The notes beneath the pieces are model-generated. The model did not search any database. It was given only the letters and a program-made list of their open reading frames with translations, and had not been told where the DNA came from. The position numbers and the translations under genes are program-made. This document shows positions 1 to 37,135 of a DNA stretch of 37,135 nucleotides, piece by piece. The first letter of the stretch is position 1. Every line of letters starts with the position of its first letter. The DNA is taken from the NCBI GenBank assembly GCA_949291655.1, contig CASEWT010000001.1, positions 85,709-122,843 of the forward strand, written 5' to 3'. The DNA is from an uncultured Bacillota bacterium. Lineage in GTDB: Bacteria > Bacillota_I > Bacilli_A > RFN20 > CAG-826.

Positions 1-27
1 TCATAAACGCGGAGGTTGCGATTGAGG

Positions 28-55
28 TATAATGCTCATGCTCTTCAGGGAGCAT
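28..55 (+). promoter_or_regulatory. ssrA promoter and leader hairpin
   Basis: A perfect -10 box TATAAT lies at 28-33; no convincing -35 is visible at the usual distance. It is followed by a perfect 6-bp inverted repeat, ATGCTC at 38-43 and GAGCAT at 50-55 with a 6-base loop, directly before the mature tmRNA 5' end at 58. The transcript would start near 40, so the hairpin partly overlaps a leader that RNase P would remove. Confidence 0.6.
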
Positions 56-57
56 AT

Positions 58-460
58 GGGGTCGTTCTGGTTTTGACGGGGAATGATTCCGGCTTGGACA
101 GCAGTGGCGTGGCGAGCCTAAACGCCAACCAACAATAACTGACAACAGTTATCTTTATGCGAAGCCCGCGATGCGTGCTTCGTATGCTTGCGCCTGATCG
201 GTAGCCTACGGGTTCCTCGGCATTGATCCGAGGGCAGCACGTCCCCTGGCCATTTAGCGCCTATTGGCCGGTGCGGGCGTCATCAAAGGCGATAAGCGCT
301 TAGCCTCGGCTGAGGCGAAGCGACGAAAATTCTGTCCAGCCTAGCCCTTCCGGCTTTGGCTTTGTCAGCCGGGTGGGCGAAGTCATTGACCTAGCCTAAA
401 CTGTAGGCGTTCTCGTCGGGTCTTCTTCGGACAGGGGTTCGATTCCCCTCGGCTCCACCA
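58..460 (+). ncRNA. ssrA: transfer-messenger RNA (tmRNA)
   Basis: tmRNA rescues ribosomes stalled on broken mRNAs and adds a degradation tag. The 5' end GGGGTCG (58-64) pairs fully, with two G-U pairs, with CGGCTCC just before the 3' ACCA, closing the acceptor stem. The T-arm GGGTTCGATTCCC is at 435-447 and the mature CCA ends at 460. The block AATAACT before the resume codon matches the same position in Bacillus tmRNA, where GGC follows; here GAC at 141 is the resume codon. The tag then reads DNSYLYAKPAMRASYACA (18 residues) and stops at TGA 195-197. The ends are fixed by the acceptor pairing. The tag start is inferred from alignment to remembered Bacillus sequence. Confidence 0.96.
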
Positions 461-500
461 TTCCTCATCTTGTTCGGCGTTTTCGTCCGAAACAATATAA

Positions 501-524
501 ATTCCCGCAAAAGCGGGATTTTTT
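501..524 (+). terminator. intrinsic terminator of ssrA
   Basis: Stem ATTCCCGC (501-508), loop AAAA, GCGGGAT (513-519), then a run of T. It lies 40 bases after the tmRNA 3' end and before the next promoter. Confidence 0.9.
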
Positions 525-580
525 ATATGCTTTTGCTTTGATTTGCTTGTCCGAAAGTAAATGCCTCCCCTCGTCTGATT

Positions 581-589
581 TGCTATGAT
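581..589 (+). promoter_or_regulatory. extended -10 promoter of the response-regulator operon
   Basis: TGCTATGAT at 581-589 is an extended -10 element (TGn + TATGAT). Transcription would start 6-7 bases later, at about 596-597, which is the A of the ATG chosen for the response regulator. The upstream in-frame ATG at 585 lies inside the box, so it cannot be transcribed from this promoter. Confidence 0.6.
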
Positions 590-596
590 ATCGACG

Positions 597-2174
597 ATGT
601 ATAGCGTCATCGTCGTGGACGACGAGGCCTCCGTCCGGGAGCGCATCGTTTCCTTTCTCAAGAAGGAAGCCAAATCCTTTCAGCTGCTCGGGGAATACGA
701 GAACGGCTACGATGCCTTGATGTACGGCATCCCTCAGGGGCCTGATCTCATCATCACGGATGTCAAAATGCCTTTCGTGAACGGGCTTGAGCTTATCGAG
801 CAAGCCAAAGACGAACTGCCGGTCGTCCAGTCGATCATCATTTCCGGCTTCGACTCTTTCGACTACGCCAAGAAGGCCATCGATCTTGGGGTCGTCGGTT
901 ATTTGAGCAAACCAATCGACTATGAAGAAATGACCTCGTGCCTCGGGAAGGCCAAGGAAAAGCTCGATGCCTATTTCAACGTGGCCCCCGACAATCCTTC
1001 GGAAAAGGAAATCTACGATTATGAGGGCGACCTTCAGAAACTTCTGACCCTTCGCGAAATCCCTCCCTCGTTTGCCGCCAAGCTAAGAAGCGACGGGATT
1101 GTGATCGAAGGTGAAGGTGTGCTCGTCGTTTCCTTCGATCCCGACAAGGACGAATCCGAGCTTTCTCTCGACGAGGCCGAGGCCATCGAGCGCGATCTTT
1201 CGCGCCTTTTGAACGAGGAGTTCGTCGACCTTTCCGGCTATTCCTTTGACGTGCCTCCCCAAAAGACGTGCCTTGTCGTTTCTGAGCATCCCTACGACAA
1301 AGACCTTTTCGCCCGGCGTCTTCGTTTGGTCATCGGGCGCTTCAAGAAAGCCACCGGCCTCGACATATCGGCCGGCGTTAGCGAGTGGGCTCCTCTTTCC
1401 TCTTCCTTTTCCTACCGCAAGCTTTACCGCCATTCCAAATGGGCTCTCGAATACCGGACGGTTGTCGGGGATGGTGTCGTCCTTTTCTATGACGATCTCC
1501 AAAAGCGGCCATCGGTCGTCGGCAAAGTCGACGATAACGAGTACCGGCGGCTCACCAACTTCATTTCCTATGGCCATGACGAAGAGGCCAAGGAAGCGGT
1601 GAGGAAACTGGTGAACAATATCTCCAAAGAAGAGTTCCGGGACTCCTATTTCCTCATTCTCAACAACATCCTCGACGCGATTTTAAAGGCCTGCGTGGCC
1701 CTCGATGAGTTCTATTCCAACTTCATGACCCACATCGAGATTACCGAGCGCGTCTTTTCTTCCCGGGGCCCGGACGCCGTCGCGGGCTTCCTATCCCTTG
1801 TCATGGACCGGGTGCTGGAAATCAACCGCGAGCGGCGGATCGGCAGGGTCGACGAAGCCTACGAAGCCATCATGGACTACCTTCATGCCCATTATCAGGA
1901 AAGGAGCCTTAACCTTTCGGGGATGGCCTCTTCCCTCGGCTATAGCGTTTCCTATGTTGCCGTCATCTTGAAGCGCCATGACAATTCCTTTACGAAGGCT
2001 CTCTCCTCCCTCCGGATGGAGGAAGCGAAGAAGCGCCTATTGGAAAGCGATCGGCCTATTGCCGAAATCGCCTTGGAAGTCGGCTACGACGATCCCTATT
2101 ATTTCAGCCACTGCTTTAAGAAAATCGTGGGCAAATCCCCCTTGGAGTTCCGGAAAAATGCGGAAGCCGCCTAA
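597..2174 (+). CDS. YesN-like response regulator with AraC-type DNA-binding domain
   Basis: Cytoplasmic transcription factor of a two-component system. Residues 1-120 are a receiver domain: acidic pocket VVDDE (6-10), phospho-acceptor Asp55 in LIITDVKMP, and a conserved SKP lysine near 107. The last ~100 residues are an AraC/XylS helix-turn-helix pair containing IAEIALEVGYDDPYYFSHCFKK. The middle is the variable region usual in YesN proteins. I start at ATG 597 rather than 585 because the promoter suggests a leaderless message; both give the same domain. The stop overlaps the kinase start by 17 bases, so the two are co-translated. Probable target: the mglB promoter region at 4935-4994. Family assignment is firm; the sugar role is inferred from neighbours. 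Confidence 0.93.
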   Translation: MYSVIVVDDEASVRERIVSFLKKEAKSFQLLGEYENGYDALMYGIPQGPDLIITDVKMPFVNGLELIEQAKDELPVVQSIIISGFDSFDYAKKAIDLGVVGYLSKPIDYEEMTSCLGKAKEKLDAYFNVAPDNPSEKEIYDYEGDLQKLLTLREIPPSFAAKLRSDGIVIEGEGVLVVSFDPDKDESELSLDEAEAIERDLSRLLNEEFVDLSGYSFDVPPQKTCLVVSEHPYDKDLFARRLRLVIGRFKKATGLDISAGVSEWAPLSSSFSYRKLYRHSKWALEYRTVVGDGVVLFYDDLQKRPSVVGKVDDNEYRRLTNFISYGHDEEAKEAVRKLVNNISKEEFRDSYFLILNNILDAILKACVALDEFYSNFMTHIEITERVFSSRGPDAVAGFLSLVMDRVLEINRERRIGRVDEAYEAIMDYLHAHYQERSLNLSGMASSLGYSVSYVAVILKRHDNSFTKALSSLRMEEAKKRLLESDRPIAEIALEVGYDDPYYFSHCFKKIVGKSPLEFRKNAEAA

Positions 2175-3867
2175 GCTTAAGACCCTTTTGGTTCTCCCTT
2201 CCTCGGCTCTTTTCCTTCTTCTGGTCGCTGGGCTGACCGTGGCCGCCTTTTTCATCTATTCGAGTAACGTTAGGGATTCCTCCTACCGTCAGATGGAGGC
2301 GACTTCCGAGCAGGTTTTGAGAAATTACGAAACGTATTTCGCGTCGGCTGTTCAGGTAAGCGACGGCATTTATGCTCGTTATTCGGATTTACGTTCCGAG
2401 AACGTCGATTCCCTCCCTTCCTATTTCGATACCATCATCGAACTGAAGCCGGAAATCGTTTCCGTTTCCATTTACTCTGCCGCAGACGGGGAACCCATAG
2501 CCAAGGATGCCTCTTCCTCGTTTGATGTGAATGCCAACGAAGAGACTTGGTTTCTTCAAGCCGTCGCCAATCCCTACATCAACATCTTTTCCCAAGGGGT
2601 TCCTAGCGCCGAGGTTCCCTATTCTTTCCTACTTTCCCGCTACTTGGTAAGCGACGTCGATAGCGGACGCGACGCCGTGGCCCGCATTGAGTTTGATTTC
2701 ACTCAGATCGTCGAAACGATTTCCCCGGTTTCGCTTGGGGAAGGAGGCCGCTTCATCATCTATGACCGGGACTACGAGACGATCTACGCTTCGAACGCTA
2801 TCGATTTGGACAAAGCCCTTTCTTATGTGAGGTCTATCGTCGTTGGATCGACGACGGTCTCCCTCGGCGGGCACTCTTATTACCTTTATACGATGACGAT
2901 CTCTAATACGACCTGGCGGGTCGCCATCCTGACGAACATCGATTCCATCACGACGGCCATCTCCTCTTTTGCCATCGCCGTCTCCCTTACGGCTCTTGTA
3001 ATGGTGGTGATCTTCGTTTTCCTGGCGGTGGTCTTGGCCAACCGGATCGCCCGCCCGATCAGGATGCTCCAGAGGGAAATGAGCCGGGTCGAAGGCTTGG
3101 CTTACGAATCGTATCTCGTCACGGGAAATTCCGGTTCCAGGGAAGTGGCCGACCTTTCCCACAGCTTCGAGAACATGATGGAGCGGATCCGCCAGCTCAT
3201 GAACGACGTCGTCAAGGAAAAGGAGGAGCAGCGGCGGAGCGAGCTCAAGGCCCTCCAAAACCAAATCAACCCGCACTTCCTTTATAACACCCTCGATTCC
3301 ATCATCGCCTTGATCGATCGGGGCGAAGGGGAGAAGGCCGAAAGGATGGTCGTCGCCCTCTCGCGCTTCTTCCGGATTTCGATTTCCCGGGGCCACAACA
3401 TCATCCCCCTCAAGGACGAGATTGAGCATGCCCGCAATTACCTTCTCATCCAAAAGATGCGCTTTGGCGATTCCTTCGACTTCCGAATCGACAAAGACGA
3501 GGGCCTCGACGGCCTCTATGTTGTGAAGCTCATCCTCCAGCCGATCATCGAAAATTCCATTGCCCACGGAATGAAGGAGGGGGAGCCTGGGTCAATCTTC
3601 ATCAAGGCCTACAAGGACGAGCGCTTCCTCTACCTTGCTATCCAAGACAACGGCTACGGGATGCTCAAGGACAAACTCGCTTCCCTCGATGCCTCGATGC
3701 GAAGCCGCGAATCCTATCAGGGGGTCGGGCTCAAGAACGTCTATGAGCGGCTGCGTGTCTACTATGGCGAAGAAAGCGACGTCATTATTGAGTCCGAACC
3801 CGACGTCGGAACGAAGGTCACGCTGGTGATTCCATTGAAAGGAGCGGTGCAAAATGAAGGAGAATAA
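2158..3867 (+). CDS. YesM/LytS-like sensor histidine kinase (dCache-HAMP-His_kinase-HATPase)
   Basis: Membrane sensor kinase, 569 aa, partner of the preceding regulator. A first membrane segment spans about residues 9-30 (LLVLPSSALFLLLVAGL). A ~250-residue extracellular dCache-like region follows, then a second membrane segment (VSLTALVMVVIFVFLAVVL) and a HAMP linker beginning NRIARPIRML. The His_kinase box is LQNQINPHFLYNTLDSI with the phospho-accepting His. The HATPase part has IIENSIAHGMKEG (N box) and DNGYGM plus GVGLKNV (G boxes). ATG 2158 is preferred because the longer frame upstream only shadows the regulator gene; GGAG lies 10 bases before it. The stop overlaps the next gene by 14 bases. 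Confidence 0.93.
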   Translation: MRKPPKLKTLLVLPSSALFLLLVAGLTVAAFFIYSSNVRDSSYRQMEATSEQVLRNYETYFASAVQVSDGIYARYSDLRSENVDSLPSYFDTIIELKPEIVSVSIYSAADGEPIAKDASSSFDVNANEETWFLQAVANPYINIFSQGVPSAEVPYSFLLSRYLVSDVDSGRDAVARIEFDFTQIVETISPVSLGEGGRFIIYDRDYETIYASNAIDLDKALSYVRSIVVGSTTVSLGGHSYYLYTMTISNTTWRVAILTNIDSITTAISSFAIAVSLTALVMVVIFVFLAVVLANRIARPIRMLQREMSRVEGLAYESYLVTGNSGSREVADLSHSFENMMERIRQLMNDVVKEKEEQRRSELKALQNQINPHFLYNTLDSIIALIDRGEGEKAERMVVALSRFFRISISRGHNIIPLKDEIEHARNYLLIQKMRFGDSFDFRIDKDEGLDGLYVVKLILQPIIENSIAHGMKEGEPGSIFIKAYKDERFLYLAIQDNGYGMLKDKLASLDASMRSRESYQGVGLKNVYERLRVYYGEESDVIIESEPDVGTKVTLVIPLKGAVQNEGE

Positions 3868-4882
3868 ACCCTTTTTGCTGGGGATAATGGCTTCTCTTTG
3901 CCTTGTTTCATGCGGAGAGGAAGGCCTTCCAAGCGTGGCGATATTCATCTATGACAGCCAGGATACCTTCATGACGACCTTGCAGGAGGGCATCCTTGAC
4001 GAACTTTCCGGCTCTTTCTCAACATCCCTCTCCTATGCCGAGCGGAACCAAGCGACCCAAACGGTGGCCGCCGTTTCTGCCATCGAAGGCGGGGCCGACG
4101 CCTTGGTCATCAATTTGGTGGACCGCCTTTCGGCCGGCGCTCTTATTGAGAAGGCCTATCAGGAAGATGTCCCAATCGTCTTTGCCAACCGCAAGCCCCT
4201 GACCAGCGACCTTGACCCGGCGGCATCGAGCGAATACGCGGCTTGGGTCAGGGAGAATTGCTTCTACGTTGGCAGTTATCCTCTTTATGAAGGGGCTACT
4301 CAATCGGAAATCGTCGATTCGTTCTTCGGAGGGCCGGAAGGCTTTGCCGCCTCCTCCTACGACAAAAACGGCGACGGCATCGTCCAAGTGGCTCTCATGA
4401 AGGGGGAGCAGGGGCATCAAGATGCCGAGGAACGGACGATGGCTTGCCTCGATGAGCTTAAGAGGCTTGGCTATTCCTATGAGCTGGTCGCGACGGCCTA
4501 CGGGAATTGGGAACGAAGCTCCGCCTTTGCGGAGACGGCTGAGTTTCCCCTCGACGACATCGAACTTCTCTATTCCAATAACGACGACATGGCCCTAGGG
4601 GTCATCGATTTCCTGAAAACCCTTCTCCCGGGGGGAGCCGAACTCTTACCCGAATCCTTTTTCCCCATCGTCGGGGTCGACGCCACCCCGGCTGGGCGGG
4701 CGGCTGTTGACGAAGGGAGCATGATCGGAACGGTCATCAACGACGCGGCCATCCAAAGCGAATGGATTGCCAACCTTCTTTCGAACATTCTCCTCGAGGA
4801 GAGGCTCCCGCCTGTTCCAGAGAATGTCTTTTGCGAAGGCAATTACTATTTTGTCGAAGGAGGAATTTATTCCTCCTTTTGA
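3854..4882 (+). CDS. galactose-type sugar-binding lipoprotein, probable co-sensor of the kinase
   Basis: Exported lipoprotein, 342 aa. The signal peptide ends in lipobox LVSC, giving Cys20. The mature part belongs to the periplasmic glucose/galactose-binding family. It keeps the calcium-loop pattern DKNGDGIVQVALMKGE, followed by GHQDAEERT, as well as YSNNDDMALGVIDFLK and VGVDATPAG. It is a paralog of MglB encoded just downstream (compare IFIYDSQDTFMTTL with VFIYQYSDTYITTV). It is translated with the kinase (14-base overlap, AAAGGAG upstream) and cut off from mglBAC by its own terminator. By analogy with XylFII-LytS-YesN of clostridia it probably presents bound sugar to the kinase instead of feeding the transporter. 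That role is inference. Confidence 0.85.
   Translation: MKENKPFLLGIMASLCLVSCGEEGLPSVAIFIYDSQDTFMTTLQEGILDELSGSFSTSLSYAERNQATQTVAAVSAIEGGADALVINLVDRLSAGALIEKAYQEDVPIVFANRKPLTSDLDPAASSEYAAWVRENCFYVGSYPLYEGATQSEIVDSFFGGPEGFAASSYDKNGDGIVQVALMKGEQGHQDAEERTMACLDELKRLGYSYELVATAYGNWERSSAFAETAEFPLDDIELLYSNNDDMALGVIDFLKTLLPGGAELLPESFFPIVGVDATPAGRAAVDEGSMIGTVINDAAIQSEWIANLLSNILLEERLPPVPENVFCEGNYYFVEGGIYSSF
4857..4880 (+). terminator. intrinsic terminator overlapping the stop codon of the sensor operon
   Basis: AAGGAGGAAT (4857-4866) pairs perfectly with ATTCCTCCTT (4869-4878) across a 2-base gap, followed by T. The hairpin encodes the last residues of the lipoprotein and runs into its TGA at 4880-4882. 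The T tract is short, so termination may be partial. Confidence 0.65.
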
Positions 4883-4934
4883 CGGCTGGTTGTCAAGGTT
4901 TCATATAGGTTTTGAAACTTTTCTCCTTTGCCTT

Positions 4935-4966
4935 TCAGTAGAGAATTTTCGGAAATCAGTAGAGAA
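4935..4966 (+). promoter_or_regulatory. 21-bp-phased direct repeats, candidate operator for the AraC-type regulator
   Basis: TCAGTAGAGAA occurs at 4935-4945 and identically at 4956-4966, a 21-base period that puts both copies on one face of the helix. AraC-family proteins typically bind tandem sites at this spacing. The pair lies upstream of mglB, next to the gene for such a regulator. No strong consensus promoter is visible between here and mglB, as expected of an activator-dependent promoter. Confidence 0.55.
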
Positions 4967-4980
4967 AATCACATTTCCGG

Positions 4981-4994
4981 TGTAAGCGCTTTCC
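4981..4994 (+). promoter_or_regulatory. cre-like catabolite control site upstream of mglB
   Basis: TGTAAGCGCTTTCC fits the CcpA/LacI-family operator consensus TGWAANCGNTNWCA at every position but the last. It lies 14 bases after the direct repeats and 77 bases before mglB, a good position for repression by preferred sugars. No regulator gene of this type is in the window. Confidence 0.6.
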
Positions 4995-5070
4995 TGAAAA
5001 ATCTTTAACGTAGACAGGGGCTTCATGCGTTAGCAGTGCGCCCCGAAAAGCAGGAATAAAGGAGGAAAAA

Positions 5071-6117
5071 ATGAAAAAGAAACTTATTCCGCTCCTCGCC
5101 TTTGGCCTCGTCGGCGTCCTAGCCGCTTGCGCCACGCCGAAAAACGGTGAAGCGAACGTCTTCATCTACCAGTACAGCGACACCTACATCACGACGGTTC
5201 GCACCGCTCTCGAAGACGAATTCGATACCCTCGATATCAAGGCCACCTTCCAAGACGGGGCAAACATCCAGCAGACCCAGACCCAGCAAATCGATTCGGC
5301 CATTGCCGCCGGGTCGAGCCTTCTCATCGTCAACCCTGTCGACGTTTCGACGGGCGAGGCCGTCCTTGAAAAGGCTAAGAATGTCGATACTCCGGTCATC
5401 TTCTTCAACCGCGAAGTCAACGATGCCGCGGTCAACTGGGAGAAGGCCGCCTTCGTTGGGACCGATCCGGACGAAGCCGGCGTCATGCAGGGGCAAATCC
5501 TTGCCGAAGCCCTCATCGTCGACGGCAAGCTCAACCCGACTTGGGACCAGAACGGCGACGGTGTGATCAACTACGTTATGCTCCGCGCCGAGCCGGGCAA
5601 TCCGGAAGCCGATGGCCGGACCAAGTATTCGGTCGATGTCTGCAACGAAGCCCTTGAGGCCGCTGGACTCGAACCTCTCCATCGCCTTACCGAAGACTTC
5701 AATGCGAACTGGAACAAGGACACTGCCCAGCAGACGACCGCCAACTGGATTTCGACCTATGGCTTGCCCGGAACCGAAGGCAAAGACACCCCGATTGAGC
5801 TAATCATCGCCAACAACGACGACATGGCCCTCGGCGCCATCGCTGCCCTCGGCCAGGCCAACTGGAACGTTGCCGGCGGCGAGAACAAGGTCCTCGTCAT
5901 CGGCGTCGATGCCACGGCTGCCGGCCTTAGCGCCATCGACGAAGGCACGATGTATGGCACCGTCAAGCAGGATGGCGAAGCGATGGCCAAGTGCATTGCC
6001 GCTCTCGCGAAGAACGCTCTCGACGGTAAAGACTTCCTCGACGGAACCGACTACGAGTGGGAATCCGAAACGGTTCGGAAGATCCGTATCCCCTACGGCA
6101 TGGTCACCGGCGAATAA
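5071..6117 (+). CDS. mglB: galactose/methyl-galactoside ABC transporter substrate-binding protein
   Basis: Extracytoplasmic sugar-binding lipoprotein, 348 aa, delivering galactose or glucose to MglAC. The signal peptide ends in LAAC (Cys20). The calcium-loop signature DQNGDGVINYVMLRAEPG is followed by NPEADGRT. LIIANNDDMALGAIAAL, VIGVDATAAG and GTVKQDGEAMA match the order of sugar-contacting segments in E. coli MglB. A strong Shine-Dalgarno AAAGGAGG stands 6 bases before the ATG. It is first in the transport operon, behind the repeats and cre-like site, and is followed by a strong hairpin before mglA. The exact sugar is not proven. Confidence 0.93.
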   Translation: MKKKLIPLLAFGLVGVLAACATPKNGEANVFIYQYSDTYITTVRTALEDEFDTLDIKATFQDGANIQQTQTQQIDSAIAAGSSLLIVNPVDVSTGEAVLEKAKNVDTPVIFFNREVNDAAVNWEKAAFVGTDPDEAGVMQGQILAEALIVDGKLNPTWDQNGDGVINYVMLRAEPGNPEADGRTKYSVDVCNEALEAAGLEPLHRLTEDFNANWNKDTAQQTTANWISTYGLPGTEGKDTPIELIIANNDDMALGAIAALGQANWNVAGGENKVLVIGVDATAAGLSAIDEGTMYGTVKQDGEAMAKCIAALAKNALDGKDFLDGTDYEWESETVRKIRIPYGMVTGE

Positions 6118-6136
6118 GCCAAATCACCGACCCTTT

Positions 6137-6163
6137 GGGAGGGCGAGGCAACCTCGCCCTCCC
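6137..6163 (+). other. strong hairpin between mglB and mglA
   Basis: GGGAGGGCGAGG (6137-6148) and CCTCGCCCTCCC (6152-6163) form a perfect 12-bp stem with loop CAA. No T run follows, so it is not a typical terminator. Such intercistronic stems often protect the upstream binding-protein message and lower expression of the downstream genes. Confidence 0.75.
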
Positions 6164-6191
6164 TTCTACGCGCGAACTTAAGGAGATAGAC

Positions 6192-7748
6192 ATGGAAGGA
6201 CAAGAGAGAGAAGAGGCAAAGCTTCTCGAAGCGGAAGCCGAAGGCGACAATTCTTACCTCTTACAGATGATCGACATCTGCAAGTCGTTCCCGGGCGTCA
6301 AGGCTCTCGACCATGCCCAGCTCAAGGTTCGTCCCGGCTCCGTCCACTCCCTCATGGGGGAAAACGGCGCCGGCAAGTCGACGCTCATGAAGTGCCTTTT
6401 CGGTCTTTATTCGCGCGACAGCGGAGATGTCATCTTCAACGGCCGCTCGGTAACCTACCACTCGACCAAAGAGGCTCTTGAAGATGGAATCGCCATGGTT
6501 CAGCAGGAGCTCAACCAAGCCCAGAAGATGTCCGTCATGGACAACCTTTGGCTCGGGCGCTATCCGATGCTCGCCGGGATGATGATCGATTCCCAGCGGA
6601 TGTTCCAGATGACGAACGCCGTCTTCCAGGAACTCGGCATCGATTACATCGATCCCCACGTTGTCATCTCGAGCCTTTCGGTTGCCGACCGCCAGATGAT
6701 CGAAATCGCCAAGGCGGTCTCCTACAACGCCAAGATCGTCGTCTTCGACGAGCCGACCTCCTCGCTTTCCGATAACGAAATCGAGCGTCTCTTCGGCATC
6801 ATCGCCAACCTGAAGAAAAAGGGATGCGGCATCATTTACATCTCGCACAAGATGGATGAAATCCTCCGCATTTCCGACGAAGTCACCATCATGCGGGACG
6901 GCAAGTGGGTCTCGACCGACCAAGCCAAGGACCTCACGATGGGCGACATCATCAAGAAGATGGTCGGCCGGGAGCTTACCAATCGCTTCCCGCCCAAGCA
7001 CAATACCCCGGGCGAAGTCAGCCTCGAGGTGAGCCACCTTTCTTCCAAGTACGGCAACAACGCCATCCACGACGTTTCCTTCTCGGTCCGCCGCGGCGAG
7101 ATCTTTGGTCTTGCCGGTCTTGTCGGAAGCGGGCGTTCGGAGCTGCTCGAAACCATCTTCGGGGTTCGGACCAAGGCCGGCGGGCATGTCCTCCTCGACG
7201 GGCGGCTTTGCCACAACAACAGCTCGATTGCCGCGATCAAGAACGGCTTCGCCCTTCTGACCGAGGAGCGGCGGGCCACCGGCATCTTCGGAGCCCTCAC
7301 CATCAAGGAAAACGCGACGATTGCCAACCTCAGTGCCTATAACTCCATTCTCGGCCTCGACAACGGGAAGATGGTCAAGGACACGAACTGGGTCATCGAT
7401 TCGATGAACGTCAAGACGCCGTCCCAGAAGACGCAAATCCGTTCGCTCTCGGGCGGGAACCAGCAGAAGGTCATTCTCGGGCGCTGGCTCCTCACCGAGC
7501 CGGAAGTCCTCCTCCTCGACGAGCCGACCCGCGGCATCGACGTCGGGGCAAAGTACGAAATCTACCAGCTCATCATCAAAATGGCCGAGGAGGGCAAGAC
7601 GATCGTCATGTGCTCGAGCGAAATGCCCGAACTCCTCGGCATCTGCGATCGGATCGGCGTCATGAGCGGACATCGCTACGCCGGGACGCTCGACATCAAG
7701 GAAGCCACCCAGGAGAAGCTCATGAGCCTCTCCCTCAAATACATGTAA
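6192..7748 (+). CDS. mglA: galactose/methyl-galactoside ABC transporter ATP-binding protein
   Basis: Double ABC ATPase on the inner face of the membrane, 518 aa, powering uptake with MglB and MglC. Domain 1: Walker A GENGAGKS (56-63), LSVADRQMIEIAKA signature region, Walker B IVVFDEPTSSL. Domain 2: degenerate Walker A GLVGSGRSEL with Arg in place of Lys, as is normal in MglA/RbsA proteins, then LSGGNQQKVILGRWL and VLLLDEPTRGIDVG. The longer upstream frame is only a shadow of mglB; ATG 6192 follows AAGGAG by 6 bases. The acidic, Glu-rich first 20 residues are a little longer than usual. Confidence 0.95.
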   Translation: MEGQEREEAKLLEAEAEGDNSYLLQMIDICKSFPGVKALDHAQLKVRPGSVHSLMGENGAGKSTLMKCLFGLYSRDSGDVIFNGRSVTYHSTKEALEDGIAMVQQELNQAQKMSVMDNLWLGRYPMLAGMMIDSQRMFQMTNAVFQELGIDYIDPHVVISSLSVADRQMIEIAKAVSYNAKIVVFDEPTSSLSDNEIERLFGIIANLKKKGCGIIYISHKMDEILRISDEVTIMRDGKWVSTDQAKDLTMGDIIKKMVGRELTNRFPPKHNTPGEVSLEVSHLSSKYGNNAIHDVSFSVRRGEIFGLAGLVGSGRSELLETIFGVRTKAGGHVLLDGRLCHNNSSIAAIKNGFALLTEERRATGIFGALTIKENATIANLSAYNSILGLDNGKMVKDTNWVIDSMNVKTPSQKTQIRSLSGGNQQKVILGRWLLTEPEVLLLDEPTRGIDVGAKYEIYQLIIKMAEEGKTIVMCSSEMPELLGICDRIGVMSGHRYAGTLDIKEATQEKLMSLSLKYM

Positions 7749-7762
7749 GGAGGATTGATCAG

Positions 7763-9646
7763 ATGGAAGCGACGATCAAGGAAAACGCCGTCCCCGAAGC
7801 GAAGCCAGAAGAGCTTCCTTTGGTTCGGCAAAAGGCGAACCTAAGGGCCGACCGACGGGAAATAAAGGGGCGGGTTTACGACCTCCAATTCGACGGCCTG
7901 AGCGAGGAGGGTTTCGAGGAAGCCAAGAAGGGCATCTACGACGAGTACGCCCAAAAGGAAGCCGCCTTCAAGGAAAACGTGGCCCGGGTCAAGGAATCGC
8001 TAGACGCGAAGAAGGCGGAAATCGCCGAAAAGACGGCCGCCTACAAGGCGCAAATCGAGGAAATCAAAGCTTCGGAAGTCAATGTGACGACCCCGGAGGA
8101 ACTCGCCAAGGCCAAGGAAACCTTCGAACGTCTCATGGCCGAGGAGAAAGGGTCCTACGAGGCCAATCTCGGGGCCATCAAGGCTGAGATTGCTTCCATC
8201 AAAGAAGAAGCCAAGAACCGGGTCAATGAACTGAAGCGGGAATACAAAGACGTCAAGAAAACCCCGATGAAGCGGGCTGAGAAGGCCAGCAAGCTCGATA
8301 CCTTGAAGTCCGAAATCTACCACGTGTCGGGCGAAGCCGACCTGAAGGCCCTCAGCAAAGAGCACGAGATGAAGGCCCTTGTCGCTTCCCACAAGGAAAA
8401 GGTCGCCCAGTACAAGAACGATTACAACCTCGTCCGGACCCGGATGAAGACGCTCATCAAGAACAAGCGGGCGGAAATGAAGAAGGAATTGGCCCCGATG
8501 AAAGCCGAGGCCGATTCGATCCGGCAGAACTACACTAACGTCGCGCCGTTCTGGTATCGCTTCGGGGTTTGGTGGAGGAATTGGGGCATTCGCTTTGCCA
8601 AGCGCCAGAAGAACGCCTTCACTTCCTGGAACGGCTTCAAGGACTGGTTCGTCCATAACGCCGTTTATATCATCGTCTTGGTTCTTGCCATCATTACGGC
8701 CTCTAGCCGTCCGAACTGGCTGAACATCTCGACGATCATCGTTATCATCAAGAACACCGCGGCTCTCCTTCCGCTCTCCCTCGGCGTCGCCGGATGTATC
8801 GTCCTAGCCGGCACCGACCTCTCGCTTGGCCGGGTTTGGGGCCTTACGGCTCTCATGTCCGGCATCCTCCTCGGCTTTGGCTCGGGCGCAGATTCCGTCC
8901 TTCCCTGGACGACCACGATGCCGTGGATTTGGATTCTCGTCGTTCTCGTCATCGTCATGGCCATCGGCGGCCTCTGCGGAGCCTTCAACGGCTTCTTCAC
9001 CGCCAAGTTCTCAATCCATCCCTTCATCGTCACCTTGGCTAGCCAGCTCATCGTCTACGGCATCATCCTCTGGCTTGGCAACACCCTTGAGTTCTCGGTT
9101 CTCTACCGTAATTCCACGATCCAGATTTCAAATGATTACCAGAATTTCGTTGCCGGCGGCTTCTACGTGAATGGCACGAAGATCGAGTGGTATGTCTTCT
9201 ACGCGATCATCCTCTGCGCCATCATGTGGTTCATCTGGAACAAGACGAAGTTCGGCAAGAGCATGTTCGCCGTCGGCTGCAACCCCGAAGCGGCTAACGT
9301 CTCGGGCATCAGCTCCTTCAAGACGATCATCCTTACCTTCACCCTCGCCGGCATCCTCTACGGCTTCGGCGGCTTCATCTACAACCCGATCAACGGCGGT
9401 GCTCAGTTAGGCACCGGCCAAGGCGGCGAGCTCGACCCAATCACGGCAGCCGTCATTGGCGGCGTCTCCTTCACCGGCGGCATCGGGAAGATCTCCGGCG
9501 TCATTCTCGGCTCGGCTCTTCTCAAGATCATCGACAGCTGTCTTCTCGCTCTCGGCGCCGAAACGGCTTACATGAACATCGTCAAGGGCGCCATCATCCT
9601 CATTGCCGTCTCCCTCGACATGAAGAAGTACGTCGTCAAGAAGTAA
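7763..9646 (+). CDS. mglC: MglC-type sugar permease with a long N-terminal coiled-coil extension
   Basis: Membrane permease of the Mgl transporter, 627 aa; the E. coli protein is about 336 aa. Residues 1 to ~295 are hydrophilic, Lys/Glu/Ala-rich and helical in character (for example KAEIAEKTAAYKAQIEEIK), with no membrane segment or signal peptide. A Trp-rich amphipathic stretch (WYRFGVWWRNWGIRF) leads into the membrane domain near residue 298. That part is typical BPD_transp_2: GVAGCIVLAGTDLSLGRVWG, NGFFTAKFSIHPFIVTLA, FAVGCNPEAANVSGI and AAVIGGVSFTGGIG. ATG 7763 has GGAGG 9 bases upstream. The extension is read in one frame without a break, so it is a true fusion. Its role is unknown; anchoring, oligomerisation or partner binding are possible. 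Confidence 0.9.
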   Translation: MEATIKENAVPEAKPEELPLVRQKANLRADRREIKGRVYDLQFDGLSEEGFEEAKKGIYDEYAQKEAAFKENVARVKESLDAKKAEIAEKTAAYKAQIEEIKASEVNVTTPEELAKAKETFERLMAEEKGSYEANLGAIKAEIASIKEEAKNRVNELKREYKDVKKTPMKRAEKASKLDTLKSEIYHVSGEADLKALSKEHEMKALVASHKEKVAQYKNDYNLVRTRMKTLIKNKRAEMKKELAPMKAEADSIRQNYTNVAPFWYRFGVWWRNWGIRFAKRQKNAFTSWNGFKDWFVHNAVYIIVLVLAIITASSRPNWLNISTIIVIIKNTAALLPLSLGVAGCIVLAGTDLSLGRVWGLTALMSGILLGFGSGADSVLPWTTTMPWIWILVVLVIVMAIGGLCGAFNGFFTAKFSIHPFIVTLASQLIVYGIILWLGNTLEFSVLYRNSTIQISNDYQNFVAGGFYVNGTKIEWYVFYAIILCAIMWFIWNKTKFGKSMFAVGCNPEAANVSGISSFKTIILTFTLAGILYGFGGFIYNPINGGAQLGTGQGGELDPITAAVIGGVSFTGGIGKISGVILGSALLKIIDSCLLALGAETAYMNIVKGAIILIAVSLDMKKYVVKK

Positions 9647-9652
9647 GCTTCA

Positions 9653-9880
9653 ATGGAGGAAAACGACAAGAAATTCGTCGTCGATTCCAAGGAAAAAGCC
9701 ACCCCCTTCGGTTCGGGATGGCTTTTCTTCAATCGGCGGCTCATGGGGAAGTTCTCAAGCCTTGGCAGTTGGATTCTTCTCTTTATCGGGGTTGCGGCCA
9801 TCGTGACGGTGGTCGTCCTCCTTCTTACGGGAACGATCGGCTCGGAGGGAGAGGTTGCAAGCTCCTTCCGGTCGTTATAG
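9653..9880 (+). CDS. small single-pass membrane protein
   Basis: 75 aa, beginning 6 bases after mglC stops. A charged N-terminus (MEENDKKFVVDSKEK) is followed by one hydrophobic segment at about residues 40-62 (WILLFIGVAAIVTVVVLLL) and a short Ser-rich tail. Codon use matches the flanking genes, which supports it as real. No Shine-Dalgarno is obvious, so translation may be coupled to mglC. I do not recognise the family. Position suggests an accessory to the transporter, but nothing in the sequence shows this. Confidence 0.65.
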   Translation: MEENDKKFVVDSKEKATPFGSGWLFFNRRLMGKFSSLGSWILLFIGVAAIVTVVVLLLTGTIGSEGEVASSFRSL

Positions 9881-9889
9881 GCTTCGTTT

Positions 9890-10219
9890 ATGGAATTTTA
9901 TTGGATTGTTCTCGCCATCGTCTTCATGACCTTTTCGGTCATCGTCCTTTCGACCCGCTACGCGGTCGAACTGAAGCACCTTTACGACGAGGACTACAAG
10001 CCTTCCTTCCACGTCAACGAGGGCGAGGTTCTCGTCTGCGGCTTCCTTCTCGGGAGTCTTGGGCTTCTCATCTCCTACCTCTCCTTCAAGGAAATCCGGA
10101 ACGAGGACTCCTTGAACGGGCGCCGCTTCCTCTGGCTTTCCATCACCTTTCTCGCTGTCCACGCCCTTCTCATCTTCCTTCTTAGCTACTTCGGGATCAT
10201 CGTTTACTCCGGATTCTGA
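9890..10219 (+). CDS. small multi-pass membrane protein
   Basis: 109 aa, with three hydrophobic segments: WIVLAIVFMTFSVIVLSTRY near the start, VLVCGFLLGSLGLLISYLSF in the middle and LWLSITFLAVHALLIFLLSYF near the end. A charged loop (KHLYDEDYKPSFHVNEGE) lies between the first two. It starts 9 bases after the preceding small gene and ends just before a terminator, making it the last gene of the mgl operon. No family recognised. Confidence 0.7.
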   Translation: MEFYWIVLAIVFMTFSVIVLSTRYAVELKHLYDEDYKPSFHVNEGEVLVCGFLLGSLGLLISYLSFKEIRNEDSLNGRRFLWLSITFLAVHALLIFLLSYFGIIVYSGF

Positions 10220-10241
10220 GCTTCCCTTTTTCGAAGCAAAG

Positions 10242-10265
10242 AAGCGGCTTTTGCGGCCGCTTTTT
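10242..10265 (+). terminator. intrinsic terminator of the mgl operon
   Basis: AAGCGGC (10242-10248), loop of 7, GCCGCTT (10256-10262), then T to 10265. Confidence 0.85.
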
Positions 10266-10328
10266 CCTTTGTCTATTTAAGAAAGCGGTTAAAAGGGAAT
10301 CCTTTTCTCCGCCTTCTTCCAGCGCTCC

Positions 10329-10334
10329 TATAAT
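10329..10334 (+). promoter_or_regulatory. promoter -10 of the 58-aa membrane protein gene
   Basis: Perfect TATAAT with no clear -35. The transcript would start near 10341, giving a short leader that contains AAAAGGGG before the ATG. Confidence 0.55.
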
Positions 10335-10362
10335 CGGTCGTCCCTAAAAGGGGATTGACGAC

Positions 10363-10539
10363 ATGACATTATCTTCGACCATCGAGTTAGGCTCGCCCTT
10401 CGAGGTTCTGCTTCCGGTTGCCCTCATCCTCATTGTCCTCACTTCCTTCCTCACTCCCCTTTTCCTGAAACTCCTCTGCCGGAACGAGCCGGTTGAGGAA
10501 GAAAAGGAACTATCGAGGGGTGAGGCCCGGCCTTCTTAA
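10363..10539 (+). CDS. 58-aa membrane protein
   Basis: Short gene with its own promoter. One long hydrophobic stretch at about residues 15-39 (VLLPVALILIVLTSFLTPLF) is followed by an acidic tail NEPVEEEKEL. The size and layout recall small accessory membrane subunits, but no family is recognisable. The case for it as real is a perfect -10 box upstream, a purine-rich ribosome site, and normal codon use for this genome. A single Cys lies at the membrane edge (LLCRNE). Confidence 0.55.
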   Translation: MTLSSTIELGSPFEVLLPVALILIVLTSFLTPLFLKLLCRNEPVEEEKELSRGEARPS

Positions 10540-10583
10540 GCGTTTTCCTTGCGCCTACCTTCCTTTTTCGGCAAATAGAAGGC

Positions 10584-10832
10584 ATGGAAGTCCAAATCCG
10601 CAAAGCGGCCATCTATATGCTCGACGGGAAGAAGGTGGCCGGCTATGTCTCGTGGTCCAGTCAGGGCGAGGCCATCTATGTCGAGCACACGTTCGTCGAT
10701 CCGGCCTATCGCGGCCAGGGGTTGGCCGCTCGCCTCATGGAAGAGACGCTCAAGAAAGCTGATGAAGAAGGCTGGAAAGTCGTTCCCGTCTGTTCCTATG
10801 CGAAAAGCTATCTCGAGAAGAAGGGGAGATGA
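10584..10832 (+). CDS. small GNAT-fold N-acetyltransferase (PF14542-like)
   Basis: 82 aa, matching the short GNAT subfamily in which only the acetyl-CoA-binding half remains. Core segment: VEHTFVDPAYRGQGLAARLMEETL, containing the RGQGLA pyrophosphate-binding loop, followed by VVPVCSYAKSYLEKK, the typical end of this family. Substrate unknown. It begins 44 bases after the 58-aa gene and ends before a terminator. No Shine-Dalgarno is visible. Confidence 0.85.
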   Translation: MEVQIRKAAIYMLDGKKVAGYVSWSSQGEAIYVEHTFVDPAYRGQGLAARLMEETLKKADEEGWKVVPVCSYAKSYLEKKGR

Positions 10833-10850
10833 AAGGCCGGGAAGAAAAAG

Positions 10851-10881
10851 AGGCGGCTTGCCTCTTCGGCAGCCGCCTTTT
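10851..10881 (+). terminator. intrinsic terminator after the GNAT gene
   Basis: AGGCGGC-TTGCC (10851-10862) pairs with GGCA-GCCGCCT (from 10868) with one bulged T, then TTT. It lies in the gap between convergent genes and may serve both. Confidence 0.75.
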
Positions 10882-10900
10882 CCGTATCACTTATGGTTCC

Positions 10901-11497
10901 CTAGGCGAGGATGAGGCGAACCTCATCGTAAATCCAGGCGTAGGTCCTTTCCGTTTCGTCGAGGATTTTCTCGGCCTTGGCCTTCTTTAAGACGAGGAAG
11001 CGGCGAAGGATGTCCCGGTCTTCCTCGGTAAGATTGCCTTTCCCTTTGGCATCGATGGCTTGGACGAGAAGGCCGCTGGTCTCGCCAAGGCCGTCCATCA
11101 AGCGGTTGGAACGGTGGCGGAAGACGATCTTTTTCCCAGCGTACTCGTATTCCCGGTTCGGGCCTGAGGAGGCGAACTTGATGGCCTCGCCTTCTCCGGC
11201 TCTAAGACCGACGGCCTCAAGGGCCATCTCTTCGGCCGGGAAGATCGACCACGAGTTCTTCATGGCGATTTTCCGGGCCAGTTCGAGAGGGTTGGCTTGG
11301 GCTAGGGCTACGTCCTCGCCTTTCCGCGGCTTGAGGTAAATGCCGCAGAGGACGGGGAGGATCAATCCCTTCTTCGAGAGGCGGGAAAGGGCTTGGCGGA
11401 CGGCTTCGTAAGAGGCGGCCTTCTTGAAATCGGAGGCCATGATCAAGCTCCCGGCGGGAACCGAGAGGATCTTTTGGTTGAGCGATTGGTGTTCCAT
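10901..11497 (-). CDS. DUF6088/AbiEi-like antitoxin-type transcriptional regulator, orphan
   Basis: 198 aa from ATG 11497. Residues 15-50 form a winged-helix segment (GSLIMASDFKKAASYEAVRQALSRLSKKGLI) followed by LPVLCGIYLKPR. This is the arrangement of type IV antitoxins of the AbiEi group, in which a YeeU-like wing domain precedes an antitoxin domain. The longer frame to 11554 is rejected because a TATAAT at 11507-11512 would fall inside it and because this ATG sits 9 bases after that box. No AbiEii nucleotidyltransferase toxin lies beside it: enolase is upstream and a terminator downstream. An inverted repeat near the promoter could be an autoregulatory site. Confidence 0.7.
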   Translation of the reverse strand: MEHQSLNQKILSVPAGSLIMASDFKKAASYEAVRQALSRLSKKGLILPVLCGIYLKPRKGEDVALAQANPLELARKIAMKNSWSIFPAEEMALEAVGLRAGEGEAIKFASSGPNREYEYAGKKIVFRHRSNRLMDGLGETSGLLVQAIDAKGKGNLTEEDRDILRRFLVLKKAKAEKILDETERTYAWIYDEVRLILA

Positions 11498-11506
11498 GTC
11501 ACACTG

Positions 11507-11552
11507 ATTATATTTATAAGGCGAAAATATTGGCAATAGTCTCTTTTGAGAC
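11507..11552 (-). promoter_or_regulatory. promoter of the AbiEi-like gene with adjacent inverted repeat
   Basis: On the minus strand, TTGCCA (11531-11536), an 18-base spacer and TATAAT (11507-11512). Just upstream of the -35 lies GTCTC-TTTT-GAGAC (11539-11552), a 5-bp inverted repeat. The start codon is 9 bases after the -10, leaving a leader of only about 2-3 bases. Confidence 0.7.
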
Positions 11553-11580
11553 AATAAAAGCCGCGGCGGTTGCCGCGGCT
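11551..11580 (-). terminator. intrinsic terminator of enolase
   Basis: Minus-strand stem AGCCGCGGC (11580-11572), loop AACC, GCCGCGGCT (11567-11559), followed by TTTATTGT. Confidence 0.92.
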
Positions 11581-11595
11581 AAGGCTTGGTTGCCT

Positions 11596-12909
<1,314 letters not shown>

Positions 12910-12920
12910 TCATTACCATT

Positions 12921-12948
12921 GCTTGCTTTGCAAGCATAAAGAATTATA
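12921..12948 (-). promoter_or_regulatory. enolase promoter -10 and leader hairpin
   Basis: Minus-strand TATAAT at 12948-12943. The message would start near 12936 and open with a perfect hairpin, GCTTGC-AAA-GCAAGC (12935-12921), upstream of the ribosome site. Such 5' stems can stabilise abundant glycolytic mRNAs; this role is inferred. Confidence 0.65.
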
Positions 12949-13063
12949 GACAAGCCCCCACACGGTTAAAAGAGCCGATAATTGATTACCGGTTGGAAGT
13001 AGCAATCCTTCCTCGAACTGGGATCATCGGCATAGCTGGCGCTTCTCCGATCACAAGGCGCGG

Positions 13064-13072
13064 TGTTAACAT
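13064..13072 (+). promoter_or_regulatory. extended -10 promoter of the polymerase-like gene
   Basis: TGTTAACAT is a TGn + TAACAT element. Nine bases separate it from ATG 13082, and no Shine-Dalgarno is present, so the message would be nearly leaderless. Confidence 0.4.
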
Positions 13073-13081
13073 TCCGTCGAA

Positions 13082-14515
13082 ATGAAACATGTGCCGTGGC
13101 TGAAGAAAGAGAATGCCCTATCGCTGGTGGGTGCTTTCCTTTCCCTTCTTTTGGCTTTTTCCTTCGGGGAAAGGCTCCTCGTCAGCGTCGTCGGGATGAT
13201 GCTCCTCGCCGTCTCCATCTTGATGTTCCTTTCCTTGGGCCGAAAGAAGAGCAAGGCGGAAAGGAAATCCTTCTGGCTCTATGCCGGTCCGCTCCTTGTC
13301 TTTTTCGCGGCTATCTCGCTCGGGGTCTTTGCCATCAATAGTTATGGCGACGCCTTTTCCGGGGTCGTTTCGGGTCTCCTTTCCCTCATGGGCCTTGCCG
13401 GTTCCTTCTTCTTCGGTCTTGCGGCCAAGGAAGAAAGCAAACTCGACCCCTGGTTCTTTGTCTATGCCGTCCTCGGCGGCCTAGCTCTTCTTGTTTTGGT
13501 TAGTTGGCTCTCGACGATGATCCTTTATGGGCCTTGGCACACCCTTATCTACCGCTGGAAGCAATACTACGTAAACGGAGTCGCCTACCCGATCGACGAG
13601 GAAGTCGTCTTCCTTCTTGGGACGGCGATGAGTCGGGTTTCGAAAGAGTACGCCGGAAGCTTCAGCACCGTCCTCGCGGCGGCCGGAGCCGGGACGATGT
13701 TCGTTGATTTCCGTAAGGAGAAGGCCAAAGGAATCTTCTTGTCTGTCATTGGCACGATCGGCCTCCTTTTCATCGTGACCGTTCCCCTTATCGAGGCCCT
13801 CGTTGTCGCGGCATTGGTCTATTTAGCTGCCCTCGGCCTTCGCTTTGCCCGTTTCAAAGAGGCGCCGCCGCGGTGGTTGAAGATTGCCTCGGTCGCGGTG
13901 ATGGGAATCGTCGTTTTGGTCGCGGCCGTCTATTTCGGGATCGTTTTGTCCAACGAGACTTCTCTATTTTCCAGCGGGATTTTGCGGAAGCTTTTCAACA
14001 ACACCCGTTGGACCAAGTGCATTAACGACATCATATCGGCTACCTTCTACCACGACGGGTCGGCGAGCTTCCTCTCGCTTCTTTTCGGGATGAATCCCTA
14101 TTATCAAAGCGGATCTTCTCTCTACTACAATTCCTCCCTTTGGTCGGGGACCGCTTGGATCAATTCCGGCCTTCAGACTTTCGAGATTGTCCCCTTCATG
14201 GAAGGCGGGCTCGTGGGCTTCCTCTCTTTCCTCGTCGTTTTCTTCTCGACCATCGTCCTTCTTTACCGCTTGCTTCACGATGAGAGGCGAAGTCCCTTTG
14301 CCGCGTGCGTGAGCATGGTCTTCCTTGCCTACTTCGTTTACATGACTTTCTTCATGGACATGACGCCGTACGTGGCCAAAGGCGATAGCCAGACCTATGT
14401 TTCGCCCTTTGGAGGAAATGCCCTCTTTGCCGTGCTTCTCCTCCTTCTAGGCCTCGGCTATCGGCCCTTGTATTTCCGGAAGGCCCTTGCGGTCGAAGGA
14501 GGGAGAAATGACTAA
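13082..14515 (+). CDS. polytopic membrane protein, O-antigen polymerase/ligase-like
   Basis: 477 aa with about 10-12 hydrophobic segments. A long, less hydrophobic segment follows roughly residue 290 (NETSLFSSGILRKLFNNTRW to SGLQTFEIVPFMEGGLVGFLSF), ending in the small-residue/Gly motif seen before a late membrane helix in Wzy polymerases and WaaL ligases. No enzyme motif is strict in this family, so the call rests on topology and on the neighbouring glycosyltransferases. Its 3' end overlaps the lipoprotein gene by 8 bases, so the two are probably translated together. Confidence 0.55.
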   Translation: MKHVPWLKKENALSLVGAFLSLLLAFSFGERLLVSVVGMMLLAVSILMFLSLGRKKSKAERKSFWLYAGPLLVFFAAISLGVFAINSYGDAFSGVVSGLLSLMGLAGSFFFGLAAKEESKLDPWFFVYAVLGGLALLVLVSWLSTMILYGPWHTLIYRWKQYYVNGVAYPIDEEVVFLLGTAMSRVSKEYAGSFSTVLAAAGAGTMFVDFRKEKAKGIFLSVIGTIGLLFIVTVPLIEALVVAALVYLAALGLRFARFKEAPPRWLKIASVAVMGIVVLVAAVYFGIVLSNETSLFSSGILRKLFNNTRWTKCINDIISATFYHDGSASFLSLLFGMNPYYQSGSSLYYNSSLWSGTAWINSGLQTFEIVPFMEGGLVGFLSFLVVFFSTIVLLYRLLHDERRSPFAACVSMVFLAYFVYMTFFMDMTPYVAKGDSQTYVSPFGGNALFAVLLLLLGLGYRPLYFRKALAVEGGRND

Positions 14516-15500
14516 GAAAACCCTTTGGCTCGTGCCCTTGGCCGGCCTTGCCCTCGGCGGGTGTTCCTACGTCCAGGGACTCATGGACCCCTCGATCAAC
14601 GTGAATGCCGATTTCACGGCCTTTTACTACGTGGGCTACCACGATTTCAAAGAGCGTCCGATTACCGAGACGGTCCTCCAGCCCCTTACCGAAGACAATC
14701 CGACGGATGGCTTCTTCAACGGGGGAGGCACTTCCCTTCAGGGCGACGGAGCTCTCTCTTTCGATCCGGCTCAGCCGGTTCGGGGGAATCCCTCCGGGAG
14801 CGGCCCCCTTTCGCCCGACGCCTCCCTTCCGGTCCATCTTGGGCTTAAAGATGCCGGTTATGACGACATGCTCTCCTATCAGGGAGAAACGCTTACGACG
14901 ACTTTGGCCGGGAACTGGGTCCTGACCTTGGAAGGGCGGGACCTTAGTCCCTACATCGGGCACGATTTTGGGAAGACGAAGTGCCTCGCGACAGTGGATT
15001 CGGCCTTTTCCTTAGGCTATCTCTCCAAACTATACAACGGGCAGATGTATTGCTACGGGACGCACTCCTTGGCCTTCGTCTCCATCGATGAAGAGGGCTT
15101 TTCGACTAGGCTCCCTAAGACGCTGGTCGATAGTTCCTATTTCCTCGTTTCCTTCCGCGGCGGAAGCAACGACGATTCCAATTCCGGCGACACGACCCCG
15201 CGGCTTGTCCAAATCGATCTTCTGGTCGATTTCTACTATGATGACGGAACCTCAAACACCTATCGTTTGGCCGATACCTATGTCAATACCGATAACGGCG
15301 GCGAGGCCGTTTCCTTCACCGGTTTTAGCCTCGAAGACACAAGAAAGGAAGGACTCATCGGCTACGGCCTTTCCTACGCGAATTACCGCGACCCCCTTGC
15401 CGAAGAGGAAAACATCTCGGCGGTGGCCGACGAGGAAAGCGAGTATCACTTCGGGCTTCTTCTTTACGAGGTAATGTTCGTCGATTCTACTTGGCGTTAG
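14508..15500 (+). CDS. predicted lipoprotein of unknown function
   Basis: 330 aa. The signal peptide MTKKTLWLVPLAGLALGGCS ends in a lipobox with Cys19. The mature part is acidic and rich in Asp, Gly, Ser and Tyr, with no internal membrane segment, as in surface-exposed proteins. GAAGGAGGG stands just before ATG 14508; an earlier in-frame ATG at 14487 would put charged residues ahead of the signal and lacks a ribosome site. Coupled to the polymerase-like gene. The last 14 bases overlap the convergent TupA-like gene. Family not recognised. Confidence 0.8.
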   Translation: MTKKTLWLVPLAGLALGGCSYVQGLMDPSINVNADFTAFYYVGYHDFKERPITETVLQPLTEDNPTDGFFNGGGTSLQGDGALSFDPAQPVRGNPSGSGPLSPDASLPVHLGLKDAGYDDMLSYQGETLTTTLAGNWVLTLEGRDLSPYIGHDFGKTKCLATVDSAFSLGYLSKLYNGQMYCYGTHSLAFVSIDEEGFSTRLPKTLVDSSYFLVSFRGGSNDDSNSGDTTPRLVQIDLLVDFYYDDGTSNTYRLADTYVNTDNGGEAVSFTGFSLEDTRKEGLIGYGLSYANYRDPLAEEENISAVADEESEYHFGLLLYEVMFVDSTWR

Positions 15501-16392
15501 GGAGAGTTAGCCACCGGCCTTGGATGAAGTCGGCCTCGTCGCCGTCGAAGACGAGGGTCCCCTTGGCCGGGGTGAAGGTCATTTCGGAAAAATAGATGTG
15601 CCCGTCAATCGAGTAGAAGTCGACGCGGACAAAAGGGAACGGGGCGGCTAGTTTTTCGGCGACGAGGACCATCTCGTCGAAGTTGGCCGGTTTCTCGGGC
15701 GGGACATCCCCTTTCTTCCAGCCGTTGAACTGCGAGGGATCGAAGGGTGTCCAGTCGATATACAGTTGGTCGTAGCGGATGTCTTTCCCCCGTCCCCGGA
15801 CGACGTAGAGGTTTTTGGCCTTGCCGTTGAAGACATGGATTTTGTACTCGGTCGGGAGATGGCCGTTTTCTTCAAGCAACGGCTCGGCAACGATCATCCT
15901 GGGTATCGGAGAATAGTGGGGCTCGACCGTCAATTTCCCGTAATCAGTCTTGAGCCATTTCGTGAATTTCGCCCGCAAATCCGCGATATCTATCTTTGAT
16001 TTGTCCTCGATAATGGCATTGAATCCCGAAGCGTGATTACATTTGAGGACGAAAGAAGACGGGAGTTTCCCGAAGTCGATCGCATCAAAGGACGGGTAGG
16101 AACCAAGTAAGGGTATGAGGAGGCTTTCATAGCCTTGTTGCTTTAGGTAATCGCGGGCCCCGAGGCGGGAGGCCAGGCGGCTGACCTCGGGATTGCGGGG
16201 ATACTCATAAAGGCGAAGGTGTTGAAGCTTCTCGGTGTAACGGACGGGATTTTGCAAATTGAGTTTCCGGTGCGTCAGATATCGGTATTGGAGCTTGACG
16301 TAAAGAACGGGCGAAAAGCGCTTGACGAGGCCGCGGAAAGGGGTGACGAGCATGCGCTTGAAGCGGTTTTCGTGGAGGGCAGGCTTAAGCAT
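15487..16392 (-). CDS. TupA-like ATP-grasp protein of surface polysaccharide synthesis
   Basis: 301 aa. Matches the TupA-like ATP-grasp family found in polysaccharide clusters: FVLKCNHASGFNAII (nucleotide-binding Lys region), TEYKIHVFNGKAKNLYVVRG, and VRVDFYSIDGHIYFSEMTF with acidic metal ligands. The reaction is probably ligation of an amino acid or similar group to a cell-surface glycan; the substrate is unknown. I use ATG 16392, not 16410: TATAAT (16405-16400 on the minus strand) overlaps the first codons of the longer form and lies exactly 7 bases before this ATG. The stop overlaps the convergent lipoprotein gene. Confidence 0.82.
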   Translation of the reverse strand: MLKPALHENRFKRMLVTPFRGLVKRFSPVLYVKLQYRYLTHRKLNLQNPVRYTEKLQHLRLYEYPRNPEVSRLASRLGARDYLKQQGYESLLIPLLGSYPSFDAIDFGKLPSSFVLKCNHASGFNAIIEDKSKIDIADLRAKFTKWLKTDYGKLTVEPHYSPIPRMIVAEPLLEENGHLPTEYKIHVFNGKAKNLYVVRGRGKDIRYDQLYIDWTPFDPSQFNGWKKGDVPPEKPANFDEMVLVAEKLAAPFPFVRVDFYSIDGHIYFSEMTFTPAKGTLVFDGDEADFIQGRWLTLPNAK

Positions 16393-16399
16393 CGAGGAA

Positions 16400-16405
16400 A
16401 TTATA
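16400..16405 (-). promoter_or_regulatory. -10 box of the TupA-like gene, leaderless arrangement
   Basis: Perfect TATAAT on the minus strand, then 7 bases and ATG. Transcription would start at or beside the start codon. Confidence 0.6.
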
Positions 16406-16538
16406 GCCATTGAGTTCCCCTTTGGGCGAAGAGGAGGCGGCCACGGGAATATGAAACATGGCCGTTTGGGAGGAAAGGTTTCCTGCTGAAATATCTTGTT
16501 TTTCCTTCCTTCTTTTGGGACATCGGACGCCTTGGTTA

Positions 16539-16547
16539 TGAGATAAT
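16539..16547 (+). promoter_or_regulatory. extended -10 promoter of the WbuB-like glycosyltransferase
   Basis: TGAGATAAT (TGn + GATAAT) is followed after 9 bases by ATG 16557, with no Shine-Dalgarno between. Confidence 0.55.
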
Positions 16548-16556
16548 CCTTTGCAG

Positions 16557-17762
16557 ATGCGCATCCTCATCGTCTGCCAGTATTACTATCCGGAAAAAGT
16601 AACGATCACCCCGATTGCCGAGAACCTCGTCAAGCGAGGCCACCAAGTGAGCGTCGTGACCGGGCTCCCGAACTATGGGCTTGATGGGATCCCGAAGCCT
16701 TATCGGGGTATTTCCTACGAAGAGAGGAACGGGGTGAAAATCCACCGGGTTTGGCTTTGCCCCCGAAAGAAGGGGAAGCTTTCCCTCATCCTGAATTATT
16801 TGAGCTTCAATTTTTCGTCCCGGCGCTTTCTTTCCAGGTTGAAGGAAGAATTCGACGTCGTCTATTCCATGTCGATGTCGCCGGTCATGTCGGTGGAAGG
16901 GGCTTGCACCTATGCCAAAAAACATGGCATTCCCCACGTCCTCCATTGCCTCGACCTCTGGCCCGAATCGGCGGTCGTCGCCGGGAACGTCAATCCCGAG
17001 CATTTGCTTTACCGCATCCTTTATCGTTGGTCGCGGAAAATCTATCTCGGAGCCGACGAGATTCTTATCTCCTCTCCCTCCTTCAAAGACTATTTCGTCT
17101 CGACTCTTCGGATGCCATCTTCGAACATATCCTATCTTCCCCAGCCGCCCCTCATCGAAGCCGACGAGGAAACGGGGCCGGTTAAGGATGTCGAACTTCC
17201 GGAAGGCTTCAATCTCGTTTACGCGGGCAACGTCGGAAAGCTTCAGCTTATTGAGGAAATGATCGAGGCCGTCGGCAAGCTCCCGAAGGAGAAGCCTTTC
17301 CATTTCCACGTGATCGGAACGGGAGCCAATCTTGAAGCCGCGGAGCGTAAAGCCAAGGAACTGGGGATTCAGGACCGGGTCCTTTTCCATGGGCCCAAGA
17401 GCGTCGCGGAAGTGTCTTCCTTCTATGAGAAAGCCGACATGATCCTCGTTTCCCTCCGAAGCGGGGCCTCCCCGGTCTACAAGACGATTCCCAATAAGCT
17501 CATCACCTCCCTCGCCTGCGGAAAGCCGATTTTCGCCCTCATTGCCGGCGATGGGCGGGCTCTTCTTGAACAAATCGGCGGAAGCCTCATCGTCGATCAG
17601 ATCGAGGAGAAGATGGTTACGGGATTAGAGACGGCCATGTCTCTCGACGAAGAGACGAAAAGGGCCATGGGAAAGGCCAACCGCGAGGCTTTCGAAAAGC
17701 GCTTTGCCTTTGAGAAAGTGATGGATCAATTAGAAGCGGCAATCGTCTCGGCCAAGAAGTGA
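16557..17762 (+). CDS. GT4-family glycosyltransferase, WbuB/WcaI-like
   Basis: 401 aa, GT-B fold. The N-terminal half opens with MRILIVCQYYYPEKVTITPIA and VSVVTGLPNYG, typical of the WbuB group that works on amino sugars. The C-terminal nucleotide-sugar half has LVYAGNVGKLQ, HVIGTGANLEAAERKAKELG, VLFHGPK and IPNKLITSLACGKPIFALI. Cytoplasmic or membrane-associated, adding a sugar to a lipid-linked glycan. A TTG at 16551 could extend it by two residues; ATG 16557 fits the promoter better. The last 37 bases overlap the convergent glycosyltransferase gene. Confidence 0.9.
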   Translation: MRILIVCQYYYPEKVTITPIAENLVKRGHQVSVVTGLPNYGLDGIPKPYRGISYEERNGVKIHRVWLCPRKKGKLSLILNYLSFNFSSRRFLSRLKEEFDVVYSMSMSPVMSVEGACTYAKKHGIPHVLHCLDLWPESAVVAGNVNPEHLLYRILYRWSRKIYLGADEILISSPSFKDYFVSTLRMPSSNISYLPQPPLIEADEETGPVKDVELPEGFNLVYAGNVGKLQLIEEMIEAVGKLPKEKPFHFHVIGTGANLEAAERKAKELGIQDRVLFHGPKSVAEVSSFYEKADMILVSLRSGASPVYKTIPNKLITSLACGKPIFALIAGDGRALLEQIGGSLIVDQIEEKMVTGLETAMSLDEETKRAMGKANREAFEKRFAFEKVMDQLEAAIVSAKK

Positions 17763-18796
17763 AGAAGTTTCTTCGACCAAGCCGAAATCCCATATTCATT
17801 GACGACCATTTCTCTTGCCATATTCTTCTTGAGATCTTTTAGTCCACCATCTTCGTCCCGGTGGGAGAGGAAGTAGGGTAGGAAAGAAGATCCATCGAGG
17901 AAATCGATGCTATCTTGGAAGCGCGGGAAGAAGTAAGGGTGCTTCGTCGAGACGACGGGGCGTCCGGAGGCTAGGTATTCGAACATCTTCGAAGGAATGG
18001 ACTCCTTATCGAGTTCTTCATTTAGGGGCCGCGGATTGAGAAGGAGGGAAGCTCCAGCCTCGTATGAAGCGTTTTCCCGTTCACTTAGCTGCCCGAGGGC
18101 GGCGACTTTTCCGTTCGGGGCGACAAAGGCCGAAGCGTGGCCGGCGACCAATAGGGGCCAGGCGAGGTCGGCCTTGAGGTAGTCCTCTATAAGCGAAGGG
18201 AGGCCGAAACGCTCGGAAAGGGCCCCGGCAAAATAGAGGTAAGGCCCCTTATCCCGATAGGGAGAAGCTTCCTCTTCCCTTACGATGCCCGGAAGGAGAA
18301 AAGAGGGCTTGCCCGGAAGGCATAGGGACGGGCAAACGGCAATCGAAGCCGATGCCGCCTTCCAAAGTTCTTTAACGGCAATTTGGAAATAAAAAGGGGC
18401 TTTTGCGATGTTTTTCGGGTTATCGGTAATAATTCCGACGGCCTTTTTGCCGCGTTTTTTCGCCAAAGAAACGGCGACTTGGCCAAGTTTGGCCGCCAGG
18501 GTGTCGAAAAGGAGCACGTCGAAATTTCCGATGCTAAGATTGGGCAACTGATTGGCGAAGGGCAAGAGGATCCCCCGCGGCAAGAGGTAATGCCAGCCGG
18601 GATTGCGAACGATGTCCTTGGAGCCGATATTTTGAGGGAGGACAGTCACGCACTCGACATCCGCCCCGAGGCGGAGAGAAGCGATAAGGCGGGAGTGGAA
18701 GTTTTGATTCGAAGGGTTGTTAAGGGGGTATCCCTCATTGAGGAAATGTTCGTAAAGAGGGTCAGGCAGGGCCCTCGTGAAATAGAGGATCCTCAT
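17726..18796 (-). CDS. GT-B glycosyltransferase
   Basis: 356 aa. N-terminus MRILYFTRALPDP with a Rossmann-type start. The C-terminal half has YLYFAGALSERFGLPSLIEDYL and IPSKMFEYLASGRPVVSTKH, the donor-binding loop of GT4-like enzymes. It is the second gene of a minus-strand pair, overlapping the upstream gene by TCAT (ATGA) at 18793-18796. Donor and acceptor sugars cannot be told from sequence. Confidence 0.85.
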   Translation of the reverse strand: MRILYFTRALPDPLYEHFLNEGYPLNNPSNQNFHSRLIASLRLGADVECVTVLPQNIGSKDIVRNPGWHYLLPRGILLPFANQLPNLSIGNFDVLLFDTLAAKLGQVAVSLAKKRGKKAVGIITDNPKNIAKAPFYFQIAVKELWKAASASIAVCPSLCLPGKPSFLLPGIVREEEASPYRDKGPYLYFAGALSERFGLPSLIEDYLKADLAWPLLVAGHASAFVAPNGKVAALGQLSERENASYEAGASLLLNPRPLNEELDKESIPSKMFEYLASGRPVVSTKHPYFFPRFQDSIDFLDGSSFLPYFLSHRDEDGGLKDLKKNMAREMVVNEYGISAWSKKLLHFLAETIAASN

Positions 18797-19929
18797 TTTG
18801 CTATTTCCTTCCGAAAGTCGTTGAGGATGGAGATATGGGCTTCGACCATTTTCTCAATGGTGTTCTGTCGGGCTTCCTCGAGGGCTGCCTCTTCCCTGCC
18901 TAGGTCAAGGGGCTCCTCGACGGCCTGGAGGAAGTCTTTTTCGTTCGATGGATCGATGAGCCATCCGGCCCGGTTCCCCGAGAGAAGTTTCAAGGCCGCG
19001 TTGGAGTGGATGGAACCGATGACCGGAGTCCCTTGGGAGAGCGATTCATTGACGACATGTCCATAGATGTCTTCCTTCGTGAGGAAGATCGAGCGATCAG
19101 CGTGCCGAAGGGCTCTCAGAATGCCTTCGTGGCTAAGGAATGGATAAAGGACGACGTTCTTAAGCCCGTTGTTTTCGATATAGTAAAGGTATTGGTCCTT
19201 TTGCCCGCCCTCCCCGATCATCAAAAGAAGGCAATCGCGAGGGACTTTCGTCCAATGGGAAAGAAGCTGGCGTCCGTTTTTCCGTTCGATGTAAGAGCCG
19301 ATGGCAACGAAGACCGCTTTCTTGTTGGCCGCGGCTTCCTTGATCAAGGGATCGTTCGCCCAATAGGCCATCTTCTCCTCGTGGGGTAGCGGCTTCTCCG
19401 GAATGTCTTCCGCCCGGATTGTCGAGTAGGGATAAATCCTGATTCGGGATGGATCGGCCCCGTAATGGGTCAGATAGGAACTCGAATGCTCGTCAGGCGA
19501 AAGATAAAGGCCGGCTCCTTTGATGTAATGTTCTTTCAGCTTACTTTTTAAAGATGGCTCCCCGCTTTTGACGATGCCTCCGTTGATGGCAAAGACATAG
19601 GGAATCCCCTCTCGTTTCAAATAGGAAAGGAGGTGCATTTCCGCCAAGGTGGAATAGCCGTTCACGACGATGACGTCGGGTTTTTCGGATTGGACGATGG
19701 CCGGGAGGCCGCGCGAATAGGCGTTGTGTTTCCCAAGAGGAAGGGACCGGAGATAAAGCGGGCGGTAGCCCGATCCCCTCGATTCGCGGTTTTCGTACCA
19801 GCTTTCGTTCCGGTCGCTTTCGCCGCGGCGTTCATAGACGGCCACGACTTCGCCGACGCGGGGGCCGAGCTCCTTCAAAAAGGCCACTTTGTAGGGGGCC
19901 GGATGTTTGAAAATCCAAAGAACCTTCAT
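18793..19929 (-). CDS. GT4-family glycosyltransferase
   Basis: 378 aa. The acceptor domain begins MKVLWIFKHPAPYKVAFLKELG and has VIVVNGYSTLAEMHLLSYLKR. The donor domain has FVAIGSYIERKNGRQLL, LMIGEGGQKDQYLYYIE, VVLYPFLSHEGILRALRHAD and the acidic loop EDIYGHVVNESLSQGTPVIGS. First gene of the minus-strand pair. The -10 TATAAT is 11 bases upstream and there is no ribosome-binding site. Confidence 0.9.
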   Translation of the reverse strand: MKVLWIFKHPAPYKVAFLKELGPRVGEVVAVYERRGESDRNESWYENRESRGSGYRPLYLRSLPLGKHNAYSRGLPAIVQSEKPDVIVVNGYSTLAEMHLLSYLKREGIPYVFAINGGIVKSGEPSLKSKLKEHYIKGAGLYLSPDEHSSSYLTHYGADPSRIRIYPYSTIRAEDIPEKPLPHEEKMAYWANDPLIKEAAANKKAVFVAIGSYIERKNGRQLLSHWTKVPRDCLLLMIGEGGQKDQYLYYIENNGLKNVVLYPFLSHEGILRALRHADRSIFLTKEDIYGHVVNESLSQGTPVIGSIHSNAALKLLSGNRAGWLIDPSNEKDFLQAVEEPLDLGREEAALEEARQNTIEKMVEAHISILNDFRKEIAK

Positions 19930-19940
19930 GTTCCGGGCTC

Positions 19941-19984
19941 ATTATAAAGGTCATTGACCGGTCTTTCGCCGTTAAGGTTATAGT
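19941..19984. promoter_or_regulatory. divergent promoters of the glycosyltransferase pair and ung
   Basis: Minus strand: TATAAT at 19946-19941, 11 bases before ATG 19929. Plus strand: TTGACC (19954-19959), a long 19-base spacer and TATAGT (19979-19984), then 6 bases to ATG 19991. Between the two -10 boxes lies GGTCA-T-TGACC (19949-19959), a small inverted repeat overlapping the plus-strand -35, which could be an operator. Confidence 0.55.
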
Positions 19985-19990
19985 AATTCC

Positions 19991-20653
19991 ATGCTCAAAG
20001 ACTGGAACGAATTGTTTGACCGGGTCAAGGGCTCGGCCTATGCGAAGTCCCTCAACGCTTTCCTCGACCGCGAATATCAAACGAAGACCATCTATCCCCC
20101 GCGGGACATGATGTTCCAAGCCTTCCGCTTCACCTCGCCTAAGACCCTTAAGGCCGTCATCATCGGGCAAGACCCTTACCATAACCCGGCCGAGGCCATG
20201 GGGATGTCCTTCTCGGTTCCCCTTGGAATCGACCCTCCGCCTTCTCTTATCAACATCTACAAGGAAATCGAGGCCGATACCGGGACGAAAATGGATTTCG
20301 AGCGCGGGGACCTTACCCCTTGGGCCGAACAGGGCGTCCTTCTTCTTAACGCCTATCTCTCCGTCGAGGCCGGGAAGCCCCTTTCCCACCGGCGGCCCGA
20401 ATACGAAGCTTTCATGGAAGACACGATGGATTACATCGATACATTGCCCCAACCGATCGTCTTCTTCCTCTGGGGGAACTTCGCCCGGAAGTACAAAGCC
20501 GACATTGGCCATCCGAATAGGCTGATTCTCGAAAGTGTTCATCCCTCGCCCCTTTCGGCCAACCGCGGCGGGTGGTTCGGGAACCATCATTTCTCGAGGT
20601 GCAACGCCTTTCTCGTCGACAATGGGTCCTCTCCCATTGACTGGACGATTTGA
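19991..20653 (+). CDS. ung: uracil-DNA glycosylase (family 1)
   Basis: Removes uracil from DNA in base-excision repair; cytoplasmic, 220 aa, normal length. The water-activating loop GQDPYH is at 59-64 with catalytic Asp61. PPPSLINIYKEI, VLLLNAYLSV (uracil-reading Asn region) and the Leu-intercalation loop HPSPLSANRG are all present. No Shine-Dalgarno; -10 box 6 bases before ATG suggests a leaderless message. It stands alone between the polysaccharide genes and a membrane-protein gene. Confidence 0.97.
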   Translation: MLKDWNELFDRVKGSAYAKSLNAFLDREYQTKTIYPPRDMMFQAFRFTSPKTLKAVIIGQDPYHNPAEAMGMSFSVPLGIDPPPSLINIYKEIEADTGTKMDFERGDLTPWAEQGVLLLNAYLSVEAGKPLSHRRPEYEAFMEDTMDYIDTLPQPIVFFLWGNFARKYKADIGHPNRLILESVHPSPLSANRGGWFGNHHFSRCNAFLVDNGSSPIDWTI

Positions 20654-20691
20654 CTGCCCGCAATCAACTCTCCTTGGAGCGTTAATAAAAA

Positions 20692-20700
20692 TGGTATATT
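20692..20700 (+). promoter_or_regulatory. extended -10 promoter of the DUF3137-like gene
   Basis: TGGTATATT (TGn + TATATT), with TTGGAG at 20674-20679 as a possible -35 at short spacing. A GAGGTAAC ribosome site follows before ATG 20718. Confidence 0.55.
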
Positions 20701-20717
20701 CCTGAACGAGGTAACTT

Positions 20718-22019
20718 ATGGACAACAACAAGAAGACCATCGAGGAAAAGATCCTCGATGCCGAAGAAAGTATCATCGACCCTGACGTATCGGCGACGGA
20801 GGCCGGGGCCGCTTCCTCGGTCGAGGAAACCGCGGAAACGGTCGCTCATGAAGAAAGCCCGGCCGTAACTTCGGCCGAAGGAAAGCCGGCTCCGGCCGAC
20901 GATGACGACGGATTTACCGACGAAGTAGATCTCAGCGCACCCCTTACCCCAGAGGAAAAGCCGGGAGAGGAAGCCAAGCCTTCCGAGCCGACCATCGACC
21001 TCTACAAAGAGGAAGAGAGTAAGGAAGAAGCCGACCCGGCCGCGGTCAAGGCCGAGCTCGAGGAAAAAAGCGCCATCCTCGAGACCGAGGAAAACCTCCA
21101 GGCTATCGAAGCGGCCCGGCAGGTTTTCTATGCCTTCTACCGGAAGGCCAGTCGCATCAAGTGGATCGTAACCGTCATCATGATCGTCATCGTGGCAGTG
21201 GCCTGGATCGTTCCGAGCTTCATCCAGACCGGGGTCGACGAGGAAGGAAACGCCGTCGGCCTCCCGACTGAGGTGACCCTCGGCATCGGCATCGGCGGCA
21301 TCGTCCTCATGCTCGCGATCCTCATCGGCTACAACTTCTATTACAAGAAGCGGGTTGAGAAGGAGATGAGCGATTACTTCAACTCCTATTACGTAGCCAA
21401 CGACAATTATGTTTTCGGCGACCTCGTCTCCGACCGGACGGGGAACGTCGATTCCAAGATCGAGCCGGCCGACCTTACCGATTCCGGGCTTTACCGCGAC
21501 GTCGTCAAAGTCGGGAGCCGGAACGCCATCGAGTTTACCTACCATGGCCATAAGGCCCTTTATTGCGACTGCTCAGCCTCGGTGAAGGGGCAGAAGAGCC
21601 TTGCGACCGTCTTCGTCGGGAAGATGATGCGGATCGACAACGACTTCCAGGGGAACGAGCTGCTCGTTTACCTCAAAGGCAACAAGCGGGCCCTCCCTCC
21701 GACGACCCTAGAAGGCCGTAACCTCATCGAAGACACGAAGACGATGCTCGTCTATGGAGAACACGACAGCAAGCGCCTTTTGATCAAGGAAGTCCGAAAT
21801 GCCATCGCGAGCATCGCGACGGATTCGATCCTCGTCGACTTGAGCATTCTCGTGAAGCCGGGAAAGACTTACTTCTTCTTCGGCTATGAAGATTCACTCA
21901 TGGTCCTTCCTTACGACAAGGCCTTCGATCCGAAGCCGACGATGCATCTTAAGGAAGATACGCGGAAGACCTTTGCCTTGGTCGATGCCCTCGACAAAGC
22001 CGTGTCCCACCTCCACTAA
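20718..22019 (+). CDS. two-pass membrane protein, DUF3137-like C-terminal domain
   Basis: 433 aa. Residues 1-~125 are a disordered, very acidic region rich in Glu, Asp, Ala and Pro. Two membrane helices follow at about 149-168 (WIVTVIMIVIVAVAWIVPSF) and 188-207 (LGIGIGGIVLMLAILIGYNF). The remaining ~220 residues look globular, probably cytoplasmic. The stretch containing DSGLYRDVVKVGSRNAIEFTY, HKALYCDCSA and VFVGKMMRIDNDF resembles the spacing of DUF3137 proteins from memory; I could not test this. Single-gene unit with promoter and terminator. Function unknown. Confidence 0.7.
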   Translation: MDNNKKTIEEKILDAEESIIDPDVSATEAGAASSVEETAETVAHEESPAVTSAEGKPAPADDDDGFTDEVDLSAPLTPEEKPGEEAKPSEPTIDLYKEEESKEEADPAAVKAELEEKSAILETEENLQAIEAARQVFYAFYRKASRIKWIVTVIMIVIVAVAWIVPSFIQTGVDEEGNAVGLPTEVTLGIGIGGIVLMLAILIGYNFYYKKRVEKEMSDYFNSYYVANDNYVFGDLVSDRTGNVDSKIEPADLTDSGLYRDVVKVGSRNAIEFTYHGHKALYCDCSASVKGQKSLATVFVGKMMRIDNDFQGNELLVYLKGNKRALPPTTLEGRNLIEDTKTMLVYGEHDSKRLLIKEVRNAIASIATDSILVDLSILVKPGKTYFFFGYEDSLMVLPYDKAFDPKPTMHLKEDTRKTFALVDALDKAVSHLH

Positions 22020-22026
22020 GGAAAGG

Positions 22027-22056
22027 CCGGCTCCTGATAACAGGAGTCGGTTTTTT
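22027..22056 (+). terminator. intrinsic terminator
   Basis: CCGGCTCCTG (22027-22036), loop ATAA, CAGGAGTCGG (22041-22050) with one G-U pair, then six T. Confidence 0.93.
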
Positions 22057-22152
22057 GTTGGGAATGTAAACTGGCTTTAAATAAAAGAAAGGCTTTTTGC
22101 GGAGTTTTTCGTCAGTTCCTTCAAACGAAATTGTCTCTAGGCGCGTACGTGT

Positions 22153-22181
22153 GTGACAGGTGCGCGACTTTGGACGATAAT
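22153..22181 (+). promoter_or_regulatory. promoter of the exported-protein pair, leaderless arrangement
   Basis: GTGACA (22153-22158), a 17-base spacer and GATAAT (22176-22181), then 6 bases and ATG 22188. It lies between GCGCG repeats (GGCGCGTAC and GTGCGCG) that may add secondary structure or an operator. No Shine-Dalgarno. Confidence 0.65.
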
Positions 22182-22187
22182 ATGCCC

Positions 22188-22853
22188 ATGACCAAACGAG
22201 GCATTGCATCGAGAAAGCGCCGGATGGCGGCGCTTGGGATGACTCTTCTCTCCTTTGCCAGCATCGGCCTCTTTTCGATTGCCTTTGCCTCGTGGAATTT
22301 CGAAGGCGGCGGGGCAGGCGGCCCGGCTTTTGTCTCAGGGATCGAGGCTGACGTCGGGACGGTCGTCGATTTCGACGATCCTTCCTATTTCCGCCTTACC
22401 GCTTCCTCGATCTCGGATTTCAGCACGGAATACGGCTTCGTCCAGCCTGATGGATCCTTCGGGAATTCCGGATCCATTGCGGCTCTTTTTTATGTCAACG
22501 GCTCTTCCATTGGCAACCGGCTTGGCGGCAATTCCTTTGCTATTCAAGTTACTGGCGGCTTTGGCAGCAGTTCTTTCGCGCTCTCCGGTAGCTATGACTA
22601 TGCTTTCGGGGATTCTAGCGTTTCTGATGTCGATGCGGCTGAGCCTTATAGAGCCGATGGGCCGACAAAAGCCGTTGGAAGCGACGGCCGTTTGACGACG
22701 GATTGGCTCTCTTCTACGGATATGGGAGCCGTCTCGTGGCTATGCGTGTGGTTTGACTTTTCGGTGTCCGACGGTTTTTCGTGGAACACCTTGAATTCGC
22801 AGGTCCAAGCCGCGGGGTTTAACTTGAGCGTTCTATTCGAGGCGAGGGCATAA
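22188..22853 (+). CDS. exported protein with SipW-like signal sequence
   Basis: 221 aa. A basic start MTKRGIASRKRR is followed by a long hydrophobic segment (MAALGMTLLSFASIGLFSIA) that ends in FASWNF. This resembles signals of the TasA/camelysin group cleaved by SipW rather than ordinary signal peptides. The mature protein is rich in Gly, Ser, Asp and aromatic residues, low in Lys and without obvious domains, as in surface or matrix proteins. ATG 22182 would add two residues; the promoter favours 22188. It precedes a second exported protein by 2 bases. No SipW-type peptidase is in the window. Confidence 0.7.
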   Translation: MTKRGIASRKRRMAALGMTLLSFASIGLFSIAFASWNFEGGGAGGPAFVSGIEADVGTVVDFDDPSYFRLTASSISDFSTEYGFVQPDGSFGNSGSIAALFYVNGSSIGNRLGGNSFAIQVTGGFGSSSFALSGSYDYAFGDSSVSDVDAAEPYRADGPTKAVGSDGRLTTDWLSSTDMGAVSWLCVWFDFSVSDGFSWNTLNSQVQAAGFNLSVLFEARA

Positions 22854-22855
22854 CG

Positions 22856-25288
22856 ATGAGAAAGAAGTTGGGACTTTCCTTTCTCCTTAGCCTCGGGATT
22901 ATCGGGACGACGACCCTTGGGTTTTCCTCCTGGATCATACCGGCTTTGACTTTCGTTGCTTCCCCGAAGGGCGACGATTCGGTTAGGGCCGTTGCTTATG
23001 TCGGCGGGCACAGTGACATTAAATATGCAAGTATCGAAGGCGCTATTGAGGCGACTTCTCGATATGGAGATTCCCAGCAAACCGTTTATGTGATTCCGGG
23101 TATAAGTTCCGTCGACAATCCGATTCTCATAGACGATGATTTGACTATTCCCTCTGGCGTAACGCTTTGTTTGCCATATTCTGGAGAGCAAGCAACGGAC
23201 GTAAGGAATGCCACGGGCTCTTACTTTGCCGACCGAAATAGATCAAGCGTCATCAGCAACCTTAAGACATGCGTAAAACTTGACGGTACCTTGACCATTG
23301 AAAATGGCGGCTCACTCGTTATTGGCGGGCAGATTGGTTCGGGAAGTGCAAACAAACCGCAGGGAATGACGACCGGGATGTATGCCCAACTAACCATGTC
23401 TGAGAACTCCTCCATATATTGCGAAGGGAGCATTGTTTGCCAAGGTTATATCAAGCCAGAGAACCCGGCTGCTGATGATTCGGCAGAAATCGTTGTCGGC
23501 ACGCAAAGCGGAATAAGCGCGGCTCTAACAATGCCGCTAGTGTTCTATGACTACGGTGGCGGCGCTGCGGCGGTCTCCATGTATACGAATGCAAATTTAG
23601 GTTCCTTTCTCAGAGGGGATTCCGATCCTTATGTTTTTCCGCTGAGAGTTTTTGACTTTCCTAACATTGCCGTTCCGACTTCCATTTATGGCGGTTCGAA
23701 AGTAACAGCTCTGTTCGGCTTCAATTTCTCCACGTTAAGCAAACTAGATATGGAACCCCAATTAATGGGGGACGTCGCTTTGGTTGGCGTTGGGTCAGAA
23801 GCCTTTTTCAACCTTCAGGTCGGGTCACGCGTCGTATTTGATTACGATCCTGTCTATGGAAACAACTATAGCAGCGGCAATGCAGCTGATCTTTGCGGAT
23901 ACACAACTGATGATTTTTCGGCCTTGATAGCTTCGTCTCCCGCATCGGGCAACTCGGCCAATAGGACGCGAATCGAAATTTTTGGTAGTGCCACGATTTA
24001 CGACATTAATGCAACCATTCCTATGGGCGTAACGATTCCCGGTCTCGTAAGTGACTCAATTACGATTACGACCGCAGGAATTTTCATTCCGTTTTCTTAT
24101 AAATTGGATATTTCCATCTTTTCGGGAACGCTAGAAGTGCCAACGAAAACGAAATGGTATCCAGGATCGGAACTAACAATTTCCAAAGGGGCTACCGTCT
24201 CGTTTAGCGGAGATACCATATTTTACGAAGCAGATACTTTTCCAAATGGATTGACAGGTTGGTCGAGATATCCAGAGCCTACGACAGATCCCTTTTCCGA
24301 TGCGCTTCTCATTAATCACGGAACGGTTTTGATTAACAGTTCCTTTGGCGGGAACATTTCTAATGGCGACGAAGGCGATTCGGAAAGTGTTCAGTTCCAA
24401 GCAGGGTCATCGAGATCTGTTTCATTGATTGAATGCACAGGATCCCCGGATTGTGGATATAACATCTTAGGCATTACCGTCGGAGGCGATAATGTCTGCG
24501 AGACTGTTACCTATTCAACGGATGCCAAAGGAACAATTTACTCTTCCAGCACTTCAACTGATTACGTTGCCGGCGCTTTGTTCTCAAACTACTCTCAGTC
24601 TTCTTTCGTTGGAGATGGCACGGCCTATCGTCCGGTTGACCAGAGCATTTTGACCATCGTAGAAGAGCCGTTTATCGACCAAAGCGGCAACACATTGAGC
24701 TACGACTTGTTTGTTGATAGCGTCAAGCTGGAGTCTATTGAAGGTTCTTCTGATCAAACGCGGTCTTACGCAATGGAAAAGTCTAGCGCCGTTGCCGAGG
24801 TGAAACTGGAAAACACGGTAAACGTTGCATATGTCCTATATGGAGGAAACTATTACCGTCCTGATGCCAATGGCACAATCACTGTTTCTTGGAATAAAGA
24901 ATCCTCGGCACGTTTGTCTATTGTTCCCAGAAGTAGGATTTCTCCGGCAATACAAGTTTCTATGAACGCTACTGGGCTGTGGTCAACTGCTGACACGACA
25001 TTCGACGTTGTTCTTTATTCGAGCAATTCAGGTAACGGCTCTTACACAGTTGGTAATGTTACGTGGGAAACGAGTTTCAGCATACGCGAAGGAATCCACG
25101 TAATAGCATCAAGCACTTTCCAGACTTCTGGATGCGAGTGGGGGCTTTCGGTCGGTGACTTCGTCTCGTTCGAAAATTCGAGTAACGCCGAACTTGCGTC
25201 GGTTGATCCGAATGTAGTTTCCATAAACGGAAGATATATGCTAACCCCGAGCTGTACTGGGACCCTCAGCTTCACTTTCACAAGGTAG
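22856..25288 (+). CDS. large exported surface protein, adhesin-like, atypical composition
   Basis: 810 aa. The N-terminus MRKKLGLSFLLSLGIIGTTTLGFSSW has the same layout as the preceding gene: basic, hydrophobic, then F-[AS]-S-W. The rest is Ser/Thr/Gly/Asn-rich and beta-strand-like. Several segments could form a right-handed beta-helix (for example LTIENGGSLVIGGQIGSG and LTISKGATVSFSGDTIFY). Few Lys or Cys. No sortase motif or C-terminal membrane anchor; it ends LSFTFTR. Codon use is visibly more AT-rich than neighbours, with many aat, att, tct and aca codons, which suggests recent acquisition or relaxed selection. Function unknown; attachment or a glycan role is a guess. Confidence 0.75.
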   Translation: MRKKLGLSFLLSLGIIGTTTLGFSSWIIPALTFVASPKGDDSVRAVAYVGGHSDIKYASIEGAIEATSRYGDSQQTVYVIPGISSVDNPILIDDDLTIPSGVTLCLPYSGEQATDVRNATGSYFADRNRSSVISNLKTCVKLDGTLTIENGGSLVIGGQIGSGSANKPQGMTTGMYAQLTMSENSSIYCEGSIVCQGYIKPENPAADDSAEIVVGTQSGISAALTMPLVFYDYGGGAAAVSMYTNANLGSFLRGDSDPYVFPLRVFDFPNIAVPTSIYGGSKVTALFGFNFSTLSKLDMEPQLMGDVALVGVGSEAFFNLQVGSRVVFDYDPVYGNNYSSGNAADLCGYTTDDFSALIASSPASGNSANRTRIEIFGSATIYDINATIPMGVTIPGLVSDSITITTAGIFIPFSYKLDISIFSGTLEVPTKTKWYPGSELTISKGATVSFSGDTIFYEADTFPNGLTGWSRYPEPTTDPFSDALLINHGTVLINSSFGGNISNGDEGDSESVQFQAGSSRSVSLIECTGSPDCGYNILGITVGGDNVCETVTYSTDAKGTIYSSSTSTDYVAGALFSNYSQSSFVGDGTAYRPVDQSILTIVEEPFIDQSGNTLSYDLFVDSVKLESIEGSSDQTRSYAMEKSSAVAEVKLENTVNVAYVLYGGNYYRPDANGTITVSWNKESSARLSIVPRSRISPAIQVSMNATGLWSTADTTFDVVLYSSNSGNGSYTVGNVTWETSFSIREGIHVIASSTFQTSGCEWGLSVGDFVSFENSSNAELASVDPNVVSINGRYMLTPSCTGTLSFTFTR

Positions 25289-25292
25289 ATTA

Positions 25293-25886
25293 ATGAAAAA
25301 CGCAAGTTCCCGCCGTTTCTGGCGCTGGATGAAAGTCCAAGCCTACAAGCACGATGGTTCCATCCACCGCGAATGGTCTCCCGCCTACTTGGTGGAAGAG
25401 ACCGATCGTTATTACGCCCTGGCCTCGCGGGCTTCTTTGGTAACCGAGGCCGGCGGCCGGCGGTGGATGACCTCGGAAAATGCCATCTTCTTCCTCTTCA
25501 AGCATGAATGGATGAACGTCATCGCGATGATGAAGCCCGAACGGGGAATTGTCTATTACGTGAACATCGCCTCCCCGACGATTTGCGATGGAGGCTTCCT
25601 CCGTTACATCGATTACGATCTCGACGTTAAGCTTTTCCCCGACCACGTGGTGAAGGAACTTGACGAGCAGGAGTTCCGCCGGCACTCGGCCAAATACGGC
25701 TACGACGAAGAGACTATCGACATCTGCGTCGACATGGAAAAGCGGATCGAGAAGATGATGAGAGACGGCGAGTTTCCCTTTGTCGACGGGGAAGTCCATC
25801 GCCTCTACGATCTCTTCGTGGCCGAGAACCGGCCGTATGAGGTCAGCAAAAGAAAGCCGCTGAACGGCTCAGCTTCTAACGATTGA
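25293..25886 (+). CDS. DUF402 protein, YgaC/Ntdp-like nucleoside di/triphosphatase
   Basis: 197 aa, cytoplasmic. It shows the pattern of the Bacillus YgaC and Staphylococcus Ntdp proteins: WSPAYLVEETDRYYALAS, IVYYVNIASPTICDGGFLRYIDYDLDVKLFPDHVVKELDE (metal-binding and catalytic Asp/Tyr segment) and RHSAKYGYDEE. Those proteins hydrolyse nucleoside di- and triphosphates. It begins 4 bases after the surface protein, but composition returns at once to the genome norm, so the atypical stretch stops exactly here. The last 11 bases overlap the convergent reductase gene. Confidence 0.8.
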   Translation: MKNASSRRFWRWMKVQAYKHDGSIHREWSPAYLVEETDRYYALASRASLVTEAGGRRWMTSENAIFFLFKHEWMNVIAMMKPERGIVYYVNIASPTICDGGFLRYIDYDLDVKLFPDHVVKELDEQEFRRHSAKYGYDEETIDICVDMEKRIEKMMRDGEFPFVDGEVHRLYDLFVAENRPYEVSKRKPLNGSASND

Positions 25887-26787
25887 GAAGATAGGAAGAG
25901 ATGGCTCGCTCGGCTTCCTCGAAGCCGGGCTCCATCCTTTTTCTTTTCCCTTCTTTGTAAGAAAGGTCGCCGAGGATATAGACGTTCGGTTCGGCCATCG
26001 AGTGTTCGTCGCTTAGGTAGCCAAAGCCGGCGGAAGCTTTCTCATAGGGCAAAGGGAGACTTTCGGGTATGAGGCCGAAATTGACGAGAATGGCGTCGCA
26101 GTCTAGGAAGATATCCGTTTGATCAATGACGGATTGGATATGAATTCCCGTGCAAAAGTTCCCTCTTTTCTCGAGTTTTGCCGGAACATAGGAAAGGAAG
26201 ACCTTGATGGGCAAGCCTTCGATCTTCCGTCCGTCCCCGCGGAATTCGTTCCGGCGGTGGACCAAGGTAACGTCGGCGATGGCCGAAAGTTCCCGCGACC
26301 AGTCGAGAGCGCTATCCCCGCCGCCGAAGACGATGACCTTCTTGCCTTCGAGGAGACGAGGGTCGCTTAAAGAGTAAAAGATGTTCTTTGTTCCTTGCTC
26401 GTCCTCTAGACCCATCGTTCGGGGGCGGTAAAAGCCGAGCCCGGTGGCCAAAAAGAGAGTCGAGGCCTCGTATAGCCCTTGGGTCGTTTCGACGGCAAAG
26501 GTTCCGTTTTCTTGCCTTCCGATCCCGGTGACTTTCGTATTCCGCCGGACGTAGGCTTTGTCGATTTCCGAAAGGAGGGCGAGGAAAAGATCGTGCCCCT
26601 TCATCGGCGGATACCCTTTGACGTCGTCGACCGTCTTGGCCGGGTAAAGGTTCTCGAGCTGTCCGCCGAGGGAGGAACTGGCCTCGAGGAGAATGGCGTC
26701 CACGCCGGACTTTTCGAGGAGGGAAAGGGCCTTCATTCCGACCGGCCCGCCTCCGATGACGATCGCCTCATGCTTTTCCATCGCCAT
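25876..26787 (-). CDS. ferredoxin/flavodoxin-NADP+ reductase, YumC type
   Basis: About 303 aa, FAD enzyme of the thioredoxin-reductase fold. The FAD site is AIVIGGGPVGMKALSLLEKSG and the NADPH site is KVIVFGGGDSALDWSRELS. At the position where true thioredoxin reductases carry CxxC there is ATGLGFYRPRTMGLE, the pattern of type 2 ferredoxin-NADP reductases. VYILGDLSY and EPGFEEAERAISSYL form the C-terminal FAD motif. The frame is open to 26880, but that extension overlaps the divergent tsaE promoter. ATG 26787 or 26781 is likely; a weak TACTCT box at 26794-26789 lies just before them. Confidence 0.88.
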   Translation of the reverse strand: MAMEKHEAIVIGGGPVGMKALSLLEKSGVDAILLEASSSLGGQLENLYPAKTVDDVKGYPPMKGHDLFLALLSEIDKAYVRRNTKVTGIGRQENGTFAVETTQGLYEASTLFLATGLGFYRPRTMGLEDEQGTKNIFYSLSDPRLLEGKKVIVFGGGDSALDWSRELSAIADVTLVHRRNEFRGDGRKIEGLPIKVFLSYVPAKLEKRGNFCTGIHIQSVIDQTDIFLDCDAILVNFGLIPESLPLPYEKASAGFGYLSDEHSMAEPNVYILGDLSYKEGKRKRMEPGFEEAERAISSYLLNR

Positions 26788-26864
26788 AAGAGTAGGCGGC
26801 TTCTCGAAGAAAGGAAACAATCTTTTCCGGGGAGCCGCCTTTCCTTCCCCTAAGGGGAAAAAGA

Positions 26865-26870
26865 TATAAT
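26865..26870 (+). promoter_or_regulatory. -10 box of the t6A operon
   Basis: Perfect TATAAT, 10 bases before ATG 26881, with no Shine-Dalgarno. The in-frame ATG at 26869 is part of the box and is not a likely start. Expected leader 2-4 bases. Confidence 0.6.
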
Positions 26871-26880
26871 GCAGCCGCAT

Positions 26881-27339
26881 ATGCTAGAAAGAACCTGCTT
26901 AACCTCTTCCGCGGAACAAACGATGCTCCTTGGGAAGAAGATTGCCTCCCTTGCCAAGCCCGGCGACGTCGTTCTCCTCAAAGGGGGGCTCGGAAGCGGC
27001 AAGACGACCCTCGTCAAGGGGGCCGGGAAAGAACTGGGAGTCCTCGATCCCGTCATCTCCCCGACCTTCAACATCCTGAAATGCTATTTCAAGGGAAGGT
27101 TCCCGATGTACCACATCGACGGCTACCGCCTCGAGGGTCAGAACCTCGATATTGGCCTCGAGGAGGCCATTTACGGAGACGGGATCGCCTTCATCGAATG
27201 GCCGGAATACCTTGCCGCCATCCTGCCGGATGAATACCTCGAACTTTCCTTCGAGAAAACGGGGGAAGAAGGACGGAAGGTCAACTTTCTTGCCAAGGGA
27301 AAGCGGGCCGAGGAACTCCTAGGAGGGCTCTTACTATGA
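26881..27339 (+). CDS. tsaE: tRNA t6A37 biosynthesis ATPase TsaE
   Basis: 152 aa, cytoplasmic P-loop ATPase that acts with TsaB and TsaD in threonylcarbamoylation of A37 in ANN-decoding tRNAs. Walker A LKGGLGSGKTTLVKGAGKELG near residues 36-55, SPTFNIL, YHIDGYRLEG and IAFIEWPEYL are diagnostic. First gene of a four-gene operon; its stop overlaps tsaB by 4 bases (ATGA). Confidence 0.95.
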   Translation: MLERTCLTSSAEQTMLLGKKIASLAKPGDVVLLKGGLGSGKTTLVKGAGKELGVLDPVISPTFNILKCYFKGRFPMYHIDGYRLEGQNLDIGLEEAIYGDGIAFIEWPEYLAAILPDEYLELSFEKTGEEGRKVNFLAKGKRAEELLGGLLL

Positions 27340-27926
27340 CTGATGTCTTGCTCGACACCTCGTTGACCCATCTCCGGGTAGGCTTGGCTAAGGACGGAAA
27401 GATCATTGCCTCCCTCGACAAGCCGGCCTTCATGCGCCAAAGCGAGGAAATGATCCCGACCCTTGATCGCCTCATGGAAGAAACGAAGACCGGCCGCTCC
27501 GACATCGATTCGATCATCGTCGCCCGGGGTCCGGGATCGTATACCGGGGTCCGGATCGCCATGACCGCGGCCAAGGTCATGGCCTTGGCCCTCGGAAAGC
27601 CCCTCTATCTTGTCTCGAGCCTTGCTATCCTCCGGGAGGGGGAGAAAAAGACGGCCATCATGATGGATGCCCGGGCCAAGCGGTCCTATTTCGCCGTTTA
27701 CGAGGGAAATAAGGCCATCGTCGAAGATTGCATCAAAAGCAACGACGAGGTGCTCTCTTACCTTAGCGAACACCCCGATTGCCTCCTCGGGGGCGAGCCC
27801 TCTTACCTCGGCCTCGAGGCGAATGCCAAGCCGGACGTCTTCCTCAACATGCTCGCGGCTAAGGAAGGGGAGAAAGCCGACACCCTAACGGCCGCGCCGG
27901 CTTACTTAAGGGGACCGATCCGGTGA
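27336..27926 (+). CDS. tsaB: tRNA t6A37 biosynthesis dimerisation protein TsaB
   Basis: 196 aa, inactive ASKHA-fold partner of TsaD. It starts MTDVLLDTSLTHLRVGLAKDG and has IIVARGPGSYTGVRIAMTAAKVMALALGKP, the strongly conserved TsaB segment, then AIMMDARAKRSYFAVYE. Overlaps tsaE and rimI by 4 bases at each end. Confidence 0.94.
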   Translation: MTDVLLDTSLTHLRVGLAKDGKIIASLDKPAFMRQSEEMIPTLDRLMEETKTGRSDIDSIIVARGPGSYTGVRIAMTAAKVMALALGKPLYLVSSLAILREGEKKTAIMMDARAKRSYFAVYEGNKAIVEDCIKSNDEVLSYLSEHPDCLLGGEPSYLGLEANAKPDVFLNMLAAKEGEKADTLTAAPAYLRGPIR

Positions 27927-28369
27927 TCAGAAAGGCCACCATTGAGGACGTCGACGCGATCGCCGAGGTCGAAAAGGCGGCTTTCCCGAAGGGGGCTTGG
28001 CCGCGGAAAGCCATCCTCGCCGAGTTCACCGAGAACGAGCTCTCGGAAATCTATGTCGACGTCGAGGACGGGAAGATCGTCGCCTGGCTCGACTTCATGA
28101 TCACCTTCAACTCGGCGACGGTCATGGCCCTCGGGGTCCTTCCGGAATACCGGAAGCGGGGGATTGCCACTTCCCTCATGAAGAAGATGGAGGAAGTCTG
28201 CCGGGCTCAAGAGGAAACGGTGGAATGGATTACCCTCGAAGTGCGGGAATCCAACGAAGAAGCCATCGCTCTCTACCGAAAGCTCGGCTATGCCTACGTC
28301 ACCAAGAAGGTGGCTTATTACGAGGACGGGGAAGACGCCCTCTATCTGATAAGGAGCCTCATATCATGA
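27923..28369 (+). CDS. rimI: ribosomal protein S18-alanine N-acetyltransferase-like GNAT protein
   Basis: 148 aa, GNAT fold. The acetyl-CoA loop is EYRKRGIATSLMKKMEEV, preceded by VMALGVLPEYR and followed by ITLEVRESNEEAIALYRKLGYAYV, as in RimI proteins. GTG start overlapping the tsaB stop (GTGA). RimI commonly lies between tsaB and tsaD in Firmicutes, which supports the name over a generic GNAT call. Confidence 0.9.
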   Translation: MIRKATIEDVDAIAEVEKAAFPKGAWPRKAILAEFTENELSEIYVDVEDGKIVAWLDFMITFNSATVMALGVLPEYRKRGIATSLMKKMEEVCRAQEETVEWITLEVRESNEEAIALYRKLGYAYVTKKVAYYEDGEDALYLIRSLIS

Positions 28370-29397
28370 GCATCATTCTCGGAATCGAAAGTAGCTGCGA
28401 CGAAACGGCCGCGGCCCTCACCAAGGACGGCAAGCTCCTTGCAAACGTCATTTCCTCGCAAGCCGACATCCACGCCAAGTACGGCGGCGTCATGCCGGAA
28501 GTCGCGAGCCGCCTCCACGTCGAAAACATCGGGGTCGTCCTCAAGGAGACGATGGAAAAAGCCGGGATCGGCTACGAGGAACTCGATGCTATCGCCTTCA
28601 CCCGGGGGCCCGGCCTCATCGGATCCCTCCACGCCGGAGTCGAAGCGGCCAAGGCGCTGGCTCTCCTCTATAAGAAACCGCTTGTTCCGGTTCACCATTT
28701 GGCCGGGCACATCTATGCCAACGAATACGTCGATTCCTTCTCCTTTCCGCTTCTTGCGGTCGTCGTCTCGGGCGGCAACACCGAGCTCGTCCTCATGGAA
28801 AGGGACCTCGACTTCAAGGTCATCGGGGAAACGAAGGACGACGCGGTCGGGGAAAGCTTCGACAAAGTCGCCCGTATCGTCGGCCTCCCTTACCCCGGCG
28901 GCCTTCCGATCGACCTTCACGCCCAGAAAGGGAAGCCGGTTTACGACTTTCCGGTCCAGAAACTACACCATGTCCCGGGAACCGAGAAATATGATTATTC
29001 CTTCTCCTATTCCGGCCTCAAGACGGCCGTCCTCAACTTCGTCGAGCATAAGCGGGCGAAAGGCGAGTCCTATGACCTCGACGACCTCTGCGCTTCCTTT
29101 ACGAAAGCCGCGATCGACCCAATCGTCGAGCGAATGAAGGCTGCGGCTAAGGAATATCATGTCAAGCAGGTTGTCCTCGCTGGCGGGGTCAGCGCGAACT
29201 CCTACCTCCGGAGCGAAGCGGCCAAGGCTCTCGAGGGAACGGGCATTCATCTCACCATCCCACCCCTTTGGTGCACGACCGACAACGCGGCCATGATTGC
29301 CAAGGTTGGGGAAAAGCTTTTCGCCTCCGGCATTACCTGCTCCCTTGATGTCGACGTCGACCCGAACTGGCAAATCGAGGATTTCAAGGAGTTCTGA
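28366..29397 (+). CDS. tsaD: tRNA N6-adenosine threonylcarbamoyltransferase TsaD
   Basis: 343 aa, the catalytic subunit of t6A synthesis, a metal-dependent ASKHA protein. MSIILGIESSCDETAAAL, the HHLAGHIYANEY metal ligands, VVVSGGNTELVLME, DDAVGESFDKVARIVGLPYPGG and VLAGGVSANSYLR are all present. Long upstream frames are shadows of rimI. ATG 28366 overlaps the rimI stop by 4 bases and has AAGGAG 9 bases before it. Last gene of the operon. Confidence 0.97.
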   Translation: MSIILGIESSCDETAAALTKDGKLLANVISSQADIHAKYGGVMPEVASRLHVENIGVVLKETMEKAGIGYEELDAIAFTRGPGLIGSLHAGVEAAKALALLYKKPLVPVHHLAGHIYANEYVDSFSFPLLAVVVSGGNTELVLMERDLDFKVIGETKDDAVGESFDKVARIVGLPYPGGLPIDLHAQKGKPVYDFPVQKLHHVPGTEKYDYSFSYSGLKTAVLNFVEHKRAKGESYDLDDLCASFTKAAIDPIVERMKAAAKEYHVKQVVLAGGVSANSYLRSEAAKALEGTGIHLTIPPLWCTTDNAAMIAKVGEKLFASGITCSLDVDVDPNWQIEDFKEF

Positions 29398-29408
29398 AGG
29401 ACTCCTTT

Positions 29409-29435
29409 CCTTTTGCCGCAAAAGGGGCATTTTTT
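29409..29435 (+). terminator. intrinsic terminator of the t6A operon
   Basis: CCTTTTG (29409-29415), loop CCG, CAAAAGG (29419-29425), then GGCA and six T. Confidence 0.85.
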
Positions 29436-29469
29436 GTCGTTTCGACCTGCCTAAATCCTTTTTCTTAAA

Positions 29470-29524
29470 AATCTTTCGAAAGAAAAATGGCCTTTTCGAA
29501 AAGAAAAACCAAATTTCGAAAAGA
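29470..29524 (+). repeat. upstream array of three TTTCGAAA repeats
   Basis: Palindromic TTTCGAAA cores centred on 29477/78, 29497/98 and 29517/18, an exact 20-base period. The cores are followed by AGAAAAA in the first two copies. The third overlaps where the -35 of the next gene should be. Bases 29470-29508 are identical to 30974-31012 beyond the gene. Confidence 0.9.
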
Positions 29525-29540
29525 TTATTCCGTTTTTTGT

Positions 29541-29546
29541 TATAAT
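29541..29546 (+). promoter_or_regulatory. promoter -10 of the AlbA_2 regulator gene
   Basis: Perfect TATAAT. The -35 position (about 29518-29523) lies within the third TTTCGAAA repeat, so a protein on the array would block or contact RNA polymerase. Confidence 0.7.
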
Positions 29547-29563
29547 TAAGCCGGAGGAAGGTT

Positions 29564-30970
29564 ATGTTTGAAGATTTAAGAGAAAGCGAAAATGTTGAAT
29601 TCAAGGAGGCGTCTACGTCGAAAGTTCCTGCTTCTTTTTGGGAAACATACTCCTCCTTTGCCAATACTTCGGGGGGAACCATTTATCTAGGGATTAACGA
29701 AAAGAAGCCTCATAACGAATTAGTGGGGGTCGAAAATGCCGCCCAGATGGTTAAGGACATTTTTGATACGGCAAACATTCCAGCCAAGGTTTCGCGGAAT
29801 GTCTTGAAAAGCGAGTCGGTCAAAGTGGTGACGGTCGACGGACACGACATCATCGTGGTCGTCGTGCCCGAGTGCCCAAAGAATGAAAAACCAATTTACC
29901 TGAATGGAAACCCTGCCCTTTGTTATCGGCGGGATGGGATGGTAGACCACCGAATGAGCTTTCGGGAAGCTCTTGGGTTGTTTTACTATTCCGCTCGCAT
30001 TGAAGAAGGAGGGCGCCCGAATCAAAATGGCGTACTCTTCGATGATCTCGATAAGGGTACCCTTTCCCGATACCGGTCGCTCTACGACCGTCTTTTCCCA
30101 AACAACTTTTTCAAGGAATATTCGCTTGAGGATTTCTGTTCGAGCCTCGGCATCACCCGAAAGACTCCGGATGGATACGTGCCTACGAATGACGCCATCT
30201 TGATGTTTGCTCCCTTTCGCCTGATTTCGCAGCTCTACCCTTCTTTCTACCTCGATTTCCAAGTTCGATCGGCGCATGACGAAAAGTGGGAACAGAGGAT
30301 TTCTTCCGATGACGGTCTCTGGTCGGGAAACGTTTTCGATTTCTATCTCAAGGTAAGCGAGGAATTATTCCACCGGCTTCCGTCCCCTTATCTCCTCCTC
30401 AACGGGGTTGACCGCGGGCACGATACGCTGGTGGAAGCCGTCATCGAAGCGGTGGTCAATAGCCTCAACAATGCCGATTTCCAGCGCGGCACCAGCGTCC
30501 GCATCGTCCTCGATGCCCGAGGCATTTCCATCGAGAACTCCGGACCGATGGGCGTCAATTTGGAAGAAGCCTTCGAAGGCGGGCATTCAAACCCCCGAAA
30601 CCGCGGAATCGTGTCTATTTTTCGCTCAGTCAAAATCGGCGACCTCGCAGGGACGGGGATTCGCAAGATGATTGCCGCTCTTCGCTCGCTCCAGATGAGC
30701 GAGCCGTTCTATCGAACCGACAATGTGAGTTTTGTCTCTGTCTACATTTCATTTGCCAAGGGCTTAAGCCAAGAAGAAAGGAAAGTCTTTGCCGCTCTTA
30801 ACAAGTTAGGAACGGCCGGCATCAAGGATATCGTTGAGGAAACTGGTTATAGCCGTTACCAAACCAATGCCGCCCTCATCAAGTTGATCAATGTGGGCTT
30901 AGTCCGGACCAATGGGGCCGCTACCAAGGGCCGAACCTATGCCATTGTTGGTCGCGTCGAAAGAATCTGA
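29564..30970 (+). CDS. AlbA_2 (Schlafen-type) DNA-binding regulator with ATPase-like and winged-helix domains
   Basis: 468 aa. The N-terminal AlbA_2 domain has ESENVEFKEA, FWETYSSFANTSGGTIYLGI and ALCYRRDGMVDHRMS. The middle has a GHKL-like HATPase_c_4 fold (VEAVIEAVVNSLNNADF and AGTGIRKMIAALR). The last ~60 residues are a winged helix (LGTAGIKDIVEETGYSRYQTNAALIKLINVGLV). Such proteins are usually called ATP-dependent or Schlafen-like transcriptional regulators; some occur in mobile islands. Strong GGAGGAAGG before the ATG. Codon use is somewhat more AT-rich than in the flanking operons. The gene is bracketed by identical repeats, which are the obvious candidate binding sites. That pairing is inference. 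Confidence 0.88.
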   Translation: MFEDLRESENVEFKEASTSKVPASFWETYSSFANTSGGTIYLGINEKKPHNELVGVENAAQMVKDIFDTANIPAKVSRNVLKSESVKVVTVDGHDIIVVVVPECPKNEKPIYLNGNPALCYRRDGMVDHRMSFREALGLFYYSARIEEGGRPNQNGVLFDDLDKGTLSRYRSLYDRLFPNNFFKEYSLEDFCSSLGITRKTPDGYVPTNDAILMFAPFRLISQLYPSFYLDFQVRSAHDEKWEQRISSDDGLWSGNVFDFYLKVSEELFHRLPSPYLLLNGVDRGHDTLVEAVIEAVVNSLNNADFQRGTSVRIVLDARGISIENSGPMGVNLEEAFEGGHSNPRNRGIVSIFRSVKIGDLAGTGIRKMIAALRSLQMSEPFYRTDNVSFVSVYISFAKGLSQEERKVFAALNKLGTAGIKDIVEETGYSRYQTNAALIKLINVGLVRTNGAATKGRTYAIVGRVERI

Positions 30971-30973
30971 CGG

Positions 30974-31052
30974 AATCTTTCGAAAGAAAAATGGCCTTTT
31001 CGAAAAGAAAAAGTGATCTTTCGATAAGAAAAACCAATGTTCCGAATAGATT
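30974..31052 (+). repeat. downstream array of four TTTCGAAA-like repeats
   Basis: Cores centred on 30981/82, 31001/02, 31022/23 and 31043/44, with a 20-21-base period. The first 39 bases copy the upstream array exactly; the third (TTTCGATA) and fourth (TTCCGAAT) have drifted. It starts 3 bases after the regulator stop and ends ~40 bases before the asnS promoter. Confidence 0.85.
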
Positions 31053-31094
31053 CTTTTTCTTCCGATCCCGAATGGCAAACGCCATCGCATGCTC

Positions 31095-31100
31095 TACAAT
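31095..31100 (+). promoter_or_regulatory. promoter -10 of asnS
   Basis: TACAAT, 27 bases before ATG 31128, with AAGGAG at 31115-31120 in the leader. No clear -35. Confidence 0.5.
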
Positions 31101-31127
31101 ATCGGGGCAACCGCAAGGAGTGGCGAT

Positions 31128-32498
31128 ATGTCCAAGAAACTGACGGTCCGGGACCTCTATGAGCTTTACGCCCAAGCCCCGGACGAACTTACGAAGGAAG
31201 AATGCGTTGTCGACGGCTGGATCAGGACCAACCGCGACAACGGGAAAATCGGCTTCATCGAGCTTCATGACGGGACGGTCTTTAAGGGCGTCCAGATCGT
31301 CTATGGGGAAGGAACCGGCTATGAGCGCTTGAAGACGGCCGCGGCCATCGAGGTTACCGGCGAGCTGCGCCTTACCCCCGAGGCCAAGCAGCCTTTTGAG
31401 ATCCACACCCGGAAGATCGACCTCATTGGGGACGTCGACGAGGATTACCCCCTTCAGAAGAAGCGCGCCTCGTTCGAGTTCCTCCGCGACATCGCCTATC
31501 TTCGCCCCCGGGCCAACACCTTCCAGGCTCTCTACCGGGTCCGTTCGGTCCTCGCGATGAACATCCATCGCTATTTCCAGGACCGCGGCTTCGTCTATGT
31601 CCATACCCCGGAGATTACCTCAAACGACGCCGAAGGGGCCGGGCAGGTCTTTTCCGTCGTGACCGATGCCAAGGATCCCTATAAGGACTTTTTCGGGCGG
31701 AAAGCCTCCCTCACCGTTTCTGGCCAGCTCCACGTCGAGGCCTTTGCCCTCGCCTTCAAGGATGTCTATACCTTCGGCCCGACCTTCCGGGCCGAGAAGA
31801 GCAACACCCCGCGCCACGCGAGCGAATTCTGGATGATCGAGCCGGAAATCGCCTTTGCCCACCTGAGCGACGACATGGACCTCATCGAGGATTTCCTCAA
31901 ATACCTCATCCGGGAAACGCTCTCCCGCTGCCCCGATGAGATGGCCTTCTTCGACAAGTTCATCCAGCCGGGACTCCTCGAGAAGCTGAAGCACGTCGAG
32001 GAAACGCCCTTCCAGAGGATGACCTACACCGAAGCCGTCTCGCGCCTCGAAGAGGCCGTGCGGGCCGGGCATAAGTTCGAATATGACGACATCAAGTGGG
32101 GAATGGACCTCCAGTCCGAGCATGAACGCTATCTCACCGAAAAAGTCGTCGGAGGACCGCTTTTCCTCATCGACTACCCAAAGGAAATCAAGGCGTTCTA
32201 CATGAAGGAAAACGACGATGGGAAGACGGTTGCCGCCTGCGACCTCCTCGTCCCGGGCGAAGGGGAAATCGTCGGGGGATCCGAACGCGAGGTCCGCCCT
32301 GAGGTCCTCAAGGCCAAGATGGAGAAAAACGGCAACTTCGAAGGGCTCGAGTGGTATTACAACCTTCGCCGCTTCGGGGGCTGCCCCCATGCCGGCTTCG
32401 GCCTCGGCTTCGACCGCTTCCTCATGTACCTCACCGGCATCGCGAACATCCGCGACACCGAGCCCTACCCGCGGACGGCCAATGCCCTCAAGTACTAG
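31128..32498 (+). CDS. asnS: asparaginyl-tRNA synthetase
   Basis: Charges tRNA-Asn; class IIb synthetase, 456 aa, normal length. The N-terminal OB-fold anticodon-binding domain has VVDGWIRTNRDNGKIGFIELHDGT. The catalytic domain has motif 2 FGPTFRAEKSNTPRHASEFWMIEPE and motif 3 HAGFGLGFDRFLMYLTGI. The Asn-type features EITSNDAEGAGQVFSV and YPKEIKAFYMKENDDGKTVAACDLLVPG separate it from AspRS. ATG 31128 is set by AAGGAG; the frame is open 13 codons further but lies in the promoter. Confidence 0.97.
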   Translation: MSKKLTVRDLYELYAQAPDELTKEECVVDGWIRTNRDNGKIGFIELHDGTVFKGVQIVYGEGTGYERLKTAAAIEVTGELRLTPEAKQPFEIHTRKIDLIGDVDEDYPLQKKRASFEFLRDIAYLRPRANTFQALYRVRSVLAMNIHRYFQDRGFVYVHTPEITSNDAEGAGQVFSVVTDAKDPYKDFFGRKASLTVSGQLHVEAFALAFKDVYTFGPTFRAEKSNTPRHASEFWMIEPEIAFAHLSDDMDLIEDFLKYLIRETLSRCPDEMAFFDKFIQPGLLEKLKHVEETPFQRMTYTEAVSRLEEAVRAGHKFEYDDIKWGMDLQSEHERYLTEKVVGGPLFLIDYPKEIKAFYMKENDDGKTVAACDLLVPGEGEIVGGSEREVRPEVLKAKMEKNGNFEGLEWYYNLRRFGGCPHAGFGLGFDRFLMYLTGIANIRDTEPYPRTANALKY

Positions 32499-32512
32499 GG
32501 GAGGAGTTTGAA

Positions 32513-32650
32513 ATGGAAGAAGAAAAGGAACGGAGCGAAGAAGAAAGAAAGGCGCTTTCCTATAAGCGCCTGACTTTTCTCGTCCTCGGAGCGTCTTTGG
32601 TCGTCTTCGGCCTCATCGTGGCCGAGGTCATCATGATTTTTGCTCGTTAG
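32513..32650 (+). CDS. 45-aa single-pass membrane protein
   Basis: A very acidic/basic N-terminus (MEEEKERSEEERKALSYKR) is followed by one membrane helix (LTFLVLGASLVVFGLIVAEV) and ends FAR. GGGGAGGAG lies 8 bases before the ATG, and the gene begins 14 bases after asnS, so it is probably cotranscribed. The last 20 bases overlap the tail of the convergent membrane-protein gene. No family recognised; the strong ribosome site and clean topology make it believable. Confidence 0.65.
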   Translation: MEEEKERSEEERKALSYKRLTFLVLGASLVVFGLIVAEVIMIFAR

Positions 32651-33341
32651 CGGAGGCTTGCTCCTCTTTGATTTCGGCCTTCGCCGCTTCGCTGGCGAGG
32701 GCCTTTTCCTTATCGCCTTTGAGGGCATCGTAGAAGTTGTAGCCCTCGAGGGTCTTCTCATAGACCGTATGCATCCGGCTCCTCAAGGTCAGGCAGCGCG
32801 AGAGGTAGGCCATGGAAGCGACGAGGTAATAGGTGAGGAAAATAAGGAACAGGGGAACGATGACGTAGGAGGCCCAATAGGAAGAATCGAGGTAGGGGGC
32901 GTGGATAAGAGGCGGCCACTCGTTGAGCAGGCGCATCCCCCAAAGGGTCACGTAGATGCTTTCCTCGTTCCAGTCGTAGACATAGAAGAGGGTGGAGAAG
33001 CGCTCGAAGTGATTGGCCGCCCATTCCCCGGAAATCGAGGAATAGACGAGGTAGAAGGCGAGAAGGAGCAAGCCGATGAGGATGGCCGGGCTCGCTTCCC
33101 TAACGAAGAGCTGGGCGTTTTTCTTCCGGCCGTATCTCTTCAAATGGTCGGGAGAGGAAATGACCCGGTAGACGACCGGGTCGTGGAGGAAGGAATCGAC
33201 CCGCTTCCCTTGCTTCTTGAAAAGGAGGCGGACACCCATCCCGATGAGGCCGACGAGAATGAAAAGGATGAGGAGGAAGATGAGGAAAATGATAAGAAGC
33301 CGGCGGTCGTTCTCGTTTAGGGTGATACCAACGTAAAACAT
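32631..33341 (-). CDS. membrane protein of unknown function
   Basis: 236 aa with about three membrane helices: LLIIFLIFLLILFILVGLIG, ILIGLLLLAFYLVYSSI and YVIVPLFLIFLTYYLVASMA. The C-terminal tail is charged (KGDKEKALASEAAKAEIKEEQ). Last gene of a three-gene minus-strand operon; its ATG overlaps the preceding stop by one base (TGATG). A GTG one codon earlier is also possible. No family recognised. Confidence 0.75.
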   Translation of the reverse strand: MFYVGITLNENDRRLLIIFLIFLLILFILVGLIGMGVRLLFKKQGKRVDSFLHDPVVYRVISSPDHLKRYGRKKNAQLFVREASPAILIGLLLLAFYLVYSSISGEWAANHFERFSTLFYVYDWNEESIYVTLWGMRLLNEWPPLIHAPYLDSSYWASYVIVPLFLIFLTYYLVASMAYLSRCLTLRSRMHTVYEKTLEGYNFYDALKGDKEKALASEAAKAEIKEEQASANEQKS

Positions 33342-33892
33342 CACTCGTCTCCTCCTTCCTTTTTGTCTTCGTCATGCGGCGAAAGCTCATGATAGTCGAT
33401 GCTCGGCGGGGGCGGGACATTAGCCCCGCCGGAGAGAGGACCTGGTTCTGGGATTTGCCCGGCGGAGGCAGGGGCCGCCTGATCCGGGCTTTGCGGAGAT
33501 GGAATCGGCGTCGGGCTCGCCCCGACGAAAGGCACGGCTCCGGGCAAAGGGGCTCCCATCCCGGGGAAAGGCATGCCTGGGGTCGAGGTAAAGAAGTTCT
33601 GCTGGACGTAAACCTGCTGGGGCTGGGGGGCAGCCGGGGCTTCCTCTTTCTTCTCTTCGCTATTTTCCCCAATGAGATCCTTAAGCTCCTTGGCTTGGAT
33701 CTTCTTCACGAGGAGGTCTTCCTCGAGGGGCGGGAAGAAACTCTTGCCTTGGAAGAAGCGGATGAGGCACTTGAAGCACTCGAGGAAATAGATGCCGAGG
33801 GCGAAGAAAGCAAAAAGAACCAAGATGGCGAGAAGAAGGGGCGAGAGGAGGGCCCAGAGGAGGCCGAGGGCAAAATTCTTCAGGAACTTCAT
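33341..33892 (-). CDS. membrane-anchored protein with proline-rich tail
   Basis: 183 aa. A hydrophobic N-terminal region of ~40 residues (LGLLWALLSPLLLAILVLFAFF) is followed by a basic/aromatic patch (CFKCLIRFFQGK), a short charged helix and a ~90-residue Pro/Ala/Gly/Gln-rich tail (PGMPFPGMGAPLPGAVPF). Low-complexity tails of this kind often mediate protein contacts. Overlaps the upstream gene by ATGA (33889-33892). Function unknown. Confidence 0.75.
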   Translation of the reverse strand: MKFLKNFALGLLWALLSPLLLAILVLFAFFALGIYFLECFKCLIRFFQGKSFFPPLEEDLLVKKIQAKELKDLIGENSEEKKEEAPAAPQPQQVYVQQNFFTSTPGMPFPGMGAPLPGAVPFVGASPTPIPSPQSPDQAAPASAGQIPEPGPLSGGANVPPPPSIDYHELSPHDEDKKEGGDE

Positions 33893-34815
33893 GCTCTGTC
33901 CTTCATTTTAGGCTCTTGCCCTAAGTAGGGCAACGCGAGGGAAAGGAGGGAAAAGAGACCGACGGGGAGGAAGAAAACGGGAAGGAAGGCAAAGCCGTCT
34001 TTCCCGTCGGTCCCGCTGGCGAGGAAGGCAAAGAGGAAAAGGGCTCCGAACTCGAGGATCACGAGAAGGGCGTAAAGCCACCACGGGTTCCGCCGGACGG
34101 CGCCCGAAAGGCTGAGGAGGGTTAGAAGGAGAGCCATGGCCGCGAAAAGGAACGACCAGGCAAGGGAGGCCGCGCTTAAAGACAATGCCAGGGCCGAGAA
34201 GAGGAGGCCGAGGGCGATGAGGAGAAAGGAAGCCCACTTCCTCCTTGCCCCGTCATCGATGCCGATCCGCCTTGCAAGGTAAACGAGGAAGAAGGAGGAA
34301 AGCGATGTTCCGGCTGTCCCATAGGCAAAGAAGAAGGCCGGTACGAGGTCTCTTATCCCTTCGATCGACGATATCCCAAGCAAATCGAGGGCGAATTCAA
34401 CGAAATCGATGCCGGTAAGAGCCTTCGAAATCGGAAGGGAAAGATAGGCGCAGCCCATGTTGAGAAGCGAGGAGAGGAAGATGGCGAGGCCGAAGTCAAA
34501 GTTTCGGCCGAGGAAGAATCCGAGAAGGGCTCCGCTAAGGATGGCCGGGACGACGTAGAAAAGGCTCGAAGCGAGGTCGTGGAGCCCGGAGGCCACGGCG
34601 AGAAGGGAAGCTCCGACGACATAGACGGGCAGGTATTTCTTTTCCGCCAAGATGGCGGCCAGGGCCGAGACCGACGGGAGAAAGATCGTCGCGAATAAAG
34701 AAGCCAACGGGAAGAAAGAAAGAACAAGCGACAAAACGGCCTCGACCGCGGCGAGGACGGCAAGGAAGGCCACGTTCTGAGCTAGCCCCTTCCGGGGGAC
34801 GAAGATGTCTTTCAT
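33889..34815 (-). CDS. polytopic membrane protein, DUF2232/ECF S-component-like topology
   Basis: 308 aa, about 8-9 hydrophobic segments with few charged loops. The first half (AVEAVLSLVLSFFPLASLFAT, VVPAILSGALLGFFLGR) recalls YybS/DUF2232 or ECF substrate-binding subunits in layout, but there is no ECF signature I can point to, so this is only a topological comparison. First gene of the operon; a GATAAT box lies exactly 7 bases before its ATG. Confidence 0.6.
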   Translation of the reverse strand: MKDIFVPRKGLAQNVAFLAVLAAVEAVLSLVLSFFPLASLFATIFLPSVSALAAILAEKKYLPVYVVGASLLAVASGLHDLASSLFYVVPAILSGALLGFFLGRNFDFGLAIFLSSLLNMGCAYLSLPISKALTGIDFVEFALDLLGISSIEGIRDLVPAFFFAYGTAGTSLSSFFLVYLARRIGIDDGARRKWASFLLIALGLLFSALALSLSAASLAWSFLFAAMALLLTLLSLSGAVRRNPWWLYALLVILEFGALFLFAFLASGTDGKDGFAFLPVFFLPVGLFSLLSLALPYLGQEPKMKDRA

Positions 34816-34822
34816 CGGGAAA

Positions 34823-34828
34823 ATTATC
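34823..34828 (-). promoter_or_regulatory. -10 box of the membrane-protein operon, leaderless arrangement
   Basis: Minus-strand GATAAT (34828-34823), then TTTCCCG and ATG 34815. No Shine-Dalgarno. Confidence 0.5.
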
Positions 34829-34867
34829 CATCACGGGACGAAAAGACAAAAGGCAAGGCAGCCACTC

Positions 34868-35388
34868 TTAGCCAGCATTTTTCATTATTTCGTCAAGTAC
34901 GGCTTTGAGGTTGGTACGGCCATAATTTTTTGAATGGATTTCGACTTTCGAAAAGAATTGGAGGTTCAACGCTTTTACCTTTCCTTCGGACACGAAGTTC
35001 TTTGCTTCCTTGGCCTTTTGATTGTCCTTGATCCGTTTGCCCAAGAACACTTCCTCGATATCTCTATGAAACCAAACAAGCCGGTAGTCGTTCTTCCGGC
35101 AGAATTCTTCGCATCGTTTATTCTGCTCGGGGTCCCCGGTTTTGCCAGCGTCAGTATCCAAACAGCAAACGACGAACTGCTTTTCGCCTTTGTTCATGAA
35201 GGCATACGATCTCAGCTTCTCTTCAATTTTCTTTTGATTAGCCTCCAGGCGCGTTTTGCTATTGAGGCGAATGCAGTCCACCTTACCCGGCGGTCCTGCT
35301 TGGAATAGATGGTTTTAACGAAAGAGCGGATGTATTGGTAGTCGATATCAGAAGAGCTTTTGCCCTCAACAACGATTACTATTTGCAT
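34868..35388 (-). pseudogene. TOPRIM/RloB-like nuclease-type protein, frameshifted
   Basis: Two reading frames together encode one ~173-residue protein. The first (from ATG 35388) reads MQIVIVVEGKSSSDIDYQYI and is good through KTIYSKQDRR. The second, in the -1 frame, resumes near 35285 with VDCIRLNSKTRLEANQKKIEE and runs to 34868. VVEGK (acidic residue) and VVCCLDTDAG (DxD) are the two TOPRIM metal-binding motifs in the right order. The join falls at about 35285-35300; one extra base would restore a single frame. The start is 5 bases after the ATPase stop, so the pair is one operon. It resembles the RloB or AriB partners of defence ATPases but is shorter than AriB. Confidence 0.65.
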
Positions 35389-35393
35389 TGGTA

Positions 35394-36731
35394 TCAAGAA
35401 AATGCCTCGATAAAATCGAAGGTTTCAAGATCAAAGTCGATATCGCCGATCATACCTTCCGGATAAAGGACGTAAGGCTTGTAATGAGCGTTCTTTTTCC
35501 AAGCGTAGATTTTGTTTGATGGGCTTAGGAAGTAGATGGATTTACCGTGGTCGGCCAAGGCTTTCATGGCTTCAAGACTATGCGCGGTGAAAAGAAGTTG
35601 GCCCTTTCCGTAGTCATTGAGAAAACGAATCAATTTCTCGAGATAGACGCCAGAAAGATAAGCGTCAAGCTCGTCAATAACGGCTACCGCGCCCTGATAG
35701 GCATCGTCAATGTAAGAAAATAGCCTCATCAGTTTTTTAATGCCCGCACTCTCGAAGTCAACGCCAATGGTATAGGTCCCGTAATCGAGGATATCGGTGC
35801 AAAGATAAAATTCGCCGGCATCTTTCTTTTCGTATGAAATCCCTTTGAGCTTCGGCTTAAACATTCTCAAGAACTTGGCCTTCCTCTTCAAAGACGTTTC
35901 AAATGAGCGGAGCTGCGACTTATGGACGAGAATCTCGGAGGTGTCGATACGCCCACGCCTAAGGTTCGACGATTGCGATGGGTCCATTGAAAAGACATTC
36001 ACTCCTTTGGCTGGACTGACGGCAAAAATGAGATTTTGCGGGTTCTCCGCGCTTTGGACAGCCACTCTGAGTTTTCTCAAGAATAGCGGTGCGGCATACA
36101 TGAGGCTATCGGGGATAGGTATAAGATCAGTGTATTCAGGGTGGTTTACCAAAAATTGATTAAGGAAAGGCAAGAAAGACTGCTTGCCGACGGTGTTCAA
36201 TGCCTCCTTTTTGATGGCTTGCGCAATGTCGCTGTCGTCGGAAATCCAAAGGCGGTCAATTTGCCCATTGGACGTTTCAAAAGCGGAAGTAAGCGATGAG
36301 TATTTGTATTTGCCGTTGAATCTGGACAGTTTTTCCTTTGAGATGAAAAGATCCCCGCTCTCTCGTATCACAATCGATATCTCATAGCGGTAGGAACTTA
36401 GTAACTTCAATTTGGTTTCGTCGACATCTTGGAAAACGCCGAAGTCGATCGAAACATTTAGCGCCTTCGTTTCGCAATTTATGAGTTTCTTTAAGTCCGA
36501 ATAGTTGGCCGCTCCTAGATAGTCCGAGTAACTGATGAGGAAAACAACGGTCCAAAGAGCTATTGCCACGCCCGTTTTCCCGCTGCCATTCGGACCATAG
36601 ATGGCACGCACGTTGTCGCCGCTAGACGGAATCAACGAGACATCCTTGGTTCTGCTAAAGTCAATGGTTACCGGCTCTTTGATGTTTTTCATTCCCGATA
36701 TCGTTGTCGAGATTAGGCGAACTCTTTCCAT
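35394..36731 (-). CDS. AAA-type ATPase (AAA_15/AAA_21, RloA/AriA-like), probable defence ATPase
   Basis: 445 aa, SMC/ABC-like ATPase in which the two halves of the site are split by a long insert. Walker A GPNGSGKT at 46-53, signature-like ESAGIKKLMRLFSY, Walker B VAVIDELDAYLSG and the switch histidine in LLFTAHSLEAMKAL. This layout is shared by RloA, PARIS AriA and OLD-related proteins, which are often paired with a TOPRIM nuclease, as here. AGAGGA stands just before ATG. Composition is more AT-rich than the operons upstream, in line with acquired DNA. The exact system is not determined. Confidence 0.88.
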   Translation of the reverse strand: MERVRLISTTISGMKNIKEPVTIDFSRTKDVSLIPSSGDNVRAIYGPNGSGKTGVAIALWTVVFLISYSDYLGAANYSDLKKLINCETKALNVSIDFGVFQDVDETKLKLLSSYRYEISIVIRESGDLFISKEKLSRFNGKYKYSSLTSAFETSNGQIDRLWISDDSDIAQAIKKEALNTVGKQSFLPFLNQFLVNHPEYTDLIPIPDSLMYAAPLFLRKLRVAVQSAENPQNLIFAVSPAKGVNVFSMDPSQSSNLRRGRIDTSEILVHKSQLRSFETSLKRKAKFLRMFKPKLKGISYEKKDAGEFYLCTDILDYGTYTIGVDFESAGIKKLMRLFSYIDDAYQGAVAVIDELDAYLSGVYLEKLIRFLNDYGKGQLLFTAHSLEAMKALADHGKSIYFLSPSNKIYAWKKNAHYKPYVLYPEGMIGDIDFDLETFDFIEAFS

Positions 36732-36757
36732 ATGTTTCCTCTTTACCCATTGAGAAA

Positions 36758-36776
36758 TATATTCAAAACGAATATA
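36758..36776 (-). promoter_or_regulatory. inverted repeat in the promoter of the ATPase/TOPRIM pair
   Basis: TATATTC (36758-36764), 5-base gap, GAATATA (36770-36776): a perfect 7-bp inverted repeat whose minus-strand copies include -10-like TATATT. It starts 27 bases upstream of the ATPase ATG, placing it over the likely promoter. Candidate operator. Confidence 0.5.
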
Positions 36777-37135
36777 AAAAACCAGAGAATGATTTTGGAA
36801 AAAAATCCGGTCGAAATCGCGAAATGCGCATGATTGCTGAAGAATTTGCCATTCTCAGCAATTTGTGACTATTGCTGAGGCGGAAAGGATTGGCCTCTTT
36901 CTTGTCGATTTCATTCAAATGACGATATCGATGCCTTTCACAATGCGAAGGGCAAGGATAACGATGGCCGCAGCTAGATTTGCTCTGAATAGAAATTGTC
37001 AACTTGAACTCTGGATAATAGAAGGAAATCGGTCAACGAGCACTCGAAATATTGTCGAAGAGGCCGAGGCCTTAAAACGCATTGTTAATAGAAACCCTCC
37101 TGGATAACGACACTATAATCCACCCATCAGAAGTC
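36777..37135. other. AT-rich intergenic region with short repeats
   Basis: No convincing gene. ATTGCTGA occurs at 36833-36840 and 36871-36878 and inverted at 36855-36862; the first and inverted copies form a bulged hairpin around TTGCC. A plus-strand frame from GTG 36865 to 37107 (80 aa, ending LKRIVNRNPPG) has no ribosome site or recognisable domain and may be a gene remnant. A perfect plus-strand TATAAT lies at 37114-37119 and could serve a gene beyond the window. Confidence 0.4.

Follow-up and report, generated by a model that had tools for sequence, protein, structure and literature searches.

Phased direct-repeat arrays beside Schlafen-type genes in bacteria: a candidate self-repressing nuclease module

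A gene for a Schlafen-type protein in an uncultured Bacillota bacterium lies between two arrays of helically phased direct repeats, and comparison with its homologs indicates that such arrays belong to the gene family as a whole, with a repeat unit that evidently differs from subtype to subtype. We consider it probable that the gene and its arrays make up a self-repressing, one-protein module, in which a Schlafen-type nuclease would be controlled through a cooperative phased operator and which would be lost by recombination between its arrays. The stretch of DNA analysed, throughout by computation, is referred to here as the window and is 37,135 nucleotides long.

The gene, its protein and the flanking arrays

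The protein has three domains, located as follows.

29564..30970, + strand: gene of 468 aa, encoding SLFN_AlbA_2 (residues 7-126), HATPase_c_4 (311-391) and winged-helix (about 400-460) domains, from Pfam, the AlphaFold model and structure matches
29582..29701, + strand: stretch from E7 to E46, which includes the codons for E7, E12 and E46 as a putative nuclease triad, from the SLFN14 alignment, conservation and the Schlafen13 triad (PMC5862951)
30854..30892, + strand: recognition helix of the winged helix, residues 431-443, RYQTNAALIKLIN, from the secondary structure of the model

The SLFN_AlbA_2 profile (PF04326) scores 51.9 bits against a gathering score of 25.3, and the HATPase_c_4 profile 37.1 bits against 26. 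The ExxxN of GHKL ATPases is present, with E295 and N299 conserved in all or nearly all homologs, and the C-terminal helix-turn-helix has a TrmB-like Pfam match. In structure searches with the AlphaFold model (pLDDT 78), residues 1-397 align to 3lmm (Z 20.7), the N-terminus matches 2kyy, SLFN14, SLFN13 and the tRNase domain of SAMD9, and residues from about 398 to 465 match winged-helix chains of the MarR type (Z 9.7-11.2). The closest solved structures, 3lmm (C. diphtheriae DIP2311) and 2kyy, both represent uncharacterised proteins.

The Schlafen RNase triad is E205, E210 and D248 in rat SLFN13 (PMC5862951). In the window protein E7, E12 and E46 align with the ES..VEF..GVDD of SLFN14, the third residue being Glu and not Asp, and the triad of three Glu is intact in 73 of the 81 homologs in which all three positions are aligned. 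Because the Schlafen triad positions are aligned and have been kept in homologs, the AlbA_2 domain is more likely to be a nuclease than a DNA binder, and the DNA binder of this protein is likely to be the winged helix. Both paralogs in the relative G569, L034 (same locus, G569:C5) and L083 (G569:C17), have lost the triad (KEE and RES) and have diverged N-terminal domains, while their C-termini and downstream arrays are retained. It is possible that they represent a repressor-only state; as neither has the triad, the nuclease is apparently not always needed.

The neighbours with Pfam matches are tsaE, tsaB, tsaD and asnS, of which tsaD and asnS adjoin the gene directly, and three further open reading frames to position 34815 match nothing. 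A PADLOC scan of the gene and AsnS gave a weak match of the gene to pAgo (26.6 bits). Around the gene the repeats and the predicted promoter are arranged as follows.

29474..29528, + strand: upstream array, three direct units with cores at 29474, 29494 and 29514 (spacing 20, 20)
30978..31053, + strand: downstream array, four direct units with cores at 30978, 30998, 31019 and 31039 (spacing 20, 21, 20)
29470..29508, + strand: left copy of a 39-bp perfect direct repeat, opening with the inverted half-unit AATCTTTCGAAAG
30974..31012, + strand: right copy of this repeat, identical to 29470-29508
29541..29546, + strand: probable -10 of the gene (TATAAT), from the sequence as part of a predicted promoter, with the third array unit just upstream

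An initial sequence-only reading had described three cores upstream and four downstream of a single gene, spaced by 20-21 bases, and an identity of 39 bases between the two outer segments; its coordinates are correct and the identity was confirmed. It had also called the repeat palindromic, and here the repeat stands and the palindrome does not. The window unit is an asymmetric direct repeat, TTTCGAWAAGAAAAA, which runs in the same direction in both arrays, each of them headed by the inverted half-unit; the downstream cores at 31019 and 31039 are TTTCGATA and GTTCCGAA. The palindrome was rejected as the true site: diverged units (TTTCGATAAGAAAAA; TTTCGCAAAGAAAAA in L034) break it but retain the directional 15-mer, and the units of relatives are non-palindromic. 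Judged from these units, the palindrome in the window is incidental.

The window contains 8 copies of the motif TTTCGAAA, 5 of them inside the two arrays, where 2.9 would be expected (sd 1.7; a count of 8 was reached in 0 of 100 shuffles), and a search of the whole genome (1.26 Mb, 107 contigs) found the pair pattern TTTCGAAA-N12-TTTCGAAA in the window only. The third upstream copy had been thought to cover the -35 of the gene. Its position at 29514-29528 is the one expected of a -35 belonging to the TATAAT at 29541, but no good -35 hexamer is seen in it.

Arrays across the family and the role of the winged helix

Close homologs had been expected to carry the same TTTCGAAA arrays. Homologs that belong to the same taxonomic family and are 30-42% identical lack them and have arrays of their own instead, so that TTTCGAAA is indeed absent but arrays are not, and the expectation had been wrongly framed. 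Phased arrays of unrelated sequence are present at homologs down to about 25-30% identity, with units such as TTAGATAGATTATT (L005), TTTCAGCAGATTATT (L006/L007), GAACAAGAATAAT (L008) and TTGGAAGAATAAT (L010), and with 11-bp forms such as TTGGAATAA (L084) and ATCGGCTACT (L057). Inverted heads are also seen: after the stop codon in L076/L083, TGATTCTTGCTC is the reverse complement of GAGCAAGAATCA, and in L006 the head TAATCTGCTGAAAA lies upstream of the gene. A second paralog in the window's own genome (C71) has a different array, of the AAGAATATT type. Of 224 family genomes, 3 contain the pattern GGAAGAATA-N11-GGAAGAATA, and they are exactly the carriers of the corresponding gene subtype.

The spacing of the repeats was analysed in 179 flanking regions from about 95 homologs by comparing the observed and expected numbers of regions with a repeated 10-mer at each lag. 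Peaks are found at lags 10-11 (14/2.2 and 20/2.5), at lags 20-22 (40/1.9, 23/1.8 and 13/2.1) and at lags 40-42 (14, 15 and 12 observed against about 1.8 expected), while lags 13-19 and 24-29 are near expectation. Array coverage of at least 30 bp was found in 49 of 155 homolog flanks as against 10 of 1332 control windows (p about 1e-41 by Fisher's test), 3 of 133 control windows that are mostly noncoding and none of the 23 flanks of long-form homologs (at least 560 aa), at thresholds chosen after the data had been seen and with flank counts that include related sequences more than once. At a looser cut of at least 20 bp, an array is present in 39 of the 52 clusters formed at 60% identity and at 56 of the 84 short-form homologs, about a third being without one. 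Among more distant homologs, four of the five whose ends could be delimited have upstream arrays. Most of the genomes surveyed are probably metagenome-assembled. Streptococcus satellite phages and plasmids of Staphylococcus aureus and Lactobacillus iners (one each) are among the named carriers, and a family search of viral contigs returned 0 matches with a single-protein query and 11 with an alignment query.

Some individual loci deserve description. The homologs L087 (G133:C1) and L088 (G081:C1) have no AlbA_2 domain; L087 retains a downstream array of the GAGCAAGAATA type, and L088 falls below the threshold though similar sequence is visible. In the Streptococcus satellite phages (L094, L095, L100 and L103) the homolog lies directly before the integrase, and 11-bp phased repeats are visible upstream. 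The neighbours of L166 (G564:C12) resemble, by eye from their translations, a KAP-type P-loop NTPase and an SMC/DUF2326-like ATPase, which suggests a defence island. A TPP riboswitch-like sequence (CTGAGAGGAACC...CCTGATCCCGGTAATGCGGGCGGAGG) was recognised by eye in the downstream flank of L006/L007.

A few pairs of homologs indicate which part of the protein the unit follows. Between L076 and L083 the N-domain stands at 53% and the C-domain at 93%, with a unit similarity of 0.88, and between the window protein and L034 the values are 52%, 89% and 0.55. Synonymous divergence between L076 and L083 falls from 2.1 over the first 150 codons to 0.04 over codons 241-395, and therefore at least this pair is chimeric. 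L090 and L125 differ at 40 positions in 481 aa, four of them within eight residues of the recognition helix (N442T, N444K, N448G and V449M), and the array unit TTTTTTAAGCAGAT became TTTTTTACCCAGAT. In these informative pairs the unit evidently follows the C-terminal winged helix and not the nuclease domain. The assignment rests on few pairs, because over all pairs the correlations with unit similarity are nearly equal for the N-terminal (0.65), middle (0.67) and C-terminal (0.69) parts. The earlier proposal that the protein coats the arrays and regulates its own gene thus gains support from the promoter-side arrays found family-wide and from the co-variation of unit and winged helix, although the AlbA_2 domain, which it had favoured as the binder, probably does not have that function.

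The proposed self-repression may be set out in steps. The winged helix would bind the asymmetric 15-bp unit and, because the units recur every one or two helical turns, protomers on neighbouring units would lie on the same side of the helix and their binding would be cooperative, so that the upstream array beside the promoter would hold expression low. Self-repression appears the best explanation because upstream arrays occupy promoter territory, their ends lying a median of 28 bp before the start codon among homologs. The AlbA_2 domain, with Glu-Glu-Glu in place of the Schlafen Glu-Glu-Asp RNase triad, would act as effector, with the GHKL-like ATPase in the middle position as the switch. The downstream array may have a role in DNA looping, may be a second operator or may be a by-product of unit duplication, as at L162 below; the homologs with a downstream array only (L041, L057, L089, L101 and L115) fit no simple operator.

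A different function of the same complex, with the array itself as the antitoxin, is conceivable though unlikely. A filament on the subtype-specific repeats would keep the protein inactive, and its stripping by phage takeover, by replication or by loss of the cassette or plasmid would free an RNA-cleaving Schlafen nuclease. Diversification of the units would then prevent cross-regulation among co-resident copies, for example the two in the window's genome.

Loss and movement of the unit

An empty site with a single array had been predicted, and one was found in a close relative: in G573 (locus L133, AsnS 98% identical) one array stands between tsaD and asnS and the gene is absent. The site matches window positions 28086-29524 and 30974-32999, with 56 bp shared, and the missing part is as follows.

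29470..30973 (equivalently 29509-31012), no strand: segment missing from the G573 empty site, one array copy and the gene

The gene is present at the same locus in G569 (AsnS 94%), and neither gene nor array is present in G024 and G572 (AsnS 82-84%). With the gene in the same position in the outgroup G569, the G573 site is best explained by loss. It is unlikely that the assembly created this site, since typical reads are longer than the repeat and the junction shows private substitutions. In G564 a solo array lies about 6.5 kb from an occupied one and has the same outer flanks, the two sites matching over 271 bp at 96% and 134 bp at 91% with 58 bp shared. As the same array flanks the gene on both sides in the window, ordinary recombination between the 39-bp repeats can remove the gene so that a single array remains, as in G573; identity over 39-58 bp is enough for ordinary homologous deletion, and direct-repeat recombination suffices to explain the deletion.

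Units have also come to lie at unrelated loci. A 1.67-kb unit is shared at 95% identity between such loci in two genera (L010 vs L069/L070), and L011, L073 and L074 share 96-99% identity between about -200 and +30..+79, beyond which their flanks are unrelated. Whole units have evidently been inherited, moved and lost as blocks, as far as can be judged from the sequences compared. Around the L008 gene a 268-bp direct repeat of 91% identity, made up of the 3' end of the gene and the array, lies on both sides (L162:11914-12179 and 13483-13748), left over from a tandem copy. Genomes of the genus g18 contain 5-14 copies each of a dispersed repeat, CCCGCATCGNGNNCCA (G109, G121, G500, G503 and G506; L011, L073, L074, L077, L018 and L125), which sometimes flanks single genes on both sides, Schlafen-gene homologs included; ARAGORN and Rfam identified no tRNA or Rfam RNA in it, and it may mark gene cassettes of another kind. 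A location of L011 and L077 at the 3' end of a tRNA or tmRNA was considered and dropped, ARAGORN and Rfam having found none.

These units could instead be mobile cassettes, with the arrays as recombination sites at which either the encoded protein or an integrase acting in trans excises and inserts the 1.5-1.7-kb unit. The junctions in G573 and G564, which fall exactly inside the array, near-identical units at unrelated loci and homologs adjoining integrase genes in satellite phages agree with it; yet the shared identity is long enough for ordinary homologous deletion, G569 makes G573 a probable loss, and another repeat, CCCGCATCGCGCTCCAC, flanks L011 and L077 and may be the true mobility signal there. 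Profile and structure searches of the protein found no recombinase or transposase domain, and no evidence of protein-catalysed recombination was found. Insertion sequences and transposons likewise are short units with repeats at both ends that are present or absent between relatives, but the window unit has direct and not inverted ends and matches no transposase profile, and its empty site keeps one whole repeat. We regard catalysed mobility as distinctly unlikely. The excisable cassette of the sequence-only reading is supported by the one-array empty site, the solo array and the units at unrelated loci; together with self-binding, which it had posed as the alternative, it is partly right, and the two are not exclusive.

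Relation to known systems and significance

The downstream array lies directly upstream of asnS and was retained in G573 after the gene had been lost, and it could be supposed to regulate asnS and so provide a link to tRNA charging, as the sequence-only reading had suggested. The promoter of asnS speaks against this.

31095..31100, + strand: probable -10 of asnS (TACAAT), predicted, outside (downstream of) the array

The TGGCAA...TACAAT block to which it belongs is conserved in the array-free G024, and the arrays of homologs adjoin unrelated genes. Control of asnS is thus very unlikely.

ParR/parC, TubR/tubC and the omega repressor are systems in which small helix-turn-helix proteins act cooperatively on phased direct repeats and repress their own promoters; the iterons are of 11 bp in R1 parC and of 20 bp in pSK41. 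The window module, with phased direct repeats at helical multiples beside what is probably its own promoter, would belong with this class of autorepressors. It differs from these systems in its nuclease and ATPase domains, in arrays that flank the gene on both sides and in having no motor partner, since ParM, TubZ or ParA genes are not among the neighbours with Pfam matches, which are housekeeping genes. The iteron periods of one or two turns, a weak resemblance of the winged helix to TubR (4asn) and the location of L093 on an L. iners plasmid near ParM/StbA have nonetheless some bearing on the idea that the protein mainly organises or segregates DNA in a centromere-like manner, with autoregulation secondary; as most of the homologs observed are chromosomal and have 3-6 units, we hold this to be most improbable. 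At L093 itself (plasmid pC0094A1) the arrays are of 11 bp and could serve the partition system too. The idea of ordinary repeats, tandem or of low complexity, that lie near the family by chance in AT-rich intergenic DNA, with counts inflated by related sequences, can be virtually dismissed, for the arrays are rare in dinucleotide shuffles and in control windows from the same loci, peak at helical multiples only, differ in unit sequence between unrelated clusters and are missing from long-form homologs.

Self-repression can also be placed among published relatives of the gene. The BREX-linked COG2865/SLFN_AlbA_2 protein, with a Schlafen RNase, a minimal histidine-kinase ATPase and a winged helix-turn-helix, has the same three-domain architecture, with which the window protein also shares the Schlafen triad positions (PMC12839542); 'autoregul' and 'operator' do not appear in its main text and flanking arrays are not described in the passages found, and the window gene differs in sitting between housekeeping genes. 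An Xre-COG2865 toxin-antitoxin family has been predicted (PMC5308263), in which the COG2865 protein is a candidate member of the pair; the window gene has no adjacent Xre partner, its DNA-binding domain being fused, and it has arrays. COG2865 is not named in the main text of PMC2701414. Within the literature searched, where preprints and subscription journals were thinly covered, we found no arrays at COG2865/AlbA_2 genes, and neither the combination of array and gene nor its diversification nor solo-array remnants.

COG2865/AlbA_2 proteins are widespread and are tied to defence islands and satellite phages, and in the literature searched their DNA target is not described. If the proposed self-repression is correct, this target could be read beside the gene, and recombination between arrays would explain how the gene is lost with a solo array left as a fossil. 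The family would then provide dozens of natural protein-operator pairs of different specificities, some of them a few recognition-helix residues apart, and the code of DNA recognition and the control of bacterial Schlafen nucleases would become directly testable.
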